Source of the DNA: Promicromonospora sukumoe 327MFSha3.1
Lineage (GTDB): Bacteria > Actinomycetota > Actinomycetes > Actinomycetales > Cellulomonadaceae
Direction: 5' to 3'
Length of the DNA: 64,000 bases
NCBI RefSeq assembly: GCF_000385135.1
Contig: NZ_ARQM01000010.1
Location: 1,488,001-1,552,000 of the forward strand
The notes beneath the pieces were generated by a model. The model did no database searches. It saw only the letters and a list, made by a program, of their open reading frames with translations, and was not told the origin of the DNA. Below are positions 1-64,000 of the stretch, in pieces (position 1 is the stretch's first letter; the number at the start of each line of letters is the position of its first letter). Made by a program: the position numbers and the translations under genes.

Positions 1-729
1 GATGTGCCCGGGCGACCAGATCATGTCGCCCGGCTGCGCCTGTGACGCCGGCACCACGGTGCCGGCGTACCGCTGCTCCGACGACGTGCGCGGCAGGTCG
101 ATGCCGACCTGCGCGTACACGTACGACGTGAAGCCGGAGCAGTCGAAGCCGGCCGGGGTGTTGCCGCCCCACACGTAGGGCACCCCGAGGTACCGCATCG
201 CGACGGAGACGACGGCGGAGCCCGCCGCGGACGCCGGGATGTCGACCGCGGCGGCCTGTTCCGCCGCCGCGGCCGCTGCCTCGGCGGCCTCCTCGGCAGC
301 CTCGGCCTCCGCCTCGGCGGCGAGCTGGGCCTGGTACTCCTCGTTGTCCGCGGCGGAGACCACGGACACCGCCGCGCTCTCGACCTTCAGCTCGGCGTCC
401 GTGGCGACGGTGACCACCGGCGCGGCGGCGACGGACGTCTTGGCCTGGGTGGCCAGGGCGTCCAGGGCCGCGGCGTCGAGCGCGCCCTGCACCGGGCTGC
501 CGGCCAGCTCGGCGTTGACCGCCGCCGGGGCGGGCGCGGCCTGGGCGGGCGGGGCGATCAGCGACAGCAGCACGCCGCCGCCGGCGGCCGCGACCACCGC
601 GCCGCGGCCGGTCAGCGCGCTGACCTGCTCGGTCGCGGACCGGGCGACGTCGGACAGCAGGGGGCGGCGTACCGCCCGGTGCCGGCCGCGGGCGCGCGGG
701 GTGGAGGCCGGCTGGTTCTGGGGATCCAT
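1..729 (-). CDS. NlpC/P60 family cell-wall endopeptidase (3' end outside window)
   Basis: This is the N-terminal 243 residues of a secreted peptidoglycan hydrolase of the NlpC/P60 family, which cuts stem peptides outside the cell. A basic N-terminus (residues 1-25) leads to a hydrophobic segment near 43-58 ending in an Ala-rich signal-peptidase-like site around 60-65. An Ala/Glu-rich helical linker follows (about 125-165), then the start of the catalytic domain from about 170. The nucleophile is Cys197 in the DCSGF motif, and His242 in the last visible codons fits the catalytic His. A purine-rich AAAGGT stretch lies about 12 bases before the ATG at 729. The C-terminal end, with the third catalytic residue, lies beyond base 1. 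The family call is secure; the exact bond cut is not known. Confidence 0.9.
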
Positions 730-832
730 CAAGGCTCAAGACCTTTCGTTCGGAGGTGGACCACGCGCGCGACCCGGGTGCGGGCGCGCGAGAGACGCCC
801 GGCACCGTGCGGTGCCGGAGCGTGGTGGTGGT

Positions 833-1261
833 CTACGTCCGGGAGATCCCCAGGGCGTGCAACGACGGCGGGACCGGGGTGGCCACGCCGTCGGGGGTGC
901 GGTGGTCCAGGTAGGCAGCGGCGGGCGTCGTCCGCTGCACGGTGCGCTCGGGCAGCACGGCCGAGACGACGGGGGAGGGCACCAGCGGGTCGCACTGCGC
1001 CGACGCCGAGTGGTGGTCGCCGCAGCCGTGCGACTCGTCGCCCAGCGGTTCGGACTCCGTCCCGGGGACGACGGCGGCAGCGGCCGCCGTGGCGGCCGAG
1101 ACCTCGCCGTGCCCGTGGCCGGCGCCGCCCTGGTCGAGGTGGACGCTGCACAGCACGTGCACGCTGACCAGCGCGAGCGCGACGAACATGACCGACAGCA
1201 CGCTCACCGGACCACGCCGGGTACCGGCGAGGAGGGAGCGGAGGCGGCGGGTCGGGCTCAT
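833..1261 (-). CDS. Small His-rich membrane-anchored protein (DUF6153-like)
   Basis: This 142-residue protein has one hydrophobic segment at about residues 18-40, after an Arg-rich N-terminus. The exported part carries two His-rich patches (around HGHGE and DHHSASAQC) and a Pro-rich tail. It resembles the small actinobacterial DUF6153 proteins in layout, with one membrane helix followed by scattered His and Cys residues, but this is a pattern impression rather than a match. The His/Cys content allows metal binding, which is inference only. It is the first gene read toward the NlpC/P60 gene and is separated from it by about 100 bases. I do not assign a function. Confidence 0.65.
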   Translation of the reverse strand: MSPTRRLRSLLAGTRRGPVSVLSVMFVALALVSVHVLCSVHLDQGGAGHGHGEVSAATAAAAAVVPGTESEPLGDESHGCGDHHSASAQCDPLVPSPVVSAVLPERTVQRTTPAAAYLDHRTPDGVATPVPPSLHALGISRT

Positions 1262-1320
1262 GGCGCGACAACAGTAACCGACCCGGCCCGACGCCGGGCA
1301 CCACCCGCCGCCCGTGCCTG

Positions 1321-1923
1321 TCAGATCCAGCCGCGCTCCTGCGCGAGGAGCACGGCCTGCTGCCGGGTCTCGACCGCGAGCTTGCCCAGCACGGTGGAGA
1401 CGTGGTTGCGCACGGTGCCCGGGGCGAGCGAGAGGGTGCGCGCGATCTGGCGCGTCGTCTCGCCGTTCCGGCCCGCGCGCAGCACGTCCAGCTCGCGGTC
1501 GGTCAGGGGCGAGCGCTCGTCGCTCAGCGCGTCCGCGGCGACCTCCGGGTCGACGTACCGCCCGCCGGCCGCGACCCGGCGGATCACCGCAGCGACCTCG
1601 TCGGCGCCACGCGACTTGGGCAGGAACCCGGCCGCGCCCGAGGCCAGCGCCCGCCGCAGGACGCCGGGCCGGGCGTGCCGCGTGACGATCACGCAGCGGG
1701 TGGCCGTCGTGCGGTTCAGGCGCTCGGCGACCTCCACGCCGTCGAGGCGCGGCATCTCGAGGTCCAGCAGGCACACGTCCGGCTTGAGGCGCGCGGCCTC
1801 GGCGACGGCCTCGGCGCCGTCGGCGCACTCCGCGACGACCTCGATGTCCGGTTCCAGGCGCAGCAGCGCGGCCAGGGCCGACCGGATCATCCCCTCGTCG
1901 TCGGCCAGCAGCACTCGAATCAT
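1321..1923 (-). CDS. NarL/LuxR-family response regulator (DesR-like)
   Basis: This 200-residue regulator has a receiver domain (about 1-120) with the acidic pair D8/D9, phospho-acceptor Asp54 in the CLLDLEMP stretch, and a Lys in the GFLPK motif near 105. A LuxR-type helix-turn-helix follows (about 135-195, with LTDRELDVL and QIARTLSLAPGTVRNHVSTVLGK in pieces). The ATG overlaps the stop of the upstream histidine kinase by four bases (ATGA), so the two are translationally coupled. The pair resembles the DesK/DesR class, which in Bacillus senses membrane state. The target here is unknown, but an inverted repeat just upstream of the kinase gene suggests autoregulation. Confidence 0.92.
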   Translation of the reverse strand: MIRVLLADDEGMIRSALAALLRLEPDIEVVAECADGAEAVAEAARLKPDVCLLDLEMPRLDGVEVAERLNRTTATRCVIVTRHARPGVLRRALASGAAGFLPKSRGADEVAAVIRRVAAGGRYVDPEVAADALSDERSPLTDRELDVLRAGRNGETTRQIARTLSLAPGTVRNHVSTVLGKLAVETRQQAVLLAQERGWI

Positions 1924-3155
1924 CCTGCGTTCTCTCCTTCGCTGGGAACGGTGACGGTCACGGTGAACGAGCCGTCCTCGCGCCGCACGTCCAGGTGCCC
2001 GCCCACCTCGGCGGCCCGGCGCGCGATGCCCTCCAGACCCGCTCCGCCGGAGGTCCCGGCCGGGTCGAGGGCGGCGGCGTCGACGCCGTCCGCGACGTCG
2101 TTGGCGATCTCGTACCGCCACGACCCGTTCGACCGCGACAGGTCCAGGCGGGCCCACCGGCCGCCGCCGTGGCGCAGCACGTTCGTCGTCGTCTCTCGGA
2201 TCACCGGACCGAGGGCGGACGCCGGCGCGTACCGCGAGTCGGGGTCCACCGTGGCCTCGGCGACCGTGCCGGCGGCGCGCAGCAGGTCCACCGCGTTGGC
2301 GATCTCGTCGCGCAGCGGCACGGAGCGGAAGCGCGTGGCGAGGTCGCGCGTGCCCTGGCGCGCCTCGCCGACGCTGACGCGTGCCGCGCGCAGCTGCTCC
2401 ATGCCGGCGGCCGGGTCCTGCGGCATGAGCCGCTCGGCGAGCTCGAGCTGGAGCGCGATCACCTGGAGGTGGTGCCCCTGCAGGTCGTGCACGTCGGTCG
2501 CGACGCGCAGCCGCTCCTGGGTCGCGGCGAGCCGCGCCTCCGAGGCGCGGGCCTTGTCCAGCGTGACGAGCACGTCCCACCACCACAGCGACGAGACGGT
2601 CGTGATCGGCAGGATGGTGGACAGGAAGGCGAGCTGGAACGCGCTCGGGGCGCTGCCCGACCGGAGCGAGAAGTTGCCGTCGACCACCCACAGCAGGACG
2701 AGCAGGGCGGTAGCGGCCACCACCACCCGCAGGCGCACCCCGGGCGGCCAGTTCAGGAGGATCACCGCCTGGAGCAGGGGCAGCACCAGCACCACCCACA
2801 TCCCGGTGGCGTACCCGGCGCCGAGGCCGTACGCCACGCCGACCAGCAGCGGCGGAAGATGCCGGCGGGGGACCAGCAGCGACACGTCCTCGGCCCGGTG
2901 CCGGTAGGCGGCCAGGGGCAGGAGCGTCGTCAGCCACCACAGCAGCCCGCCGGCCGCGACGGCGAGCGTCGTGAGCGCGTCGCGCTCGTCCTCGACCAGG
3001 ACGACGACCGTCAGGAGTACGGCGATCAGCTCGAACGCGACGATCCCCAGGGACATGTACCACCAGGTCGCGCTGACGCTCCGGGTCAGGCGCAGGGCGC
3101 TGCGGGCGTCGACCGGCGCCGGTGCGGGGCCCGCATCAACGGGTCTGCTGCTCAT
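1920..3155 (-). CDS. Sensor histidine kinase, HisKA_3 type (DesK-like)
   Basis: This 411-residue membrane kinase has about five or six transmembrane segments between residues 32 and 195. A short coiled linker and a HisKA_3 dimerisation/phospho-acceptor region follow, with His223 in DVHDLQGHH. The C-terminal HATPase domain has the N-box stretch IRETTTNVLRHGGG and a Gly-rich AGLEGI lid. It autophosphorylates and passes phosphate to the response regulator encoded downstream, whose start overlaps its stop. The signal is not evident, because there is no extracellular sensor domain beyond membrane loops; this fits kinases that sense membrane or cell-envelope state. A perfect CATGACA-CA-TGTCATG repeat lies 17 bases upstream of its start codon. 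Confidence 0.92.
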   Translation of the reverse strand: MSSRPVDAGPAPAPVDARSALRLTRSVSATWWYMSLGIVAFELIAVLLTVVVLVEDERDALTTLAVAAGGLLWWLTTLLPLAAYRHRAEDVSLLVPRRHLPPLLVGVAYGLGAGYATGMWVVLVLPLLQAVILLNWPPGVRLRVVVAATALLVLLWVVDGNFSLRSGSAPSAFQLAFLSTILPITTVSSLWWWDVLVTLDKARASEARLAATQERLRVATDVHDLQGHHLQVIALQLELAERLMPQDPAAGMEQLRAARVSVGEARQGTRDLATRFRSVPLRDEIANAVDLLRAAGTVAEATVDPDSRYAPASALGPVIRETTTNVLRHGGGRWARLDLSRSNGSWRYEIANDVADGVDAAALDPAGTSGGAGLEGIARRAAEVGGHLDVRREDGSFTVTVTVPSEGENAG

Positions 3156-3171
3156 CGGCCCAGGCTACGGG

Positions 3172-3187
3172 CATGACACATGTCATG
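3172..3187. promoter_or_regulatory. Inverted repeat upstream of the two-component operon
   Basis: The sequence CATGACA-CA-TGTCATG is a perfect repeat of 7-base arms around a 2-base centre. It lies between the divergent kinase gene (start 3155, minus) and the export protein gene (start 3299, plus). Dimeric LuxR-type regulators commonly bind such sites, so autoregulation by the adjacent response regulator is plausible. No promoter element was identified with confidence. Confidence 0.45.
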
Positions 3188-3298
3188 GCCGGGGTGTGCG
3201 CAGCGCCCGGAAGGCGGTGACAGGCGGACACTTCTGCGCCGCGCGCCCGGCGGGTGGACTAGGGACATCAACGCAAGCCCGATCCCAAGGAGCACCCC

Positions 3299-3847
3299 AT
3301 GAACCTCGTCGAGACCCTCCAGAACCTGCTCGGGCAGGTGCCCGAGCTCCTCCAGCCGCTCATCGTCGCGCTCGCCGGCGCCATCCCCTTCGTCGAGGGC
3401 GAGGGCGGTGCCGCGATCGGCATCCTCGGCGGCCTCCCGCCGGTCGTCGCCGCGATCGCAGCCATGGTCGGCAACTTCCTGACCGTCGCCGTGCTCGTGC
3501 TGCTCAGCGCCGGCGCCCGCACCGCCGTCGTGACCCGCCACCGCGAGAAGGTCCTGGCCCGCGACGGCGTCCTGGTCGGCGGTGCGCAGGCCGGCACCCG
3601 CGTCGACCACGGCGACGACCGCGGCTCGGCGCGCCGCGCCAAGTTCCAGCGCGCCTACGAGCGCTACGGCGTCCCCGGCGTGAGCCTGCTCGGCCCCCTG
3701 CTGCTCCCCACACACTTCACGGCCACCATGCTCGCCGCCTCCGGCGTCGGCAAGGCCCGGATCCTCGTGTGGCAGGCCATCGCGATCTTCGCGTGGACCA
3801 CGCTCACCGCGCTCATCATCAGCGGCGTGCTCCGGGCCGTCGTCTGA
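3299..3847 (+). CDS. Small multidrug export family membrane protein
   Basis: This 182-residue integral membrane protein has hydrophobic segments at about 20-38, 42-75, 127-145 and 155-180, plus a polar cytoplasmic loop (about 77-118). The early stretch GAIPFVEGEGG and the later GPLLLPTHFTATMLA are typical of the family named small multi-drug export protein, related in style to DedA-like proteins. The ATG has an AGGAG site about six bases upstream. Its real substrate is unknown; the family name rests on weak functional data. It is transcribed divergently from the two-component pair and so may be one of its targets, which is inference from position. Confidence 0.8.
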   Translation: MNLVETLQNLLGQVPELLQPLIVALAGAIPFVEGEGGAAIGILGGLPPVVAAIAAMVGNFLTVAVLVLLSAGARTAVVTRHREKVLARDGVLVGGAQAGTRVDHGDDRGSARRAKFQRAYERYGVPGVSLLGPLLLPTHFTATMLAASGVGKARILVWQAIAIFAWTTLTALIISGVLRAVV

Positions 3848-3899
3848 CCCCGGTCACCGCCCGTACCCCGGCCCGCGAGCCCGCCTACGATCAGGCGAC

Positions 3900-4853
3900 A
3901 TGACCACTACCTCCCCGGAACTGAAGCTGGAACCAGCGGCCGACACCCTGCGCGCGTGGGCCCTCGACGAGGACCTCAAGCGCACCGTCCTCGCCAACCC
4001 GGCGCTCGCGGCCGCCGCCGCGCGCATCGCCCGGCGGTACACGGCCGGCGAGACCGTCGATCAGGCGATCGACGCCGCCCGGGCCGGGATGCGGCGGGGG
4101 CACACGGCGAGCATCGACTACGTCGGCGAGAGCATCCGCGACGCCGCGACCGCGCGCCGGGAGACCGACGTGTTCCTGCGGCTGGTCGAGGCGGTGCGCG
4201 CGGCGGACGTCCCGGCCACGATCTCGTTCGACCTCTCGCACGTGGGCTCGCTCGTGGACCGGGACCTCGGGCTCGCCCACGCGCGCGAGCTGGCCGCCGC
4301 GACCGCCGACCTGGGCACGGCCCTGGTGATCTCGGCCGAGGGGTCCGACCGGACCGACCTGGTGCTCGACCTCCACGAGGCGCTCTCGGCCGAGTTCGAC
4401 CACGTGGGCATCACGCTGCAGGCCCGCCTGCACCGCACGCCGCAGGACCTGCGCCGGGTGCTGCGGCACCCGGGGCCGGTGCGGCTCGTCAAGGGCGCCT
4501 TCCTCGAACCCGAGTCGGTCGCCTACCGCCGGGACAGCGCCGAGCTCACCGACGCCTACCTCGCCCAGACCGCCGAGCTCCTGGACGCACGGCACCCGGT
4601 CTTCCTCGCCACGCACGACGACGAGCTGGTCGCGACCCTGCGCGAGCGGCACGGGGCGGCGCTCACGGAGCCGGGCGTCGAGTTCGAGATGCTGCTCGGG
4701 CTCGGCACGGAGCTGCTCGACCAGCTGCACGGCGAAGGATTCGCCACCAGGGAGTACCTGATCTTCGGCGACGAGTGGTGGCTCTACGTGCTGAACCGCA
4801 TCGCCGAGGACCCCACGCGGGTCATCACCGCGCTCGCCGACCTCCGCCCCTGA
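3900..4853 (+). CDS. Proline dehydrogenase family protein
   Basis: This 317-residue protein is a monofunctional proline dehydrogenase, an FAD enzyme that oxidises L-proline to delta-1-pyrroline-5-carboxylate. It shows the alpha/beta barrel signatures of the family: TISFDLSHVG, GITLQARLHRT, VRLVKGAF, FLATHD and EFEMLLG (typical form EFQMLYG), with the C-terminal EYLIFGDEWWLYVLNRIAE helix holding substrate-binding Arg/Tyr positions. Its length matches the short, stand-alone family members of Gram-positive bacteria. The pyrroline-carboxylate dehydrogenase partner is not nearby. It starts 52 bases after the export gene and no promoter is obvious. Confidence 0.9.
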   Translation: MTTTSPELKLEPAADTLRAWALDEDLKRTVLANPALAAAAARIARRYTAGETVDQAIDAARAGMRRGHTASIDYVGESIRDAATARRETDVFLRLVEAVRAADVPATISFDLSHVGSLVDRDLGLAHARELAAATADLGTALVISAEGSDRTDLVLDLHEALSAEFDHVGITLQARLHRTPQDLRRVLRHPGPVRLVKGAFLEPESVAYRRDSAELTDAYLAQTAELLDARHPVFLATHDDELVATLRERHGAALTEPGVEFEMLLGLGTELLDQLHGEGFATREYLIFGDEWWLYVLNRIAEDPTRVITALADLRP

Positions 4854-4864
4854 CCGCATTTTCG

Positions 4865-4893
4865 TTGCGAGTATTGCTCATGCGACCTAATTT
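4865..4893 (+). promoter_or_regulatory. Promoter for the YCII gene
   Basis: A TTGCGA -35 element and a TAATTT -10 element are separated by 17 bases, in an unusually AT-rich patch between the proline dehydrogenase and YCII genes. Transcription would begin near 4900 and leave a short leader containing the AAAGGGA ribosome site before the ATG at 4925. Confidence 0.6.
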
Positions 4894-4924
4894 CAGTTCA
4901 ACCGAACAGAAAGGGACCGGTTAC

Positions 4925-5299
4925 ATGACCCAGTACTTCCTCACGATGCCGCACGACACGGCCGACGAGCCGACGATGGAGTCCATGCAGGAGATGGACC
5001 CGGCCGAGCTGGAGGCGATGATCGCCGCGGTCGACGGCTTCAACACCGCCCTGAACGAGTCCGGCTCGTTCGTCACCGCGGGCGGGCTCCAGCCGCCGTC
5101 GACGGCGATCACCGTCGACGCCACGGGCGACGAGGTGAAGCGCGTCGCCGCGCCGTTCGTCGACGCCACCGAGTACGTCGGCGGGTTCTGGATCATCGAC
5201 GTCGCCGACGAGGAGACCGCGCTCGGCTGGGCCGAGCGGGCCTCGGCGGCGCTGCAGTCGCGCATCGAGGTGCGTGCGCTGCAGGAGGCGCCGGAGTAA
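4925..5299 (+). CDS. YCII-domain protein
   Basis: This 124-residue protein belongs to the YCII-related family, small ferredoxin-like proteins often found beside ECF sigma genes in actinobacteria. It begins MTQYFLTMPHD and shows the EEMDPAELEAMIAAVDGFNTALNESG-type helix in pieces, then GGLQPP, a region containing VDA(T)GDEV and GGFWIIDV, matching the usual layout. The ATG is preceded by an AAAGGGACCGG ribosome-binding stretch. It has its own promoter (4865-4893) and a strong terminator right after the stop, so it forms a single-gene transcript. No enzymatic function is established for most members. Confidence 0.88.
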   Translation: MTQYFLTMPHDTADEPTMESMQEMDPAELEAMIAAVDGFNTALNESGSFVTAGGLQPPSTAITVDATGDEVKRVAAPFVDATEYVGGFWIIDVADEETALGWAERASAALQSRIEVRALQEAPE

Positions 5300-5313
5300 C
5301 CTCGCGACGCAGG

Positions 5314-5353
5314 GCGCCGGTGCCACCGTTCGTGGTGGTACCGGCGCTTTTCT
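5314..5353 (+). terminator. Rho-independent terminator after the YCII gene
   Basis: A GC-rich 14-base stem (GCGCCGGTGCCACC paired with GGTGGTACCGGCGC, one G-T pair) has a short loop and is followed by TTTT. It lies 15 bases after the YCII stop and ends before the TetR ribosome site, so it separates the two genes. Confidence 0.85.
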
Positions 5354-5377
5354 GTTCACGCCTGCTAGGAGTTGTTC

Positions 5378-5971
5378 ATGCAAGTACGACCGTCCTTCAC
5401 GACGACGGCGCGGCGCGCCCAGATCGTCGAGGCCGCCGTGCGGGTGATCGCGCGCGAGGGACTGTCCAAGGCCTCGTTCGGGCGCATCGCCACCGAGGCC
5501 GGCCTGTCCAGCCCGGGGATGATCAGCTACCACTTCGCGGACAAGGACGAGCTGCTCACGGTCCTCACCGACACGGTGCTCGGCGACTGCCTGGCGGCGA
5601 TCGACGCGGCCGTCGCCGCGGCGGGGTCGCCCGACCAGGGGCTCGCGGCCTACCTGCGGGGCTTCGTGCACTGGCAGGACACCCACCGTGACGGCGTCGG
5701 CGCGCTGTGGCGCCTGTCCGCGGGCTGGAAGCGGCCGGGCGAGCCCGCCGCGTTCGACGAGGCGCTGCTCCGGGAGCCGCTGCTCCGCGTGCTCCGGGCG
5801 GCGCACGCCGCCGGCGCGCTGCGCCCGGTCCCGCTGGAGCAGACCGCGCACGCGATCCTGTGCGCGGTCGAGGGCTACCAGCAGGCGCTGCAGGACGACC
5901 CGGAGCTCGACGCCGACCAGTTCGCCGCCGCGCTCGTCGACCTGTTCGAGAACGGGCTGTCCGCGCGATGA
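5378..5971 (+). CDS. TetR/AcrR family regulator (BetI-like)
   Basis: This 197-residue regulator has an N-terminal helix-turn-helix (about residues 8-55: RRAQIVEAAVRVIAREG, then FGRIATEAGLSSPGMISYHFADKDELL in pieces), typical of TetR proteins with a BetI-like C-terminal ligand domain. The ATG at 5378 has an AGGAG site seven bases upstream; the in-frame TTG at 5372 is too close to that site. The C-terminal helices (about 80-190) would bind an unknown ligand. The flanking cNMP-domain oxidoreductase gene 48 bases downstream is a possible target. No clear operator palindrome was found in the short leader. Confidence 0.9.
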   Translation: MQVRPSFTTTARRAQIVEAAVRVIAREGLSKASFGRIATEAGLSSPGMISYHFADKDELLTVLTDTVLGDCLAAIDAAVAAAGSPDQGLAAYLRGFVHWQDTHRDGVGALWRLSAGWKRPGEPAAFDEALLREPLLRVLRAAHAAGALRPVPLEQTAHAILCAVEGYQQALQDDPELDADQFAAALVDLFENGLSAR

Positions 5972-6019
5972 CGCCGCCGGCCCCGGCGATACGATGAGGC
6001 ACCCCGGAGGAGGGTGGAG

Positions 6020-7669
6020 ATGACCACCACGCAGCAGCAGTTCACCGACCCCGAGCTCACCCCGCGGCTCACCGACGCGCAGTGGGAGAAGCTGCTTGCC
6101 CGGGCGGCCCCGCGCGACGTCGTCGCCGGCGACTACGTGTTCCGGACCGGCGAGCGGGACTACCCGATGGTCCTGGTCGAGTCGGGCGAGATCGAGGTGG
6201 TGCGCGACGCGCTGCGCTGGGTCGGCGAGGAGGTCGTCGCCACCATGGGACCCCGCTCGTTCGCCGGCGAGCTGGGGCTGCTCAACGGGCAGAGCGCGTT
6301 CCTCTCGGCCCGGGCCACGGGCCCAGGCCGGGTCTGGTTCCTCGAGCGGCCGGAGCTGCGCCGCCTCCTGGCGCAGGAGGACGAGCTCGGCGACGCCATC
6401 CTGCACGCCCTCTGGGCCCGCCGGGAGCTGCTGCGGCGGGGCCCGGCGGCGCTCACCCTGAAGTTCGTCGGGCACGAGTCGTCGGGGGAGTATCTCGCCC
6501 TGCGCCGGTTCGCCGAGCGGCTCGACCTGGTGCACACCGCCGTCCCGATGCCGGCGGACGGCAGCCTGTCGCACCCGCTGCACGACTACGCCCGCGAGGA
6601 CCTGCCCATCGCGTTTGTGCAGGGCGAGCCGATCGTGCGGGCCACGCCCGGGATCATCGCCGACCGCCTCGGGCTGAGCTACGAGGCCACCGACGACGAC
6701 GTCGTGGACCTCGTCGTGATCGGCGGCGGGCCGGCCGGGCTCGCGGCGTCGATCTACGCGGCGTCCGAGGGGCTCAGCACGCTGCTGCTGGAGGCGATCG
6801 CCCCGGGCGGCCAGGCGGCGTCGACGTCCCGGATCGAGAACTTCCTGGGCTTCCCGTTCGGCGTGAGCGGCGGCGCCCTGATCGGGCAGGCGACGCTGCA
6901 GGCCATCAAGTTCGGCGTGCGGGTCTGCGCGCCGTGCGAGACGGCGGCGCTGCGCCCGGTCGGGGACGAGCTCGAGCTGACCTTGACCGACGGCCGGACC
7001 GTCCGGGCCCGCGCGGCGATCGTCGCCTCCGGCGCGGCCTACCGGCGGCTGCACCTGGACCGCTGGGCGGAGTACGAGGGGTCCGGCATCCACTACGCGG
7101 CCACGCCCCTGGAGCTCAAGCAGGTCACCGAGTCGCCCGTGGTGGTCGTGGGCGGCGCGAACTCCGCGGGCCAGGCCGCGCTCTACCTCGCGGCGAACGG
7201 CTGCCCCGTGCACCTCGTGGTGCGCGGCGGCGACCTGGGCGCCCGGATGTCGTCGTACCTGGTCAACCGGCTCACCGAGGACCCGCGGATCCACATCCAC
7301 CGCGAGTCGAACATCGTGGGGCTGGGCGGCAACGGGCACCTCGAGTCCGTCTCGATCGACACCGCCGGGCAGGTCGAGGCGCGGGGCCTGTTCTGCTTCA
7401 TCGGGGCCGAGCCCGCCACGACCTGGCTCCAGGAGCTCGACCGGGACCCGGCGGGCTTCATCCGCACCGGCGTCGACGTGTCGCCCGGCGCGCTGACCGG
7501 GTGGGCGGGGCTCGGGCGCGGCCCGCTCCCGTTCGAGACGTCGATCCCGCGCGTCTTCGCGGTCGGCGACGTGCGGCGCGGCTCGATGAAGCGCGTGGCG
7601 GCCGCCGTCGGCGAGGGGTCGAGCGCGGTCGCCTCCGTGCACCAGGTGCTGGGCGTGCCCGTCGCCTGA
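6020..7669 (+). CDS. Cyclic-nucleotide-binding domain fused to thioredoxin-reductase-like FAD oxidoreductase
   Basis: This 549-residue fusion has an N-terminal cNMP-binding (CAP_ED) domain (about 15-140, with EIEVVRDALRWVG and PRSFAGELGLLNGQ-type motifs), a linker, and a C-terminal flavin domain (about 230-549) like thioredoxin reductase. It carries the FAD loop VIGGGPAGLAASIY and the NADPH loop VVVGGANSAGQAALYLA, with a GDVRRGS-type FAD-binding end. The redox-active CxxC pair of true thioredoxin reductases is absent between the two halves, so it probably reduces something else or passes electrons directly. The ATG at 6020 has GGAGGAGGG about seven bases upstream; the in-frame GTG at 6014 is too close. 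Such fusions occur widely in actinobacteria with no settled role. Confidence 0.88.
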   Translation: MTTTQQQFTDPELTPRLTDAQWEKLLARAAPRDVVAGDYVFRTGERDYPMVLVESGEIEVVRDALRWVGEEVVATMGPRSFAGELGLLNGQSAFLSARATGPGRVWFLERPELRRLLAQEDELGDAILHALWARRELLRRGPAALTLKFVGHESSGEYLALRRFAERLDLVHTAVPMPADGSLSHPLHDYAREDLPIAFVQGEPIVRATPGIIADRLGLSYEATDDDVVDLVVIGGGPAGLAASIYAASEGLSTLLLEAIAPGGQAASTSRIENFLGFPFGVSGGALIGQATLQAIKFGVRVCAPCETAALRPVGDELELTLTDGRTVRARAAIVASGAAYRRLHLDRWAEYEGSGIHYAATPLELKQVTESPVVVVGGANSAGQAALYLAANGCPVHLVVRGGDLGARMSSYLVNRLTEDPRIHIHRESNIVGLGGNGHLESVSIDTAGQVEARGLFCFIGAEPATTWLQELDRDPAGFIRTGVDVSPGALTGWAGLGRGPLPFETSIPRVFAVGDVRRGSMKRVAAAVGEGSSAVASVHQVLGVPVA

Positions 7670-7689
7670 GCCGGTCAGGCCTGAGCGGG

Positions 7690-8991
7690 TCACGCCTCGG
7701 GCGGCGTCGTGTCGAGCGGCACGGCGGCGCCCCGCACGATCCCGAGCTGCACCGACTGGCGCCCCAGCACGGCGTCGAGCAGCCAGTCGACGGCGGTCCG
7801 GACCCGGTTCCCGGGCATCGAGATCAGGTGGTAGCCGCGCGTGACGACCTTCGCGGGGAACCCCGACAGCGGCACCTGCAGCGGGTTGGCCGCCGCCTGG
7901 AGGCCGCCGAGGTCCACGACGAACCCCAGGTCGTGGTGCTTGTACGTGCCCGTCGCGCCGTGGCCCAGCGACGCCGCGACGTTGCGGCCCGCCAGCGTGC
8001 CCTGCCGGGTGGCGTGCTGCGCCGTCATCGCCGTGACCTCGCCGGGGCGCGTCACGTCCGGGACGGCCGCGGCGTCCCCGCAGGCGAACAGGTGCGGCCG
8101 CCCGGGCACGGCGAGCGTGGTGTCCACGACCAGGCGGCCCTTCTGCGTCTCCAGGCCCGTGCCGCCCACCAGCGGGTCGGGCCGCACGCCGACGCACCAG
8201 ACCAGGGTGCGGGCGGCGACGTCCGCGCCCGTGGTGAGCCGGACGCCGTCCGGCGTCGCCTCCTGGACCGAGACGCCGGTGAGCACCTTGACGCCGCGCT
8301 CCCGCAGCACGCGGGCGGCCGTGCGGGACAGGCGCGGGTCGAGCTCCGGGAGCACCTTGGGCGCGAGGTCCAGCAGCAGCCAGCGCACCCGCTGCCGCGC
8401 CAGCACGGGGTGCCGGCGGAGCAGCGCCCGGGTCAGCAGCGGCCCCTGCGCCGCCACCTCGGTGCCGGTGTACCCGGCGCCCACGACGACGAACGTGCAC
8501 CGCGCGTCCCGCTCGGCCTGGTCGTCGGTCGCGGCGGCGAGCTCCACCTGGCGGATCACGTGGTCACGCAGGTAAAGGGCCTCGGCCACGCCACGGAAGC
8601 CGTGCGCGTGCTCGGCGACGCCGGGGACGGGCAGCAGCCGGGTGACGCTGCCCGCCGCCACGATCAGCCGGTCGTACCGCAGCTCGTGCGCGGCGCCCTC
8701 CGGGTCGGTGTACGCGACGACCTCCCGCTCCGGGTCGATCGCCGTCACGTCGCCCAGCGCGAGCCGGACGCCGCGCAGGGTCGCCGGGATCGAGACCGTC
8801 ACCCGCCGCGGGTCGATCACGGCCGCCGCCACCTCCGGCAGCAGCGGCAGGTAGAGGAAGTAGTCGGTCCGGTTCACCAGCACGATCTCGACGTCGGCGG
8901 TGCGTGGCAGGGCGCGGCGCAGGGCCTTGGCCGCGTTGTAGCCGGCGAACCCGCCGCCGACGATCACCACCCGCTGGGTGCGTTCGCTCAT
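7690..8991 (-). CDS. NAD(P)/FAD-dependent oxidoreductase, type II NADH dehydrogenase-like
   Basis: This 433-residue flavoprotein begins with an FAD-binding loop (VVIVGGGFAGYNAAKAL, residues about 8-24), has a second dinucleotide loop VVVGAGYTGTEVAAQ near 170, and the LFACGDAAAV FAD motif near 310, as in NDH-2 enzymes that pass electrons from NADH to quinone at the membrane without pumping protons. A hydrophobic C-terminal region with VTRGYHLISMPGN fits membrane attachment. It converges with the preceding cNMP-domain gene and is divergent from the ECF41 sigma gene. The 70-base divergent region lacks the ECF41-type promoter on this strand. Confidence 0.88.
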   Translation of the reverse strand: MSERTQRVVIVGGGFAGYNAAKALRRALPRTADVEIVLVNRTDYFLYLPLLPEVAAAVIDPRRVTVSIPATLRGVRLALGDVTAIDPEREVVAYTDPEGAAHELRYDRLIVAAGSVTRLLPVPGVAEHAHGFRGVAEALYLRDHVIRQVELAAATDDQAERDARCTFVVVGAGYTGTEVAAQGPLLTRALLRRHPVLARQRVRWLLLDLAPKVLPELDPRLSRTAARVLRERGVKVLTGVSVQEATPDGVRLTTGADVAARTLVWCVGVRPDPLVGGTGLETQKGRLVVDTTLAVPGRPHLFACGDAAAVPDVTRPGEVTAMTAQHATRQGTLAGRNVAASLGHGATGTYKHHDLGFVVDLGGLQAAANPLQVPLSGFPAKVVTRGYHLISMPGNRVRTAVDWLLDAVLGRQSVQLGIVRGAAVPLDTTPPEA

Positions 8992-9061
8992 CGTCCCGCC
9001 TCGTCTCCGGTCGTGTCGTCCCCGTCTATGCTGCTGCCGATCGAGCGAAAGGACCCGCGCA

Positions 9062-9943
9062 GTGACGGACATGCCCGGGCAGGAGCGGCTCCGGCAGGAG
9101 TGGGCCGAGCACCGGCCCGCGGTCTTCGGCGCCGCATATCGCCTGCTCGGGAGCGTGGCCGACGCCGAGGACGTCACCCAGGACGTCTGGCTGCGCGCGC
9201 TCGGCGCCGACCTCGACGAGGTACGCAACCTGCGGGCCTGGCTCATCACCGTGGCCGCCCGGCGGTCCTACGACATCCTGAACAGCGCCCGCCGGCGCCG
9301 CGAGTCGTACGTGGGCCCGTGGCTCCCCGAGCCGCTGCTGACCGGGCCGGACGCCGCCGAGCCGGTGCTCGTCGACGACTCGGTCACCGCGGCGATGCTC
9401 CTGGTCATGGAGCGGCTCAGCCCGCCCGAGCGGGTCGCGTTCGTGCTGCACGACGTCTTCGAGCTCGAGTTCGCCCGGATCGCCGAGATCCTCGACGTCA
9501 CCGTGCCGGGCGCCCGCAAGCTCGCCTCCCGGGCGCGGCAGCGGGTGGCCGCGCAGAAGGACGCCGAGCCCCGCACGTCCCGCGTCTCCCGGGCCGAGCG
9601 CGAGCGCGTGCTGGAGGCGTTCCGCGGCGCCTACGAGACCGGTGACCTGGAGGGCCTCGTCGGTCTGCTCGACCCCGACGTCGTCTACGTCACCGACGGT
9701 GGCGGCAAGGTGCACGCGGCGCGCAAGCCGATCTTCGGCGGGCAGCGCGTCGCCGAGGTCATGGTGCGTGTCGGCCACCAGCTGCCGCCCGACCGGATCG
9801 ACCTGGTGGAGGTCGGCGGCGAGCTGTCGCTCGTGTTCCACCGCGAGGGCAAGGTCTTCTCCGTGGACACGGTGCAGATCGCGGACGGGCGCATCACCGC
9901 GTACCGCCGCGTGGTCAACCCGGACAAGCTCGTGCACGTCTGA
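9062..9943 (+). CDS. ECF41-family RNA polymerase sigma factor with C-terminal SnoaL-like domain
   Basis: This 293-residue protein has sigma regions 2 (about 12-75) and 4 (about 110-165), followed by a fused NTF2/SnoaL-like domain (about 180-290). It carries three motifs described for group ECF41: WLPEPL in the linker, DGGGK in the extension, and NPDKL at the end. In this group the extension replaces a separate anti-sigma factor. The GTG at 9062 has AAAGGA seven bases upstream; the ATG at 9071 is an alternative. The next gene encodes the AhpD-like partner expected for ECF41, behind a matching promoter. The inducing signal is unknown for the group. Confidence 0.95.
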   Translation: MTDMPGQERLRQEWAEHRPAVFGAAYRLLGSVADAEDVTQDVWLRALGADLDEVRNLRAWLITVAARRSYDILNSARRRRESYVGPWLPEPLLTGPDAAEPVLVDDSVTAAMLLVMERLSPPERVAFVLHDVFELEFARIAEILDVTVPGARKLASRARQRVAAQKDAEPRTSRVSRAERERVLEAFRGAYETGDLEGLVGLLDPDVVYVTDGGGKVHAARKPIFGGQRVAEVMVRVGHQLPPDRIDLVEVGGELSLVFHREGKVFSVDTVQIADGRITAYRRVVNPDKLVHV

Positions 9944-9952
9944 GCGTCCGGG

Positions 9953-9979
9953 CGTCACGTCCGGGCTGGCTGTGTCGTC
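9953..9979 (+). promoter_or_regulatory. Candidate ECF41-dependent promoter
   Basis: CGTCACG, a 16-base spacer and CGTC lie between the sigma gene and the AhpD-like gene. The motif reported for ECF41 promoters is, as I recall it, TGTCACA-N16-CGTC, so the spacing is exact and five of seven -35 bases agree. It is the natural target promoter of the sigma factor encoded just upstream. Confidence 0.7.
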
Positions 9980-10014
9980 TCCCTGGCGTCCGACGGACCA
10001 GACGAAGGAGAACC

Positions 10015-10470
10015 ATGACCACCACGCAGCGCGTCGACCTGGGCAAGCAGCACCCGAACGCGTACAAGGCCCTGCTCACCCTGTCCGCGGAGGCCGAGAG
10101 CAACGCCCTGGCCTCAGGCCTCGACCCCCTGCTGATCGAGCTGCTGCGCATCCGCACCTCGCAGCTCAACGGCTGCGCCTTCTGCCTGCGGATGCACACG
10201 GCCGACGCCCTGAAGAAGGGCGAGCACCCGGACCGGATCGCCGTGCTGCCCGCCTGGCGGGAGACCGGCTACTTCTCCGCGGCCGACCGCGCCGCGCTCG
10301 GCCTGGCCGAGGCGATCACCCTGGTGGCCGACGGGCACGTGCCGGACGCCGACTACGAGGCTGCGGCCGCCGTGCTCCCGGACGAGCAGGTCTCGGCCGT
10401 CTCGTGGGTCGTCACGGTGATGAACGCCCTGAACCGCGTCGCGATCACGAGCCGGTACGCCGTGGCCTGA
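10015..10470 (+). CDS. Carboxymuconolactone decarboxylase / AhpD-like protein
   Basis: This 151-residue helical protein has the AhpD core motif CAFCLRMHTADALKKG, whose CxxC pair and His form a redox site that can reduce peroxiredoxins. Members of this family are among the proteins (carboxymuconolactone decarboxylases, oxidoreductases, epimerases) typically encoded next to ECF41 sigma genes and controlled by them. An AAGGAG ribosome site is present before the ATG. A candidate ECF41 promoter sits 36-62 bases upstream. The most likely role is protection against oxidative or electrophile stress, inferred from motif and context rather than shown. Confidence 0.92.
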   Translation: MTTTQRVDLGKQHPNAYKALLTLSAEAESNALASGLDPLLIELLRIRTSQLNGCAFCLRMHTADALKKGEHPDRIAVLPAWRETGYFSAADRAALGLAEAITLVADGHVPDADYEAAAAVLPDEQVSAVSWVVTVMNALNRVAITSRYAVA

Positions 10471-10565
10471 CCGGAATCGTCCACGCGCGACCGGCAGCCG
10501 AAGGCGGCCGCGTACGCTCTGCGGGCACGATGGCACGGACGGACGACGACGAACAGGACGGACGC

Positions 10566-11237
10566 ATGACCTACCACCTTGCCGGCGACTCCACCGTGGC
10601 CGATCCCAAGCCGGACGAGCTGCCCCTGTCCGGCTGGGGCGGGTTCCTCGGCCGCTACGTCGAGGACCCGGTGCGCAATCACGCGTTCGGCGGCGCCACG
10701 ACCGAGACGTTCCTCGCGGAGTGCTGGGGGCCGCTCCTCGACGGCGTCGAGGCGGGTGACACCGTGCTCATCCAGTTCGGGCACAACGACCAGAAGGAAC
10801 CCGAGCTGCTCGCGGCACGCGGCGGGTACACGACGCGGCTGCGCGGCATGGTCGAGGACGTCCGCTCCCGGGACGCGCGCGCGATCCTGTGCACCTCGCC
10901 GGAACGCCGCTGGTTCGACGGTGAGCGCATCACGCCGACGCACGGCGACTACCCCGACGCCGTCCGCGACCTGGCGGAGCAGCTCGGGGTGCCGCTGATC
11001 GACCTGACCGTGCTCACCACCTGGCTGTACGAGGACCTGGGGCCGGCGGCGGCCAAGGACCTGTTCTGCCATCTCGCGCCCGGCGAGCACCCGGTATGGC
11101 CCGAGGGCAAGGAGGACGACACCCACTTCCACGAGCGGGGCGCCACGCGGATCGCGGCCTACGTGGCGCGCGCATTCCGCGCGATCGAGCGCGCCGACGG
11201 GCACCTCCCGGCCCGGGGGCTCGAGCTGATGGGCTGA
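10566..11237 (+). CDS. SGNH-hydrolase esterase, rhamnogalacturonan acetylesterase-like (CE12-like)
   Basis: This 223-residue protein has the SGNH blocks GDST (nucleophile Ser, residues 7-10), a Gly in GGATT, FGHND (Asn block) and DDTHFHERGA (catalytic Asp and His near the C-terminus). This arrangement is typical of rhamnogalacturonan acetylesterases, which remove acetyl groups from pectin fragments. No signal peptide is present, so it would act on oligosaccharides inside the cell. AGGA lies about eight bases before the ATG. It is 40 kb from the pectin-like locus at 50-64 kb, so a shared role is only suggestive; other deacetylation substrates are possible. Confidence 0.85.
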   Translation: MTYHLAGDSTVADPKPDELPLSGWGGFLGRYVEDPVRNHAFGGATTETFLAECWGPLLDGVEAGDTVLIQFGHNDQKEPELLAARGGYTTRLRGMVEDVRSRDARAILCTSPERRWFDGERITPTHGDYPDAVRDLAEQLGVPLIDLTVLTTWLYEDLGPAAAKDLFCHLAPGEHPVWPEGKEDDTHFHERGATRIAAYVARAFRAIERADGHLPARGLELMG

Positions 11238-11337
11238 CACGCACGGACCGGCACGCCGAGCTCGCCGCCCCCGCCCCGGTCGGTTACGTTGACCGAGGTC
11301 GAGAAGCGGCCACAGGTGCGTCGTGGTGAGGTTGCCC

Positions 11338-12348
11338 ATGAAGGAGCCGGCCCGGAACGGGCTCACCCACAGCTGCGACGCCGACCCCGGCATCCACCGC
11401 CGACGCCGCGGGCGCGGGTTCAGCTACACCGACGACGACGGCGAGCGGGTCACCGACCGGGCGACGCTGGACCGGATCCGCGCGCTCGTCATCCCGCCTG
11501 CGTGGACCGACGTGTGGATCTGCGCGGACGCGACGGGGCACGTCCAGGCCACGGGCCGCGACGCCAAGAACCGCAAGCAGTACCTCTACCACCGTGAGTG
11601 GCGCCGGTACCGGGACGCCGTGAAGTTCGACGAGCTGGCGGGGTTCGGCGAGGCGCTGCCCGCGCTGCGCAAGCAGGTCGACGCCGACATGGGTGCCTCT
11701 CGGCTGACCCAGGACCGGGTGGTGGCCACCGTCGTCCGGCTGCTCGACGAGACGCTGATCCGGGTGGGCAACGACGAGTACGTGCGCTCGGGCGAGTCCT
11801 ACGGGCTGACCACGCTGCGCAACCGGCACGCCACCGTCGGGGGAGCGGAGGTGCGATTCCGGTTCCAGGGCAAGTCGGGGGAGCCGCACGACGTCGTCGT
11901 GGACGACCGGCGCGTCGCGAACATCGTGCGCCGGTGCAAGGAGCTGCCCGGCCGGCAGCTCCTGCGGTACGTGGACGGGGACGAGGTCCGTGACGTCGGC
12001 TCGGGCGACGTCAACGACTACCTCGCCCGGGTGACCGGCGCCGACCACACGGCCAAGACCTTCCGCACCTGGGGCGCCAGCGCGATCGCGCTGGGCCACC
12101 TGCGCGGGCTCGAACCCGCGAACCAGGCCGAGCACGACGCGCAGCGCGTCGAGGCGGTCCGGGTCGCCGCCGACCACCTGCACAACACCCCGGCGGTGTG
12201 CCGCAAGAGCTACGTGCACCCCGCGATCCTGGCCGACGACCGCGCCGAGCTCGACCGGCTGATCGCGCGCTCGGGAGCGGACGCCGCCCGCTCGTCCCGC
12301 TGGATGACGGCGGACGAGCGAGCGCTCCTCAAGCTCCTGACCGTCTGA
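11338..12348 (+). CDS. DNA topoisomerase IB (poxvirus type)
   Basis: This 336-residue protein is a bacterial type IB topoisomerase, which relaxes supercoils by a 3'-phosphotyrosyl nick. It has an N-terminal DNA-binding region (HSCDADPGIHRRRRGRGF onward), a catalytic core with Arg161 in LTTLRNRHATV and further basic residues, and the active Tyr292 in CRKSYVHP. Its length matches short bacterial members. I chose the ATG at 11338 because a TGAGGT site lies six bases upstream; in-frame GTG codons at 11323 and 11326 are alternatives. It follows the esterase gene by 100 bases and appears to be a separate unit. Confidence 0.95.
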   Translation: MKEPARNGLTHSCDADPGIHRRRRGRGFSYTDDDGERVTDRATLDRIRALVIPPAWTDVWICADATGHVQATGRDAKNRKQYLYHREWRRYRDAVKFDELAGFGEALPALRKQVDADMGASRLTQDRVVATVVRLLDETLIRVGNDEYVRSGESYGLTTLRNRHATVGGAEVRFRFQGKSGEPHDVVVDDRRVANIVRRCKELPGRQLLRYVDGDEVRDVGSGDVNDYLARVTGADHTAKTFRTWGASAIALGHLRGLEPANQAEHDAQRVEAVRVAADHLHNTPAVCRKSYVHPAILADDRAELDRLIARSGADAARSSRWMTADERALLKLLTV

Positions 12349-12366
12349 GCGCCTGACCCGGCAGGC

Positions 12367-13089
12367 TCAGGCCGCCCGGCGGGTGAGCAGCGGGTCGTTG
12401 GTGCGGGTCTTCTTGACCGGCACCACGGACGCCAGGATCCGGCCGACGCGGGTGGCCGCCGAACCACCCAGCCGCGCCTTGCCGGTCAGGCCGGCGAGCA
12501 GCTGCGCGGCGGTGGTCCGCAGGTCGACGCCGGCGGCGCTGGCGCGCTCGGTGAGCATCGTCAGCGCCTCCTCCTCGCTCACGCCGTGCACGGCCATGAG
12601 CACGCCGCGGGCCTGCTCGATCGTGGCCGTCGTCGCCATCGCGTTGTCGACCGACCGCTGGGCCGCGCGGGCGACGGCCTCGTGCTGCAGGGGCGTGACG
12701 TCGCAGACCTGCCCGACCAGGACCGGGCCGCGCTCGGACCGCACGGCCTGCCCGGTCACGAGCAGGGTGCGGGCCCTGCCGTGCACGTCCACGACGCGCT
12801 GCGCGCAGGTGAAGGAGTGGCCGGACCGGAGCGAGCGCACGGCCTCGCGGATCACCCGGTCCTGGTCGTCCGGGTGGCGGCGGGCGCGCAGGATCTCCGG
12901 TCCGGGGGTGACCTGGGCGGGCTCGTACCCGTACATCCGGTACACCTCGTCGGACCACCACCAGGTGCCGGTGGCGAGCTCGACCCGGTACTGACCTGCG
13001 AGAACGGGTGTACCTACCGCGAGGTTCTTGACCGTGTCGCCGAGGAAGGGAGTGTGCGGCGTGGTGTCGCCGGTAGTCGTCGTTGCCAT
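12367..13089 (-). CDS. PAS-ANTAR protein (RNA-binding antiterminator)
   Basis: This 240-residue protein has an N-terminal PAS domain (about residues 30-130, with GTWWWSDEVYRMYGYEP and the HPDD turn) and an ANTAR domain (about 145-205: IEQARGVLMAVHGVSEEEALTMLTERA in pieces). ANTAR domains bind paired RNA hairpins and prevent transcription termination. The PAS domain presumably senses a small ligand or redox state. The ATG at 13089 is preceded by GGAGG with a five-base gap; upstream in-frame ATGs lack this. It lies downstream of a GNAT gene and a second ANTAR gene on the same strand, so all three could be linked in regulation. Confidence 0.9.
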   Translation of the reverse strand: MATTTTGDTTPHTPFLGDTVKNLAVGTPVLAGQYRVELATGTWWWSDEVYRMYGYEPAQVTPGPEILRARRHPDDQDRVIREAVRSLRSGHSFTCAQRVVDVHGRARTLLVTGQAVRSERGPVLVGQVCDVTPLQHEAVARAAQRSVDNAMATTATIEQARGVLMAVHGVSEEEALTMLTERASAAGVDLRTTAAQLLAGLTGKARLGGSAATRVGRILASVVPVKKTRTNDPLLTRRAA

Positions 13090-13150
13090 CGGGGCCTCCG
13101 TCATCGCGGTGCGGCGCCGTGGCTTGACTCCTCGCGTCACGTTAGCCCTT

Positions 13151-13930
13151 TCACCCGCTGACGGCCAGCGCGGTCAGGGACCGGGCCGTGTGGTGCGGCC
13201 GGAACCCGAGGCGGGAGTAGAGGTGGCCGGGCGTGTCGCCGACCTCGGCCGCGATGCTCACCGGCCCGGCGCCGGCGTCGCGGAGCCGCGCCACCGCGTG
13301 GTGGATCAGCGCGGTGGCGATGCCGTGGCCGCGGTGGTCCGGCGCCACGAACACGTCCTCGACCACGCCCTGCCCCGACGGCGCGAGCCACCCGCAGACG
13401 AAGCCCGCTACCTCGCCGTGCCGGAGCGCGCACCAGTACGTCGCGTGGCGCTCCAGGTCCTGGCGGTGGGCGACGGTCGCGTCCGTCATGACCTGCGGCC
13501 GGACCGGTACGCCGTGGCGCACGTCCTCCTCGACGTGGTCGGTGCGCAGCATCGCGGCGCGCGCCGCCCAGCCGGGATCGGCGTCGTCCGCGCGCCGCAC
13601 CTCGTGCGGAGGCGCGGGCCTGGTCAGGTCGTGCCGGGTGGGCAGGACGAGCCGCAGCTCGTCCTCGGCCTGCCAGCCGTCGAGCAGCAGCTCCGCCTCG
13701 ACCCACGGCGGCGTGCGGCGCTCGACGACGACGCGCGTGCAGCCGTCCCGCGCCGCCTCGGCGAGGTCGCGCCGCAGGGTGTCGGCGTCGGCGGGCACCA
13801 CGGCGTACAGGAAGTTGGCCAGGCCGAGCGACGGCGCCGCCGCGCGGTGGGCGAGCGCCGAACCGGCGAGCTGCCGGTGCGTGCTGGCCAGACCCCAGAA
13901 CCGGACCGTGTCGTCATCGGGCGTCGGCAT
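13151..13930 (-). CDS. GNAT family N-acetyltransferase
   Basis: This 259-residue protein ends with a GNAT domain (about 115-255). The acetyl-CoA loop region VEDVFVAPDHRGHGIATALIHHAVARL is visible in pieces (V-DVFVAP then RGHGIATAL), followed by YSRLGFRPH near the C-terminus. The first 110 residues may form a degenerate second GNAT-like half, since it has LANFLYAVVPADAD and WVEAELLLDGW stretches, as in double-GNAT proteins. The substrate cannot be read from sequence. It starts three bases after the stop of the upstream ANTAR gene, so the two are cotranscribed and probably coupled. Confidence 0.85.
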   Translation of the reverse strand: MPTPDDDTVRFWGLASTHRQLAGSALAHRAAAPSLGLANFLYAVVPADADTLRRDLAEAARDGCTRVVVERRTPPWVEAELLLDGWQAEDELRLVLPTRHDLTRPAPPHEVRRADDADPGWAARAAMLRTDHVEEDVRHGVPVRPQVMTDATVAHRQDLERHATYWCALRHGEVAGFVCGWLAPSGQGVVEDVFVAPDHRGHGIATALIHHAVARLRDAGAGPVSIAAEVGDTPGHLYSRLGFRPHHTARSLTALAVSG

Positions 13931-13933
13931 GCC

Positions 13934-14227
13934 TCACACCGTAGCCGCCCCAGGAGCGGGCAGTGCCTGGTCAGGCGGCCGGACGGCGGTGAGCCCGCGC
14001 TCCAGCATCTCGACGGTCGTCTCGGCCTCGTCGCCGGCGCCGTCGGCCTGGAGCGCCGTCATGATCTGGGCCGCGGCGATGCTCTCGGGGACGTGGGCGT
14101 CGCTGGCCGCGTCCCGCAGCACCTGCCGGGCCTCGTCGTCCTGGACGTCCCGCGCCACGGCGATGATGCACTTCGCCCGTTCGATGGCCACCTGTCCGAT
14201 GACGTTGTCTCGGTTCATGGATGACAT
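13934..14227 (-). CDS. Short ANTAR-domain protein
   Basis: This 97-residue protein is little more than an ANTAR domain (about residues 8-58: IGQVAIERAKCIIAVARDVQDDEA, then VPESIAAAQIM), with a short acidic Pro-rich tail. It lacks the receiver, GAF or PAS sensor usually joined to ANTAR, so it may act as a constitutive RNA-binding antiterminator or need a partner. GGAGG lies six bases before the ATG at 14227. It is the first gene of a tight run with the GNAT gene, followed by the PAS-ANTAR gene. The lysine expected in the AKG turn is replaced by a Cys-containing variant (AKC). Confidence 0.75.
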   Translation of the reverse strand: MSSMNRDNVIGQVAIERAKCIIAVARDVQDDEARQVLRDAASDAHVPESIAAAQIMTALQADGAGDEAETTVEMLERGLTAVRPPDQALPAPGAATV

Positions 14228-14289
14228 GCGGAACCTCCGGACCCGGCAAGGATCGAGAGCCGCTCCATGACCCCGAACTCTTCACCCTA

Positions 14290-14325
14290 GGTCATCGGGC
14301 CTGGTCACCACCAGGCCCGATGACC
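14290..14325 (-). terminator. Perfect hairpin after the Tat-exported esterase gene
   Basis: A 16-base perfect stem (GGTCATCGGGCCTGGT with its complement) closes a CACC loop. It begins 21 bases downstream of the esterase stop on the minus strand and ends before the ANTAR gene. There is no T-run, which is common for GC-rich actinobacterial terminators. Confidence 0.75.
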
Positions 14326-14346
14326 CTGCGCGGGCCGCCCGGGCGC

Positions 14347-15630
14347 TCAGCGCCGCGTGCGCGCCATCCACTCCCAGATGCTCCGGCCCGCGTGCCGCGG
14401 GTCGTTGCGGGCCACGTAGATCCACGACCAGTGCCCTGGGTACGTGTTCCCGTCCCACACGACGCCGTCGTACAGGCTCATGACCGAGCCGGCGATCCGC
14501 TCGTGCGCGTGGACGGTGTTGTCCTCCGGGTCCAGCGTCGTGTCGTCGGCCGAGGCGACCAGCCACGTCGGCGTCGTCATCGCGGCGAGCTCCGCGTCGG
14601 AGATGAAGTAGCCGCCCGAGCCGTCCCGCGGCCCGATGCCGCAGCAGATCGGCGTCGACGTCGCGAACCGGTCCGGGTGCTCGGCGACCATCTTGAGCGA
14701 CATGTACCCGCCGTTCGAGCAGCCGACCACGTGGACGCGGCTCGCGTCGATCCGGTGCGCCGCCGCGACCTCCTCGATCGCCTCCAGGATCTGGGGCGCG
14801 AAGCCGTCGCCGTCCTGCATCCAGGCCGACGTCGCCTGCGGCGCGAGCACGTACGCGCCGCCGAACAGGTCCTGCGCCTCCCGCGTGGCGAAGCCGAGCG
14901 CGCCCCGGTTGGCCCGCAGCGTCGCCTCGTTGTCGTAGTAGTCGTACCCGCCCGTCCGCAGGCCGCCCTCGCCGCCGCCGTGCAGCCAGACGACGAGCGC
15001 CGCACCGCGGCGTCCGCCCCGGTGCCGGCGCTCGGGCGAGAACAGCCGGTAGTTCAGGCCCGACGCCGTCGCGTGGTACGTGAACGCGTCGACCTCCGGG
15101 TCGGACAGGTCGCCCTGCCGGAACGAGTCGAGCACGACGACGCCGCCCGCACCCGGGCCGCGCAGCGGCTCCACCTGGGTGACCGTGTGGTCCAGGTCCA
15201 GGAGCACGTTGCGGCCGAACGCGCCCATGTACTGCAGGGTGCCGGCGCCGTCGACACCCCACCCGTGCTCCAGGCCGAGCGTCACCTCGCCGCGGCCGGT
15301 CCACCGCGCCCCGGTGACCACGCGGTCCTGCTCGTAGGCGACGTCGCCCGTGAGCGGGTTGGTGGCCACGACGTGCACGGCGAAGGTCGACGGCGTGAGC
15401 GACGACCGCTCCACGCGGCCCAGCACGTCGGACGCGATGACCAGCGAGGTGACCTGCTCGCCGCCATCGAGCACCTCGGCGACGGGGGTCACCATGGCGG
15501 CGCGGTGGCCCTTGCCCGGGGCGGCGACGGGGGCGCTCGCGGCGTTCGCGGCCGGTGCGCCCAGCACGGCCGAGGCGCCGACGGCGGCGCCGGTGGCGAG
15601 CAGGGTGCGGCGGGTGATCGGGGTGCGCAT
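14347..15630 (-). CDS. Tat-exported alpha/beta-hydrolase (predicted peptidase/esterase)
   Basis: This 427-residue protein has a twin-arginine signal (TRRTLLATGAAVG, residues 6-18) with an Ala-rich cleavage site near 30. An N-terminal beta-rich region (about 45-190) leads into an alpha/beta-hydrolase domain with VVWLHGGGEGG (oxyanion region) and the nucleophile elbow GCSNGG. Later SADDTTLDP and GHWSW fit the acid and His of the triad. It resembles secreted phospholipase/feruloyl-esterase-like predicted peptidases that act on polymer esters. AAGGAG lies seven bases before the ATG. A strong hairpin follows the stop, so it is transcribed alone. Confidence 0.88.
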   Translation of the reverse strand: MRTPITRRTLLATGAAVGASAVLGAPAANAASAPVAAPGKGHRAAMVTPVAEVLDGGEQVTSLVIASDVLGRVERSSLTPSTFAVHVVATNPLTGDVAYEQDRVVTGARWTGRGEVTLGLEHGWGVDGAGTLQYMGAFGRNVLLDLDHTVTQVEPLRGPGAGGVVVLDSFRQGDLSDPEVDAFTYHATASGLNYRLFSPERRHRGGRRGAALVVWLHGGGEGGLRTGGYDYYDNEATLRANRGALGFATREAQDLFGGAYVLAPQATSAWMQDGDGFAPQILEAIEEVAAAHRIDASRVHVVGCSNGGYMSLKMVAEHPDRFATSTPICCGIGPRDGSGGYFISDAELAAMTTPTWLVASADDTTLDPEDNTVHAHERIAGSVMSLYDGVVWDGNTYPGHWSWIYVARNDPRHAGRSIWEWMARTRR

Positions 15631-15747
15631 GGCAGAACTCCTTCGTTCGGGGCCAAGGGGCCGGCCCGCGCGACGATGCGCACCACCAGCCATCCGGGAG
15701 GCTAATGAGCGGTGTCGGCGCACGTCAACGGGTCGCCGCCCGCCGCA

Positions 15748-16956
15748 TCACTCCCAGCGCCGGTGCCGCGGCAGCGCCACGCCCACCACGCCGAGGCAGC
15801 ACGCGCAGACCACCGCGACCACGGCCAGCGCGAGCACGTACGAGACGCCCGGCGCGAGGGCGGCCAGCAGCGTGGGCAGCAGGAACCCCGTGTAGGCGAG
15901 CGAGTAGTACACGCCGGTCATCCCGGCGAGGTCCCGCGGGGTGGCCATCGACTGCGCGATCAGCAGGCCGGAGACCACGCACACCCCGTACGAGCCGCCG
16001 AGCAGCGCCGCGACCGCGAACGCGAGGGCGGGCTGGCCCACCGCGGCCGCGACGGCGGCCAGCACCATGCCCGCCGTCATCCCGGACAGCCCGACGACCA
16101 GCGCGTGCCCGTGCGTCACGCGGTTCAGGTACCCGACGGTGGTCTGGGTCAGCGCCCCGGTCCCCAGGGTCACCACGGTCAGGCCCGTCGCGTACAGCGT
16201 CGCCCAGGACCCGAGCCGGTCCTCGACGACGGCGGGCATGATCGCGTAGGCCACGCCGGCGGCCGCGAACACCCACGGCGCGGCCGGGAGGACCAGCAGC
16301 CGGAACGCCCGCTGCCCGGCCGACGGCACCCGCAGGTCGCGCCACCAGGGCCGCTGCGCACGCAGCTCCGCCGGCAGGCTCTCCGGGGCCCGGAGCAGCG
16401 GGCCGAGCGCCAGGAGGCACAGCGCCACGTGCACGACATAGGGCGACTGCCCGGGCCAGGGCGCCCACTGCGCGATTGCACCCGTGACCCCGGCGCCGAG
16501 CGCGAACCCCAGCGTCAGGGTCAGCGAGGAGCGCCAGGCGCCCGCGGCGCTGCCCGCGTGCAGGTCCCACGGTGACGCCGACAGCTCCTTGATCCAGCTC
16601 GATCCCACCGACATGCCGATGCCGACGCCGATCCCCGCCAGCAGCCGGCCCGCGCACAGCAGCACGAACGAGTCCATGCCGGCGGCGAGCAGCACGCTCG
16701 CCGCGATCGCGCTGACCAGCCCGGCGATCGCGACCGGCTTGCGGCCGTGCTGGTCGGACAGCGCCGCGGCGACGAGCAGGCCCGGGATCAGGCCGAACAC
16801 GTACATGCCCAGGAGCAGGTTCGCCTGCCACGGCGCGTAGCCGCCGAGCGTCTCGTAGACGTGCAGCAGGGGCGTGAAATGGTTGCCGCCCCACGCGACG
16901 ACGAACACCGCGGGCGCCGTCAGGAGCCAGGACCGTCCCGTGTGCCGCAGGCTCAC
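15748..16956 (-). CDS. MFS transporter
   Basis: This 402-residue membrane protein has twelve predicted membrane segments of the major facilitator type. The loop 2-3 signature appears as SDQHGRKPVAIAG, and there is a Gly-rich GIGVGIGMS segment in helix 4. It begins at a GTG whose bases overlap the stop of the GntR gene (GTGA), so it is translationally coupled to its likely regulator. The substrate is unknown; GntR-FCD partners often control uptake of sugar acids or other organic acids, which is inference. No enzyme gene is attached to the pair. Confidence 0.9.
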   Translation of the reverse strand: MSLRHTGRSWLLTAPAVFVVAWGGNHFTPLLHVYETLGGYAPWQANLLLGMYVFGLIPGLLVAAALSDQHGRKPVAIAGLVSAIAASVLLAAGMDSFVLLCAGRLLAGIGVGIGMSVGSSWIKELSASPWDLHAGSAAGAWRSSLTLTLGFALGAGVTGAIAQWAPWPGQSPYVVHVALCLLALGPLLRAPESLPAELRAQRPWWRDLRVPSAGQRAFRLLVLPAAPWVFAAAGVAYAIMPAVVEDRLGSWATLYATGLTVVTLGTGALTQTTVGYLNRVTHGHALVVGLSGMTAGMVLAAVAAAVGQPALAFAVAALLGGSYGVCVVSGLLIAQSMATPRDLAGMTGVYYSLAYTGFLLPTLLAALAPGVSYVLALAVVAVVCACCLGVVGVALPRHRRWE

Positions 16957-17648
16957 CGCGCCACCTCGTAGCCGCTGTGCCCCTGGGCGAGGTGCCGGTC
17001 GATCTGCCGGACGAACCCGTCGGTGTCGGCGGCCTCGATCGCGTCCAGCAGGGCGGCGTGCTCGTCCGCGAACCCGTCCAGGCGGCCGGCCGTGGCGCCG
17101 ACGGCGAGGTAGGTGAGGCGGATCAGCCGGGGTCCCAGCAGCCGCGAGACCTCGTCGACGACGCCGCTGCGCTCGTGGTGGATGATCGCGGCGTGGAACG
17201 CGTAGTCCAGGACGGTGAAGTCCGTGGGCCGGTCGACGGCGTCCCGCTGCCGGTCCAGGATCGTCCGCAGGGCCGCGGTCAGCCGCTCGCGCGAGCCGGG
17301 CTCCGCGGACTCCAGCCGCCGCACCACGTTCGTCTCCAGCATGGAGCGGACCGACAGGAGCTCGTCCCGCTCCGTGGCGGTGGGCACCGTGACCATGGCG
17401 CCCTTCTTCGGCGCGAGCGCCACGAGCCCCCAGACCTGGAGCGCGAGCAGCGCCTCCCGGACCGGCGTGCGGCTGACGCCGTGCTCGGCGGCGACGTCCA
17501 CCTCGGTCAGCCAGGTGCCCGGGGCGATCCCGGCGCTGACGATCTGCTGGGCGAGCTCGCCGGAGAGCCGCTCCGCGATCGAGCGGGACGGCGTGGTCCA
17601 GGGCAGGTTGAGGTGCTCGGCGGGATCCGGTTGCATGCAACCATGCAT
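16953..17648 (-). CDS. GntR-family regulator, FCD type
   Basis: This 231-residue regulator has a winged helix domain (about 20-88, with VDVAAEHGVSRTPVREALLAL) and a C-terminal FCD helical domain (about 95-220, with the His/Asp metal or ligand positions in DYAFHAAIIHHERSG and DEHAALLDAIEA). FCD regulators usually bind carboxylic acids. The start may be the ATG at 17648 or 17636; neither has a ribosome site, so a leaderless transcript is possible. Both candidates sit inside palindromes rich in TGCATGCA, which look like its own operator. It is coupled to an MFS transporter gene. Confidence 0.9.
   Translation of the reverse strand: MHGCMQPDPAEHLNLPWTTPSRSIAERLSGELAQQIVSAGIAPGTWLTEVDVAAEHGVSRTPVREALLALQVWGLVALAPKKGAMVTVPTATERDELLSVRSMLETNVVRRLESAEPGSRERLTAALRTILDRQRDAVDRPTDFTVLDYAFHAAIIHHERSGVVDEVSRLLGPRLIRLTYLAVGATAGRLDGFADEHAALLDAIEAADTDGFVRQIDRHLAQGHSGYEVAR
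17629..17648. promoter_or_regulatory. Overlapping palindromes at the GntR start (candidate operator)
   Basis: GGTTGCATGCAACC is a perfect 14-base palindrome at 17629-17642. It overlaps a second arrangement, TGCAT-N6-ATGCA (17632-17647). They cover the possible start codons of the GntR gene and lie in the region shared with the divergent LacI gene. This fits autorepression by the GntR protein but has not been tested. Confidence 0.5.
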
Positions 17649-17713
17649 ACATCATGCGGCCGCCCAGTGCCCGGCGGTGCTCAGGATGTGGGCTCCCGTG
17701 TGATCATGGGGCC

Positions 17714-18742
17714 ATGACGTCCCTGGTCCGCGGCAGGCCCGCGACGGTGAAGGACGTCGCACGTCACGCCGGGGTCTCGGCGAGCACCGTGTCGAACGTG
17801 CTGCACGGCCGCTCCAGCGTGGCCGACGAGATCCGCGCCCGGGTCGAGGCCGCGATCACCGAGGTCGGGTACGTCCCGTCGGCCGCCGGCCGCCTGCTGC
17901 GCAGCGGCACGTCCGAGGTGATCCAGCTCGCCCTGCCCGACATCCGCTCGCCCTACTACTCGGCCCTGGCCCACACGGTCATCCAGCGGGCCCGCGAGCT
18001 CGGGATGACGGTGGTCATCGAGGAGACCGACGGCGCCGTCGAGCAGGAGCAGCGGGTGGCGAGCAGCCACCCGCACCGGGGTGTCGGCGGCACGCTCATC
18101 TGCCCGATGTCGCTCACGAGCGACGACCTGGCCGAGCTGCGCCCCGAGCTGCCGACCGTCCTGCTCGGCGAGCACACGCGGGGCGACGCGTTCGACCAGG
18201 TGTTCATCGACAGCCGCGCCGCGGCGCGCGACGTCGCGACCCACCTCGTGGCGACCGGCCGCCGGCGGTTCGCGTTCGTCGGCACCGAGCACGGCAAGGG
18301 CACCGGCCCGGGGGCGCTGCGGCTGGAGGGCGTGCGCGACGTGCTGCGCGCCGAGGGGCTGGACCTGCCCGACTCCGCGGTGCTCGGCACGCCCGACTTC
18401 GGGCGCGAGACCGGCGTCGCCGTGGGCGAGCGGCTCCCGGCGGGGGAGTCGGGGTACGACGCCGTGGTCTGCGCCACCGACGAGCTGGCCGTCGGCGTGC
18501 TGCACGCGCTCGCGGGCCGCGGCGTCGAGGTGCCGCGGGAGATCGCGGTCACCGGCTGGGACGACGCTCCCGAGAGCCGGTTCGTGACGCCGTCGCTCAC
18601 GACCGTGGCGCACGACCTCGACGACCTGGCCGCCGCGGCCCTCGGCTTCGTCACGGCGCGCCGGGCCGATCCGGCGCGCCGCCCCGGCCGGCACGTGTCG
18701 CCGCACCGGCTCGTGGTGCGCGACTCGACGCAGACCGGCTGA
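17714..18742 (+). CDS. LacI-family transcriptional regulator
   Basis: This 342-residue repressor has the LacI helix-turn-helix (about 13-35, TVKDVARHAGVSASTVSNVL) and hinge helix (PSAAGRLLRSG), followed by a periplasmic-binding-like sugar domain (about 65-335, with VCATDELAVGVLHAL and AVTGWDDAPESRF). It lies just upstream of a sugar ABC importer and sulfatase operon. Two LacI-type palindromes with a central CG (18809-18820, 18830-18841) stand in front of that operon, so it very likely represses the operon until a sugar derived from the imported glycan is present. It is divergent from the GntR/MFS pair. Confidence 0.93.
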   Translation: MTSLVRGRPATVKDVARHAGVSASTVSNVLHGRSSVADEIRARVEAAITEVGYVPSAAGRLLRSGTSEVIQLALPDIRSPYYSALAHTVIQRARELGMTVVIEETDGAVEQEQRVASSHPHRGVGGTLICPMSLTSDDLAELRPELPTVLLGEHTRGDAFDQVFIDSRAAARDVATHLVATGRRRFAFVGTEHGKGTGPGALRLEGVRDVLRAEGLDLPDSAVLGTPDFGRETGVAVGERLPAGESGYDAVVCATDELAVGVLHALAGRGVEVPREIAVTGWDDAPESRFVTPSLTTVAHDLDDLAAAALGFVTARRADPARRPGRHVSPHRLVVRDSTQTG

Positions 18743-18766
18743 GTCTCCCGGACCGCCACCCGCGCA

Positions 18767-18796
18767 TTGACACCGCGCGGCTCCGCCCCCTACGTT
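18767..18796 (+). promoter_or_regulatory. Promoter of the ABC importer-sulfatase operon
   Basis: TTGACA (18767-18772) and TACGTT (18791-18796) are 18 bases apart, upstream of the first LacI-type operator. Transcription would start near 18803, just before the operators, so a bound repressor would block clearance. Confidence 0.55.
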
Positions 18797-18808
18797 CGAA
18801 CGCGGCCG

Positions 18809-18841
18809 TGTAACGTTGCACGGCGCAGATGCAACGTTGCA
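18809..18841. promoter_or_regulatory. Tandem LacI-type operators, 21 bases apart
   Basis: TGTAACGTTGCA (18809-18820, one mismatch) and TGCAACGTTGCA (18830-18841, perfect palindrome) share a central CG, the hallmark of LacI-family sites. Their centres are 21 bases apart, two helical turns, so two dimers would sit on the same DNA face. The second site ends directly before the GGAGG ribosome site of the substrate-binding protein gene. Confidence 0.8.
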
Positions 18842-18851
18842 CGGAGGATGG

Positions 18852-20306
18852 ATGAGGAACCTCGACCGCCGCACCTTCCTGGCTCTCGGTGGTGCCGCCG
18901 GCCTGGCCGGCGCGCTCGGGCTCGCCGGCTGCGGCCGCTCCGGCCCGGCGCGGGACGTCGCCGGCACGATCACCTGGTGGGACCAGTTCCAGCCGCTGGA
19001 GGCCCTCCAGCGCGAGACCTTCGACGCCGTCGCGGGCCGGCTCGGCGTCACCGTCGACTACACCGTCTACGACCCGGCGGGCCTCGGCCAGGCCCTGCAG
19101 CTCGCCCAGCAGAGCGGCCAGGTGCCCGACGTCTTCACCAACGGGTACGGCGTGCCCGAGCTGGTCCTGGTCGAGAACGGCTGGGTGCGGCCCATCGAGC
19201 TCAGCCCCGAGGCCCGCGCGCGCTTCCCCGAGGGCACGCTGGTCGAGGGCCTGCACACGTTCGGGGGCGAGCTGTACTCGTTCCCGCTGTTCACGCCGCA
19301 CCAGCACGCCACCCTGACCTGGTTCGACCAGCGGGCCGTCGAGGCGGCCGGCGGCGACCCGGAGAACGGGCCGCGCACCTGGGACGAGTTCCGGTCCCTG
19401 GCCGGCGCCCTGACCGAAGCGGGCAGCTCGTCGGGGTGGATCGAGGGGCTCGCGCTGCTCGACCGGCTGCGCCAGCACGTGATCGACCTCGCGACCGGCG
19501 CGGGCGCGGTGCTCAGCTTCGCGGGCAACGGCGCCGACGCCCCCGGCGTCGCGGACGCCCGCACGGGGGAGTACCCCTTCGACTCCGCCGAGTTCCGCGA
19601 CGTCTTCGAGTTCCTCGGCTCGCTTGTGCGCGACGGCGTCATGTTCCCGTCCTCGACGTCGCTCGACGTGCGCACGGCGCGCGCCCGCTGGGTGGGCGGC
19701 TCGGCCGGGCTGTTCTTCGACGGGCCCTGGAACGCCGGCGTCCTGGCGGGGCAGTTCCCCGACGCGCTCGCCACGCTCGGCCTGGCGGACATGCCCACGC
19801 CCGACGGCGTCGCCCGGGCGATGAACGGCCCGGTCGGCGGCGCGTTCTGGCTGTCGCGGACGTCGTCGGACGCCGCGGCCGCCGGCGAGATCCTGTCGCG
19901 GATGACCACCGCGGACTACGCGCGGGGCCTGGCCGCCGCCATGGACCAGCCGCCCGCCGACGTCGGCGCCGTCGCCGAGGCCGACGTCCCGGAGGCCTAC
20001 GCGCGGGCCGTCTCGCTCATGCGGGACAGCGTCCGGCTCGCGCCCAGCCCCGTGGCGAAGAACCCCGCGGTCGGCGCGGTGCTGTCCGAGATGAAGCAGA
20101 TCCGGCCCAACCTCGGCGAGATTGCGCAGGGCTACCTCGGCGGCAACGTCGACGACGTCGGCGCCGAGCTCACGCGCTACCGCAGCCGCCTGGCCACCGA
20201 GCGCGACCGCGCCATCGAGGTGGTCCGGGCCGGCGGCCAGGAGGTCTCGCTCGACGACTGGATCTTCGACGACGCCGACCAGACCACCGGGAGCCCCCGC
20301 TCATGA
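18852..20306 (+). CDS. Sugar ABC transporter substrate-binding lipoprotein
   Basis: This 484-residue protein is an extracellular solute-binding protein of family 1. It combines a twin-arginine motif (DRRTFLALGG, residues 5-14) with a lipobox LAGC at Cys27, so it is probably exported folded and lipid-anchored. The body shows typical stretches such as TITWWDQF near the N-terminus, VPDVFTNGYG, and GLFFDGPWNAGVL. GGAGG precedes the ATG at 18852. It is the first gene of a four-gene operon with two permeases and a sulfatase. The ATPase is missing, as usual where a shared MsiK-type ATPase serves several importers. The sulfatase suggests a sulfated glycan fragment as ligand. Confidence 0.93.
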   Translation: MRNLDRRTFLALGGAAGLAGALGLAGCGRSGPARDVAGTITWWDQFQPLEALQRETFDAVAGRLGVTVDYTVYDPAGLGQALQLAQQSGQVPDVFTNGYGVPELVLVENGWVRPIELSPEARARFPEGTLVEGLHTFGGELYSFPLFTPHQHATLTWFDQRAVEAAGGDPENGPRTWDEFRSLAGALTEAGSSSGWIEGLALLDRLRQHVIDLATGAGAVLSFAGNGADAPGVADARTGEYPFDSAEFRDVFEFLGSLVRDGVMFPSSTSLDVRTARARWVGGSAGLFFDGPWNAGVLAGQFPDALATLGLADMPTPDGVARAMNGPVGGAFWLSRTSSDAAAAGEILSRMTTADYARGLAAAMDQPPADVGAVAEADVPEAYARAVSLMRDSVRLAPSPVAKNPAVGAVLSEMKQIRPNLGEIAQGYLGGNVDDVGAELTRYRSRLATERDRAIEVVRAGGQEVSLDDWIFDDADQTTGSPRS

Positions 20307-21223
20307 CCCTCGTCAGCACCCCGCACGCCCGGCGGGCCGCCGCGCACCGGCCCTGGATCTGGCTCTTCCTGCTGCCCACCATCGTGCTCTTCGGCGCGTA
20401 CACGGTGTGGCCCGCGCTGGCCAGCATCTGGTACTCGTTCCTCAACTGGTCCGGCTACGGGCCCGAGCGGCCGTTCGCCGGGTGGGCCAACTACCAGCTC
20501 GCGTTCTCCGACCCGCTGTTCTGGAAGTCGATCGGCGTCACGCTGCTGATCATCGTGGTCACCGTGCCGCTGCGGGTGCTGCTCGCGCTCGTGCTCGCGA
20601 TCTTCCTGAACGACCCGCGCCTGCCGTTCGCGCGCGTGCTGCGCACCGCGTTCTTCGTCCCCGTCGTGGCGACGACGGCGATCATCGGCATCGTCATGAA
20701 CTTCGTGCTCGACCCCGCCGGCGGGCCCGTGAACCACGTGCTCGGCAACCTCGGGATCGGCCCGGTCGACTTCCTCGGCGACGCCTCGGCCGCCCTGTGG
20801 ACCGTGATGGGCGTCCACTTCTGGAAGTGGCTCGGCCTGACCCTCATGTACTGGCTGGCCGCGCTGCAGACCATCCCGAACGACGTCCAGGAGGCGGCCC
20901 GGGTCGACGGCGCCAGTGCCCGGCAGCGCTTCACGCACATCACCCTGCCGATGCTCGCGCCGTTCGTCGCCATCATCACCATGCTCACCATCGTCGAGAC
21001 CATGCAGATCTTCGACCTCGTGCAGACCATGACCGGTGGCGGGCCGTTCTTCTCCACCCTCGTGACCGAGGTCTACATCTACCAGCAGGCGTTCGAGACG
21101 GCGCGGCCCGAGTACGGGTACGCCTCCGCCGTCGGCGTGCTGCTCGGCGTCCTCACCCTCGTCGTGGTCGGTGTCGCGGCGATCGTCTCGCGGCTCATCG
21201 GCCGGAAGGGAGCGGTCCGGTGA
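20303..21223 (+). CDS. Carbohydrate ABC transporter permease (MalF-like)
   Basis: This 306-residue permease has six predicted membrane segments and the ABC-coupling EAA loop DVQEAARVDGASARQRFTHITLP (in pieces; conserved EAA and G). Its start codon overlaps the stop of the binding-protein gene (ATGA). It forms the inner-membrane channel with the second permease encoded next. The sequence type, beginning with WIWLFLLPTIVLFGAYTVWPAL, is characteristic of CUT1-class sugar importers. Confidence 0.93.
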   Translation: MTLVSTPHARRAAAHRPWIWLFLLPTIVLFGAYTVWPALASIWYSFLNWSGYGPERPFAGWANYQLAFSDPLFWKSIGVTLLIIVVTVPLRVLLALVLAIFLNDPRLPFARVLRTAFFVPVVATTAIIGIVMNFVLDPAGGPVNHVLGNLGIGPVDFLGDASAALWTVMGVHFWKWLGLTLMYWLAALQTIPNDVQEAARVDGASARQRFTHITLPMLAPFVAIITMLTIVETMQIFDLVQTMTGGGPFFSTLVTEVYIYQQAFETARPEYGYASAVGVLLGVLTLVVVGVAAIVSRLIGRKGAVR

Positions 21224-22116
21224 CCGGAACCATGACCACCACCAGAACTGTGTCCACGTCCAGAAGCATCTCCGCCACCAGGACCATGACCCGCAGCCGG
21301 ACGGCCGGCTGGGTCCAGTTCGCCGTCCTCGCGGTGCTCGCCCTGGCCTGGGTCTACCCGCTGCTGTGGATCTTCGCGGCCTCCCTCAAGGACGACGCCT
21401 CGATCTTCACCGACGGCCTGAGCCTGATCCCGGACCAGTGGAACTGGCAGAACTACGTGGACGCCTGGCAGACCGCCGGGTTCGCCCGCTACACCCTCAA
21501 CTCGCTGGTCGTCACGATCGGCTCGGTCGTCGTCGTCATCCTGCGCTGCGCCACCGCCGGCTACGTGATCGGCCGGTACCGGTTCCGCGGCCGACGCGTC
21601 GTGCTCGGCGTGCTGCTCGCCGCCAGCTTCATCCCCACCGGCCTCGCCATCATCCCGGTCGTGCGGCTCAGCACCGAGCTCGGCATCCTCGACAGCACCC
21701 TCGGGCTGATCCTCGCGCTGTCCGCCGGCGGCAACGTGGCCGGCGTCCTGCTGTACACGGGGTTCTTCGCCCAGATCCCCGACGAGCTCGAGCAGGCCGC
21801 CCACATGGACGGCGCCGGGTTCCTGCGCACCTTCTTCTCCGTGATGCTCCCGCTGTCCGGGCCCATCACCGCGACCGTCGCCGTCGTCACGTTCATCGGG
21901 ACCTGGAGCAACTTCTTCGTCCCGCTCGTGTTCACGTTCAGCGACCCCGACCGCCGCACCCTCGCCGTCGGCATGCTCGCCTTCCAGGGCACCAACTCGA
22001 CCGACTGGACCGGCCTCGCCGCCGGCGCGACCATGTCGCTCGTCCCGGTCCTGCTCGTGTTCGTGCTGCTGCAGCGCTACTTCGTGGAGGGCATCGCCGG
22101 CGCCGTGAAGAACTGA
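21220..22116 (+). CDS. Carbohydrate ABC transporter permease (MalG-like)
   Basis: This 298-residue permease has a Thr/Ser/Arg-rich N-terminus of about 28 residues and then six membrane segments, with the EAA loop variant IPDELEQAAHMDGAGFLRTFFSVMLP (in pieces) near residue 190. The GTG start overlaps the upstream permease stop (GTGA). It pairs with the MalF-like protein. The family ending, VEGIAGAVKN, is typical of CUT1 permeases, where VxG(x)xGAVKG is common. Confidence 0.92.
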   Translation: MTGTMTTTRTVSTSRSISATRTMTRSRTAGWVQFAVLAVLALAWVYPLLWIFAASLKDDASIFTDGLSLIPDQWNWQNYVDAWQTAGFARYTLNSLVVTIGSVVVVILRCATAGYVIGRYRFRGRRVVLGVLLAASFIPTGLAIIPVVRLSTELGILDSTLGLILALSAGGNVAGVLLYTGFFAQIPDELEQAAHMDGAGFLRTFFSVMLPLSGPITATVAVVTFIGTWSNFFVPLVFTFSDPDRRTLAVGMLAFQGTNSTDWTGLAAGATMSLVPVLLVFVLLQRYFVEGIAGAVKN

Positions 22117-22172
22117 CCCGGCGCCCCGCCGCCGTCCCGAGACCGCCCACCAGACAGGAGCCCCGCACCACC

Positions 22173-23609
22173 ATGACCAGGCCCAACATCCTTCTCATCT
22201 GCACCGACCAGCAGCGCTGGGACGCCCTCGCCGCCGCCGGCAACAGCGCCATCCGCACCCCGAACCTCGACCGCCTCGCCGCCCACGGCGTCCGGTTCGA
22301 CCGCTGCATCGTGCAGTCACCCGTGTGCGCGCCGTCCCGCGCCAGCCTCATGACCAGCCGCTACCCGCGCAACCACGGCCTGTGGGCCAACGGCGTCGAC
22401 ATCGCCGGGAGCGAGCAGCTCTTCACCGCGGCGCTCGCGCGTCACGGCTACGACTGCGGCCTGGTGGGCAAGTTCCACCTCGGCTCGGCCTGGGGCGGGC
22501 GCACCGAACCGCGCCTCGACGACGGCTTCCGGGTGTTCCGCTGGTCGCACGACCCGTACGTGCGCAGCCCCGAGAACAGCTACCACACCTGGCTCGAGGA
22601 GCAGTTTCCCGGCCTGCTCGACGAGACGCTGGCCCAGGGCGGCGACGCGATCGACCGGCTGCCCACCGAGGCGCACTACAGCCACTGGATCGGCGAGGAG
22701 GCGATCGGCTACCTCCGCACGGGCCGGGACAAGGACAAGCCGTTCTGCTTCGTGGTGAACTTCTTCGACCCGCACCACGGCTTCGGCGCGCCGCCCGAGT
22801 ACCGGGAACGGTACGACGCCCAGGCGCTGCCCCGCCCGGTCGGCGGCCCGGACGACCTCGACGACAAGCCTGCGATCTACCGGGAGGCCTCCGCGCGGTC
22901 GTACGCGGGCAGCCTGCCGGGGTTCCAGGACTACACGGCCGACGAGATCCAGGGGATCGTCGCCGACTACTACGCCATGGTGTCGCTGGTGGACGACGAG
23001 GTGGGGCGCATCCTGGCCGCGCTGGAGGACGAGGGGCTGGCCGGCGACACGCTGGTGGTCTTCACCAGTGACCACGGCGAGCTGCTCGGCGACCACCAGA
23101 TGCTGCTCAAGGGCCCCATGATGTTCGAGAGCTCGGTGCGCGTGCCGCTGATCGTGCGCTGGCCCGGGGAGCTGCCCGAGGGCGAGGTCCGCGACGACCT
23201 GGTGCAGTGGATCGACCTCGCGCCCACGCTGCTGGAGGCCGCCGGCGTCGACGCCCTGCCGCGCGCGCAGGGCACCAGCCTGCTGGGGCTCGCCCGGTCG
23301 GGGCAGTGGGACGACGCGCGGGGCTGGGCGCTGTCCGAGTACCGCAACAGCTGCATCCCCTACGACGTGCCCGTGCACACCACGATGCTGCGCACCGACG
23401 ACTGGAAGGTCGTGGTGCACCACGGCGCGCCGAGCACCGACCGCGAGCGGACCGGCGAGCTGTACGACCTGGTCGGCGACCCGCACGAGCTCACGAACCT
23501 GTGGGACGACGAGCGGTTCCGGGACCGGCGTCTGGGCCTGCAGGAGCAGCTCCTGGACGTGCTCGTCGCGACGGAGGACCGCAGCCGGCCGCGGCTCGCG
23601 GACTTCTAG
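22173..23609 (+). CDS. Type I sulfatase (formylglycine-dependent)
   Basis: This 478-residue cytoplasmic enzyme begins NILLICTDQQRWDAL, with metal-binding Asp/Gln. It has the sulfatase signature CAPSRASLMTSRYP, in which Cys52 would be converted to formylglycine. A second metal site, FTSDHGELLGDH, appears near residue 295. It hydrolyses sulfate esters. There is no signal peptide, so it would desulfate sugars after import by the upstream ABC system, in whose operon it is the last gene. The generating enzyme for formylglycine is not in the window. No lyase or glycosidase for a sulfated glycan is attached, so the exact substrate is open. Confidence 0.93.
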   Translation: MTRPNILLICTDQQRWDALAAAGNSAIRTPNLDRLAAHGVRFDRCIVQSPVCAPSRASLMTSRYPRNHGLWANGVDIAGSEQLFTAALARHGYDCGLVGKFHLGSAWGGRTEPRLDDGFRVFRWSHDPYVRSPENSYHTWLEEQFPGLLDETLAQGGDAIDRLPTEAHYSHWIGEEAIGYLRTGRDKDKPFCFVVNFFDPHHGFGAPPEYRERYDAQALPRPVGGPDDLDDKPAIYREASARSYAGSLPGFQDYTADEIQGIVADYYAMVSLVDDEVGRILAALEDEGLAGDTLVVFTSDHGELLGDHQMLLKGPMMFESSVRVPLIVRWPGELPEGEVRDDLVQWIDLAPTLLEAAGVDALPRAQGTSLLGLARSGQWDDARGWALSEYRNSCIPYDVPVHTTMLRTDDWKVVVHHGAPSTDRERTGELYDLVGDPHELTNLWDDERFRDRRLGLQEQLLDVLVATEDRSRPRLADF

Positions 23610-24550
23610 CGGCCCGCGACCGCCGTCGCCACCACGAGGTCCTCCCAGGACATCCCGGAGCTCTTGAACACGACGGGCCGGTCCTCGGGGAGCCCGACGG
23701 CCCCGGTGACGACGTCCGCCATCGGGACGAGGTCCGTCGCCGTGATCGCGCCCTCGGCGACCGCGAGGACGACGTCGCCGCACTCCCGCAGCGCGGTAGT
23801 GACGTCCTCGACGACGACGGCGGCGCGGCCCAGCAGGTCGGCGGGGAGCTCCCGCGCGTCCGGCTCGTGGGAGCCGACGGCGATGACCACGGCGTCGTCG
23901 CGCACCAGGGCGCCGTCGAACAGCGGCTCCCGGGCGGTGGTGGCGCAGACGATCACGCCCGCGGCCGCCGTGGCCCGGGCGGCCTCGGCACTGCCGGTGC
24001 CCACCACGTGCGTGAGGCCGTCGGTCGTGGCGACCCGGTCGGGCCGGCGGACCACCGCGGTGACGGTGCCGAGCGGGCGGTGCCCGGCGAGCGTGTCGCG
24101 CAGCGTGTCCAGGTGGCCGATGCCCTGGTGCCCCGCGCCGTAGAGCACCACGTCGAGCGGCTCCGCGGAGCGCCGCAGCACGTCGAGGGTCGCGGCGACG
24201 GAGACGGCGGGCGTGCGTAGGTCGGTCAGCGCCGGGCCGTCGATCAGGCAGCGGGGCGTGAGCGTCTCGGCGTCGAGCAGGAGGTACAGGCCCTGGATGC
24301 GGGCCAGGCCGCGCGCCGGGTTGTCCGGCGCGAGGCTGAGCACCTTGATCCCGGCGTCCGCGCCGGCCTCGGCGGGCATGAGGAGCAGCTCGCCGTTCTC
24401 CAGGGGCTCGGAGATACGCGCGTGGTCGGCCTCGGGGCGCAGGCCCGCCCGGAGAGCCTGGCGCAGCGCCTCGACGGCCCCGGCGGGCGCCAGGCGCTGT
24501 CGGACGTCGTCCGCGGTGAGGTAGGGGATCGCCCCCGGCTGCGCGGTCAT
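23606..24550 (-). CDS. Ornithine cyclodeaminase / mu-crystallin family protein (candidate pyrroline-2-carboxylate reductase)
   Basis: This 314-residue protein belongs to the ornithine cyclodeaminase/mu-crystallin family, with a Rossmann NAD(P) loop LDVVLYGAGHQGIGHLDTL near residue 130 and the family stretches IKVLSLAP, DGPALTDLRTPAVS and VAVGSHEPDARELPADLL. In proteobacteria, members of this family placed beside a proline-racemase-type enzyme reduce delta-1-pyrroline-2-carboxylate to L-proline during trans-3-hydroxyproline use. That pairing is seen here, because the upstream gene is a proline racemase family member and the start overlaps its stop (ATGA). Its end overlaps the end of the convergent sulfatase gene by three bases. 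Confidence 0.87.
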   Translation of the reverse strand: MTAQPGAIPYLTADDVRQRLAPAGAVEALRQALRAGLRPEADHARISEPLENGELLLMPAEAGADAGIKVLSLAPDNPARGLARIQGLYLLLDAETLTPRCLIDGPALTDLRTPAVSVAATLDVLRRSAEPLDVVLYGAGHQGIGHLDTLRDTLAGHRPLGTVTAVVRRPDRVATTDGLTHVVGTGSAEAARATAAAGVIVCATTAREPLFDGALVRDDAVVIAVGSHEPDARELPADLLGRAAVVVEDVTTALRECGDVVLAVAEGAITATDLVPMADVVTGAVGLPEDRPVVFKSSGMSWEDLVVATAVAGR

Positions 24551-25572
24551 CGCAGCACGAACCCGGGGACGAGGTCGTCGCGCGGGTCGACGACGAAGAC
24601 GTGCTCGGCGGTCCGGTAGGCGGTCCCGGTGACCTGCGGGACGACGGCCGCCCGTCCCGCGACGTCGACCCGCTCCAGGACTGTCCCGGTGAAACGTGAG
24701 CCGACGATCGACTCGTGCCGCAGCGCGGCGCCCTCGGGCAGCGTGCCCCGCGCCGTCAGCGTGGCCAGGCGCGCGCACGTCCCGGAGCCGCAGGGGGATC
24801 GGTCCAGCTCGCCGTCGGCGAAGATCGTGGCGTTGCGCTGCCACGGCCCGGACCCGTCGTCGCTGGGGCCCAGGTCGTCGTAGACGATGGTCCCGTAGAT
24901 GCCGCTCAGCCTCTCGTCGGTCGGGTGGGCGGCGTGGACCGAGTCGTTCAGCGCCCACTTGATCTCGCGCCCGATCGCGATGATCTCATCGGTGTGCTCC
25001 GGCGTCACCGTCAGGCCCACGCCGCGGGCGCCGAGCTGGGCGTAGATCGCGCCGCCGAAGCTCACGTCCACGGTGACGTCGCCCCGCGACGTGGCCACCG
25101 GGACGTCGAGCGCGAGCACGTAGCCGGGGACGTTGACGAAGTCGACCGCCGTCACCGTCCCGGCGCCGTCGGTGTGCACCCGGGCGGTGACCCGGCCGGA
25201 GGGCACATCGATGACGACGTCGGTGGTGCCCGACGGGTCAGGCCGCACCAGGCCGGTCTCGACCGCCCAGGCGCCCAGCGCGATGGTGCCGTGCCCGCAC
25301 GCGGTCGAGAAGCCGTCCTTGTGCCAGAACAGCACGCCGAGGTGCGCGCCGCCGTCGTCGGGCTCGACGACGAACCCGCCGTACATGTCGGCGTGGCCGC
25401 GCGGCTCGTGGCACAGGATCTGCCGGATCCGCTGGATCTCCGGCGACCCGATCGCGAACATCCGCTTCGCGGCGACGTCGGCGCCCTCGACGGCCACGGG
25501 CAGAGTGGTGACGATCCGGAACGGCTCACCGCCCGTGTGGTAGTCGACGGCCTCGTACCGTTCGGTGCTCAC
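24547..25572 (-). CDS. Proline racemase family enzyme (proline/hydroxyproline epimerase or trans-3-hydroxyproline dehydratase)
   Basis: This 341-residue protein has both catalytic-site regions of the proline racemase family. Cys92 lies in ACGHGTIALG and Cys261 in DRSPCGSGTCARL. Two cysteines are expected for racemases and 4-hydroxyproline epimerases. Trans-3-hydroxyproline dehydratases commonly replace one of them. The neighbouring ornithine-cyclodeaminase-like gene instead suggests the dehydratase route (3-hydroxyproline to pyrroline-2-carboxylate to proline). The two lines of evidence disagree, so the reaction is left open. The product in either case would feed the proline or hydroxyproline pool. 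Confidence 0.88.
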   Translation of the reverse strand: MSTERYEAVDYHTGGEPFRIVTTLPVAVEGADVAAKRMFAIGSPEIQRIRQILCHEPRGHADMYGGFVVEPDDGGAHLGVLFWHKDGFSTACGHGTIALGAWAVETGLVRPDPSGTTDVVIDVPSGRVTARVHTDGAGTVTAVDFVNVPGYVLALDVPVATSRGDVTVDVSFGGAIYAQLGARGVGLTVTPEHTDEIIAIGREIKWALNDSVHAAHPTDERLSGIYGTIVYDDLGPSDDGSGPWQRNATIFADGELDRSPCGSGTCARLATLTARGTLPEGAALRHESIVGSRFTGTVLERVDVAGRAAVVPQVTGTAYRTAEHVFVVDPRDDLVPGFVLR

Positions 25573-25653
25573 CGGGGCTCCTCGTCGGGGTCAGGTGCGG
25601 GTGCGATCACAATAGCCGTGCCCCTGGCGCCGGACCTCTCTAGGCTGCCGCAC

Positions 25654-26304
25654 GTGATCCCCTTCGATGCCCTGCGCGACCTTCCCCACCGTGAGGCGGC
25701 CCGCCGCCTGCTCGCCGCCGGGTGGAATGTGTGCGGCCTCGGGGACTGGGCGACCGTCTGGCGCTCGCCGGACGGTGCTCTGGTCGCGCGGGTCAGTCCC
25801 TTCGAGCCGGCCTACGGCGTCTTCGTCGAGCTGTGCCGAGCTCTGCAGGGCCACCCGTTGCTGCCGCGCATCGAGTTCGACGCCCCCTTGGCGGGAGGCG
25901 GCCGCGTGACCGTGCTGGAGTTCCTCATGCCGGTGGAGCCCGCCGAGGCCGCGGCCGTGGTGGCGCGCTGGGACGCCGCCGCGCCGGACGACCCGATCAG
26001 CGTGGTCCGCCGGCAGGCCGAACGGCTCGACGCCGAGGCCGCCCGGACGGTTCCGTTCTGGGGCGGGCTGGACCACAACCCCGGCAACGTCCTGCGGAAC
26101 GCCGCCGGAGAGCCGAAGCTGGTCGACTTGTTCTACGCCGCGGGCCTGGAGATCTACCGGGTGCTGCGGGAGGACCCGGCGCAGCTCGCCGAGGCGATCG
26201 CCGCCGACCGCCGCCGGTACATCTGCGACATCGCAGCGGTGGTCCGCAGGTCGGACCCGGACGAGCTGGCAGCGCTGCGCGCGGCCGCCGCCGTGGTTTC
26301 ATGA
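25654..26304 (+). CDS. Kinase-fold (aminoglycoside-phosphotransferase-like) protein
   Basis: This 216-residue protein looks like a small kinase of the APH/choline-kinase fold. The N-lobe has GLGDWATVWRSPDGALVARV, resembling a Gly-rich loop and the ATP-binding Lys region, though the Lys itself is an Arg here. A hinge near VTVLEFLMP is followed by a catalytic loop GGLDHNPGNVLRN (Asp and Asn) and the metal site KLVDLFYAAG. The substrate is unknown. The GTG start at 25654 is uncertain, as GTG 25618 is in frame and neither has a strong ribosome site. Its stop overlaps the start of a luciferase-like monooxygenase gene (ATGA), so the two are coupled. Confidence 0.7.
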   Translation: MIPFDALRDLPHREAARRLLAAGWNVCGLGDWATVWRSPDGALVARVSPFEPAYGVFVELCRALQGHPLLPRIEFDAPLAGGGRVTVLEFLMPVEPAEAAAVVARWDAAAPDDPISVVRRQAERLDAEAARTVPFWGGLDHNPGNVLRNAAGEPKLVDLFYAAGLEIYRVLREDPAQLAEAIAADRRRYICDIAAVVRRSDPDELAALRAAAAVVS

Positions 26305-27338
26305 CCCTCGTGACCCGACCCTTGCGCAAGCTCGGTTTCCTGACCATCGGCCTGTTCGACCCGGACGACCCGCGCGCGGGCCACGAGTCGACCCTGCGGC
26401 TGATCGAGCTGGGCGAGCAGCTCGGGTTCGACAGCGCGTGGCTACGGCACCGCCACCTGCAGCACGGCATCTCGTCCCCGGTGGCGGTGCTGGCGGCGGC
26501 GACGCAGCGCACCAGCCGGATCGAGCTGGGCACCGCCGTCACCCCGCTGGGCCTGGAGAACCCGTTCCGGCTGGCCGAGGACCTCGCCACGGTGGACGTG
26601 CTGTCCGGCGGCCGCCTCAACCCCGGCGTCAGCGTGGGCCCGCCCATCCACTGGGACCACCTGCGCGAGCACCTGTACCCGACCACGTGGCAGCACGAGG
26701 ACTTCTCCAAGGCCCGCGTCGAGCGGCTGCTGCACAACCTGTCCGGCGGCGCCGTCTCCACGTTCGAGGGGACCGAGGGCATCGAGACGTACTCCACGCG
26801 CATCCAGCCATACTCCCCGGGTCTGCGGGAACGCGTCTGGTACGGCGCCGCCTCGGCGTCGTCGGCGGCCTGGGCCGGCACGGCGGGCACGAACCTGCTG
26901 ACCTCCTCGGTGCTGGACGCCGGGGACGCCGAGCACCCGGACTTCGCGACCCTCCAGCGCGAGCAGATCGACCTGTTCCGCGCGGCGCACCCGGCGGGGG
27001 AGCAGGCCCGCGTGTCGCAGGGCCTCGTGGTGATCCCCACGGACGGCGCCACCCCGGAGCAGGTCGCCCGCTACGAGGCGTACGCGGCGGCGCGCCTGCC
27101 GCGCACCGCGGCGCCCGTCCAGACGGGCCCGCGGCGCATGCTGTTCGCGCCCGACCTGGTGGGACCCGCCGAGCAGCTCGCCGAGCGGCTGAGCACGCAC
27201 GCCGGGTTCCAGGCGGTCGAGGAGGTCGCGTTCGCGCTGCCGTTCACCTTCGACGAGCCGGACTACGTGCAGATCCTCACCGACCTGGCCACGCGGCTGG
27301 GACCGCTGCTGGGCTGGGCGCCGGCGGCGGCCTCATAG
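26301..27338 (+). CDS. Luciferase-like flavin-dependent monooxygenase
   Basis: This 345-residue protein is a bacterial-luciferase-fold flavin monooxygenase. Its features are GFLTIGLFDPDDP at the start, then FDSAWLRHRHLQHGI (His-rich active-site region), IELGTAVTPLGLENPFRLAEDLATVDVLSGGRLNPGVSVG (in pieces), and a late flavin phosphate region. It uses reduced flavin from a partner reductase and oxygen; the substrate is not known. It is translationally coupled to the kinase-like gene upstream, an unusual partner. Confidence 0.88.
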   Translation: MTLVTRPLRKLGFLTIGLFDPDDPRAGHESTLRLIELGEQLGFDSAWLRHRHLQHGISSPVAVLAAATQRTSRIELGTAVTPLGLENPFRLAEDLATVDVLSGGRLNPGVSVGPPIHWDHLREHLYPTTWQHEDFSKARVERLLHNLSGGAVSTFEGTEGIETYSTRIQPYSPGLRERVWYGAASASSAAWAGTAGTNLLTSSVLDAGDAEHPDFATLQREQIDLFRAAHPAGEQARVSQGLVVIPTDGATPEQVARYEAYAAARLPRTAAPVQTGPRRMLFAPDLVGPAEQLAERLSTHAGFQAVEEVAFALPFTFDEPDYVQILTDLATRLGPLLGWAPAAAS

Positions 27339-27345
27339 GTCACGC

Positions 27346-28149
27346 CTACGCGCCCAGGAGCGGGATTCCCTCGTACCCCCGTGCGTCGTGGGCGGGCACG
27401 ATCCGCACGTCGGGCGGGAGCGCGGCGACCCGGGCCAGGTCTTGCCGGACCCGCGCCGGGTCGCTGTCGGCGAGCAGGCGCATCAGGAGGGGCCGCTGCA
27501 CGCCGTGCGCGATCCCGTCGAGCTGCCAGGTGAGGTCGCCGACGAAGGCGAACCGCCGGCCCGGTCGCTCGGTCACGAGAACGGCGACCGAGCCCGTGGT
27601 GTGGCCGGGAGCCGGCACGATCACGACGGAGCCGTCCCCGTGCAGGTCGTGGCTGGCGGGGAAGCCCAGGTGGGGCGGGCCGTCGAAGGTGTACGGCCGC
27701 ACGTCGTGGCCCCCGACGACGTGGCTGAACACGCGGTCGCCGTGACCGCCGGACGCGTACCGCAGCTCCTCCGGGGTCACGAGGACCGGCACGTCGAGGG
27801 AGTCCAGCCCGCTGACGTGGTCCCAGTGCGAGTGGGTCAGGATCACGCCGAGCAGCCGGCCGCGGTCGTAGCCGGCGGCGTCGAGCTGCTCGGCCGCGGT
27901 CGCCCCGAGACGGTGCGGCGAGCGCCGGAACGCCGGAAGCATCCGGATGTGCTCCCCGGCGTGCGCGCCGAACCCGGCGTCGACGAGGACGTCGCCCTTC
28001 GGGTGGCAGACCAGCACGGCCGTGGCGGCGAACTGCCGGCGGTCCCGGAACCGGCCGCCCTGGAAGGCGAGGGCGGCCGGGGTCTCGTAGGAGCCCGTGG
28101 GGAGCTGGAACACCTTGATCTCCGCGGGCGAGGCGGCACTGTTGGTCAT
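27346..28149 (-). CDS. Metallo-beta-lactamase-fold hydrolase (lactonase-like)
   Basis: This 267-residue protein has the dinuclear zinc motif HSHWDH at residues 106-111, a further His in APGHTTGS, and FVGDLTW and PAHDARGY at the end, matching AiiA-like N-acyl-homoserine lactonases and related hydrolases. It is divergent from a TetR gene. The shared 65-base promoter region has a TTGACA on this strand, and a perfect TetR-type repeat lies between it and the start, so the regulator probably represses it. The start codon is only a few bases from the inferred transcription start, so the message may be leaderless. The substrate is unassigned. Confidence 0.9.
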   Translation of the reverse strand: MTNSAASPAEIKVFQLPTGSYETPAALAFQGGRFRDRRQFAATAVLVCHPKGDVLVDAGFGAHAGEHIRMLPAFRRSPHRLGATAAEQLDAAGYDRGRLLGVILTHSHWDHVSGLDSLDVPVLVTPEELRYASGGHGDRVFSHVVGGHDVRPYTFDGPPHLGFPASHDLHGDGSVVIVPAPGHTTGSVAVLVTERPGRRFAFVGDLTWQLDGIAHGVQRPLLMRLLADSDPARVRQDLARVAALPPDVRIVPAHDARGYEGIPLLGA

Positions 28150-28160
28150 ACGTGTCAGTA

Positions 28161-28177
28161 TTGAACTAAGAGTTCAA
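28161..28177. promoter_or_regulatory. TetR-type operator between the MBL hydrolase and TetR genes
   Basis: TTGAACT-AAG-AGTTCAA is a perfect inverted repeat with 7-base arms and a 3-base centre. It lies between a TTGACA on the minus strand (28186-28181) and the MBL gene, where bound protein would block the polymerase. On the plus strand it is upstream of a TAGGAT element (28203-28208) placed 6 bases before the TetR start. Confidence 0.8.
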
Positions 28178-28214
28178 CAGTGTCAACGTCGTCCAGTACT
28201 CGTAGGATCGCGCC

Positions 28215-28784
28215 ATGACGAGCGAGACCGCAGTGGACCCGCGCATCGCCCGCACACGGCGCGACGTGGTCGCCGCGACCAGCGAGCTGCTGCTCGACCA
28301 GGGCTGGGACGCGGTCACGCACGCCGCGGTGGCGCGGCGCGCCGGCTATTCCAAGGCCACCGTCTACACGCACTGGCCCACCCGGCTCGACCTGATCAGT
28401 GCGTCGATCGAGCAGATCTGTGACGAGGCGGAGCATCCGGCGGCCACCGGCGACCTGCGGGCCGATCTCCGGGCCGGTCTGGCGGACTTCGCCGACGACC
28501 TCACGCGCGGTCACCTCGATCGTCTGCTGGCGGGTGTCGTCGAGCGCGCGAACGACAGCGACGTCGTCGGCCGGCTGCGCACGCGGCTGTACGAGACGGG
28601 GACCAGCGCACTGCGCGCCGTCCTCGGGTCCCACGTCGCGCAGCGCGACGTCGAACCCGCGCTCGCGCTCCTGACGGGGGCAGTGCTCGTGCTCGTCACG
28701 TTCGAGGGCAGGCCGGTGGGCACCGCGGCGCTCGACGACCTGATCGACCGGGTGCTGGCCTCCACGACGCCGCTGGCGGGCTAG
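28215..28784 (+). CDS. TetR/AcrR family regulator
   Basis: This 189-residue protein has a TetR helix-turn-helix (about 15-60: RRDVVAATSELLLDQGWDAVTHAAV then AGYSKATVYTHWPTRLDLISASI) and a C-terminal helical domain typical of the TetR_C_11-like group. It is divergent from the MBL-fold hydrolase and shares a perfect 17-base operator with it. A TAGGAT element ends six bases before the ATG and no ribosome site is present, so its message is probably leaderless. It most likely represses the MBL gene until that enzyme's substrate, or a related compound, binds. Confidence 0.9.
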   Translation: MTSETAVDPRIARTRRDVVAATSELLLDQGWDAVTHAAVARRAGYSKATVYTHWPTRLDLISASIEQICDEAEHPAATGDLRADLRAGLADFADDLTRGHLDRLLAGVVERANDSDVVGRLRTRLYETGTSALRAVLGSHVAQRDVEPALALLTGAVLVLVTFEGRPVGTAALDDLIDRVLASTTPLAG

Positions 28785-28794
28785 GTCCGGGCCC

Positions 28795-29205
28795 TCAGAC
28801 CAGCTCGAGCAGCACCCCGTCCGCCGACTCCCGGCCGCCCGGCCCGTGCTCGCGGACGATCGCGACGATCTCGTCGAACAGCGTCGGCCCCTCGCCGCGG
28901 CGCGCGGCGTCGAGCCGCGCGGTGAAGGCCGCGCGGTTGGACGGGTCGACGCCGGGCAGCAGCCGCTCCAGCCGGCGGGCGGTCTCCGGGTGGCCGAGCG
29001 CCGTCCGCGACGTCTCGGAGCCGGTCCACCGCAGCACCCAGCCGCCGTCGGGGGTCCCGAACCCGCCGCGGAGAACGTCGTTGAGGGCGTCGAGGTTGCC
29101 GTGCCAGACGTACCCGCTCAGCAGGCGGGAGAACTCGCGGGCGAAGCCGTCGAGGTCGTCGAACCGCGATCCGTCGACGACGAGCACGGGCAGGTCACGG
29201 TTCAT
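28795..29205 (-). CDS. Barstar family RNase inhibitor
   Basis: This 136-residue acidic protein matches barstar, the cytoplasmic inhibitor of barnase-type ribonucleases. It has the typical stretches VDGSRFDDLDGFAREFSRLL and GYVWHGNLDALNDVLRGGFG, rich in Asp/Glu that would plug the RNase active site. The C-terminal 45 residues extend beyond classical barstar length. It lies downstream of a secreted guanyl-specific RNase gene on the same strand, separated by a strong terminator hairpin, so it may have its own promoter. There is no ribosome site; a TAACCT element ends six bases before the ATG, fitting a leaderless message. Its job is to protect the producing cell. Confidence 0.92.
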   Translation of the reverse strand: MNRDLPVLVVDGSRFDDLDGFAREFSRLLSGYVWHGNLDALNDVLRGGFGTPDGGWVLRWTGSETSRTALGHPETARRLERLLPGVDPSNRAAFTARLDAARRGEGPTLFDEIVAIVREHGPGGRESADGVLLELV

Positions 29206-29238
29206 GTCTTGAGGTTATCCGTCCCGTTCCGGGCCGGA

Positions 29239-29287
29239 CCCGTGCGCCGCGCCCGGCCGGTCGGCCGGGCCGGGCGCGGCGCACGGG
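29239..29287 (-). terminator. 20-base perfect hairpin between the RNase and barstar genes
   Basis: Two perfectly complementary 20-base arms (29239-29258 and 29268-29287) enclose a 9-base loop. The hairpin starts seven bases after the RNase stop on the minus strand. No T-run follows. It should sharply reduce read-through from the RNase gene into the barstar gene. Confidence 0.8.
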
Positions 29288-29293
29288 ACCCGG

Positions 29294-29713
29294 TCACATC
29301 CGGTAGAAGTCGCCGTAGTGGTTGGGCGAGAAGTAGGTCACCCCGGTGGTGCGGTCCAGGATGAGCCGGTAGGACTGCCGCGCCGCGCCGCAGGCCCGCG
29401 GCGTCACGTCGAACTCCAGGTAGGAGTGGCCGGCCGGGAGCTGGCCCTCGTTGTTGTAGTGCGTGCCGCCCGCGAAGTTGCACTGGCCGTTCGGCCAGCT
29501 CACCCAGCCGCGCGTGCTCGGGTAGCCCTTGGAGCTCCAGATCGACCTGGAGTCGTACGCCTCCGCACATCCGCTGTGCGTGCAGGAGCTGTAGACGGCG
29601 GCCTCGGACGACGGTGCGACCGCGACGCCGCCGGCCGTGACGAAGGCGACCATCGTCGACAGGATGACGATGATCCGGACCAGGTTCGACGCGATGCTCT
29701 TGTTCTCGGACAC
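29294..29713 (-). CDS. Secreted guanyl-specific ribonuclease (barnase/RNase Sa family)
   Basis: This 139-residue protein has an N-terminal signal (hydrophobic residues 11-34) and a C-terminal RNase Sa/barnase-like domain (about 84-139). The catalytic residues line up as Glu100 in YLEFDV, Arg116 in SYRLILD and His132 in NHYGDF, matching the Glu-Arg-His set of microbial guanyl RNases. A region of about 40 residues with three Cys (44, 49, 78) precedes the domain and is not part of the classical fold; Cys108 is a fourth. The GTG start at 29713 has GGGAGG five bases upstream. It would cut RNA outside the cell or in neighbouring cells, with barstar encoded downstream. Confidence 0.88.
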   Translation of the reverse strand: MSENKSIASNLVRIIVILSTMVAFVTAGGVAVAPSSEAAVYSSCTHSGCAEAYDSRSIWSSKGYPSTRGWVSWPNGQCNFAGGTHYNNEGQLPAGHSYLEFDVTPRACGAARQSYRLILDRTTGVTYFSPNHYGDFYRM

Positions 29714-29903
29714 GCTGACCTCCCTCTCGGTGGAGACATGCAGGTGGGGAACATGCAGGGAGGATCCTGACCGATCCGGGCGACGCCGGCCCGACGACGC
29801 TCCGACGGGCGGGTGAATTTTACTTGTCTGCTTTGTCCGGGAAACCTGCCCGGGTCCGGCCGACCGGTTGTCCGGACCCGCGCCGGCCTGCTTGGGTCGT
29901 CCC

Positions 29904-30692
29904 ATGGCGAGATGGACCGAGGTCGCGGACGGCGTGCTGGTCCGGCGGTACGAGGAGCTGGACCTGTCGGTCGGCCTCGTCGTCGGCGCGGAGGGCTGCC
30001 TGGTCGTGGACACCGGGGGAGACGCCGGGCAGGGCGCCGGGCTCGCCGCCGCCGTCCGCGAGGTGACGCCGCTGCCGTGGCAGGTGGCGCTGACCCACTC
30101 CCACTTCGACCACAGCTTCGGCACCGAGGCGTTCGCGCCCTGCGCCGTGTGGGCGCAGCGGGGGTGCCGGGCCGACCTGGAGGCGACCGGCAAGGAGCAG
30201 CAGCAGAAGTGGGCGCGGCACTACCGCGAGCGCGGGGAGCAGGAGGTCGCCGACCGCATCGCGGCCGTGCGCCTGGTCCTGCCCGACCGGCTGGTCGACG
30301 ACGGCGCGGAGCTGGACCTCGGCGGCCGGGTCGTCGAGCTGCGGCACTTCGGGCCCGCGCACTCCGACCACGACCTGGTCGTGCACGTCCCGGACGCGGG
30401 GGTCGTGCTCGCCGGCGACCTCGTGGAGCAGGGCGCGCCGCCGCAGTTCGGCGACGCGTTCCCGCAGGGCTGGCCGGGCGCGCTCGACGGCGTGCTCGCG
30501 CTGGGCGCCGACGTCGTCGTGCCCGGCCACGGCGACCCGGTGGACCGGGCGTTCGTGCGGCGGCAGCGCGCGGAGCTGGCCCTGGTCGCGGAGCTGTGCC
30601 GGGAGGTGGCCGGCGGGGTGCTCGGTCCGGCGCAGGCCGTGGCCCGCTCGCCCTACCCGGAGGAGTTCACGCTGGCCGCGCTCGCGCGCTGA
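29904..30692 (+). CDS. Metallo-beta-lactamase-fold hydrolase
   Basis: This 262-residue protein has the metal motif HSHFDH at 65-70, a further His in FGPAHSDHDLVVHV near 150, an ASP in VLAGDLVEQGAPP and a last His in VVPGHGDPVD. It belongs to the class B-like MBL hydrolase group that includes glyoxalase II-like and quinoprotein-relay-like enzymes. The substrate is unknown. It is transcribed divergently from the secreted RNase gene with about 190 bases between, and is followed by an acyltransferase gene after 15 bases, so those two may be cotranscribed. Confidence 0.88.
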   Translation: MARWTEVADGVLVRRYEELDLSVGLVVGAEGCLVVDTGGDAGQGAGLAAAVREVTPLPWQVALTHSHFDHSFGTEAFAPCAVWAQRGCRADLEATGKEQQQKWARHYRERGEQEVADRIAAVRLVLPDRLVDDGAELDLGGRVVELRHFGPAHSDHDLVVHVPDAGVVLAGDLVEQGAPPQFGDAFPQGWPGALDGVLALGADVVVPGHGDPVDRAFVRRQRAELALVAELCREVAGGVLGPAQAVARSPYPEEFTLAALAR

Positions 30693-30707
30693 ACCTAGCG
30701 TGAGGAT

Positions 30708-31994
30708 GTGGCAGAGCGGCTCACGGCGGCTGACGCCTCGAACTTCGTCATGGATGCGCGGGACCACGTCAACGCGTTCCTGATGGCGGGCGTGCTCGCA
30801 CCCGGCGGTTGCGTCGGGCCCGACGGTGGGGTGGACCTCGACGCGCTGCGGCACGCGGTGGCCGAGCGGATTCCCGCGGGGCCCCGGCTCGCGCAGCGGG
30901 TGCGGCGTGCCGGGCGGGCCCTCGTGTGGGAGCCGGTGCGCCCCGACCTGGCCCGGCACGTGCGGCAGGTCGCCACGGTCGACGGCCGGGCCGGGTTCGA
31001 GGCCCTGTGCGCCCGGCTCGTCGTCACGCCGCTCCCGCTCGACCGGCCGCTGTGGGAGCTGCTGGTCGTGCCGGGCGTGGCCCCGGCGCGCGCCGGAGTC
31101 GTGCTCCGGGTGCACCACGCGCTGGCGGACGGCCTCGCGGCGGTGGAGCTGGCGCGGGCGCTCATGGACCCGGTGACGGACCCGGTGACGACGGAACGGG
31201 CGTCGACACGGCCGGCGGCCGAGGGGCCCACCCGCTCGGAGCGCACGAGCGAGCTGCGCCCAGGGGCGCGCGCCCGGCTGCGCGCGTTCGGCGAGGGTCT
31301 GGAGCGCACGACGTCGGTCCTCCGGCGTGCCGTCCCGCCCACCGCCCTCCTCGGCCGCGTCAGCCGGCGCCGCGCGGTGACCTTCGTCGACGTCGACCTG
31401 ACCGACCTGGCCGCCGGCGCCGGCGCCGCCGCCGCGACCGTGAACGACGCGCTGCTCGTCGCGGCCGCCGCGGCTGCGCGGTCGGCGCTGCTCGCGCTCG
31501 GCGAGGACCCGCCGTCCGCCCTGCCCACGAGCGTGCCGGTCGCCCTGCCGCACCGGGGCCGGTCGGGCAACGCCGTCGGCGTGATGCTCGTGCCGCTGCC
31601 CACCGACGCGGGCGACCTCGTCGGGCGCCTGCGCCGGGTCGCCGGGCTGACCCGCGCGGCCAAGGCGGAGGCGCGCACGCGCGGGACCTTCGAGCTGACC
31701 CGCACCCGCCTCGGCACCTGGCTGTTCGGGCGGCTCGCGCGCCGGCAGCGGTTCGTCGTCCTGTTCGTGACGAACGTGCGCGGCCCCGAGCACCCGCTCG
31801 CCCTGGCGGGGGCGCGGGTCGAGCGGATCTGGCCCGTGGCCGCGCTCGGGGGCGACGTGCGCCTCGGCGTCGCGGCGATCTCGTACGACGGCGTGCTGCG
31901 CTGCGCCGTGCACTGCGACGCGGACGCGCTCCCCGCCGTCGTCGTCGGGCGGGCCCTCGGGGACGAGCTGGCGGCCGTCGCCGCGCTCGGCTGA
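30708..31994 (+). CDS. Wax ester synthase / diacylglycerol acyltransferase-like protein
   Basis: This 428-residue protein is a WS/DGAT-family acyltransferase, with the catalytic motif HHALADG at residues 136-142 (family form HHxxxDG) and the N-terminal start VAERLTAADASNFVMDARDHV, matching the usual family opening. It would use acyl-CoA to make wax esters or triacylglycerol at the membrane. The C-terminal domain contains PVALPHRGRSGNAVGVMLVPLP and FVVLFVTNVRGPEHPLALAGARV in pieces, also typical. The GTG start has a GAGG close by (two-base gap), which is tighter than usual, but the N-terminus fits the family. The final Gly/Leu-rich end is ordinary. Confidence 0.9.
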   Translation: MAERLTAADASNFVMDARDHVNAFLMAGVLAPGGCVGPDGGVDLDALRHAVAERIPAGPRLAQRVRRAGRALVWEPVRPDLARHVRQVATVDGRAGFEALCARLVVTPLPLDRPLWELLVVPGVAPARAGVVLRVHHALADGLAAVELARALMDPVTDPVTTERASTRPAAEGPTRSERTSELRPGARARLRAFGEGLERTTSVLRRAVPPTALLGRVSRRRAVTFVDVDLTDLAAGAGAAAATVNDALLVAAAAAARSALLALGEDPPSALPTSVPVALPHRGRSGNAVGVMLVPLPTDAGDLVGRLRRVAGLTRAAKAEARTRGTFELTRTRLGTWLFGRLARRQRFVVLFVTNVRGPEHPLALAGARVERIWPVAALGGDVRLGVAAISYDGVLRCAVHCDADALPAVVVGRALGDELAAVAALG

Positions 31995-32015
31995 CCCCGC
32001 CCCGGCGAGACCCTG

Positions 32016-32063
32016 TTGACAGACGCCGGCCCAGCCACGTACAACTGATAAATCGATTGTTCA
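32016..32063 (+). promoter_or_regulatory. Promoter with LacI-type operator for the DUF6772-like operon
   Basis: TTGACA (32016-32021) and TACAAC (32040-32045) are 18 bases apart. Immediately downstream, TGA-TA-AATCGATT-GT-TCA (32046-32063) is an imperfect palindrome with a central CG, a LacI-family operator shape. It covers the expected transcription start, so a bound repressor would block the promoter. The LacI gene at 34745-35884 ends the same operon and is the natural candidate. This AT-rich patch stands out against the GC-rich surroundings. Confidence 0.65.
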
Positions 32064-32102
32064 CTGGCAATGTCGCCGCGAGGCGACCAGAACGGCTGGC
32101 CC

Positions 32103-33029
32103 ATGACCTCCTTTCCCTCCGGGTTCTTCGACCCGCTCCCACGGATCCTCGTGGCCGACGACTTCGACCACGGCATGAGCGGGTGGCTGGACCTGCGCCC
32201 GAACTTCGTGGCCCCCGGGTTCCGCGAGCACTCCTCCGACATCGACCTGATCCACTGGGGTCCGACGATGCTCAGCTCCGCGACCTTCGCCTTCGGCGGC
32301 ACGCACGGCTCCGCGAGCGGCACCTACTCCCTGAAGATCTCCAGCCGCGCCGCCGCGGCCCCGGCCGACCAGCCCCCGGCCGCCGGCTCGATGGGCCTGG
32401 CGATCAAGCGGCTCGCCGTCCCCGGCGACGCACGGCGGCTGCGGATCGAGGCCCTGCTCGCGTACAAGGTCGAGCAGGACCGCCCCGGCCTCGGCGTCGA
32501 CGACCTGCGGGCGTTCGGCATGTTCGTCGACCTGCAGGACGACGAGCACCGCTACATGCCCGGCGTCCGCTACGTGAACGCCGTCGGCGGCGAGGCCGTG
32601 CGGCGCTGGCAGTACTACAGCCCCACCGACGCCACCGACGAGGAGTGGAGCTACGGCGCCGACGGCTGGCACAAGGCCGGCGTCGACCCGCAGTGGTTCG
32701 GCGAGCGCGGCCCCGACGGGTCCACGGTCGCCACGACCTGGTTCGAGGACGGCGAGCAGCACCTGATCTACAACGAGTCGGACGACAAGCTGAACTGGAC
32801 CCCGTTCTCGCTGACCGTCGACCTCGTGAACCGCTCCTACGAGGAGTTCCGCGTGGGCGGGCGCAGCTTCCGCTTCCCGGACGGCGCCCACCCCACCCTG
32901 GCCCCCGCGTACAACGACATCGAGGGCCTGCTCAACCCGGTGTTCTTCGTCGAGGCCGACACCGACCGGCGCGTCTCCCTGTTCCTCGACTCCGTGCTGA
33001 TCTCGGTCGAGCGGGGGGAGGCGGCGTGA
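32103..33029 (+). CDS. DUF6772-like jelly-roll protein of unknown function
   Basis: This 308-residue protein has no signal peptide. It begins DPLPRILVADDFDHGMSGWLDL and contains beta-rich stretches such as SGTYSLKIS, MGLAIKRLA, AYKVEQDRPGLGV, FGMFVDLQDDEHRYMPGVRYVNA, and many Trp/Tyr residues, suggesting a concanavalin-like beta-sandwich. I believe it resembles the family DUF6772, but this is recollection. The ATG at 32103 and the ATG at 32070 are both possible; neither has a good ribosome site. It is coupled (GTGA) to a small protein gene, then an MHS symporter and a LacI regulator, so it probably takes part in use of an imported sugar or sugar acid. Confidence 0.75.
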   Translation: MTSFPSGFFDPLPRILVADDFDHGMSGWLDLRPNFVAPGFREHSSDIDLIHWGPTMLSSATFAFGGTHGSASGTYSLKISSRAAAAPADQPPAAGSMGLAIKRLAVPGDARRLRIEALLAYKVEQDRPGLGVDDLRAFGMFVDLQDDEHRYMPGVRYVNAVGGEAVRRWQYYSPTDATDEEWSYGADGWHKAGVDPQWFGERGPDGSTVATTWFEDGEQHLIYNESDDKLNWTPFSLTVDLVNRSYEEFRVGGRSFRFPDGAHPTLAPAYNDIEGLLNPVFFVEADTDRRVSLFLDSVLISVERGEAA

Positions 33030-33358
33030 AGACCTTCTACACCTCCGTGGTCGAGCTCCGGCAGCCCTTCGACCACGCGATCGAGACCCACCCGTACGAG
33101 TGCGGCTGGGCCGACGAGGCCATCTTCTTCGTCGAGCTGCACGACCCCGAGCCCGGCACCGCCGTCGAGCTCCGGGTCCAGGTCAGCCCCGACGGCATCC
33201 GCTGGATCGACGAGGGCACCGTCCTCACCACCACCAGCACCACGTTCGCCCGTGTCAGCCACTTCGGAGGATTCCTCCGCCTGGCCGGGACCGCACGGCA
33301 GGCCGACGGCGGGGCGGCGTCCGCCACCGTGTCGGTGCGCCTCGCACTGAAGGGTTAG
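33026..33358 (+). CDS. Small beta-rich protein coupled to the DUF6772-like gene
   Basis: This 110-residue protein has no signal and no catalytic motif I recognise. It contains ATHPYECGWADEAIFFVELHD-type beta stretches (given in part) with Cys and Trp, then ELRVQVSPDGIRWIDEGT and repeated Thr, then FARVSHFGGFLRLAG, which reads like a discoidin or jelly-roll half. Its GTG overlaps the stop of the preceding gene (GTGA), so the two are made together and may form a complex. An AGAAAGGAAACG ribosome site for the next gene begins inside its stop region. The function is unknown. Confidence 0.8.
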   Translation: MKTFYTSVVELRQPFDHAIETHPYECGWADEAIFFVELHDPEPGTAVELRVQVSPDGIRWIDEGTVLTTTSTTFARVSHFGGFLRLAGTARQADGGAASATVSVRLALKG

Positions 33359-33368
33359 AAAGGAAACG

Positions 33369-34652
33369 ATGACGTTCCGGATCAACAAGGCCACCGTCGG
33401 TGCCACCGTGGGCACCGCACTGGAGTGGTACGACTTCTCCCTCTACGGCACCGCCAGCGCGCTGGTGTTCCCCGCCGTGTTCTTTCCGTCCCAGGACCCG
33501 GTGCTCGCGACCCTCGCGTCGTTCGCCACGTTCGCCGTCGGGTTCTTCGCGCGGCCGGTCGGCGGGCTCATCATCGGCCACCTCGGCGACAGGTACGGCC
33601 GACGGCAGATGCTCTTCCTCACCCTCGTGCTCATGGGCGTCTCCTCGACCCTGATCGGGCTGGTGCCCAGCCACGCGAGCATCGGCGTCGCCGCGCCCGT
33701 GCTGCTCGTCGTGCTCCGCGTGGTGCAGGGCTTCGGCGCCGGGGGCGAGTACGCCGGCGCGACGCTGCTCGCCGCCGAGCACTCCCACGACGGCGCTCGC
33801 GGGCTCAACGCCGCGATCCCCGGCGCGGGCAACGCCGTCGGCGCCCTGCTGGCCACGGGCGTGCTGACCCTGCTGAGCACCACGCTCTCCGAGGCCGCGT
33901 TCCTGTCCTGGGGCTGGCGCGTCGCGTTCCTGCTCAGCATCGCCGTGAGCATCACCGGCGTCCTCATCCGGCTGCGGGTGGCGGAGAGCCCGGAGTACGA
34001 GCGCACCAAGGCGCAGGGCCACGTGCCGCGGGTGGCCATCGGCGAGCTGTTCCGCACCGCCGGGCGCAAGATCCCGTTCGCGATGCTCGCGAGCATCGGC
34101 CCGAACGTGGCCAGCTACCTGCCGTCGGTCTACGCCCTGACGTACCTGACCGCGACGGTGGGCGCGCCCGCGTGGATCGGCCTGACCGGCATCCTGATCG
34201 GCAACCTGCTCAAGCTCGTGACGATCCCGCTGGCCGGATGGATCTCCGACCGGGTCGGACGGCGCCCGGTGTTCCTGGCCGGCGCGCTCGGCGCGGTGGC
34301 GCTGATCTACCCGTTCTTCTTCCTGCTCGACACGGGCACCCCCGTGCTCGTCTGGATCGCCCTGGTGCTGCTCTTCACGTTCTGCAACGACGCGATGCTG
34401 GCGGCCCAGTCGGGGTTCATGTCGGAGCTGTTCGACGTGCGCCACCGCTACACCGGCGTCACGTTCAGCCGCGAGATCACCGGGGCCCTCGTTGGGGGCA
34501 CGCTGCCGTTCGTCGCGGCCTGGCTGACGGCGGCGGCCGGAGGCGGGTCGTGGTTGGTGGCGCTGTACTGCGCCGTCCTGTGCGCGCTCGCGGCGCTCGG
34601 CATGTTCCTGCTCCCGGAGACGCGGGTGGTCGCGCGGCCGGTGCGGGTCTGA
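33369..34652 (+). CDS. MHS-family MFS transporter (metabolite:H+ symporter)
   Basis: This 427-residue membrane protein has twelve predicted helices and the signature loop RYGRRQM after helix 2, with ALEWYDFSLYGTASAL in helix 1, which is typical of the MHS subfamily (shikimate, citrate, proline and betaine carriers). The second half has a matching SDRVGRRPV loop. It carries its substrate with protons. Its ATG has AAAGGAAACG upstream and it follows the small beta-rich gene by ten bases. It is the likely importer of whatever the upstream DUF6772-like protein acts on; the substrate is unknown. Confidence 0.92.
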   Translation: MTFRINKATVGATVGTALEWYDFSLYGTASALVFPAVFFPSQDPVLATLASFATFAVGFFARPVGGLIIGHLGDRYGRRQMLFLTLVLMGVSSTLIGLVPSHASIGVAAPVLLVVLRVVQGFGAGGEYAGATLLAAEHSHDGARGLNAAIPGAGNAVGALLATGVLTLLSTTLSEAAFLSWGWRVAFLLSIAVSITGVLIRLRVAESPEYERTKAQGHVPRVAIGELFRTAGRKIPFAMLASIGPNVASYLPSVYALTYLTATVGAPAWIGLTGILIGNLLKLVTIPLAGWISDRVGRRPVFLAGALGAVALIYPFFFLLDTGTPVLVWIALVLLFTFCNDAMLAAQSGFMSELFDVRHRYTGVTFSREITGALVGGTLPFVAAWLTAAAGGGSWLVALYCAVLCALAALGMFLLPETRVVARPVRV

Positions 34653-34660
34653 CGGCGGCT

Positions 34661-34684
34661 GACCGTGTCTGACCGTGTCTGACC
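34661..34684. repeat. Short tandem repeat GACCGTGTCT
   Basis: GACCGTGTCT is present twice in a row, followed by a partial GACC copy, directly after the MHS transporter stop. It is not long enough to be a known element; it may be simple slippage. Confidence 0.5.
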
Positions 34685-34744
34685 AGCGGGGGAGGGGCGG
34701 TGACCGGTTGGCCGCCGCTCCTCCCCGCCCGGCATAGTGGGCAC

Positions 34745-35884
34745 ATGGACAGCTCGGGGCGGCAGGCGACGGAAGGGCTGCGGACGGCGGCGGGACCTCG
34801 GACTGCGGCGGGGTCGCAGGCGGCGGGGCCTCGGTCGACGGCGGGAGCCGGACCGCGGAGCGGGCCGGTCCGGCTGGCCGACGTCGCCGAGGCCGCCGGG
34901 GTGTCCCGCGCGCTGGCGTCCCGCGTGCTCAACGGCGACCCCGCGGCGCGGGCCGCGGCCGAGACCAAGGCCCGCATCGTCGAGACGGCGGCGCGGCTGG
35001 GCTACGTGCCGAACGTGGCGGCCAAGAGCCTGCGGGGCAACCGCACGGGGCTCATCGGGCTCGTCGTCCACGACCTGTCCAGCCCGATCTACCTGGAGCT
35101 GATGCGCGGGGCGCGCGAGGAGGCCGCCCGCCACAGCTACTTCCTGGTGCTGGGCGACGTCGACGAGCTCCTCGCGGACGAGGACGCCTACCGGATCCTC
35201 ATCAGCGGTCGGCGCGTCGACGGCATCATCATGCAGGGCGGCCACGGCGAGCTCGACCGGCGGGTCGGCGACATCGCGCGGGCACTGCCCACCGTCGTCG
35301 TCAACGCCCCGACCGACGTCGAGCACGAGGGCGCGACCCAGGTGTATCCCGACGAGGTGGCCGCGACGCGCCTGCTCACCGAGCACCTGATCGGGCTGGG
35401 GCACCGGCGGATCGGCCTGGTCTCGGGCCCGCGGCAGTCGATGACCAACCGGCTCCGCGAGGAGGGCATCGTGACGGCGCTGGCCGCGGCGGACCTGGAG
35501 CTCCGGGAGGAGGACCGCGTGCACGGCGAGTGGTCGGCCGACGGCGGACGGGCCGGCGTCGACCAGCTCGTGGACCGCTGGGGAGGGGGCGCCGACCGCC
35601 CGTCGGCCCTGATCGCCGGCAACTCGCTGGTCGGCATCGGCATGCTCGGCGCGCTCGCCCGGCACGACCTGGTGGTCCCGCGCGACCTGTCCGTCGCCGC
35701 CGTGCACGACACGTGGATCAACGAGCACCTCGCGCCGTCGCTGACCGCGGTCAGCCTGCCGCTGCACGAGGTGGGGACGGTGGCGGTGCGGACGCTGCTC
35801 GCCGGGTCGCACGGCGGCCGACACATCCTGTCGGACCCGCCGCCCGTGCTGCATGGCCGGGGGTCGACGGGGGCGGTCGGGTGA
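34745..35884 (+). CDS. LacI-family regulator with N-terminal extension
   Basis: This 379-residue regulator has a 40-residue Ala/Gly/Arg-rich, low-complexity extension before the LacI helix-turn-helix (VRLADVAEAAGVSRALASRVLNGD, about 42-65). The hinge (NVAAKSLRG) and a sugar-binding-like domain follow, with the late STLSLPLHEVG region of the family (AVSLPLHEVGTVAVRTLL here). The downstream start of the binding core shows LIGLVVHDLSSPIYLE. It probably controls the upstream DUF6772-like/MHS operon through the palindrome at 32046-32063. Its stop overlaps the start of a CPBP protease gene (GTGA). No repressor effector is evident. Confidence 0.9.
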   Translation: MDSSGRQATEGLRTAAGPRTAAGSQAAGPRSTAGAGPRSGPVRLADVAEAAGVSRALASRVLNGDPAARAAAETKARIVETAARLGYVPNVAAKSLRGNRTGLIGLVVHDLSSPIYLELMRGAREEAARHSYFLVLGDVDELLADEDAYRILISGRRVDGIIMQGGHGELDRRVGDIARALPTVVVNAPTDVEHEGATQVYPDEVAATRLLTEHLIGLGHRRIGLVSGPRQSMTNRLREEGIVTALAAADLELREEDRVHGEWSADGGRAGVDQLVDRWGGGADRPSALIAGNSLVGIGMLGALARHDLVVPRDLSVAAVHDTWINEHLAPSLTAVSLPLHEVGTVAVRTLLAGSHGGRHILSDPPPVLHGRGSTGAVG

Positions 35885-36801
35885 GGCGGGTGCTGGTGGC
35901 CGACCCCACGAGCTCCGCTCGCTGGGTGCTGCCGGTGCTGCTGCCTGTCGCGGCGGTGGTCGTCGCTCACCTCGTCCTGCACCCCGGCAGCTGGGCCGAC
36001 GTCGCGGGCAGCCTGCTCGTCGGCGCGTCGCACGCCGGAGCGGTCGTGCTCGGCACCGCCGTCGTCGTGCTCGTGCTCCTGGCGGCCGGGATGCTCTTCC
36101 GTGGCAGGCGGGGCGGGGCCGTCCGGGTGCCGGACGGGCGCGTCTTGACTGGGCTCGCCGTGGCGGCCTACCTGGTCCTGCTGACGGCGATGTCCGGCCG
36201 CATCAAGCCGTTGCCGATCTTCGAGGGGCTGGAACGCCACTGGCAGGGCAAGATCCTTGATCTGCTGTGGCTGGCGGTCCTGCTGGGGATCCTCCATCGC
36301 TGGGCACGGGCCGAGGTCGGGCTGCGCTGGCGGCTCGAGCCGGGTTCCGCCCGCCCGGCCCTGATCCTGATCGGGGCGACCTTCGGTCTGTTCGCCGGGC
36401 TCACCGTCCTCTCCGTCGCCCTGGACTGGGTTCCGGTCGAGCCGGTGAGCGCCGAGCAGCTCGCGTACGACGCCACGATCCCCAACCTGACCGAGGAGCT
36501 CATCTGGCGGGGCGTCATGCTTGCCGTGCTCGTCGCCGTGCTCCCCCCGACCCGTGCGGTGCTCGGGGCCCCGGTCGGCTGGGCGGTGGTGATCAGCAGC
36601 GTCGCCTTCGGCGTCGGCCATGCTGTCCTGGTCGACCTGGAGGGGGCGTGGTCCTTCAGCCTGGCCGGAGGGCTCTTCGCCACGGCGATGGGGCTCGTGC
36701 TCGGCTGGGTCTGGAGCCGCACGCGCAGCATCTGGCTGGCGTTCCTGCTGCACTGCGCGCCGGAGGTCGGGGTCGACGTCGGGATGCTTCTCCTGGCGTG
36801 A
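35881..36801 (+). CDS. CPBP-family intramembrane metalloprotease
   Basis: This 306-residue membrane protein has about eight hydrophobic segments. The CPBP motif EELIWRG (Glu205, Glu206, Arg210) is followed by FGVGH and a third region HCAPEVGVD, which supply the metal-binding residues of this intramembrane protease family (CAAX proteases and bacteriocin-processing enzymes). It starts at a GTG overlapping the LacI stop, but the function probably does not belong to the sugar operon; read-through may be incidental. The substrate is unknown. Members of this family often modify membrane peptides or lipoproteins. Confidence 0.85.
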   Translation: MRRVLVADPTSSARWVLPVLLPVAAVVVAHLVLHPGSWADVAGSLLVGASHAGAVVLGTAVVVLVLLAAGMLFRGRRGGAVRVPDGRVLTGLAVAAYLVLLTAMSGRIKPLPIFEGLERHWQGKILDLLWLAVLLGILHRWARAEVGLRWRLEPGSARPALILIGATFGLFAGLTVLSVALDWVPVEPVSAEQLAYDATIPNLTEELIWRGVMLAVLVAVLPPTRAVLGAPVGWAVVISSVAFGVGHAVLVDLEGAWSFSLAGGLFATAMGLVLGWVWSRTRSIWLAFLLHCAPEVGVDVGMLLLA

Positions 36802-36913
36802 GCGGTGCGGGCCGCGATGGCGCGGACGGTCCCGCGGCGGCTGATGTGTGCGATCGGGGCCGGTTACGCGACAGGCAGAAGAACGAGCGGGTGTCAGTGG
36901 CTCCGCATAGGAT

Positions 36914-36927
36914 CGAACAAAGGTCCG
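36914..36927 (+). promoter_or_regulatory. SOS-box-like site upstream of the DUF222-HNH gene
   Basis: CGAAC-AAAG-GTCCG matches the actinobacterial LexA consensus CGAAC-N4-GTTCG at all but one core base, and it is preceded by T as in TCGAAC. It lies about 50 bases upstream of the ATG at 36976. LexA-controlled DUF222-HNH (13E12-type) genes are known from mycobacteria. Confidence 0.55.
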
Positions 36928-36975
36928 CTGCAATGGTGTGGCTGGAGCAGTATTAGGGTCTGGGGAGGTGTTGGC

Positions 36976-39003
36976 ATGGGCAGGCAGTGGTCGGACGGCG
37001 TTGGGGGCTCGGTATCCGCCGTGCGTGAGGATCCGTTCGTGGACGGCACCATGCCTGACGACGCCTGGCTCGCCGCGCTGTACGCCGAGTGCGAGGCGCT
37101 CTTCGGTGACAATGACGGGCGGCATGGGCTGGAGGTGCCGCCGGAGCCGGGATGGTGTGACGCCGTGTCCGGTGGCTTGCCCGACTCTTGTGCGGATTTC
37201 GGGCCGGTGGCGTTGTGGCCGGACGAGGTGCTGCGCGAGGCATTGACCGAAGCGCCTGGGGCCGAGCTGGCACGGGTGGTCAGCGAGGTCACCGGGCTAG
37301 GGGCCGCATCGCGGGTTGGCGCGGACCCCGCGCTCGCCGAGGAACCCGACGTCGAGGGTGGTCGTGGGTCTGTCGCCGTCGCGGAGGGGTTGGCCGCGCT
37401 TGCTGGTCTGTCCGACGACATGTTGGGGGACCTCGCGTCCGCGTGTGCCCGGCTGCAGTCCTGGGCAGCCGGAGTCCAAGCCCATGTCGTAGCGGAGCGG
37501 GCCGCGCGGGAGTCGAGCCCGTTGGCGCATGCCTCGTTGGTCGGGCAGGTCACCGCGGAGCTCGTGGTCACGCAGGCCGAGGGTTCCGAGGTGGTGGTGC
37601 GGGCCGAGTCGGGCGCCGACCACCCCACGGTGATCACCGCGCTGGTCGCTGGGCGGGTCGATGTGAAGAAGGCCCACACCCTGCTCCGGTCGGCCGCGCA
37701 GCTGACGGTGGCCGAGCGGGCCGAGGCGATTGCCCGGTACCTGCCGCAGGCCCCGTTCCGGACGTGGCGTTGGTTGCGGAACAAGATGTTGGCGTTCGCG
37801 AAGGCGAGGCACGGCGCCGAGGAGACCGCCCGAGCCGCGGCACTGGACCGCAACGTCCAGCTGGACCGTGCTGAGAACGACATGGGTTGGTTGTCCGCGT
37901 ACCTGCCGGCGGTGGATGCTGCGGCGGTGTGGGGTGTCGTGGACGACATGGCGCACCAGCTGCGGTACACGGCGGGTGAGGAGCGGACCCTGGGGCAGCT
38001 CCGTGCTGATTGCCTGACGGGGATCGTGACCGGTCGGCTGGTGCCCGGGGACCGGTTCGCGGCGACATGCCGGGCGGAACGGACCACCACGACCACGAGC
38101 ACGGACATGACCACGAGCGCGAGCGTCGGTTCGGGTTCGGGTTCGGGTTCGGGTTCGGGTTCGGGCTCAGGCGGCGGCACCAATGCGGGCACCGACACGG
38201 ACACGAGTGCGACTGCGAACCCCAGCTCCGACACGGATACCGAAGACACCGGCGCTGGCTCAGTCTGCACGTGTGGTGGCCGGGCGCCGGTCGTCCACGA
38301 GACCGTCGTGCGTGTGACGCCCACCCGACCGGTCGTCCGGGTGACCGTGCCGGTGAGCACCCTCCTGGGACTGGATGACATGCCTGGTGAACTGGACGGG
38401 TTCGGCCCGGTCCCCGCCGAGACCGCACGGCTCATTGCCGAGGACGCTACCTGGCAGCGCCTGCTCACTGACCCGGTTACCGGGGTGCTCACCGACTACT
38501 CCACGACGACCTACAAGCCGGGCCGGGTGCTCCGCTCGGCTGTCGAGGCCAGGGACGGGACGTGCACCTTCGTCGGCTGTGACGCGGTGGCGGTGTCGTG
38601 CGACCTGGACCATATCGAGCCGTTCGACCACGACCAGGAAGCCAGTCAGCACGCAGCCGGGAAGGCCGCGCGTGGTCAGACCCGAGCCGACAACCTCCAC
38701 GCGCTCTGCCGACGCCACCACCTGCTCAAGACGCACGCGGGTTGGGGTGTCGTGCGCGACCCGAGCACCGGGATCACGACCTGGACCACGCCGACAGGAC
38801 GGACACACACCCGACCGGCGACGGTCCTGGATACCCGAGTGGACCTGCACCAGGTCGACCCGGGCACCAGTCACGACCTGACCCTGCGTGCCCTGACCGG
38901 ACGCCGGCTGCCTCGGGTCTACGCCACGACTGCACCGGCGACCGACACCGCCGATACCTCCGACCTCATCGCCCCATCTGGACCCGGCGAGCCGCCGTTC
39001 TGA
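36976..39003 (+). CDS. DUF222 / HNH endonuclease domain protein
   Basis: This 675-residue protein has an N-terminal region with acidic and Cys-containing stretches, a DUF222 domain (about 130-360), and a C-terminal HNH nuclease domain (about 520-590). The latter has CTFVGCDAVAVSCDLDHIEPFDH and TRADNLHALCRRHHLLKTH in pieces, giving the HNH His and zinc Cys residues. A simple (Gly-Ser) repeat of seven pairs lies at about 385-400, encoded by a hexamer repeat. GGGGAGGTG precedes the ATG. Such genes are multicopy in actinobacteria, related to mycobacterial REP13E12, and may be mobile or repair-linked. The upstream SOS-box-like site supports damage induction. Confidence 0.9.
   Translation: MGRQWSDGVGGSVSAVREDPFVDGTMPDDAWLAALYAECEALFGDNDGRHGLEVPPEPGWCDAVSGGLPDSCADFGPVALWPDEVLREALTEAPGAELARVVSEVTGLGAASRVGADPALAEEPDVEGGRGSVAVAEGLAALAGLSDDMLGDLASACARLQSWAAGVQAHVVAERAARESSPLAHASLVGQVTAELVVTQAEGSEVVVRAESGADHPTVITALVAGRVDVKKAHTLLRSAAQLTVAERAEAIARYLPQAPFRTWRWLRNKMLAFAKARHGAEETARAAALDRNVQLDRAENDMGWLSAYLPAVDAAAVWGVVDDMAHQLRYTAGEERTLGQLRADCLTGIVTGRLVPGDRFAATCRAERTTTTTSTDMTTSASVGSGSGSGSGSGSGSGGGTNAGTDTDTSATANPSSDTDTEDTGAGSVCTCGGRAPVVHETVVRVTPTRPVVRVTVPVSTLLGLDDMPGELDGFGPVPAETARLIAEDATWQRLLTDPVTGVLTDYSTTTYKPGRVLRSAVEARDGTCTFVGCDAVAVSCDLDHIEPFDHDQEASQHAAGKAARGQTRADNLHALCRRHHLLKTHAGWGVVRDPSTGITTWTTPTGRTHTRPATVLDTRVDLHQVDPGTSHDLTLRALTGRRLPRVYATTAPATDTADTSDLIAPSGPGEPPF
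38128..38168 (+). repeat. In-frame hexanucleotide repeat in the DUF222-HNH gene
   Basis: The hexamer TCGGGT (read GGTTCG) is repeated about six to seven times, encoding alternating Gly and Ser between the DUF222 and HNH domains. Unit length is a multiple of three, so slippage changes linker length without breaking the reading frame. Confidence 0.85.
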
Positions 39004-39493
39004 GTCGGCAGCCGGGCCCGGGAAGCGAGACGACGCATCCGGACGATCGCCACCGCCGTAGAACGGTGCCGGATCGACGCCCGGCCGCGTCGTTCCGCCG
39101 CAGCCCAGTTGTCAGGTTGGTGTCGCGTACCTGTCGCCCTGGTACCGCATGGCTCTCGACGCAGTGCCGCATACCTGTCTACCCCCGGTGCCGCACTGCA
39201 GCCGAACGCATGACGCATGGCTGTCGGCCTGGCGTCGAGGAGGACCCGCGGGTCCTGGTAGGCGCGGTGTGAGCACAGCGTCCGCGCGTCGAAAGGCCGC
39301 CAGGTCTCGCACTCGTTCGGCAATTCTGTCGTTGCCGCGTTGCTGCGTCTTGTCCCCCCGTCCCGCTGTCCCGTCGCGGCCAACCGCCGCCGACCCGACC
39401 CGCGCCGACACCTGTCAACCCACCGGCTTGTGATGCACGCGGCCACGACACATCCGTAGCCTGAGGGCCTGTCCGCACGCGAGGGGGTCGCTG
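39004..39493. other. 490-base stretch with no supported gene
   Basis: Candidate ORFs here lack ribosome sites and convincing codon use. The stretch contains partly repeated phrases (GCGTACCTGTC and GCATACCTGTC; CGCATGGCTCTC and CGCATGGCTGTC) and a lower GC content than its surroundings. I see no tRNA fold. It may hold the HNH gene's 3' region, a degraded element, or an untranslated RNA; none can be chosen. Confidence 0.5.
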
Positions 39494-39634
39494 ATGGCTG
39501 GTCTATGGGGTAGGAAGTCACGCGCGAAGAGCTGGAAGCGCGGCCTGTGGGGAAGCACGACCAAGGGCCGGAGCAAGAACCTGGCCAAGCGGCTGTGGGG
39601 GAGCAGCAAGCGCCGCAAGGGCGGCCTCTGGTGA
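39494..39634 (+). CDS. 46-residue cationic peptide with LWG repeats
   Basis: This short gene is missed by length-limited ORF calling. The ATG at 39494 has a GAGGGGG site about six bases upstream. The product has LWG at residues 4-6, 18-20 and 34-36 and ends in LW at 45-46, so four Leu-Trp units are spaced by 14, 16 and 11 residues. It has 15 Lys/Arg and no Asp/Glu, giving a strong positive charge. There is no signal peptide and no Cys. It may bind membranes or nucleic acids, but no function or family is known to me. The gene lies between the HNH gene and the MerR gene, convergent with the latter. Confidence 0.65.
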   Translation: MAGLWGRKSRAKSWKRGLWGSTTKGRSKNLAKRLWGSSKRRKGGLW

Positions 39635-39644
39635 GGCGCGGTTC

Positions 39645-40388
39645 CTAGGAGTCCTCCGCCACTACCTGCACCTCCGCCCCAGCCTCGCTGAGCTCGTGGG
39701 CCCGCCGCAGCACGTCCAGCTGCGCCGAGCTGTACAGGGCCTGCAGGGCCTGGCCGACGGCGTTCCGCGCCGCCTCGGCCTGGCGGGGTGTCGTGGCCTT
39801 CGGCTCCAGCGTCACCGACCCGTTGGCTCCGACGAACGGCGCCATCCGTTCGGCGAGCACCTGCCGCGTGGCCTCGTCGGCGTCCGCGGGGAGGTCGCGG
39901 AACGCCTCGTCGATCGCCTCGTGGGGGTTGACCGCGAGCACGGCGCGCAGTGCGTCCATGGACTCCGCGGTGAACAGCTGGGCGTAGATCGTCAGGAGCG
40001 CGCGGTCGTTGTCGCGCAACGGCCGCGCGACGTCGTGGAACGTGGCGGGCACGTCCGGCGTCGCGCCGGGTCGGGACAGCGCGGCCAGCTCCTGGCGGAT
40101 GCCCTGGATCCGCTCGACCGTGGCCTCGAGCTCGGCGTCGATCTCCCGGAACACCGAGGGGCGTTCGTCGCCCGCCGTCCCCAGCTCCGCCACCTGGGCC
40201 AGTGACAGGCCCAGGCCGGTCAGCCGCTTGATCTGCAGGAGGCGCGTCAGGTGCCGCACCTCGTACCGCTTGTTGTAGCCGTTGGGCTCACGGTCGGGCT
40301 CGTCGAGCAGACCGACCTGGTGGTAGTACCGCACGGTCTTGACCGTCGTGCCCGACAGCTCGGCCACCTCGCGCGTGCTCCAGCTCAT
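39645..40388 (-). CDS. MerR-family regulator
   Basis: This 247-residue protein has a MerR winged-helix domain (about 1-70: MSWSTREVAELSGTTVKTVRYYHQVGLL in pieces, then NGYNKRYEVRHLTRLLQIKRL), a dimerising helix, and a C-terminal helical domain (about 125-235) that would bind an unknown ligand. Its ATG overlaps the stop of the CPBP protease gene (ATGA). A MerR-type inverted repeat lies upstream of that gene, where distorted promoters are usually controlled. It therefore probably regulates its own operon. Confidence 0.88.
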   Translation of the reverse strand: MSWSTREVAELSGTTVKTVRYYHQVGLLDEPDREPNGYNKRYEVRHLTRLLQIKRLTGLGLSLAQVAELGTAGDERPSVFREIDAELEATVERIQGIRQELAALSRPGATPDVPATFHDVARPLRDNDRALLTIYAQLFTAESMDALRAVLAVNPHEAIDEAFRDLPADADEATRQVLAERMAPFVGANGSVTLEPKATTPRQAEAARNAVGQALQALYSSAQLDVLRRAHELSEAGAEVQVVAEDS

Positions 40389-41269
40389 CGTCCGCGGCGC
40401 TCGCGCAGCCAGACCAGGACGACCATGGTCACGTTGACGCCGGCCAGGATCAGCAGGGACGCGTCGCCGGTGTCGGTGGACCGGTCGATGGTGTAGCCCT
40501 CGCCGTCGGCCATCAGGGTGTTGACGCTCGAGAACAGGACGTTGTTCGCGACGTGGAACGCGACCGGCGCCTCGATGCCGCGGCTGATGATCGCCATGAG
40601 GGCGGTGGCCGCGCCGATGAACGTGTAGTACCCGAACAGCCAGGGATCGCTGGAGCCGTGCACCACCGCGAAGGCCAGGCTGGACACCACGAGGCCGACG
40701 GCGAGGGCCGGGCGGACGGCGCGCACCCAGGACGCGGCGGCGGGCAGCACCGAGCTGCGGAACATCAGCTCCTCGCCGACGGCCTGGAGCGGGGTGCTCA
40801 GGAGCGTCACGACCAGCATGAGGACCGTGGTCCCGGAGACGCCGAACGCGACCCAGCCCGGTGACTCCGGCGCGACCAGTGCGACGACGCCGATCCCGGC
40901 CCCCACCAGCACGGCGGCACCCACCAGGTACGTCGCGAGGCGCGTCCCGTCGAACTTTCGGGGCGAGCTGAGCAGGCTGCGCCACGGCACCCCGGCCAGC
41001 CGGGCCAGCAGCAGGACCGCCAGCACGCCCGCCAGGCCCACGCTCAGGTTGATCGCCAGGAGCTTCAGCGGCGTGAACGTGGCCGACATCGGGTCGTCCG
41101 AGCCCTCGAGCACGCCCACGAGCTGGTAGAACACGACCTGCAGCACCACCATGACCAGCGGCGGCACGACGATGACCACGAGCGGCTTCCACCAGCTCAT
41201 GCGCAGGTGCGCGCCGAAGGGCCGCGAGACGTCGAGGCCCTGGGGCCGACCAGCTTCTGTGGTGCGCAC
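40385..41269 (-). CDS. CPBP-family intramembrane metalloprotease
   Basis: This 294-residue protein begins at a GTG (41269) with AGAAGGA about nine bases upstream. A polar 24-residue N-terminus precedes about eight membrane segments. The CPBP motif EELMFR (Glu166, Glu167, Arg171) is followed by FAVVHGSS and AFHVANN, giving the metal-binding His residues. It heads an operon with the MerR regulator. The substrate is not known; in Gram-positive bacteria such proteases can act on prenylated proteins or provide self-immunity to peptides. An upstream inverted repeat (41306-41321) may be the MerR site. Confidence 0.87.
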   Translation of the reverse strand: MRTTEAGRPQGLDVSRPFGAHLRMSWWKPLVVIVVPPLVMVVLQVVFYQLVGVLEGSDDPMSATFTPLKLLAINLSVGLAGVLAVLLLARLAGVPWRSLLSSPRKFDGTRLATYLVGAAVLVGAGIGVVALVAPESPGWVAFGVSGTTVLMLVVTLLSTPLQAVGEELMFRSSVLPAAASWVRAVRPALAVGLVVSSLAFAVVHGSSDPWLFGYYTFIGAATALMAIISRGIEAPVAFHVANNVLFSSVNTLMADGEGYTIDRSTDTGDASLLILAGVNVTMVVLVWLRERRGR

Positions 41270-41305
41270 GATGAACGATCCTTCTCTCGGGGGCGGATCG
41301 GTCGA

Positions 41306-41321
41306 TCCACTCCCGAGTGGA
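41306..41321. promoter_or_regulatory. Candidate MerR operator upstream of the CPBP gene
   Basis: TCCACTC-CC-GAGTGGA is a perfect repeat with 7-base arms, 37 bases upstream of the CPBP start codon on the minus strand. The MerR regulator encoded in the same operon would be the natural ligand. No -10/-35 pair was identified with confidence. Confidence 0.5.
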
Positions 41322-41358
41322 CTATGTGCCCCAGGGGCAGAGGCAAGCGCAGGACCGG

Positions 41359-42186
41359 TCAGGCGGGCAGCGGCGGGTTCGAGTCGTCGTAGATCCGGGC
41401 CGCGGTCAGCAGCCCAGAGGCGCCTCGCACGTACACCGCGACGCCCGCCTCGGGTGGCAGGTCGGTCACGCCCCACCGCACCACGTTGTACTCCAGGGCG
41501 CAGGCCCGGCCGTCGTCCGTCACGGTGCAGTGCTCCAGCGGGATGCCGCCGCCGTTGGAGAAGAACGACGTGAACAGCGCGCGCAGCTCCCGCGTGCCGC
41601 GGTGCACGTACTGCCCTCCGGCGGGCTCGCGCACGGTCGCGTCGGGTTCGAAGGCCGCGACCGTGGCCTCGACGTCCCCGGCGGCCAGCGCGCGCTGGTA
41701 GTCGCCCACCGACCCGGGTTCCGTCGCGTTCTCGTCGGGCTGCAGCAGCGGCGGCCGGACGGCGTGCGACCCCGTGATCGGCCAGGTGCTGAAGTACATC
41801 CGCAGCTCGTGCAGCCCGGCGTCCGACCGCTCGGTGACGATCGCGACCGGCAGCTCGACGCGCCGCGGTCCGACGTCGTACCACAGCACCACCTCTTCGA
41901 CCGTACGGTGCGGGGTGATGACGAGGTCGACGGCCTCGACGGCGAAGTCGGCCGCGTGCAGCTGCGCGCTCGTCGTCTCGACGAACCGGCGGAACGCGTC
42001 GCGACCCTTGATCCTCCCGCGCACCGGGTGGTGGAGCTCGGGCTCCCCGGCGAAGGACTCGATCAGTGCCTCCACCTGGCCTGACGTGATGCCGTCGAAG
42101 AACGAGACCGCGGCCGGGGGAGCAGCGTCGCGTCGGGTCAGCTCGGCGACGTAGTTCGCGGAGAAGTGCTCGGGTAGCCAGGGCAT
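41359..42186 (-). CDS. Double SnoaL-like (NTF2-fold) protein
   Basis: This 275-residue protein appears to hold two NTF2-like/SnoaL-type domains, about residues 30-130 and 160-270. Each has the usual phrases, for example ELHHPVRGRIKGRDAFRRFVE in the first and EPDATVREPAGGQYVHRGTRELRALF in the second. SnoaL folds are used by cyclases and small isomerases or as binding domains; no catalytic residues can be confirmed. The ATG at 42186 has GGAGG and AGGT upstream, better than the in-frame ATG at 42201. It is divergent from a PadR gene, and both promoters have TATGAT elements. Confidence 0.8.
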   Translation of the reverse strand: MPWLPEHFSANYVAELTRRDAAPPAAVSFFDGITSGQVEALIESFAGEPELHHPVRGRIKGRDAFRRFVETTSAQLHAADFAVEAVDLVITPHRTVEEVVLWYDVGPRRVELPVAIVTERSDAGLHELRMYFSTWPITGSHAVRPPLLQPDENATEPGSVGDYQRALAAGDVEATVAAFEPDATVREPAGGQYVHRGTRELRALFTSFFSNGGGIPLEHCTVTDDGRACALEYNVVRWGVTDLPPEAGVAVYVRGASGLLTAARIYDDSNPPLPA

Positions 42187-42216
42187 CAGACCTACCTCCA
42201 TGGGTGCGGTCCGGTC

Positions 42217-42256
42217 ATCATACTGCGATTCGAGGTATCTCGTTTCGAGGTATGAT
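42217..42256. promoter_or_regulatory. Divergent promoters with direct repeat TTCGAGGTAT
   Basis: The decamer TTCGAGGTAT occurs twice, at 42229-42238 and 42244-42253, 15 bases apart. TATGAT elements lie on the plus strand (42251-42256) and on the minus strand (42222-42217). The plus-strand element ends 6 bases before the GTG of the PadR gene and there is no ribosome site, so its message is probably leaderless. The repeats overlap the promoters and are candidate PadR binding sites. Confidence 0.6.
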
Positions 42257-42262
42257 CGCGGC

Positions 42263-42802
42263 GTGATCGAACTGATGATCCTCGGCTTCCTCGCCGAGCG
42301 GCCGCAGCACGGGTACGAGCTCCGGCGCCGCATGGAGCAGCTGCACGGATACGCCCGCACCATCAGCGACGGCACCCTCTACCCGGCGATCGCCCGCCTC
42401 ACGAAGGGCGGGCTCGTCCGTCGCGCCACCGAGCCCGGCAGCGCCGGGGCGCCGCGCCAGACCCTGACGATCACCGATGCCGGCCGGGCCCGCCTGCTCG
42501 ACCGGTTGCGCGCGGCCGACGGGCACGACATCACCGACGGCAGCCGCTTCTTCGTCGTGCTCTCCTTCCTGTCCCTGCTGCCCGATCGAGCCGAGCGTCA
42601 TGCCGTGCTCCGCCGTCGCCTGGACTACCTCGACCAGCCCGCGAGCTTCTTCTACGACGGCGACCGGCCCCTGCGCGCCGCGGACGTCGCCGACCCGTAC
42701 CGCCGCGGCATCCTGCTCTCGGCGCGTGCCCACAGCAAGGCCGAGCGTGCGTGGATCCGCGAGCTGCTCGACGCCGACACCACCGAGGAGACCGCCCCGT
42801 GA
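42263..42802 (+). CDS. PadR-family transcriptional regulator
   Basis: This 179-residue protein has a PadR winged-helix domain (about 3-80: ELMILGFLAERPQHGYELRRRME then ISDGTLYPAIARLTKGGLVRR in pieces) and a C-terminal helical domain of the Vir_act_alpha_C type (about 95-170). It probably represses its own operon, and perhaps the divergent SnoaL-like gene, through the repeat upstream. The GTG start has no ribosome site and is placed just past a TATGAT element, as in a leaderless message. Its stop overlaps the next start (GTGA), so it is coupled to the quinone-oxidoreductase-like gene. Confidence 0.88.
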   Translation: MIELMILGFLAERPQHGYELRRRMEQLHGYARTISDGTLYPAIARLTKGGLVRRATEPGSAGAPRQTLTITDAGRARLLDRLRAADGHDITDGSRFFVVLSFLSLLPDRAERHAVLRRRLDYLDQPASFFYDGDRPLRAADVADPYRRGILLSARAHSKAERAWIRELLDADTTEETAP

Positions 42803-43791
42803 CCGAGACCATGCGCGCCGTCGTGCTCGACGAACCCGGTCCCGTGACCAGCCTGCACGTCCGCGAGCTCCCCGTGCCGGAGCCCGGGCCGGGCTCGCTG
42901 CGCATCCGGGTGGAGGCCTTCGGCCTCAACCGCTCCGAGCTGCACACCCGGCTCGGGTTCGCCGGCGACGCCGTCACCTACCCGCGCGTGCTCGGCATCG
43001 AGGCCACGGGCACGGTCGACGCCGACCCCACCGGGACCTTCGCGGCGGGTCAGCAGGTCATGACGATGATGGGCGGCATGGGCCGCACCTACGACGGCGG
43101 CTACGCCCAGTACACCTGCGTCCCGGCCGAGCAGGTCATCCCGTTCCGCTCCGAGCTGCCGTGGACCACCCTCGGCGGTGTCCCCGAGATGCTGCAGACC
43201 GCCTACGGGTCTCTGACTGTCGGGCTCGACGCCCGGCCCGGCCAGACCCTTCTGGTGCGCGGCGGCACCTCGTCCGTCGGACTGGCCGCCGCCGTCCTGG
43301 CCAAGCGGATGGGCATGACGGTCCTGTCCACGACCCGCAACGCCGGCAAGCGCGAGGCGCTGACCCGGGTCGGCGTCGACCACGTGCTGGTCGACGACGG
43401 CGACGTGGCCCGCCAGGTGCGCGAGCTGCTGCCCGACGGCGTCGACGGCGCCGTCGAGCTCGTCGGCACCCCTACGCTGCCCGACACCCTGCGTGCCGTC
43501 CGCGTGCACGGCACCGTCTGCTTCACGGGCATGCTGTCCAACGAGTGGATCGTCAAGGACTTCTACCCGATCGGCTACCTGCCGTCCGGGGTGCGGCTGA
43601 CCGGATACTCCGGCGAGGCCGAGAACCTGCCCGCCGGCGTCCTGCAGGAGTTCCTCGACGACGTCGCCGCCGGGCGCGCCGTCGTCCCCGTCGACCGGGT
43701 CTTCGGGCTGGACCAGATCCGCGAGGCGCACACGCTCATGGAGTCGGGCGACGCCCGCGGCAAGCTCGTCGTCCTGCCCTGGAGGCGCTAG
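42799..43791 (+). CDS. Zinc-independent alcohol dehydrogenase / quinone oxidoreductase family protein
   Basis: This 330-residue MDR-family protein has the N-terminal catalytic region (FGLNRSELHTR, then VLGIEATGTV) and a Rossmann NADPH site LLVRGGTSSVGLAAAVLAKRMG near residue 155. It lacks the zinc-binding Cys/His set of classic alcohol dehydrogenases, as in NADPH:quinone oxidoreductases. The substrate is unknown. It is translationally coupled to the PadR gene, a common pattern where the regulator responds to an electrophile or phenolic compound that the enzyme reduces. Its end overlaps the convergent ABC ATPase gene end by four bases. Confidence 0.9.
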   Translation: MTETMRAVVLDEPGPVTSLHVRELPVPEPGPGSLRIRVEAFGLNRSELHTRLGFAGDAVTYPRVLGIEATGTVDADPTGTFAAGQQVMTMMGGMGRTYDGGYAQYTCVPAEQVIPFRSELPWTTLGGVPEMLQTAYGSLTVGLDARPGQTLLVRGGTSSVGLAAAVLAKRMGMTVLSTTRNAGKREALTRVGVDHVLVDDGDVARQVRELLPDGVDGAVELVGTPTLPDTLRAVRVHGTVCFTGMLSNEWIVKDFYPIGYLPSGVRLTGYSGEAENLPAGVLQEFLDDVAAGRAVVPVDRVFGLDQIREAHTLMESGDARGKLVVLPWRR

Positions 43792-44477
43792 ACCGGCACC
43801 CGCTCGACGAGCCGGCCGTCGAGCACGTGGACCACGTCGTGCATCCGGGGCAGGTGGACGACGTCATGGGTCACCAGCAGGGTCGACGTCGCCAGCTCGT
43901 CGGTGAGCCGCAGGATCAGCTCGATGATGCTCGCACCACGTTCCTGGTCCAGGGCGCTGGTGGGCTCGTCGACCAGCAGGGCGCTGGGCTCGTTCATCAG
44001 GGCACGGGCGATGTTCACGCGCTGGCGCTGGCCACCAGAGAGCTGGTGCGGCCGCTTGTCCCGGTCGCCGGCGAGGCCGACGGCGTCCAGCAGCGCGTCG
44101 GCCCGTTCTCCCACGGCATGGCGCCGGTGCCTGGAGTGCCGGCCGCCGAGCTCGTTCATCACGGACAGCTGCTCCCGGGCGGTGAGGGACGGGATGAGGT
44201 TGGGCTGCTGGAAGACGATGCCGATCGTGTCGCGGCGCAGCGCGGTGGCCTCGTCCGGACCGAGCCCGGTGGCGTCGACGTCGTCCACGAGAACGCGGCC
44301 CGAGTCGGGGCGGATGAGCGTCGCTGCCACGGCGAGCAGGCTGGACTTGCCCGAGCCGCTCGGGCCGGTGATGCCCACGACGGTGCCCGGGCGGGCGGTG
44401 AGGCTCACGTGGTCCACCGCGGTGATGCGGTCCAGGCCGTCGGGAAAGGTCAGGGTGATGTCTTCGAGCCGGATCAT
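43788..44477 (-). CDS. ABC transporter ATP-binding protein (MacB/LolD-like)
   Basis: This 229-residue ATPase has Walker A (GPSGSGKSS near residue 38), the signature LSGGQRQRV near 145, Walker B (ALLVDEP near 165), and His in the switch THD. The type, with FQQPNLIPSLTAREQL, is that of MacB/LolD-like exporters that pair with FtsX-like permeases. The ATG overlaps the permease stop (ATGA). With the permease it would form a transmembrane exporter or mechanotransmission device. It is on the strand opposite to the two-component system that is divergent from the permease, whose inverted repeat lies in between. Confidence 0.92.
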   Translation of the reverse strand: MIRLEDITLTFPDGLDRITAVDHVSLTARPGTVVGITGPSGSGKSSLLAVAATLIRPDSGRVLVDDVDATGLGPDEATALRRDTIGIVFQQPNLIPSLTAREQLSVMNELGGRHSRHRRHAVGERADALLDAVGLAGDRDKRPHQLSGGQRQRVNIARALMNEPSALLVDEPTSALDQERGASIIELILRLTDELATSTLLVTHDVVHLPRMHDVVHVLDGRLVERVPV

Positions 44478-45544
44478 CGGTTGCTCCCGAGGGCGGTGAG
44501 GGGGTCGGCGGAGGTGACGGAGCGCAGGGCGAACGCTGCCCCGGCGAGGCCGAGCACGGTCATCAGCGCGCCCGGCAGGACGGTGGTGACCGGGCTCAGC
44601 AGGAACGGCAGCGAGGCGCCGGCGAGCGCACCGAGCGCGCTCACGACGGCCAGTCCCGAACCGATCCCCACGAGCAGCACGACCAGGGCCTGCCCCAGGG
44701 CGTCACGGACCAGCGACCGGGTGCTGGCGCCGAGCGCCTTGAGCACCGCGACGTCGCCCTTGCGCTGCATCGTCCAGACGGTGAAGAAAGCTCCGACCAC
44801 CAGCCCGGAGATGCCGAACAGCAGGACGACCATGAGCAGGAGCGACCCGATCTCGGACCGGAAGGCGGACAGGGCGGTCAGCGAGCCGAGCGTGGTCGTG
44901 GACACGGTCGAGGCGGCGGCCGGGTCGGCGGCCTGGCCCGTGGCGCCGGTGACGGACAGGACCGTGGCCCAGGCGTCCGGCGCACCGGTCGCGGCGGAGT
45001 AGCCCTGCCAGTCGCGCAGGGTCATCTCCACGACCGGCGTGTGGCTGTACCAGCCGTCACCACCCACCTTCTCCACGGTGTAGGAGGTGCCGGCGATCGT
45101 GACCTCGTCGCCGGTGCCGACCCCGAGCTCCCGCGCCGCGGGCGCGGACAGGCCGAGGAGGCCGTCACCGGACGGCGCGCCGGCGTCGAAGCCCGGACGC
45201 ACCCCGAACACGGCGACCGCGGCACGGGTGCCGGCCGACTCGGCGCGGGTCTGGCTGATGCCGACCGGTTCGGCCGCCGTGACGCCGTCCGCGCCGGCCC
45301 AGGCCGCGGCGTCCTCCTCGGTGACGGCCGAGTCGGCGAAGCTGGGGCCGGAGCTGCCAGGCTCGGGTGCGGAGAACACGACCCGGTCGCCCGGGAGCGA
45401 GAGGACGGCGGAGACGTTCTGGACGGCCAGCCCACCGGTCAGGCCGCTGAGGAACCCGACGAGAACGGTGATGAGCGCGACGACGGAGCCGATCAGGACG
45501 AACCGGCCGCGAGCGAAGCGCAGGTCGCGCAGCGCGACGAACAT
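44474..45544 (-). CDS. FtsX/MacB-like ABC transporter permease
   Basis: This 356-residue permease has an N-terminal membrane helix (about 17-38), a large extracellular domain (about 40-215), and three C-terminal helices (about 230-350), the FtsX-like layout. The start MFVALRDLRFARGRFVLIG and the end VTSADPLTALGSNR are typical of this group. AGGAAAGGAAG is present upstream of the ATG. It is divergent from a two-component kinase gene, and the 162-base region between has an inverted repeat. The pair may be an antimicrobial-resistance or envelope-stress module controlled by the two-component system. Confidence 0.9.
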   Translation of the reverse strand: MFVALRDLRFARGRFVLIGSVVALITVLVGFLSGLTGGLAVQNVSAVLSLPGDRVVFSAPEPGSSGPSFADSAVTEEDAAAWAGADGVTAAEPVGISQTRAESAGTRAAVAVFGVRPGFDAGAPSGDGLLGLSAPAARELGVGTGDEVTIAGTSYTVEKVGGDGWYSHTPVVEMTLRDWQGYSAATGAPDAWATVLSVTGATGQAADPAAASTVSTTTLGSLTALSAFRSEIGSLLLMVVLLFGISGLVVGAFFTVWTMQRKGDVAVLKALGASTRSLVRDALGQALVVLLVGIGSGLAVVSALGALAGASLPFLLSPVTTVLPGALMTVLGLAGAAFALRSVTSADPLTALGSNR

Positions 45545-45655
45545 GAGACTTCCTTTCCTGCCACCTCGGCGGTGACCCGTCCACTGTCCTGCGCGACGGC
45601 CGGCGGGTCATCGGCTGCCCGGACGGCGTCGCGCGCCCGAACGGTGGTCGTGCGA

Positions 45656-45673
45656 ATCGTCCTTTTGGACGAT
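45656..45673. promoter_or_regulatory. Inverted repeat between ABC exporter and two-component genes
   Basis: ATCGTCC-TTTT-GGACGAT is a perfect repeat with 7-base arms and a 4-base centre, between the divergent ABC permease gene (start 45544) and histidine kinase gene (start 45707). It is a strong candidate binding site for the LuxR-type response regulator encoded at 46891. The hairpin-plus-T alternative is unlikely, because nothing is transcribed toward it. Confidence 0.6.
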
Positions 45674-45706
45674 GCCGTCCGCGCGCCCGTGCGTAAGGTG
45701 AACGGC

Positions 45707-46894
45707 ATGGCCCACACCGCGCTCACGCCCGTGTTCGTGGGCTTGCGCACCGGCCTCCACGTCCTGTTCGCCGCGCTCACCCTCGTCGTGGTCGCCCGTG
45801 CGGTGCTCGCGCCGACGACCGCGCCCGTCGCGGTGATCGTGACGGCGATCGTGCTCCTGGTGACCTACGCGCTCGGCGGCGTCGTCGCCGGCCGGGGACG
45901 CCGGCGCGGCCGCGCGGCCGGGCTGCTGTGGCTGGGTGCGCTGAGCTTCGAGTGGCTGATCCTGCTGTGGCTCGTCCCCGAGGCCGCCTACCTCGTGTTC
46001 CCCCTGTTCTTCCTCTACCTCCACCTGCTGGGCCGGCGGTGGGGGTCGGCCGCGATCGTGGTGGCGACCGGCGTCGCGATCATCGCGCTCGGCCTCCACG
46101 GCGGCTGGAGCGTCGGAGGCGTCGTGGGGCCCCTGGTCGGCGCCGGGGTCGCGCTGCTCATCGGCCTCGGCTACCAGGCGCTCGCCCGGGAGGCGGCGCA
46201 GCGCGAGGCGCTGATGCGCGAGCTCGTCGCGGCGCGCGACCAGCTCGCCGCCACCGAGCACGAGTCCGGGGTCCTGGCCGAACGCGCGCGGCTGGCCCGC
46301 GAGATCCACGACACCCTCGCGCAGGGCCTCTCCAGCATCCAGCTGCTCCTGTACGCGGCCGAACGGGCCGACCCGGGCCGACCCGGCGTCGAGCACATCC
46401 GGCTCGCCCGCGAGACCGCCGCCACGAACCTCGCCGACGCCCGCCGGTTCGTCCGCGAGCTGACCCCGCCCGATCTCGACGACCACGGCCTGGGCGGCGT
46501 GCTGCGCCGGCTCGCGGACACTCAGTGGGCCACCCGGGGACTGCGGGTGGACGTCCGCGTCGCGGACACGGTCGACCTGCCGATGCCCCTGCAGACCGCC
46601 CTGCTGCGGATCGCGCAGGGCGCCGTGGCCAACGTGATCCAGCACGCCCACGCCGCCACGGCCACCGTCGCCCTGACCGTCGACGAGGACCGGCTGCGGT
46701 TCGTGGTCTCGGACGACGGCCAGGGCTTCGACCCCCGGCAGACCCCGCCCCGGACGCGCGGCGAGTCGGACTCGTTCGGGCTCCGGGCGACCCGGGAACG
46801 CGTGCAGCAGCTGGGCGGGATCCTCACCATCGACTCCGCGCCCGGCGCGGGGACCACGCTGGTCGTCGAGCTCTCCCGGAAGGACGCCGCATGA
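45707..46894 (+). CDS. Sensor histidine kinase, HisKA_3 type
   Basis: This 395-residue membrane kinase has about five helices (about 12-155), a coiled linker with many Glu/Arg (about 160-195), the HisKA_3 phospho-acceptor His201 in LAREIHDTLAQGLSSIQ, and a C-terminal HATPase domain with RIAQGAVANVIQHAHAA (N-box), DDGQGFDP and SFGLRATRERV (G-box). AAGGTG lies six bases before the ATG. The response regulator follows with an ATGA overlap. It is placed to control the divergent ABC exporter. Confidence 0.92.
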   Translation: MAHTALTPVFVGLRTGLHVLFAALTLVVVARAVLAPTTAPVAVIVTAIVLLVTYALGGVVAGRGRRRGRAAGLLWLGALSFEWLILLWLVPEAAYLVFPLFFLYLHLLGRRWGSAAIVVATGVAIIALGLHGGWSVGGVVGPLVGAGVALLIGLGYQALAREAAQREALMRELVAARDQLAATEHESGVLAERARLAREIHDTLAQGLSSIQLLLYAAERADPGRPGVEHIRLARETAATNLADARRFVRELTPPDLDDHGLGGVLRRLADTQWATRGLRVDVRVADTVDLPMPLQTALLRIAQGAVANVIQHAHAATATVALTVDEDRLRFVVSDDGQGFDPRQTPPRTRGESDSFGLRATRERVQQLGGILTIDSAPGAGTTLVVELSRKDAA

Positions 46895-47520
46895 TCAGGC
46901 TCGTCGTCGCGGACGACCACCCCATCGTCCGGGCGGGGCTGCTCGCCCTGTTCGGTTCCGAGCCGGACATCGACGTGGTCGCCGACGTCCCCGGTCCCGA
47001 CGAGGCCGTGGCCGCCGCGCAACGGGAGAACCCGGACGTGGTGCTGATGGACCTCCAGTTCCGTGCCCGCACCACCACGGGCGCCGACGCCACCCGCCGC
47101 ATCCGCGCGCTCGACGCCGCGCCCTATGTTCTGGTGCTGACCAACTACGACTCCGACGCCGACATCCTCGCCGCCGTCGAGGCGGGTGCCAGCGGATACC
47201 TGCTCAAGGACGCTCCGCCGCACGAGCTGACCACCGCCGTCCGCGCCGCCGCCGCCGGGGAGAGCGCGCTGGCCCCCGTCATCGCGACGCGCCTGCTCGA
47301 CCGCATGCGCGCTCCGCAGGTGAGCCTCAGCTCGCGCGAGATCCAGGTGCTCGAGCTGGTGGCCGCCGGCCGGTCCAACACGGAGGTCGCCGCCGACCTC
47401 TTCGTCAGCGAGACGACGGTGAAGTCCCACCTCGCCCACATCTACTCGAAGCTCGACGTCAGCTCGCGGACGGCCGCGGTCTCGGCGGCCCGACGGCGGG
47501 GCATCCTGCGCCAGGTATGA
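46891..47520 (+). CDS. NarL/LuxR-family response regulator
   Basis: This 209-residue regulator has a receiver domain with acidic D8/D9, phospho-acceptor Asp54 in VVLMDLQF, and a Lys in GYLLKDAPP near 108. A LuxR helix-turn-helix (about 145-205) has LSSREIQVLELVAAGRSNTEVAADLFVS and TTVKSHLAHIYSKL in pieces. Its ATG overlaps the kinase stop and its own stop overlaps the start of an LLM monooxygenase gene (ATGA), so three genes are coupled. The inverted repeat at 45656-45673 is its likely target. Confidence 0.93.
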   Translation: MIRLVVADDHPIVRAGLLALFGSEPDIDVVADVPGPDEAVAAAQRENPDVVLMDLQFRARTTTGADATRRIRALDAAPYVLVLTNYDSDADILAAVEAGASGYLLKDAPPHELTTAVRAAAAGESALAPVIATRLLDRMRAPQVSLSSREIQVLELVAAGRSNTEVAADLFVSETTVKSHLAHIYSKLDVSSRTAAVSAARRRGILRQV

Positions 47521-48518
47521 GCACCGGGAAGCGCCTGGGTGCCCACGCCGTTGAGGCTCGTGTGAAGCTCTCGCTGCTGGACCGTTCCCGCACCCGGGTG
47601 GGTTACCCCGACGGCGCCGCGCTGGCGCACACGATCGAGCGGGCGGTCACGGCGGAGCGACTCGGCTACCACCGCTTCTGGGTCGCCGAGCACCACGCCG
47701 TACCGGGGATCGCGTCGGCGTCACCGCCGGTCCTGCTGGCCGCCCTCGGCGCGCACACCACCACCATCCGGATCGGTTCGGGCGGTGTGATGCTGCCGCA
47801 CCACCAGCCGCTGGTCGTGGCCGAGCAGTTCTTGATGCTCGACGCCCTCTACCCGGGTCGGGTTGACCTCGGGCTGGGTCGCAGCCTCGGCTTCACGGCA
47901 CCCGTCCGCCGCGCGCTGCGGCACCCTTCCGAGACCTTCGCGGAGGACGTCGCGGAGGTCCGCGACCACCTGGACGGCACCGCCGCGGTGACCGCACGGC
48001 CCGTCACCGCGCGCACCATCCCGGTCTTCGTCCTGGCCACCGGGCGAGGCCTGGCGATCGCCTCCGCGCTGGGCCTGCCCGTGGTCGTCGGCGGGCCGGT
48101 GCTCGGCAGCCCCTCGCTGGCGGACGCCCTCGCCGCGTACCGCAAGGAGTTCCGGCCGTCCGCGCGCGCACCGGAACCGTCGGTGACCGTCTCGCTCGAC
48201 GTCCTGGTGGGGGAGACGGACGCTGCGGCACGCGACCTGGCCCTGCCCGAGGCGTGGGCGATGGCGCGGTCCCGGCAGACGGGCGAGTTCGGACCGCTGG
48301 AGCCGGTCGCGGCCATCCGCGCCCAGCGCTGGACCAGTCAGGTGCGCGACCGCGTCGAGGGGTACCTCGCGCAGGGAGCCGTCGGGTCACCGGCCACGGT
48401 GCGCGGCCACCTCGGCCGGCTGGTGGAGGTCACCGGAGCCGAGGAGGTCCTGGCGTTCAGCTCGACCTACGACCGCGAGGCCCAGGCAGCCTCGGACGCC
48501 GCCCTCCGCGAGCTTTAG
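47517..48518 (+). CDS. LLM-class flavin-dependent oxidoreductase (MsnO8-like)
   Basis: This 333-residue protein is a bacterial-luciferase-fold enzyme of the group labelled MsnO8-like, with LSLLDRSRTRVGYPDGAALAHTIERA (in pieces), YHRFWVAEHHAVPGIASASPPVLLAALGAHT and HHQPLVVAEQFLMLDALYPGRVDLGLGRS-type phrases. It needs reduced flavin. The start at 47517 overlaps the response-regulator stop; the family core begins about 16 residues later, so a GTG near 47560 is an alternative. It is not an obvious member of a signalling operon, so read-through may be incidental. Confidence 0.88.
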   Translation: MSTGKRLGAHAVEARVKLSLLDRSRTRVGYPDGAALAHTIERAVTAERLGYHRFWVAEHHAVPGIASASPPVLLAALGAHTTTIRIGSGGVMLPHHQPLVVAEQFLMLDALYPGRVDLGLGRSLGFTAPVRRALRHPSETFAEDVAEVRDHLDGTAAVTARPVTARTIPVFVLATGRGLAIASALGLPVVVGGPVLGSPSLADALAAYRKEFRPSARAPEPSVTVSLDVLVGETDAAARDLALPEAWAMARSRQTGEFGPLEPVAAIRAQRWTSQVRDRVEGYLAQGAVGSPATVRGHLGRLVEVTGAEEVLAFSSTYDREAQAASDAALREL

Positions 48519-48526
48519 AACCGCGC

Positions 48527-48545
48527 CGGCCGGTCTACCCGGCCG
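48527..48545. terminator. Short hairpin between convergent genes
   Basis: A 7-base stem (CGGCCGG with CCGGCCG, 5-base loop TCTAC) lies in the 45 bases between the convergent monooxygenase and anti-sigma-like genes. It has no T-run, so it is a weak terminator candidate. Confidence 0.4.
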
Positions 48546-48563
48546 TGACTTCGTGTCGCTGGC

Positions 48564-49109
48564 TCATTCCCCGTCCTCGACCCGGTCCGAGGGCACGGCC
48601 TGGCCCGCACCGCGCGATGGTTCTGCGGCGTCGCACGCCTCCGACGCGCGCTCGTTCGTGGTCGGCCGCGGTTCGCGCGGGGTGGCCGACGGCGTGGGCC
48701 GCGCGGGCGAGCACTCGCGCGGGTCGGTGCTCGGGGTGGGCTCGGGCGACGGGGACGGCGGCGGCGCGGTGACCTCGGGCCGTGGCGACGCGGGGACCTG
48801 CGACCCGGGCTGCGTCTCGCCGGCGTCGGACCACAGCAGCGCCGTGCCGACTCCCGCCCCGCACAGCAGCGCCACGGTCGCGGTCAGCGCCCAGACGGCG
48901 GCCCGACGGCGGGGCTGCGTGGGGTGCTGCCCGGACCGGAGGATCTCGACCTGGGCGTCGTCGTCCAGGGGGAGCAGGTCCGGGTCCGGCCGGCCGTGCC
49001 CCGAGGTGGCGGCGTGCAGGCGGGTCAGGTCCAGCTCCCCGTCGACCTGGTCGAGCGCCCGGCGGGCTCGGGCCAGGGGGTCGTTCTGCGCTCTCGGCTG
49101 CGGTCTCAT
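48564..49109 (-). CDS. Membrane-anchored protein, probable anti-sigma factor
   Basis: This 181-residue protein has a cytoplasmic N-terminus (about 1-68), one membrane helix (about 70-92) and a Pro/Ser/Thr-rich outer region with two Cys. Position and layout fit an anti-sigma factor for the sigma gene just upstream, whose stop is one base before this start. The zinc-binding HxxxCxxC motif of ZAS anti-sigma factors is absent, so the assignment rests on context and topology. It would hold the sigma factor at the membrane until a signal arrives. Confidence 0.65.
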   Translation of the reverse strand: MRPQPRAQNDPLARARRALDQVDGELDLTRLHAATSGHGRPDPDLLPLDDDAQVEILRSGQHPTQPRRRAAVWALTATVALLCGAGVGTALLWSDAGETQPGSQVPASPRPEVTAPPPSPSPEPTPSTDPRECSPARPTPSATPREPRPTTNERASEACDAAEPSRGAGQAVPSDRVEDGE

Positions 49110-49110
49110 G

Positions 49111-49722
49111 TCAGTCCTCCTGGCCTTCGGTCACCGTGCGGTACGCGGCTCGTAGCCGCCGTCGGGCCCGGTACACCCGGGCGGCCGCGGTCGCGGCCGA
49201 GCAGCCCAGCACGCGGGCGATCTCGCCGGTGCTGAGCTCGGCGGCGGCCAGGAGCTCGACCACCTCCCGGTCGGCCGGACGCAGGAGGGCCAGGGCCCGC
49301 CGGAGCAGGTCGAGCTCGTCGACCAGCCGTGCGTCGTCCGGCCCGGGCGGTGCGGGATGTCGCATGGCGCGGTCCGCGAGCGCGGTACGCCGTCGCTCGG
49401 CCCGTACCTGGTTGGCCAGCACCCGCCGGGCGATCGCGAGCAGCCAGGTCCGCGGCTCGTCGGGTACCTCGCCCTTGCGCCAGGCGATGAGGAACACCTC
49501 GGCCACGACGTCCTCGGCCTCCGCGGCGCTCAGCCGGGTGCGCACGTAGCGGTGCACGGCGCGCGCGTGCTCGTCGACCAGGACCTCGGTCTGCTGCGGG
49601 GTGAGCGTGCCGTGGGCGAGGTCACGCTGGTCGGCATGGGTGGACAGGGTGGTCTCCAGTGGACGGGAGCTGTGGCTGAGCGGTCCTGCGAGATGGTCGG
49701 TGTCCGGCAGGGCCCTCGTCAT
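49111..49722 (-). CDS. ECF-type RNA polymerase sigma factor
   Basis: This 203-residue protein has sigma region 2 (about 50-115: VHRYVRTRLSAAEAEDVVAEVFLIAWRKG then PRTWLLAIARRVLANQ in pieces) and region 4 (about 135-195: ALALLRPADREVVELLAAAELSTGEIARVLGCSAATAAARVYRARRRL in pieces). It lacks the C-terminal extension of ECF41 factors. A probable membrane anti-sigma gene follows after one base (TGACATG), which fits a coupled signalling pair. An N-terminal tail of about 45 residues precedes the sigma domain. The regulon and signal are unknown. Confidence 0.92.
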   Translation of the reverse strand: MTRALPDTDHLAGPLSHSSRPLETTLSTHADQRDLAHGTLTPQQTEVLVDEHARAVHRYVRTRLSAAEAEDVVAEVFLIAWRKGEVPDEPRTWLLAIARRVLANQVRAERRRTALADRAMRHPAPPGPDDARLVDELDLLRRALALLRPADREVVELLAAAELSTGEIARVLGCSAATAAARVYRARRRLRAAYRTVTEGQED

Positions 49723-49797
49723 GACAGCTTGCCGGTGTGGACCACGTCACAGCCCGAAGCCATCATGCATCGCGCCCCGCCGCACACTGACCGCTGC

Positions 49798-50211
49798 GTG
49801 AGCATCGAAGAGAACACCCCCGTCCAGCCGTCCACCGTCCCGACCCGCCGCCACGGCGCCTGGAGCTCCGCCACCCGTGGCGTCGTCGCCGCGGGCGGCG
49901 CGCTCGCCGTCGCGCTCCTCGCCACGGCCTGCACGCAGGCCAGCGCCGCCGTCCCCGAGGAGCCGTCGGCGGTGCCGTCCGCCGTGTCTGAGCCCGCCGA
50001 ACCTGCGCAGGAGCCGTCCGACGAGGGCGAAGCGACGCCTGAGCCCGCCGCCCCGAGCGAGACCCGACCCTCTGACGAGAGCGACGAGAGCGAAGCCGCG
50101 CCCGCCCCGGCCGCCCCGAGCGAGACCCGGCCGTCCGACGAGGGCGAGCCGCGGCCCGTCCCGACGGTGCCCGGCGAGCGGGCGGAGCAGGGGCTCGTCG
50201 TCACCGGCTGA
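49798..50211 (+). CDS. Secreted or membrane-anchored low-complexity protein
   Basis: This 137-residue protein starts at a GTG (49798) or at the ATG 11 codons upstream (49765); neither has a ribosome site. A hydrophobic segment (about 34-46) ends LLATAC, a weak lipobox, so it may be lipid-anchored. The rest is rich in Pro, Glu, Ser and Ala, with a repeated unit of about 21 residues containing APSETRPSDE. No enzyme motif is present. It may be a surface linker or a sigma-regulated envelope protein, since it is divergent from the ECF sigma gene, but this is a guess. Confidence 0.6.
   Translation: MSIEENTPVQPSTVPTRRHGAWSSATRGVVAAGGALAVALLATACTQASAAVPEEPSAVPSAVSEPAEPAQEPSDEGEATPEPAAPSETRPSDESDESEAAPAPAAPSETRPSDEGEPRPVPTVPGERAEQGLVVTG
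50047..50129 (+). repeat. Direct repeat of 20 bases, 63 bases apart
   Basis: The 20-base phrase GCCGCCCCGAGCGAGACCCG appears at 50047-50066 and 50110-50129, inside the low-complexity protein gene. The distance is a multiple of three, so it reflects an in-frame duplication of about 21 codons. Confidence 0.7.
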
Positions 50212-50232
50212 GCAACTCCCGGTCTCCTGATC

Positions 50233-50270
50233 GAGGCGCCCGCCCCGGTTCTCCCCGGGGCGGGCGCCTC
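50233..50270 (+). terminator. Perfect 16-base hairpin after the low-complexity protein gene
   Basis: Perfect 16-base arms with a 6-base loop begin 22 bases after the stop at 50211. No T-run follows. It insulates the downstream glycosidase genes from upstream transcription. Confidence 0.8.
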
Positions 50271-50302
50271 GTGCGTCCTGCGGCACTGTGCTGCTCATCT
50301 CA

Positions 50303-50349
50303 TGCATCAATATGCAGGCTAGCGAGAATAGTCACGCTCCGTGTAGCGT
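50303..50349. promoter_or_regulatory. Palindromes in the leader of the DUF5060-type glycosidase gene
   Basis: TGCAT-CAAT-ATGCA (50303-50316) and CACGCT-CCGTGT-AGCGTG (50332-50349) are two inverted repeats in the AT-rich leader between the hairpin and the ATG at 50390. They are operator candidates for a carbohydrate regulator; none is encoded next to them. The first shares the TGCAT/ATGCA arms of the GntR site at 17632-17647, with a different gap. Confidence 0.45.
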
Positions 50350-50389
50350 GCCCGAGCGAGACACCCGCTCAACGTCATCTGGAGGATCG

Positions 50390-51982
50390 ATGGAGATCAC
50401 ACGACGGACGGCCGTCACCGGGGCAGCGATTCTCGGCGCCGCCGCCGCGGTCGGACTGCCCACGACCGCGTCCGCCTCGGGGCGGACGGCGCCCGCAGCC
50501 CCCGCGCCCGGCACGGTCGAGCGCTGGGGCCTGCACGAGATCGTCCTGAACGGCCCCGACAAGGGCAACCCCTTCGTCGACGTCACGCTCGCCGCCGTGT
50601 TCCGCAGCGGGGACCAGCGGATCAAGGTGCCCGGCTTCTACGACGGCGAGGGCACCTACCGCATCCGGTTCTCGCCGCCGCAGACCGGTGCGTGGAGCTG
50701 GAGCGTCGAGAGCAACGTCCGGGCGCTGCGCAAGTCGGGACGGGTCACCGTGGTGGAGCCCGCCGCGGGCAACCACGGGCCGGTCCAGGTCGTGCCGGAC
50801 GGGTACCACTTCGTTTACGCCGACGGGTCGCCGTACCGGCAGATCGGCACGACGTCGTACTCGTGGGCGCTACAGGGCGACGAGAAGTGCGCGGTGACGC
50901 TGGACACGCTGAGCAAGGCACCGTTCAACAAGATCCGCATGCTGGTGTTCCCGAACGTCCCCGCGGCATACACCGACCCGTTCGTGCGCACGGGCACCGA
51001 GCCGGGCGCCTGGGACCCGACCCGGTTCGACCCCGCCTACTTCCGCAACTACGAGCGCCGCATCGCGCAGCTGCTGGAGCTCGGGATCCAGGCCGACGTC
51101 GTGCTGTACCACCCCTACGACGAGGACCGTGGCTACTCGGACATGGCGCGCGCCGACGACGAGCGTTACGTGCGGTACGTCTCCGCCCGGTTCGGCGCCT
51201 ACCGCAACGTGTGGTGGTCGATGGCGAACGAGTACGACGGCGTGGACAGCAAGTCGGTCGACGACTGGGACCACCTGTTCGAGGTGCTCGTGGCCGCGGA
51301 CCCGCACGACCGGCTGCGCTCGATCCACAACGCCAACATCTACTACGACGCCCGCAAGCCCTGGATCACGCACGCGAGCGTCCAGAGCGCCGGCGCCTCC
51401 ATGGACGGCCTGCGTGCCCACCTGCACCGGCAGTTCGCCCTCAAGCCGGTCGTGTTCGACGAGGTCGCGTACGAGGGCAACATCTCCGAGCGCTGGGGCC
51501 AGCTCTCCGGCGAGGAGATGACCAGCCGGTTCTGGAACACCTACGTGGGCGGCACCTACTGCGGCCACGGCGAGACGCTCAACCCCGAGCAGAAGCCCAG
51601 CATCTCGTGGCTCGGGCAGGGCGGGACCCTGAACGGCACCAGCGCCCCGCGCCTCGCCTTCCTCAAGCAGGTCATGGAGGACGGCCCGGCCCCCGGCATC
51701 AACGCCCTGCAGCCCGACTGGGACTACGAGATCGCCGGCGTCGACAACCAGTACTTCGTGAAGTACTTCGACGACGCCACCCCGACCGAGTGGGCGGCCG
51801 TGCTGCCCAACGGCGCCGGGCTGGCGTTCAAGGCCGACATCATCGACACCTGGAACATGACGGTCACGCCGGCCGGCACGTTCAACATGGCCAAGGTGCC
51901 CCGCGGCGCCCAGGACCCGGCGCGTCCGAACATCGAGCTGCCGGGCAAGCCCTGGATCGCGGTCAGGTTCACGAAGGCGTGA
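50390..51982 (+). CDS. Tat-exported glycoside hydrolase, DUF5060/DUF4038 type
   Basis: This 530-residue enzyme has a twin-arginine signal (TRRTAVTGAA, residues 4-13) and then an N-terminal beta-sandwich like DUF5060 (about 42-125, with VPGFYDGEGTYRIRFSPPQTGAWSW). A TIM-barrel region like DUF4038 follows (about 130-440), with candidate acid/base in WWSMANEYDG and nucleophile in VVFDEVAYEG, and a C-terminal beta domain like DUF5605. The apiosidase family GH140 also has a DUF4038 barrel, so this enzyme may remove side chains, possibly apiose, from pectin, but the family is broad. GGAGG lies before the ATG. It is coupled to a rhamnosidase gene (GTGA). Confidence 0.85.
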   Translation: MEITRRTAVTGAAILGAAAAVGLPTTASASGRTAPAAPAPGTVERWGLHEIVLNGPDKGNPFVDVTLAAVFRSGDQRIKVPGFYDGEGTYRIRFSPPQTGAWSWSVESNVRALRKSGRVTVVEPAAGNHGPVQVVPDGYHFVYADGSPYRQIGTTSYSWALQGDEKCAVTLDTLSKAPFNKIRMLVFPNVPAAYTDPFVRTGTEPGAWDPTRFDPAYFRNYERRIAQLLELGIQADVVLYHPYDEDRGYSDMARADDERYVRYVSARFGAYRNVWWSMANEYDGVDSKSVDDWDHLFEVLVAADPHDRLRSIHNANIYYDARKPWITHASVQSAGASMDGLRAHLHRQFALKPVVFDEVAYEGNISERWGQLSGEEMTSRFWNTYVGGTYCGHGETLNPEQKPSISWLGQGGTLNGTSAPRLAFLKQVMEDGPAPGINALQPDWDYEIAGVDNQYFVKYFDDATPTEWAAVLPNGAGLAFKADIIDTWNMTVTPAGTFNMAKVPRGAQDPARPNIELPGKPWIAVRFTKA

Positions 51983-54597
51983 GCCGCGTGCCGGGACAGG
52001 ACCGCGCCGTCGTCGTCGAGGCGCCGCGCGTCGAGCACCACCGCGAGCCGCTCGGCATCGGGGAGCGGACGCCGCGCCTGTCCTGGCGCGTTCTGTCGGC
52101 GCCCGAGGCGTGGCGGCAGACCGCGTACCGCGTCGACGTCGAGCGGGACGGCACGACGACGTCCCACGAGGTGCAGGGCCAGGACCAGGTGCTCGTGGCC
52201 TGGCCCGGCCGGCCCCTGCGCTCGCGGGACGTCGCCGTCGTCCGCGTCGCCGTGCGCGGCGCGGACGGGGCGTGGTCCGACCCGTCGGCCCCCACCACCC
52301 TGGAGGCGGGGCTGCTCGAACCCGCCGACTGGGTCGCGCGGCCCGTGGGCGCCACGCGGAACGAGAACCCGAACACCGACGACCGGCGCCCCTCGATCCT
52401 CCGCACGGAGTTCGAGGTGCGCCCCGGGCTCGTGCGCGCCCGGCTGTACGCCACGGCGCACGGGCTCCACGAGGCCGAGATCAACGGGGAGCGTGTCGGC
52501 GCCGACGTCCTCGCGCCGGGGTGGACCGTCTACGGCGAACGGCTGCGCTATGCCACCCACGACGTGACCGCGCTGCTGGAGCCCGGCGCGAACGCGATCG
52601 GGGCGTGGCTCGCCGACGGCTGGTACCGGGGCCGCCTCGGCTGGCGGGACGGGTTCCGCAACGTCTACGGCGACGACCAGTCCTTCCTCGCGCAGCTCGA
52701 GCTCGTGTACGCCGACGGCACCCGCGAGGTCGTGCCCACCGACTGGTCGTGGCGCTCGGCGCCGAGCCCGATCCTGCGCAGCGGGATCTACGACGGCGAG
52801 GATTACGACGCGCGCGCGGAGCAGCCCGGCTGGTCGCGGGCCGGCTTCGACGACTCCGCCTGGGACGGCGTGCAGGAGCGGCGCCGCGACCCCGCGACAC
52901 TCGTGGCCCCCACCGGGCCGCCCGTGCGCGTGACCCAGGAATTGCGGCCGGCCCGGGTGCTCACCGGTCCCAGCGGCTCGCGCATCCTCGACTTCGGCCA
53001 GAACCTCGTCGGCCGGGTGCGCCTGCGCGTCAGCGGCCCCGCGGGCACGACGGTTACCCTGCGCACCGCCGAGGTGCTGCAGGACGGCGAGATCTGCACC
53101 CGGCCCCTGCGCGCCGCGCGGTCCGCCGACAGCTACACGCTCGCCGGCCGCGCCGTCGAGGAGTGGGAGCCGAGGTTCACGTACCACGGCTTCCGCTACG
53201 CCGAGGTGTCCGGCTGGCCCGGCGACCTCGACGCGGACGTCGCCGAAGGCGCGCTCGTCGCCCGGGTCCTGCACACCGACCTGGAGCGCACGGGGTGGTT
53301 CGACTCCTCCGACCCGCTGCTGAACCGGCTCCACGAGAACGTGGTCTGGAGCATGCGGGGCAACTTCGTCGACCTCCCCACCGACTGCCCGCAGCGCGAC
53401 GAGCGCATCGGCTGGACCGGCGACCTCCAGGTGTTCGCACCGACGGCGTCGACCCTGTTCGACGTGTCCGGCATGCTGTCGGGCTGGCTGCGCGACCTCG
53501 CCGTCGAACAGCTCCCGGACGGCACCGTGCCCTGGTTCGTGCCGGTCATCCCCGCGGTGGACAAATGGACGCCGATGCGGCCCGGCGCCGCCTGGGGCGA
53601 CGCAGCGACGCTGGTGCCCTGGACGCTGTACGAGCGGTTCGGCGACGCGGGCGTGCTGCGCGCCCAGCTCGACAGCGCCCGGCGCTGGGTGGACCTGGTC
53701 GAGCGCCTGGCCGGCCCGTCGCGGCTGTGGGACACCGGGTTCCAGCTCGGCGACTGGCTCGACCCGGCCGCTCCGCCCGAGGATCCTGCCGACGCGCGGA
53801 CCGACCGCTACCTCGTCGCGACGGCGTACTTCGCGCGGTCGGCGCAGACGGTGGCGCGCATGGCCGAGGTGCTCGGCCTGGACGCCGAGCACGCCCGCTA
53901 CGCGGCGCTCGCGGACGAGGTGGCCGCCGCCTTCCGCGCGGAGTACGTGGCCGACGACGGGCGGATGTCGAGCGACGCCCCGACGGCGTACGCGCTCGCG
54001 CTGCGGTTCGGCCTGATCACCGACCCGGCCCTGCGCGCGGCCGCGGCGTCCCGCCTGGCCGAGCTCGTGCGCCAGGCGGGGAACCGCATCGCGACGGGCT
54101 TCGTCGGCACGCCCCTGGTCTCGGACGCGCTCAGCGCCGACGGCCACCTCGGCACGGCGTACGACCTGCTGCTCGAGCGCGGCTGCCCGTCCTGGCTGTA
54201 CCAGGTGGAGCAGGGCGCGACGACGATCTGGGAGCGGTGGGACTCGCTGCTCCCGGACGGCACGGTCAACCCCGGCCAGATGACGTCGTTCAACCACTAC
54301 GCGCTCGGCGCCGTCGCCGACTGGACGCACCGGGTGGTCGCCGGCCTGGCGCCCGCAGCGCCCGGCTACCGGCGCATCCGCTTCGCGCCTCGGCCCGGCG
54401 GCGGGCTCACGCACGCGGGCGCACGGCACCTGACGCCGTACGGCGAGACGTCGATCTCGTGGCGGATCGAGGGCGGCGGGCTGCGGGTCGAGGCCGTGGT
54501 GCCGGTCGGCGCCACGGCGGTCCTGGACCTGCCCGGGGCCGAGCCGGAGGAGCTGGACGCCGGGACCCACCGCCGGACGGCGCCGTTGCCCCGGTGA
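51979..54597 (+). CDS. Alpha-L-rhamnosidase (GH78)
   Basis: This 872-residue enzyme has the GH78 layout: N-terminal beta-sandwich domains (about 10-370, including FEVRPGLVRARLYATAHGLHEAEING), the catalytic (alpha/alpha)6 barrel (about 430-780), and a C-terminal beta-sandwich. The acidic catalytic block DCPQRDERIGWTGD (near 469-482) and the second acidic site, Glu752 in ATTIWERWDS, are present. No signal peptide is seen, so it should act on imported oligosaccharides. It releases terminal L-rhamnose, a sugar of rhamnogalacturonan. The GTG start overlaps the upstream gene's stop; a GTG nine bases later is possible. Confidence 0.94.
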   Translation: MSRVPGQDRAVVVEAPRVEHHREPLGIGERTPRLSWRVLSAPEAWRQTAYRVDVERDGTTTSHEVQGQDQVLVAWPGRPLRSRDVAVVRVAVRGADGAWSDPSAPTTLEAGLLEPADWVARPVGATRNENPNTDDRRPSILRTEFEVRPGLVRARLYATAHGLHEAEINGERVGADVLAPGWTVYGERLRYATHDVTALLEPGANAIGAWLADGWYRGRLGWRDGFRNVYGDDQSFLAQLELVYADGTREVVPTDWSWRSAPSPILRSGIYDGEDYDARAEQPGWSRAGFDDSAWDGVQERRRDPATLVAPTGPPVRVTQELRPARVLTGPSGSRILDFGQNLVGRVRLRVSGPAGTTVTLRTAEVLQDGEICTRPLRAARSADSYTLAGRAVEEWEPRFTYHGFRYAEVSGWPGDLDADVAEGALVARVLHTDLERTGWFDSSDPLLNRLHENVVWSMRGNFVDLPTDCPQRDERIGWTGDLQVFAPTASTLFDVSGMLSGWLRDLAVEQLPDGTVPWFVPVIPAVDKWTPMRPGAAWGDAATLVPWTLYERFGDAGVLRAQLDSARRWVDLVERLAGPSRLWDTGFQLGDWLDPAAPPEDPADARTDRYLVATAYFARSAQTVARMAEVLGLDAEHARYAALADEVAAAFRAEYVADDGRMSSDAPTAYALALRFGLITDPALRAAAASRLAELVRQAGNRIATGFVGTPLVSDALSADGHLGTAYDLLLERGCPSWLYQVEQGATTIWERWDSLLPDGTVNPGQMTSFNHYALGAVADWTHRVVAGLAPAAPGYRRIRFAPRPGGGLTHAGARHLTPYGETSISWRIEGGGLRVEAVVPVGATAVLDLPGAEPEELDAGTHRRTAPLPR

Positions 54598-54625
54598 GGC
54601 GGCGACCCGGTGAGGAGGCGACCCG

Positions 54626-57463
54626 TCAGCCGCGGGTCGCCTCCTCCAGCAGCTCCAGCACGTGCCGGTACGGGGCGCCGGTCGCCCGCGTCATGCCGAT
54701 CTCACAGGTCCGGTTGCACGAGGCGTGCGCCTCGCCGCCCAGGGCGCGCACCTCGGCCGCCTCCCGGGCGGTCGCGGACGCCGTCAGCTCGGGGTGCAGC
54801 ATGCCGCGGTCCCCGGCGAACGCGCAGCAGCCCCAGGCGTCGGGCACGGTCACCTCGTCGGCGACGGCGCGGGCCACCGTCGTCAGGTCGTCGTCGAGCC
54901 CGAGGCGGGCCGACGAGCAGGTGGGGTGCAGGGTCAGGGTCGCGAGGTACGGAGCCACGTCGAGCCGGGGGAGCAGCACCCGCGCCGTGAACCGGACGGC
55001 GTCCTCCACCTCGACGCCCGACTCCGCGAGGGTCTGCCGGAAGCCCTCCGTGCAGCTCGACGCGTCCGTGACCACGGGGAGGCGGCCGTCGTCCGAGGCG
55101 GCACGCAGGGCGTCCACGACCCGCGCCGCCATGGTGGCCCGGCCGGCGTCGTGCCCCTTGGACGCCCACGGGGTGCCGCAGCAGAGCCCGTCCGCCCCCG
55201 GCGGGACGACCAGCCGCACGCCCGCGCGCTCGGCCAGCAGGGCGAACGCCGCCGTGACCCCGACACCGGCACCCTCGGGCCCGGACCCCTCCGGCCCGAA
55301 CATCGTGTTGACGCACGCCGGGAGGTAGACCGCCACCGGCGCGTCCGGGCCCGACCCGACGGAGTCCCCGAGCCGGCGTCGGGCACTGCCGCCCGGCGGC
55401 AGGTCCGGGGTGTGGCGGGGGACCGTGTCCGCGCCGAGCACCGCCCGGGCCAGGTCCGTCGCGGCCGTGACCGGGGCGGACGGCAGCCGGCCGGCCAGGG
55501 TCAGCGCCGCCGACGCGCCGCGCGTCACGGCGCCCCACGACCCCGCCGCGGCGGTCCAGGCCGTGTCGAGCGCCGGCTGGCGCGCCTGGCCGCGCAGGCG
55601 CTTGACCAGGTCGCCGGTGTTGATGAGCACCGGGCAGGCCGTCTGGCACATCCCGTCCACGGCGCAGGTCTGCACCCCGGCGTACTCGTAGTCCCGGTCC
55701 AGCTCGCGCAGCAGCGCGGTGTCGCCGTCGGCCGCCGCGCGGGCCGCCGCGCGCCGGGTGACGATGCGCTGCCGGGGCGTGAGGGTCAGGTCCTTGCTGG
55801 GGCAGACCGGCTCGCAGTACCCGCACTCGACGCACCGGTCCACCTCGGCCTCGACGGGCTCGGCGAGCTTGAAGTTCCGCAGGTGCGCCTCGGGGTCGTC
55901 GTCGAGCACGACCCCGGGGCTGAGGATCCCCTCGGGGTCCACCAGCCGCTTCAGGGAACGCATCACGTCGTAGAGCTCGTCCCCGTACTGGCGCCGCACG
56001 AAGGGGGCCATGGCGCGGCCGGTGCCGTGCTCGGCCTTGAGGTTCCCGCCGGCGCCGAGCACGAGGTCGACGAGGTCCTCGGTGAACGCGGCCAGCCGGC
56101 CGCGCTGCTCGTCGGTCTCGAACCGGTCGGTCAGCATGAAGTGCACGTTCCCGTCCTTCGCGTGGCCGAAGATCACGCCGTCGCGGTAGCCGTGCCGCTC
56201 GAACAGGTCCTGCAGCGCGGCGCAGGTCGCCGCGAGCGCCGGCACGGGCACGACGACGTCCTCCAGCAGGGCGGTGGTGCCGCGCGGGCGCGCGCCGGCG
56301 ACCGCGGCGTACAGGCCCTTGCGCAGCTTCCAGGCGGTGGCGCGGTGGGCGGCGTCGGCCAGGAGCGGGGCGGGCCGCAGCAGCGGCAGCGCCGCGATCG
56401 CCCGGGATCCCGCGGCCGTCATGGTGTCGAGCTCGTCCGGCGTGTCCGACTGGTACTCGACCAGGAGCGCTGCCTCGGTGGTGACGTCCAGGCCGACGAG
56501 CGCCGCGGGCGGGTCGGCCTGCGCCTGGCCGACGCGGAGGCTGGTGGCGTCCATGAGCTCGAGGGTCGCGGCTCCGGTGGCGACGAGGTCGGGGAGCGCG
56601 CTGGTCGCGGCCTCCAGGTCGGGGAAGACCGCCAGCGCGGTCGCGGTGTGCGGGCGCAGCGGGACGGTGCGGAAGACCGCCTCGGCGACGAAGGCGAGGG
56701 TGCCCTCGCTCCCGACGACGAGGTGGGCGAGCAGCTGGGCGGGTGTCGCGTGGTCGAGGAACGCGTTGACGCCGTAGCCCATGGTGTTCTTCATGGCGAA
56801 GGCGCGCCGGATCCGGTCGACGGAGTCCGGGTTGCCCGTCACCCGGCGCCGGAGCCGGTCGAGGCCCTCGACCAGGTCCGGCTCGGCGGCTCGCAGCGCC
56901 GCGTCGGCGTCGGGGGCGCCGGTGTCGACGACGGTCCCCGACGGCAGCACGAGCACGAGCGACTCGAGGGTGGCGTAGGAGTTCTCGGCGGTGCCGCACG
57001 CCATCCCGCTGGAGTTGTTGCTGACGACGCCGCCCACGGTGCACGCGACCTCGCTGGCGGGGTCGGGGCCGAGCCGGCGGCCGTGCCGTCGCAGCCGCGC
57101 GTTGACCTGGCGCACCGTGGCACCCGGCTGCACGCGGACGCGGGCGCCGTCGTCCAGCACCTCGATCCGGGTGAAGGCGCGCCGGGTGTCGACCAGGATG
57201 CCGTCGGTGCCGGCCTGCCCCGACAGGCTGGTGCCGCCGGAGCGGAAGGTGACGTGCGCGCCGCTCGCGGCGGCGGCGCGCAGGACGCGGCCGACGGTCG
57301 CGGCGTCGTCGGCGACGACGACGGCCTGCGGCGTCAGCAGGAAGTGCGAGGCGTCGGCGGCGACGGCGACGCGGTCGAGCGCGCGGGTGCTCACGGACCC
57401 GCCGGGCCCGACGGCGTCGGCCACGGCGCGGGGGACGGAGCCTGTGCTGCTGAGGGTGGTCAT
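54626..57463 (-). CDS. Fused FAD-linked oxidase and Fe-S protein (GlcD-GlcF-like; glycolate or D-lactate dehydrogenase type)
   Basis: This 945-residue fusion has an FAD-binding PCMH domain (about 40-220, with RSGGTSLSGQAGTDGILVDTRR in pieces, GPDPASEVACTVGGVVSNNSSG) and an FAD-oxidase C-terminal domain (about 250-520, with GHAKDGNVHFML and EHGTGRAMAPFVRRQ). Two 4Fe-4S motifs (CVECGYCEPVCP near 543-554, CAVDGMCQTACP near 599-610) and cysteine-rich CCG regions near the end (CCGTPW, CSSARLG, CCAFAGD, CNRTCEIG) follow. It oxidises a 2-hydroxy acid such as glycolate or D-lactate at the membrane. GAGGAG precedes the ATG at 57463. It sits between sugar-degrading genes and is divergent from the GH2 gene. 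Confidence 0.92.
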   Translation of the reverse strand: MTTLSSTGSVPRAVADAVGPGGSVSTRALDRVAVAADASHFLLTPQAVVVADDAATVGRVLRAAAASGAHVTFRSGGTSLSGQAGTDGILVDTRRAFTRIEVLDDGARVRVQPGATVRQVNARLRRHGRRLGPDPASEVACTVGGVVSNNSSGMACGTAENSYATLESLVLVLPSGTVVDTGAPDADAALRAAEPDLVEGLDRLRRRVTGNPDSVDRIRRAFAMKNTMGYGVNAFLDHATPAQLLAHLVVGSEGTLAFVAEAVFRTVPLRPHTATALAVFPDLEAATSALPDLVATGAATLELMDATSLRVGQAQADPPAALVGLDVTTEAALLVEYQSDTPDELDTMTAAGSRAIAALPLLRPAPLLADAAHRATAWKLRKGLYAAVAGARPRGTTALLEDVVVPVPALAATCAALQDLFERHGYRDGVIFGHAKDGNVHFMLTDRFETDEQRGRLAAFTEDLVDLVLGAGGNLKAEHGTGRAMAPFVRRQYGDELYDVMRSLKRLVDPEGILSPGVVLDDDPEAHLRNFKLAEPVEAEVDRCVECGYCEPVCPSKDLTLTPRQRIVTRRAAARAAADGDTALLRELDRDYEYAGVQTCAVDGMCQTACPVLINTGDLVKRLRGQARQPALDTAWTAAAGSWGAVTRGASAALTLAGRLPSAPVTAATDLARAVLGADTVPRHTPDLPPGGSARRRLGDSVGSGPDAPVAVYLPACVNTMFGPEGSGPEGAGVGVTAAFALLAERAGVRLVVPPGADGLCCGTPWASKGHDAGRATMAARVVDALRAASDDGRLPVVTDASSCTEGFRQTLAESGVEVEDAVRFTARVLLPRLDVAPYLATLTLHPTCSSARLGLDDDLTTVARAVADEVTVPDAWGCCAFAGDRGMLHPELTASATAREAAEVRALGGEAHASCNRTCEIGMTRATGAPYRHVLELLEEATRG

Positions 57464-57494
57464 CGCTCTCCTCGTCCGGTTAGTCTGAGGGTAC

Positions 57495-57520
57495 ATTCAC
57501 AGAGGAATGATTATGCACCC
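57495..57520. promoter_or_regulatory. AT-rich divergent region with CATTC-ACAGAG-GAATG repeat
   Basis: The 72-base region between the divergent oxidase and GH2 genes contains the inverted repeat CATTC-ACAGAG-GAATG near 57495-57510, followed by ATTATG, in an AT-rich patch. It may be a regulator site serving both genes; no promoter pair is certain. Confidence 0.4.
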
Positions 57521-57535
57521 ACGATGGAGGGGCCG

Positions 57536-60484
57536 ATGACCGCTTACTGGGAGAGCACGGCGCCGGGGGCCGGGCGCAGGCCGGCACGCGCGGACGCCCC
57601 GAGCGACGCCCGCGTGCTGAGCCTCAACGGGACGTGGCGGTTCCGGCTCGCCCCGACCGCGGCCGGGACGGGCGCCGGGTTCGTCACCGACGGGTTCGAC
57701 GACTCGGGCTGGGACGAGATGCGGGTGCCCTCGCACTGGGTGCTGGAGGAGTTCACGCCGCTGGCCGGCGGTCCGCGCCGGTCGATGAAGGGCACCGCGG
57801 AGGGGCCGCTGTACACGAACACGGCGTACCCGATCCCGCTGGACCCGCCGCACGTCAGCACCGAGAACCCCACCGGCGACTACCGGCTGGAGTTCGAGCT
57901 GCCGGACGACTGGGGCGACAGCACGGTGCTGCGGTTCCAGGGCGTGGACTCGTGCGCCAAGGTGTGGCTGAACGGGACCGAGCTGGGCTGGTCCACCGGC
58001 AGCCGGCTCCCGTTCGAGCTCGACGCGCCCGTGCGGCCCGGCCGCAACGTGCTCGCGGTGCGGGTGCACCGGTGGTCGTCGGGCACGTACCTCGAGGACC
58101 AGGACATGTGGTGGCTGCCGGGGATCTTCCGGGACGTGGAGCTGATCGAGCGGCCGCCCGGGGCGATCGACGACCACCACGTGCACGCCGACTACGACCA
58201 CGAGAGCGGCACGGGCGCGCTCCGGGTCGACGCCACCACCGAGGCCGTGGTGGAGATCCCCGAGCTCGGCATCCGCATGGCCGCCGGCGAGACCGCCCGG
58301 GTCCCGGTCGAGCCGTGGAGCGCCGAGGTGCCGCGCCTGTACCGGGGCACGCTCCGGTCGGCCGGCGAGAGAGTCGAGCTCGCGATCGGGTTCCGCCACG
58401 TCGAGATCGTCGACGGCGTCTTCACCGTCAACGGGCGGCCCGTCACCTTCCGCGGCGTGAACCGGCACGAGCACCACCCGGACACCGGCCGCACGCTCGA
58501 CCGCGAGACCATGGTCCAGGACATCGTCGCGATGAAGCGCGCCAACGTGGACGCGGTACGGACCAGCCACTACCCGCCGCACCCCGAGTTCCTCCGGCTG
58601 TGCGACGAGTACGGCCTGTGGGTGCTGGAGGAGTGCGACCTCGAGACCCACGGCTTCATCTACGCCGGCTGGGAGAAGAACCCGCCCGCCGACCCGGCCT
58701 GGCGGGACGCGCTGCTCGACCGGGTGCGGCGCATGGTCGAGCGGGACAAGAACCACCCGAGCGTCGTCATCTGGTCGCTCGCCAACGAGAGCTGGACGGG
58801 CGAGACGTTCTCGGTGCTGCGGCAGTGGGTCGCCGACCGGGACCCCAGCCGCCCCGTCCTGTACGAGCGGGACCCGAGCTACCGCGACTCCGACTTCTAC
58901 TCCCTCATGTACCCCTCGCTGGAGGACCTGGACCGGATCGGCCGCCGCGCCGAGGACACGCCCGACGGCGTCACCGCCGCCGAGGACGAGCGACGCCGGT
59001 CGCTCCCGTTCCTGCTCGTGGAGTACGCGCACGCCATGGGCAACGGGCCCGGCTCGCTCCAGGACTACCGCCGCATCATGCTCGAGCACGACCGGATCTG
59101 CGGCGGGTTCGTCTGGGAGTGGATCGACCTGGGCATCAACGCCGTCACCGCCGACGGCACCGCGCACGTCATGCACGGCGAGGACATCGACTACGAGCCG
59201 TGCGGCGGGCGCTTCAACCTCGACGGCCTCCTCTTCAGCGACCGGACGCCGACCCCCGCCCTGGCCGAGCTGGCCAAGGCGTACGAGCCCGTGCGCGTGA
59301 CCGTCGGGTCCGACCACGTGCTGGTCGACAACCTGCGCCACACGACCGACACCGCCGACCTCCGGTTCACCTGGGCCCTGGCGGACGACGGCGAGCCCGT
59401 CGCCGACGGGACGCTCGACGTACCCGCGGTCGGCGCGGGCGGGCAGGGACGGGTCGCGGTTCCGGTGCCGACGCGCCAGGCGCGAGGCACCCTCGTGCTG
59501 ACGGTCGAGGCGCGGACCGCGACCGACGCGGCGTGGGCACAGGCGGGGCACGTCGTGGCGTGGGGGCAGCGGATCGTCTCCGAGCCGCCGGTGCGCTCGC
59601 TGCCGCGGCGGTCCGACGCCGGGAGCCGGGCTCCCGGCGGTGACGACGTGACCCTCGGGCCCGGCACGTTCGACGCCGCCACCGGCCGCCTGGTGCGCCT
59701 CGGCGACCTCGCGCTCGACGGGCCCGTGCTCGACGTGCACCGCGCGCCCACCGAGAACGACCACGGGCAGGGCGACCTGAACGACCTCGCGTCCGTCTGG
59801 TCCGCGACCGGCCTGGACCGGATGCTGCACCGCACGGACCTGGTCGACCGGGGCGACGACCACCTGCGGGTGGCCGGCCGGACGGCGCCCACGACGCACG
59901 CGCACGGCGTCGACTGGACGATGCTCTGGCAGGCCGACGGCGACGCCCTCGTGCTCACCGTCGACGTCGAGCCGACCGGCCCGTGGGCGGACACCCCGCA
60001 CCGGCACCGGGACATCTGGCTGCCCCGGCTCGGGCTGCGGCTGTCGCTGCCGGCCGCCTACGCGCGCGCCCGCTGGTTCGGGCGCGGGCCGGGGGAGACC
60101 TACGTCGACTCGTTCGAGGGGTCGCGGCTCGGCACGTTCGACCGCGCCGTCGACGACCTGCAGACCCCGTACCCGGTGCCGCAGGAGAACGGCAACCACG
60201 TGCAGACCCGCTGGCTGGAGCTGACGGGCCAGGACGTGCCGCCGCTGCGGGTCGACGGTGTCGACGGGCACCCGACGTTCGACTTCACCGCCCGCCGGTG
60301 GACCTCCCATGACCTGCAGCGGGCCCGCAAGCCGCACGACCTGCGGGACTCCGGCCGCGTGTGGCTCAACCTCGACCACCGGCAGCAGGGCATCGGGTCG
60401 GCGTCCGTGGGGCCGGCGCTGCCCGAGCGCTACCGCGTGCCGCGCGAGCGGACCACCTGGTCGGTCCGGCTGCAGGCCGGGTGA
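57536..60484 (+). CDS. Beta-galactosidase, GH2 (LacZ-type)
   Basis: This 982-residue enzyme has the LacZ-type layout: sugar-binding jelly roll (about 25-205), immunoglobulin-like domain, TIM barrel, and the C-terminal beta-galactosidase small-chain domain (about 700-980). The catalytic acid/base is Glu418 in SLANESW and the nucleophile is Glu496 in LVEYAHAMGN. GGAGG lies five bases before the ATG at 57536. No signal peptide is present, so it works on imported galactosides. It is divergent from the oxidase gene and converges with the kinase gene; their ends share a hairpin. Confidence 0.95.
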   Translation: MTAYWESTAPGAGRRPARADAPSDARVLSLNGTWRFRLAPTAAGTGAGFVTDGFDDSGWDEMRVPSHWVLEEFTPLAGGPRRSMKGTAEGPLYTNTAYPIPLDPPHVSTENPTGDYRLEFELPDDWGDSTVLRFQGVDSCAKVWLNGTELGWSTGSRLPFELDAPVRPGRNVLAVRVHRWSSGTYLEDQDMWWLPGIFRDVELIERPPGAIDDHHVHADYDHESGTGALRVDATTEAVVEIPELGIRMAAGETARVPVEPWSAEVPRLYRGTLRSAGERVELAIGFRHVEIVDGVFTVNGRPVTFRGVNRHEHHPDTGRTLDRETMVQDIVAMKRANVDAVRTSHYPPHPEFLRLCDEYGLWVLEECDLETHGFIYAGWEKNPPADPAWRDALLDRVRRMVERDKNHPSVVIWSLANESWTGETFSVLRQWVADRDPSRPVLYERDPSYRDSDFYSLMYPSLEDLDRIGRRAEDTPDGVTAAEDERRRSLPFLLVEYAHAMGNGPGSLQDYRRIMLEHDRICGGFVWEWIDLGINAVTADGTAHVMHGEDIDYEPCGGRFNLDGLLFSDRTPTPALAELAKAYEPVRVTVGSDHVLVDNLRHTTDTADLRFTWALADDGEPVADGTLDVPAVGAGGQGRVAVPVPTRQARGTLVLTVEARTATDAAWAQAGHVVAWGQRIVSEPPVRSLPRRSDAGSRAPGGDDVTLGPGTFDAATGRLVRLGDLALDGPVLDVHRAPTENDHGQGDLNDLASVWSATGLDRMLHRTDLVDRGDDHLRVAGRTAPTTHAHGVDWTMLWQADGDALVLTVDVEPTGPWADTPHRHRDIWLPRLGLRLSLPAAYARARWFGRGPGETYVDSFEGSRLGTFDRAVDDLQTPYPVPQENGNHVQTRWLELTGQDVPPLRVDGVDGHPTFDFTARRWTSHDLQRARKPHDLRDSGRVWLNLDHRQQGIGSASVGPALPERYRVPRERTTWSVRLQAG

Positions 60485-60488
60485 GCGA

Positions 60489-60535
60489 GGGTCCGGGACC
60501 TCAGCCCTCCGCGGGAAGGCCGAGGTCCCGGACCC
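60489..60535. terminator. Shared hairpin between convergent GH2 and kinase genes
   Basis: GGGTCCGGGACCTC and its exact complement (60522-60535) form a 14-base stem with a 19-base loop. The right arm lies inside the 3' end of the kinase gene, so transcripts from both directions end in the same structure. Confidence 0.65.
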
Positions 60536-61766
60536 GCTCGAACAGGTCGTCGTCGCCCACCTGGCCGCCCTTGAGCAGCAGCTCGGCGCCGTCGACCGCG
60601 GGGTCGCCGCTGTGCGCCCGGAGCAGCACGACGTTCGCCCACGGGTTCGCGGCGATCGAGAGCGAGTCCACGCCGAGCAGCGTCGTGACCCGGCTGGAGC
60701 TGTCACCGCCGCACACGATCACGCGGCGCGTGGCGCCCGCGCGCAGCACCCGGGCGACGGTCGCGGCCGCGGCGCTCGCGATCGTGTCCAGGGTCGCGGT
60801 GGGGGAGGGCTGCGCGAGGTCGGCGTCGTCCGAGGTCAGGGCGACGCTGCGGCCCTCCCGGAGCGCGGCCAGGACGTCGTCGTGCCCGTCCCCCGCCGCC
60901 AGCGGCCGCACCAGCCAGCCCGCCGCCGCTGCCCGGTCGGCCTGCCGCCGCGTCTGCGGGGACCGGCTGCCCGAGACGGCGAGGACCGGCCCGGCCGTCC
61001 CGGTCCGGGTCGGCAGCCCGACGGCGGGGCCGGGCGCCGCCGACGCCACCGCCTGGCTCAGCCCACCCGAGCCGATCGCGAACACGGGCGCCGCGGTCCC
61101 CAGGAGCGCCGCGCCGATCGCCGCCAGGTGCCCGTCGTCGAGCGCGTCGAGCACCACGGCGGCGGCGTCCGACCCCTCCAGCCACTCGGCGATCGCGCCC
61201 GGCGACCCGTAGGCGGTCCACGGCAGCGACCCGACCGTCAGCGCCGTCTGCCGCCCGAGGTGCACCGCGAGGTCCGACTCCGTCATGGGCGTCGAGGGGT
61301 GCGCCGACATCGTCGGCTGCCGGTCCAGCCGGTGGACCACGCCGCTCTCGGCCGCGAAGTGGTGGCCGAAGGCGGTGTACCGCCCGAAGTCCGGCTGGGC
61401 GAAGAGCAGCGGCACCGTCCGGTCGGCGACGATCTGCCGGCCGAGCTCGATGACCCGCCCGAGACTGCCCACCTCGGGGGAGGAGTCCGCCGTGGAGCAC
61501 GCCTTGTACTGCACCAGGTGGGGCCGCAGGGCGGCGAGACGGCGCAGCACGGGCGCGACCTCGCCGGCCAGCTCCGCCGTCGGCAGCGAGCGCGCGACGC
61601 CGGCCACGCCCACGACGTCGTGCGTCGCCGCGGCCTCGGCCAGCGTGGCGGGGTCGGGGAGGCCCACGAAGAGCCGCCCCGACCAGCCGCGCCGGGCGAA
61701 CTGCAGCAGCGCGTCGACGCTCCCGGTGAAGTCGTCGCCGTAGAACGCGACGCGCGGCTCACGCAC
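60501..61766 (-). CDS. Four-carbon acid sugar kinase family protein (DUF1537)
   Basis: This 421-residue kinase has the DUF1537 N-terminal domain, starting VREPRVAFYGDDFTGSVDAL, whose acidic DD lies at 11-12, and the C-terminal nucleotide-binding half, with VIVCGGDSSSRVTTLLG (about 340-356) and LLKGGQVGDDDLF. Family members phosphorylate acid sugars such as threonate, erythronate and 3-oxoisoapionate. Its GTG overlaps the stop of the RuBisCO-like gene by eight bases, so they are coupled. Beside a RuBisCO-like protein, this kinase most likely acts as 3-oxoisoapionate kinase (the OiaK role) in apiose catabolism; that is inference from context and family. Confidence 0.9.
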   Translation of the reverse strand: MREPRVAFYGDDFTGSVDALLQFARRGWSGRLFVGLPDPATLAEAAATHDVVGVAGVARSLPTAELAGEVAPVLRRLAALRPHLVQYKACSTADSSPEVGSLGRVIELGRQIVADRTVPLLFAQPDFGRYTAFGHHFAAESGVVHRLDRQPTMSAHPSTPMTESDLAVHLGRQTALTVGSLPWTAYGSPGAIAEWLEGSDAAAVVLDALDDGHLAAIGAALLGTAAPVFAIGSGGLSQAVASAAPGPAVGLPTRTGTAGPVLAVSGSRSPQTRRQADRAAAAGWLVRPLAAGDGHDDVLAALREGRSVALTSDDADLAQPSPTATLDTIASAAAATVARVLRAGATRRVIVCGGDSSSRVTTLLGVDSLSIAANPWANVVLLRAHSGDPAVDGAELLLKGGQVGDDDLFERVRDLGLPAEG

Positions 61767-63063
61767 GGGCGGGACCGAACCGCTCCGCGGCCCGGCGCAG
61801 CGGGCCGGAGGCGGCCAGGGCCTGCTCCAGGGTCTCGCCCCGCTCGGCCGACGCCCAGGCGTCACGCATGCTGGCCACCCCCGCGGCCGCTCCGTCCGGG
61901 TGCCCGTGGATGCCCCCGCCGGACAGGACCAGCAGATCGGTCGACCGCACGGCGGCATACGTGGCGTGCGCCAGCCCGCCCCACTGCCCCGAGGACAGCA
62001 CCGGGACGGTCGGCGTCAGGCCGAGCAGCGGGGTGCGCACGGCCTCGATCGAGTCGAGCACCTCGGCGTCCGACTCGTAGAACTTGTTGCTGATGCCGTT
62101 GGTGTGCAGGTGGTCGGCCCCGGCCAGGCGTGCCAGCTTCTGCCATGCCCGGAACGCTATCCCCACCTGGTCGCTGCGGGCCACGGACCCGAGCATGGCC
62201 CGGTGCCCGTGGATCGGCACCTGCGTGTGCCGGCGCAGCAGGTCGAGCCCGGCCAGCCCCATCAGGTTCACGCACGCCATGACGCAGGTGCCGCCGGCCG
62301 CGACGACGAGGTCGTGGTTGGCCTCGATCCGGTCGAGGTCGTCGGTGATGTTGAAGGCGTACATCGGCATCACGCCGGTGCGGTCCGCGTGCCGGTGCAG
62401 CACCGGCATCACGGCCTCGACCCGGGCCCGCAGCGGCGCGCTGGGCCCGTTGCCCTGCAGCTCGTCGTCCTTGATGAAGTCGATGCCGGCGGCGGCCAGC
62501 TCGCCGACCACCTCGGCGAGCTCGGCGGGGGCGAGCCCGATGCTCGGCTTGATGATCGTGCCGACCATGGCGCCGTCGGGCCGCCCCATGAGCCGGCGCG
62601 TGCCCTCGATGCCGAACGCGGGACCGCCGTAGCGCTCCTCGAACGGCGCGGGCAGCTCGAGATCGACCAGGCGGATCGCCGCGAGCTCCTTGATCTCGAA
62701 CAGGTTCCCGGCCACGGCGGCCAGCAGGTTCGGCATCGACGGGCCGAAGTTGTCGAGCGGGAAGCGCAGCCGCAGGACGGCGCGGCGCCGCGCCGCGGGG
62801 TCGCCCACGGAGCCCGGGAGCGGGGACGACCCCGTCAGCGGGATCTCCTGCACGCTCTCGACCTGCGCGGCGAACCGGGCGCGGACCTCGTCCGACTCGC
62901 GCTCGACGCGGACGAAGGTGCCGGTGGACTGCTCGCCGGCCAGGATCTCGGCCGCGCGCTCGAGCGCGATCGACGTCTCGATGACGTAGGTGGCGATGAC
63001 GTGGGCGCCTGTGTGGCGGGGCGCGTCGGTCACGGGGCGGGGTGCGGTCTCGTAGGTCGTCAT
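61759..63063 (-). CDS. RuBisCO-like protein, candidate 3-oxoisoapionate-4-phosphate decarboxylase or transcarboxylase/hydrolase
   Basis: This 434-residue protein has the RuBisCO large-subunit fold. Its active site retains IIKP (Lys172), GIDFIKDDE with the carbamylated Lys198 and metal ligands Asp200 and Glu201, HGHRAM (His287, Arg288), ADHLH (His318), Lys327 in the loop-6 region GISNKFYE, and the phosphate-binding SSGQWGG and SGGGIHGHPDG. It differs from true RuBisCO at several loops, so it is a RuBisCO-like protein. In known pathways such proteins beside a DUF1537 kinase are OiaX (decarboxylase) or OiaT (transcarboxylase/hydrolase giving 3-phosphoglycerate and glycolate). Its ATG has AGGA six bases upstream. 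Confidence 0.92.
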   Translation of the reverse strand: MTTYETAPRPVTDAPRHTGAHVIATYVIETSIALERAAEILAGEQSTGTFVRVERESDEVRARFAAQVESVQEIPLTGSSPLPGSVGDPAARRRAVLRLRFPLDNFGPSMPNLLAAVAGNLFEIKELAAIRLVDLELPAPFEERYGGPAFGIEGTRRLMGRPDGAMVGTIIKPSIGLAPAELAEVVGELAAAGIDFIKDDELQGNGPSAPLRARVEAVMPVLHRHADRTGVMPMYAFNITDDLDRIEANHDLVVAAGGTCVMACVNLMGLAGLDLLRRHTQVPIHGHRAMLGSVARSDQVGIAFRAWQKLARLAGADHLHTNGISNKFYESDAEVLDSIEAVRTPLLGLTPTVPVLSSGQWGGLAHATYAAVRSTDLLVLSGGGIHGHPDGAAAGVASMRDAWASAERGETLEQALAASGPLRRAAERFGPARA

Positions 63064-63071
63064 GGTCGTCC

Positions 63072-64000
63072 TCACCACGCCACGGGGAGCCAGACGGACA
63101 TCTCGCCCGCCCCGCGGTTGCCCCAGGAGAAGTACGGGACGAGCCGGGCCGGGACCGAGCGCAGCGGCCCGTCCTCCAGGTCGGCGTAGAGCGCACCGTC
63201 GTCCTGCACCGGCAGCTCCACGAGCTCGCCCTCCAGCGCGACCACGCGGACGTCGCCGACCGTGGCCTCGACCGGGTCCAGGGTCGTGCCCCGGCGCAGG
63301 GCGACCTGCTCCAGGCGGGCACCGGCGGGCAGGTCGGCGCTCTCGAGGCAGTACACGACCGGGCCGCGGCGCACGGTGACCTGGTTCGTCACCTCCTCGG
63401 CCAGCCGGTGGGCCCGCAGCGTGCGCACGGGCATGGGCAGGTCGAGGACGACGACGTCGCCCGCCGCCCAGGTCCGGTCGACGCGCGTGTAGGTGCCGGG
63501 CGCGGAGACCTCGACCCGCTCGCCGTTCACCGTCAGCGTCGCGCCCGACGACCAGCCGGGGATGCGCAGGTGCAGGGGCAGCGCGCCCGTCGCCTCCGTG
63601 ACGGTGAACGCGATGCGCCCGTCCCACGGGTAGTCGCTGTCCTCGCGCAGCGCCAGCCGGGCGCCGCGGCCGTCCGAGACGTCGACGTCGCTCCCGCCGT
63701 ACAGGTGCACGTACACGCCGTCGTCGGCGAGCGACGCCACCCGCTCGTGGAAGCTCGCGAGCACGCGCGCGATGTTCGGGGGGCAGCAGAAGCAGGTCAG
63801 ATAGCGCTGCCGCAGCCGCTCGTCCGACGGCGGCGGGTCGGGGACCACCACCTGCCCCGTGTCGCCCGGGCGGCGCAGGGGGTAGGGCAGCCCGCGCACC
63901 TGGCGCAGCGCGTTGGTGTAGAAGTACTCGGAGCCCGCCAGGCTGACGCTCCCGAGCAGGCTGTTGAAGGCGATCTGCTCGATGACGTCGGCGTAGCGCG
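63072..64000 (-). CDS. Beta-L-arabinofuranosidase, GH127 (N-terminus outside window)
   Basis: Only the C-terminal part, about 309 codons, is inside the window. It shows the GH127 zinc/cysteine motif TCFCCPPNIAR, where paired Cys residues coordinate zinc and one acts as the nucleophile, after SLAGSEYFYTNAL. A C-terminal beta-sandwich has LHLRIPGW, RVDRTWAAGDVVVLDLPM and VTVRRGPVVYCLE. The enzyme removes beta-L-arabinofuranose. It heads the minus-strand run of this gene, the RuBisCO-like protein (8 bases later) and the kinase, consistent with one operon. The start lies beyond base 64000. Confidence 0.93.
   Translation of the reverse strand, partial: RYADVIEQIAFNSLLGSVSLAGSEYFYTNALRQVRGLPYPLRRPGDTGQVVVPDPPPSDERLRQRYLTCFCCPPNIARVLASFHERVASLADDGVYVHLYGGSDVDVSDGRGARLALREDSDYPWDGRIAFTVTEATGALPLHLRIPGWSSGATLTVNGERVEVSAPGTYTRVDRTWAAGDVVVLDLPMPVRTLRAHRLAEEVTNQVTVRRGPVVYCLESADLPAGARLEQVALRRGTTLDPVEATVGDVRVVALEGELVELPVQDDGALYADLEDGPLRSVPARLVPYFSWGNRGAGEMSVWLPVAW

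Follow-up and report, generated by a model that had tools for sequence, protein, structure and literature searches.

In Promicromonospora sukumoe 327MFSha3.1, the gene of a RuBisCO-like protein (RLP) is coupled to that of a DUF1537 kinase, which raises the question of the substrate on which the two enzymes act. An earlier note on the window, i.e. the whole 64,000-nucleotide stretch of DNA analysed, had assigned the pair to an apiose pathway. Aceric acid (3-C-carboxy-5-deoxy-L-xylose) is a branched sugar of the pectin rhamnogalacturonan II and among the rarest plant cell wall sugars. Judging from sequence comparisons, we hold with somewhat more confidence than doubt that the RLP and the kinase catalyze two of three steps in the catabolism of aceric acid from rhamnogalacturonan II. 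Gene anatomy, family placement, a conserved cassette, its co-occurrence across genomes and the catalytic residues were observed directly. The features of the locus are compiled in Table 1.

Table 1. Genes at the RLP-kinase locus of P. sukumoe (positions counted from the first base of the window)
Feature	Position	Strand	Remarks
Apiosidase-fold enzyme (DUF5060, Apiosidase, DUF5605), GH140-like	50390..51982	plus	Pfam PF13204 E 7e-16
GH78 alpha-L-rhamnosidase	51979..54597	plus	Pfam Bac_rhamnosid6H E 3e-124
FAD-linked oxidase + Fe-S protein, 956 aa	54626..57496	minus	Pfam FAD-oxidase_C, FAD_binding_4, Fer4
GH2 beta-galactosidase-type enzyme	57509..60484	plus	Pfam Glyco_hydro_2_C E 3e-87; convergent with kinase
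DUF1537 kinase, OiaK-like, 421 aa	60501..61766	minus	GTG start; Pfam SBD_N + NBD_C
RLP, 434 aa	61759..63063	minus	ATG start; proposed aceric-ketose-phosphate transcarboxylase/hydrolase, OiaT-type chemistry
GH127, 662 aa	63072..65060 (3' part to 64000 within window)	minus	closest to BT_1003 aceric acid hydrolase
Asp/Glu-racemase-fold protein, fourth cassette gene	68409-69080	plus	beyond window

Both frames of the pair are open and coding, with a third-position GC of 0.98 for the kinase and 0.97 for the RLP, and the 8-base overlap described before (GTGCGTGA) was read directly. The kinase showed the two domains of the DUF1537 family, SBD_N (E 2e-44, 152.6 bits) and NBD_C (E 2e-16, 61.7 bits), both above the Pfam cut-offs. 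The RLP matched RuBisCO_large (E 6e-64) and RuBisCO_large_N (E 6e-13) and is the only RuBisCO_large family match in the whole genome. Its metal site Lys198/Asp200/Glu201 is retained as the earlier note had it, with K198, D199, D200 and E201 all there; both fold domains together with the departures K177 to S174 and H298 to L291 place the protein in form IV (RuBisCO-like). A role as MtnW or true RuBisCO was ruled out by the active-site table and by a score of 140 bits against the MtnW model TIGR03332 (cut-off 513.6). The best NCBIfam models were OiaX (NF042437, 393 bits) for the RLP and OiaK (NF042436, 260 bits) for the kinase. These are the nearest named families, as the assignment to OiaK/OiaX had implied, but each curated cut-off of 700 bits was missed. 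The OiaX model gave 400, 392 and 494 bits with the relatives from Jiangella, the Occultella group and Bacteroidota, respectively, and the 3-oxo-tetronate and D-threonate kinase models also scored on the DUF1537 kinase.

The remaining apiose genes had been predicted beyond base 64000. ApnL-like (216 bits) and ApnO-like PGDH_C proteins are indeed encoded at 81-84 kb, 18-21 kb beyond the pair, and because of them apiose catabolism is very probably encoded in the genome. They stand, however, in a separate operon with its own OiaC-like protein, a DAK kinase, TIM and RpiB. This OiaC-like branch rules out the pair as the sole apiose branch of the genome, and the earlier reading of the pair as the apiose step found no support, although the pair may have a second role in apiose use. 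Next to the pair, the 956-aa FAD/Fe-S protein is a candidate GlcD/YdiJ-like 2-hydroxyacid dehydrogenase; homologues lie near the RLP in eight other loci, with the same RLP in two of them. The GH2 gene recurs near the cassette in 13 of the 34 actinobacterial loci among the best 80 of 545 racemase-like relatives.

The GH127 gene, which the earlier note on the pair did not include, is read in the same direction immediately before the RLP gene, with its stop codon 8 bases ahead of the ATG of the RLP. RLP and kinase belong to a cassette of GH127, RLP, kinase and a protein with the fold of aspartate/glutamate racemases. The scan for this cassette was conducted with an alignment of the racemase-like protein (A1, 15 rows), built from loci found through the RLP, and yielded the best 80 of 545 relatives. 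Within 10 kb of the racemase-like gene, an RLP was present in 71 and RLP plus kinase in 70 of these 80 loci, a share that, given the origin of A1 and the choice of the best 80, holds for close relatives and not for the whole superfamily. In the same set, GH127 was found at 43 loci and any of ApnL, ApnO or OiaC at eight. When the RLP locus had no GH127 nearby, one was usually encoded elsewhere in the genome (26 of 29), and BT_1003-type GH127s were present in 68 of the 71 RLP genomes. The RLP-adjacent GH127s (42 loci) were typed by similarity to cassette GH127s at 459 bits or more, and three were compared with solved structures. Of eight loci without RLP, L168 had a BT_1003-like GH127 and L203 one in two pieces; matches in L162 and L215 were weaker (about 310 bits), and L190, L209, L210 and L212 had none. 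GH127 directly precedes RLP, kinase and racemase genes in seven Bacteroidota loci. Across the order, RLP and GH127 agreed in 394 of 396 genomes (both in 14, one only in two). Since the genomes are related, neither locus nor genome counts are independent samples. No dehydrogenase was common to the non-actinobacterial cassettes; an SDR occurred in 13 of the 34 actinobacterial loci of the 80. The constant partners are thus a BT_1003-type GH127 and the racemase-fold protein instead of ApnO, so the flanking genes point to an unrelated acid-sugar pathway, an outcome that the earlier note had named as speaking against its apiose reading.

In a phmmer search the GH127 matched 5mqo, a record titled 'Glycoside hydrolase BT_1003', with 620 bits versus 359 and 267 bits for other GH127 structures. 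A Jiangella orthologue shares 45% identity with BT_1003 versus 31-35% with the other solved GH127s, and BT_1003 was nearest in each of three lineages tested. Residues E333, C335, C425 and C426 are invariant in 26 sequences; these E-C and C-C residues we take to be the metal/nucleophile sites, as in HypBA1. Closest to BT1003 among the solved structures and with these residues kept, the GH127 is by homology likely the enzyme that releases aceric acid from rhamnogalacturonan II. BT1003 of Bacteroides thetaiotaomicron is an aceric acid hydrolase (PMC10850190; PMC5698469), and the substrates of its GH127 relatives can differ (PMC5698469). All ten full-length GH127s of non-actinobacterial loci look exported, and a hydrophobic N-terminus is absent in 32 of 32 actinobacterial ones. 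An acid symporter of the BASS/PanS type was present in 36 of 46 non-actinobacterial versus 0 of 54 actinobacterial loci (five genomes counted twice). Both patterns fit a pathway whose acid is the product of the GH127. To our knowledge, B. thetaiotaomicron is not known to have the cassette RLP.

The RLP keeps the equivalents of RuBisCO E60, N123, K175, H294, R295, H327, K334 and S379, and of the tabulated sites only W66 (Phe), K177 (Ser), H298 (Leu) and G380 (Ser) are altered. N123, H327 and S379 were found in the query and in all 87 other cassette RLPs counted (L169 and L197 left out), E60 in 86 of them, the last being gapped. In the three named OiaX proteins, E60, N123, H327 and S379 are replaced by D, G, Q and G/C, respectively, changes that the query does not share. 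The carboxylation/hydration residues expected of an OiaT-type enzyme are thus retained, but the same core set is kept in 12 of 12 other RLP-kinase rows and is not specific to apiose transcarboxylases; it argues against an OiaX-type loss and does not prove a hydrolase. In quick trees with SH-aLRT support only, in which the outgroup did not form one side of a branch, the query fell in an actinobacterial clade (52 rows, SH-aLRT 90) and the named OiaX proteins (L217, L218 and L229) in another clade of 60 rows (SH-aLRT 97); the trees held neither an MtnW nor a characterised OiaT row, and L204 (112 aa) was dropped. Model scores keep the RLP far from MtnW, in line with the earlier note, and the tree did not put it beside the named OiaX proteins; for the kinase, OiaK remains the best model, below its cut-off. 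That the cassette RLPs form one clade was rejected in a test on 95 of 124 rows, with a p-AU of 2e-5 when all 62 cassette rows were grouped and of 9e-6 when L169 and L197 were left out; the group had been chosen after the tree was seen.

The company of GH127 and racemase-like protein that the pair keeps in several phyla suggests a bacterial route for aceric acid, whose substrate, step order and products we infer as follows. GH127 would release aceric acid, and the racemase-fold protein would convert this aldose to the 2-ketose, by which the C3 carboxylate would become that of a β-keto acid. The kinase would phosphorylate the C1 hydroxyl of the aceric ketose, giving the RLP the substrate POCH2-CO-C(OH)(COO-)-CH(OH)CH3, the methyl homologue of 3-oxo-isoapionate 4-phosphate, POCH2-CO-C(OH)(COO-)-CH2OH. 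The RLP is predicted to decarboxylate the β-keto acid to an enediolate, return the CO2 to the neighbouring carbon and hydrolyse the C-C bond to 3-phosphoglycerate and lactate. We also considered a variant in which the RLP would only decarboxylate, and an aldolase would act on the resulting 5-deoxypentulose phosphate. In the ORF clusters that non-actinobacterial loci share, as far as annotated (part of the ORFs), there was no sugar-phosphate aldolase, but one Verrucomicrobia locus carries an RraA/aldolase-like gene. An aldose-to-ketose step by the Asp/Glu-racemase fold has no precedent known to us. L-arabinose isomerase was hit weakly by the racemase-like profile (E 0.17), which we treated as chance. 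Several points weigh against aceric acid, among them the SDR in part of the actinobacterial loci, the case of B. thetaiotaomicron, which has BT1003 but is not known to have the RLP, and the best HMM matches, which are apiose enzymes. L-lactate would be expected, yet a GlcD-type oxidase lies near the RLP in P. sukumoe and the eight other loci. This oxidase family usually acts on glycolate or D-2-hydroxyacids.

Kinase and RLP could also accept both keto acids, the one formed from aceric acid by the racemase-like isomerase and, where ApnO is present, the one that this enzyme helps to make from apiose. The two proposed substrates are one methyl group apart, the RLP keeps every catalytic residue kept by seven non-OiaX apiose-locus RLPs, and five Jiangella-group genomes with RLP have ApnO and no OiaC, so that their RLP may serve apiose; such dual use is nevertheless unlikely, being unnecessary in P. 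sukumoe and 9 of 22 other actinobacterial RLP genomes, which have OiaC (at least 48% identity). We give a smaller chance to OiaK and an apiose RLP (OiaX or transcarboxylase/hydrolase) acting purely on 3-oxo-isoapionate 4-phosphate from the ApnL/ApnO operon 20 kb away. The NCBIfam matches, ApnL- and ApnO-like genes within the same 40 kb, an oxidase suited to a glycolate product and the Jiangella-group genomes speak for it, but the cut-offs are missed by more than 300 bits and an OiaC-like branch is part of the apiose operon itself. Moreover, ApnO occurs in 1 of 40 non-actinobacterial versus 16 of 23 actinobacterial RLP genomes, 34 of the 43 ApnO genomes of the order have no RLP, and five cassette loci carry the transketolase-type apiose genes AptAB/AplK. 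Equally improbable is the breakdown of another rhamnogalacturonan II acid or a non-aceric GH127 product, with the racemase-fold protein as a decarboxylase/epimerase having one cysteine, as arylmalonate decarboxylase has, and the RLP as an isomerase/enolase: DUF1537 kinases do take several acid sugars, but the GH127 is nearest BT_1003 in all lineages tested and the full carboxylation/hydration site would be needless for an enolase.

We are evenly divided on a broader proposal, namely that Actinomycetota, Bacteroidota, Planctomycetota and Verrucomicrobiota share a three-enzyme aceric acid route (Asp/Glu-racemase-fold isomerase, DUF1537 kinase and RLP transcarboxylase/hydrolase). This route would go together with GH127, in Bacteroidota also with an acid symporter, and would have drawn its RLP from two or more distinct lineages. 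No aceric acid catabolic pathway was found in the open-access literature, viewed mostly at title or listing level. If the aceric acid reading is true, it supplies a catabolic pathway for this sugar, a new RLP substrate beside the apiose intermediate and a novel type of reaction for the Asp/Glu-racemase fold; it also corrects what is probably a mistaken assignment of RLP-kinase pairs like this one to apiose.

Carter et al. reportedly described in 2018 a D-apiose pathway with OiaK as 3-oxo-isoapionate kinase and OiaX as 3-oxo-isoapionate-4-phosphate decarboxylase. The name OiaT presumably belongs to the transcarboxylase/hydrolase RLP of Xanthobacter. The OiaK/OiaX pathway and the reaction of the Xanthobacter RLP, a 3-oxo-isoapionate-4-phosphate transcarboxylase/hydrolase, are described in the literature (PMC6302742). 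Like OiaK and OiaX, the pair studied here couples an RLP to a DUF1537 kinase of the same families, and its proposed substrate is a one-carbon homologue; identity is about 40%, however, and ApnO, ApnL-like, Gfo/Idh/MocA and transporter genes stand in the two OiaX loci whose neighbourhood is complete, whereas the cassette holds GH127 and the racemase-fold protein. With OiaT the cassette RLP would share decarboxylation, recarboxylation and hydrolysis, and its residues are as in the seven non-OiaX apiose-locus RLPs that served as the comparison set, but 3-phosphoglycerate and lactate are predicted where OiaT yields glycolate. The racemase-fold protein differs from the aspartate/glutamate racemase superfamily, which has two catalytic cysteines: C79 is its sole invariant cysteine and the second site reads Q187-A-S (alignments of 15 and 46 rows), the cysteine of allantoin racemase aligning with this Gln. 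In contrast to BT1003, a known GH127, the cassette GH127 comes together with the genes for RLP, kinase and racemase-fold protein.

The gene for the RuBisCO-like protein (RLP) and the DUF1537 kinase gene share 8 bases, and the RLP retains the metal site K198/D200/E201, both as described in the earlier note. It is the single RuBisCO_large match in the 6.25 Mb source genome. The gene is patchily distributed, since none of 12 other genomes of the genus contained a match (E up to 1e-20) and the eight other matches in 221 genomes of the family were just 31-34% identical. Relatives at 75-84% identity occur in Microbacterium, Ruania and Jiangella. Gene calling was extended over the 36 kb that follow base 64000.

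Features in and beyond the window (numbering continued past 64000)
Feature	Position	Strand	Remark
GH140-like protein (DUF5060/Apiosidase/DUF5605)	50390-51982		
GlcD-type FAD oxidase fused to Fe-S domains	54626-57496		
DUF1537 kinase	60501-61766	minus	
RLP	61759-63063	minus	
GH127	63072-65060	minus	stop 8 bases from RLP start
ABC sugar transporter	65218-68384		
Asp/Glu-racemase-family gene	68409-69080		
SorC-type regulator	69070-70029		
SDR, epimerase family	70119-70946		L009:10119-10946
GH106	70951-74259		
Second ABC-type system	74261-77299		
Second apiosidase-fold enzyme	77361-78977		GH140-like (DUF5060/Apiosidase/DUF5605)
GH42-like gene	78974-81040		assigned by eye
ApnL-like	81071-82879	minus	only NCBIfam match ApnL, 216 bits (cut-off 750)
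PGDH_C protein (ApnO-like)	82889-83743	minus	
AP_endonuc_2 protein (OiaC-like)	83740-84537	minus	
TIM	84534-85295	minus	
RpiB	85295-85762	minus	
DAK kinase	85764-87497	minus	

The RLP-kinase pair is best read as part of a pathway for aceric acid from rhamnogalacturonan II (RG-II), an assignment we hold to be somewhat better than an even bet. Of 20 related loci, 17 had a GH127 close to RLP and kinase and 18 had the racemase-family gene, with ApnO in the fetched stretch of one. As a bait other than the RLP, an alignment of 15 racemase-family proteins was scanned against 84,980 species genomes. Among the best 80 of 545 relatives, the racemase-family gene had within 10 kb an RLP in 71 cases, RLP plus kinase in 70, GH127 in 43 and any of ApnL, ApnO or OiaC in eight. 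These 80 came from Actinomycetota, Bacteroidota (Flavobacterium, Sphingobacterium, Runella, Pedobacter, Hymenobacter and others), Planctomycetota and Verrucomicrobiota, with single assemblies of Acidobacteria, Ramlibacter and, going by its title, Planococcus; seven Bacteroidota loci carried GH127, RLP, kinase and racemase consecutively. GH127 was near the RLP in 42 loci (at least 459 bits, the lowest score belonging to a cut gene). A GH127 scoring 487 bits or more to a Chitinophagaceae GH127 was present elsewhere in the genome for 26 of the 29 remaining RLP loci and not found for L169, L179 and L197, so that 68 of these 71 RLP genomes contained the enzyme. Of the 48 loci L169-L216, 35 contained a fifth gene, a BASS/PanS-type acid symporter, which mostly followed the racemase-family gene directly. 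GH127 came next among the gene clusters there (12 loci), and every other cluster reached eight loci at most. On a Rufibacter tibetensis plasmid typed as mobilizable (L134), the RLP-kinase-racemase-symporter cassette is accompanied by pectinesterase and GH28 genes. In a verrucomicrobial locus (L196:3323-7441), RraA-like, altronate-dehydratase-like, SDR and enolase-superfamily-cluster genes, probably of sugar-acid catabolism, lie upstream of the RLP.

One fixed set of 396 genomes from the order contained RLP (at least 48% identity) and GH127 (E up to 1e-110) in 15 genomes each: both in 14, RLP alone in G225, GH127 alone in G345 (375 bits) and neither in 380. ApnO occurred in 43 genomes, nine of them with an RLP (that of G492 at 35% identity). 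The association with RLP was phi 0.93 for GH127 and phi 0.31 for ApnO; p-values are too small among related genomes, and the contrast between the two is what counts.

For a transketolase route of apiose use, the genes aplK, aptA, aptB and apsI have been named (PMC13001218). Homologues of AptA (48-52%), AptB (39-43%) and AplK (35-41%; all versus E. coli SE15) share a locus with RLP and kinase in L149, L189, L194, L205 and L216. In the Sphingobacterium loci (L189, L194, L216) they lie immediately upstream of the cassette, one cluster thus holding routes for two RG-II sugars. To our knowledge this route forms no 3-oxo-isoapionate, which leaves the RLP in all five loci without an apiose substrate.

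The source genome very probably has a separate apiose operon. The overlapping run at 81071-87497 (L010:1071-7497), read with the names and families that we take for ApnO, OiaC, LerK and LerI, apparently encodes a complete oxidative D-apiose route; its OiaC branch would consume 3-oxo-isoapionate. The sole erythrulose-phosphate enzyme model to score was DerI (142 bits, cut-off 240). Apiose genes had been forecast beyond base 64000, where the ApnL-, ApnO- and OiaC-like genes indeed lie. The apiose pathway proposed for this actinobacterium stands, yet the main task of the pair is probably another. The two GH140-like proteins lie on either side of the cluster.

Ranked next, though unlikely, is a use of the pair for both aceric acid and apiose. 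Among 23 actinobacterial RLP genomes, 16 had ApnO and 12 OiaC (10 at 48% identity or more); ApnO occurred in one of 40 non-actinobacterial ones. In the Jiangella group the pair may also serve apiose, because five genomes have ApnO and lack OiaC, and ApnO sits beside an SDR in the four fetched stretches (all with GH78). The SDR at 70119-70946 is a candidate SDR-type apiose dehydrogenase, since these genomes carry a homologue of it (67-69%) at a distance of 1-3 kb from ApnO; proteobacterial loci have Gfo/Idh/MocA instead. The GlcD/Fe-S oxidase, found near the RLP in the source genome and in eight other actinobacterial loci (two of these, L077 and L172, share one and the same RLP), may oxidise a hydroxyacid freed by the RLP. 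Against the aceric acid reading, enzymes of this family point to glycolate or D-hydroxyacids as substrates, a better match to apiose than to L-lactate. Neither GH127 nor the racemase-family gene was found in the RLP-kinase loci of Streptomyces (L131), Rhodococcus (L221) and several Proteobacteria. On a Croceibacterium plasmid (L226:7181-11534) a divergent GH127 (26%) adjoins RLP and kinase, and no racemase-family gene was found in the stretch; this cluster possibly serves yet another sugar acid. Such loci must have other tasks.

A tree built from 124 RLPs placed the query among actinobacterial sequences (a clade of 52 rows, SH-aLRT 90), 50 of which come with the racemase-family gene. Named OiaX and further apiose-locus RLPs belong to the second RLP-kinase clade (60 rows, SH-aLRT 97), together with the cassette RLPs of Bacteroidota, Planctomycetota and Verrucomicrobiota; the latter (38 rows, SH-aLRT 98) are sister to OiaX (96). 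A tree constrained to unite the cassette RLPs was rejected; hence either the same partners were combined with two or more RLP lineages, or the cassette is the ancestral arrangement, from which apiose use arose. The RuBisCO residues E60, T65, N123, K175, K201, D203, E204, H294, R295, H327, K334 and S379, in what we take to be spinach numbering, are retained by the query and 87 further cassette RLPs, apart from one row with Val at R295 and one row gapped at E60 and T65. The set is also kept in 7/7 apiose-locus RLPs not called OiaX and 12/12 other RLP-kinase rows. Retention is thus the usual condition, from which OiaX departs: in the three OiaX, E60, N123, H327 and S379 are replaced by D, G, Q and G/C, respectively. 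PMC6302742 reports decarboxylation and transcarboxylation/hydrolysis of 3-oxo-isoapionate 4-phosphate for Agrobacterium and Xanthobacter RLPs, and we infer that the kept RuBisCO set would accompany the transcarboxylation/hydrolysis chemistry.
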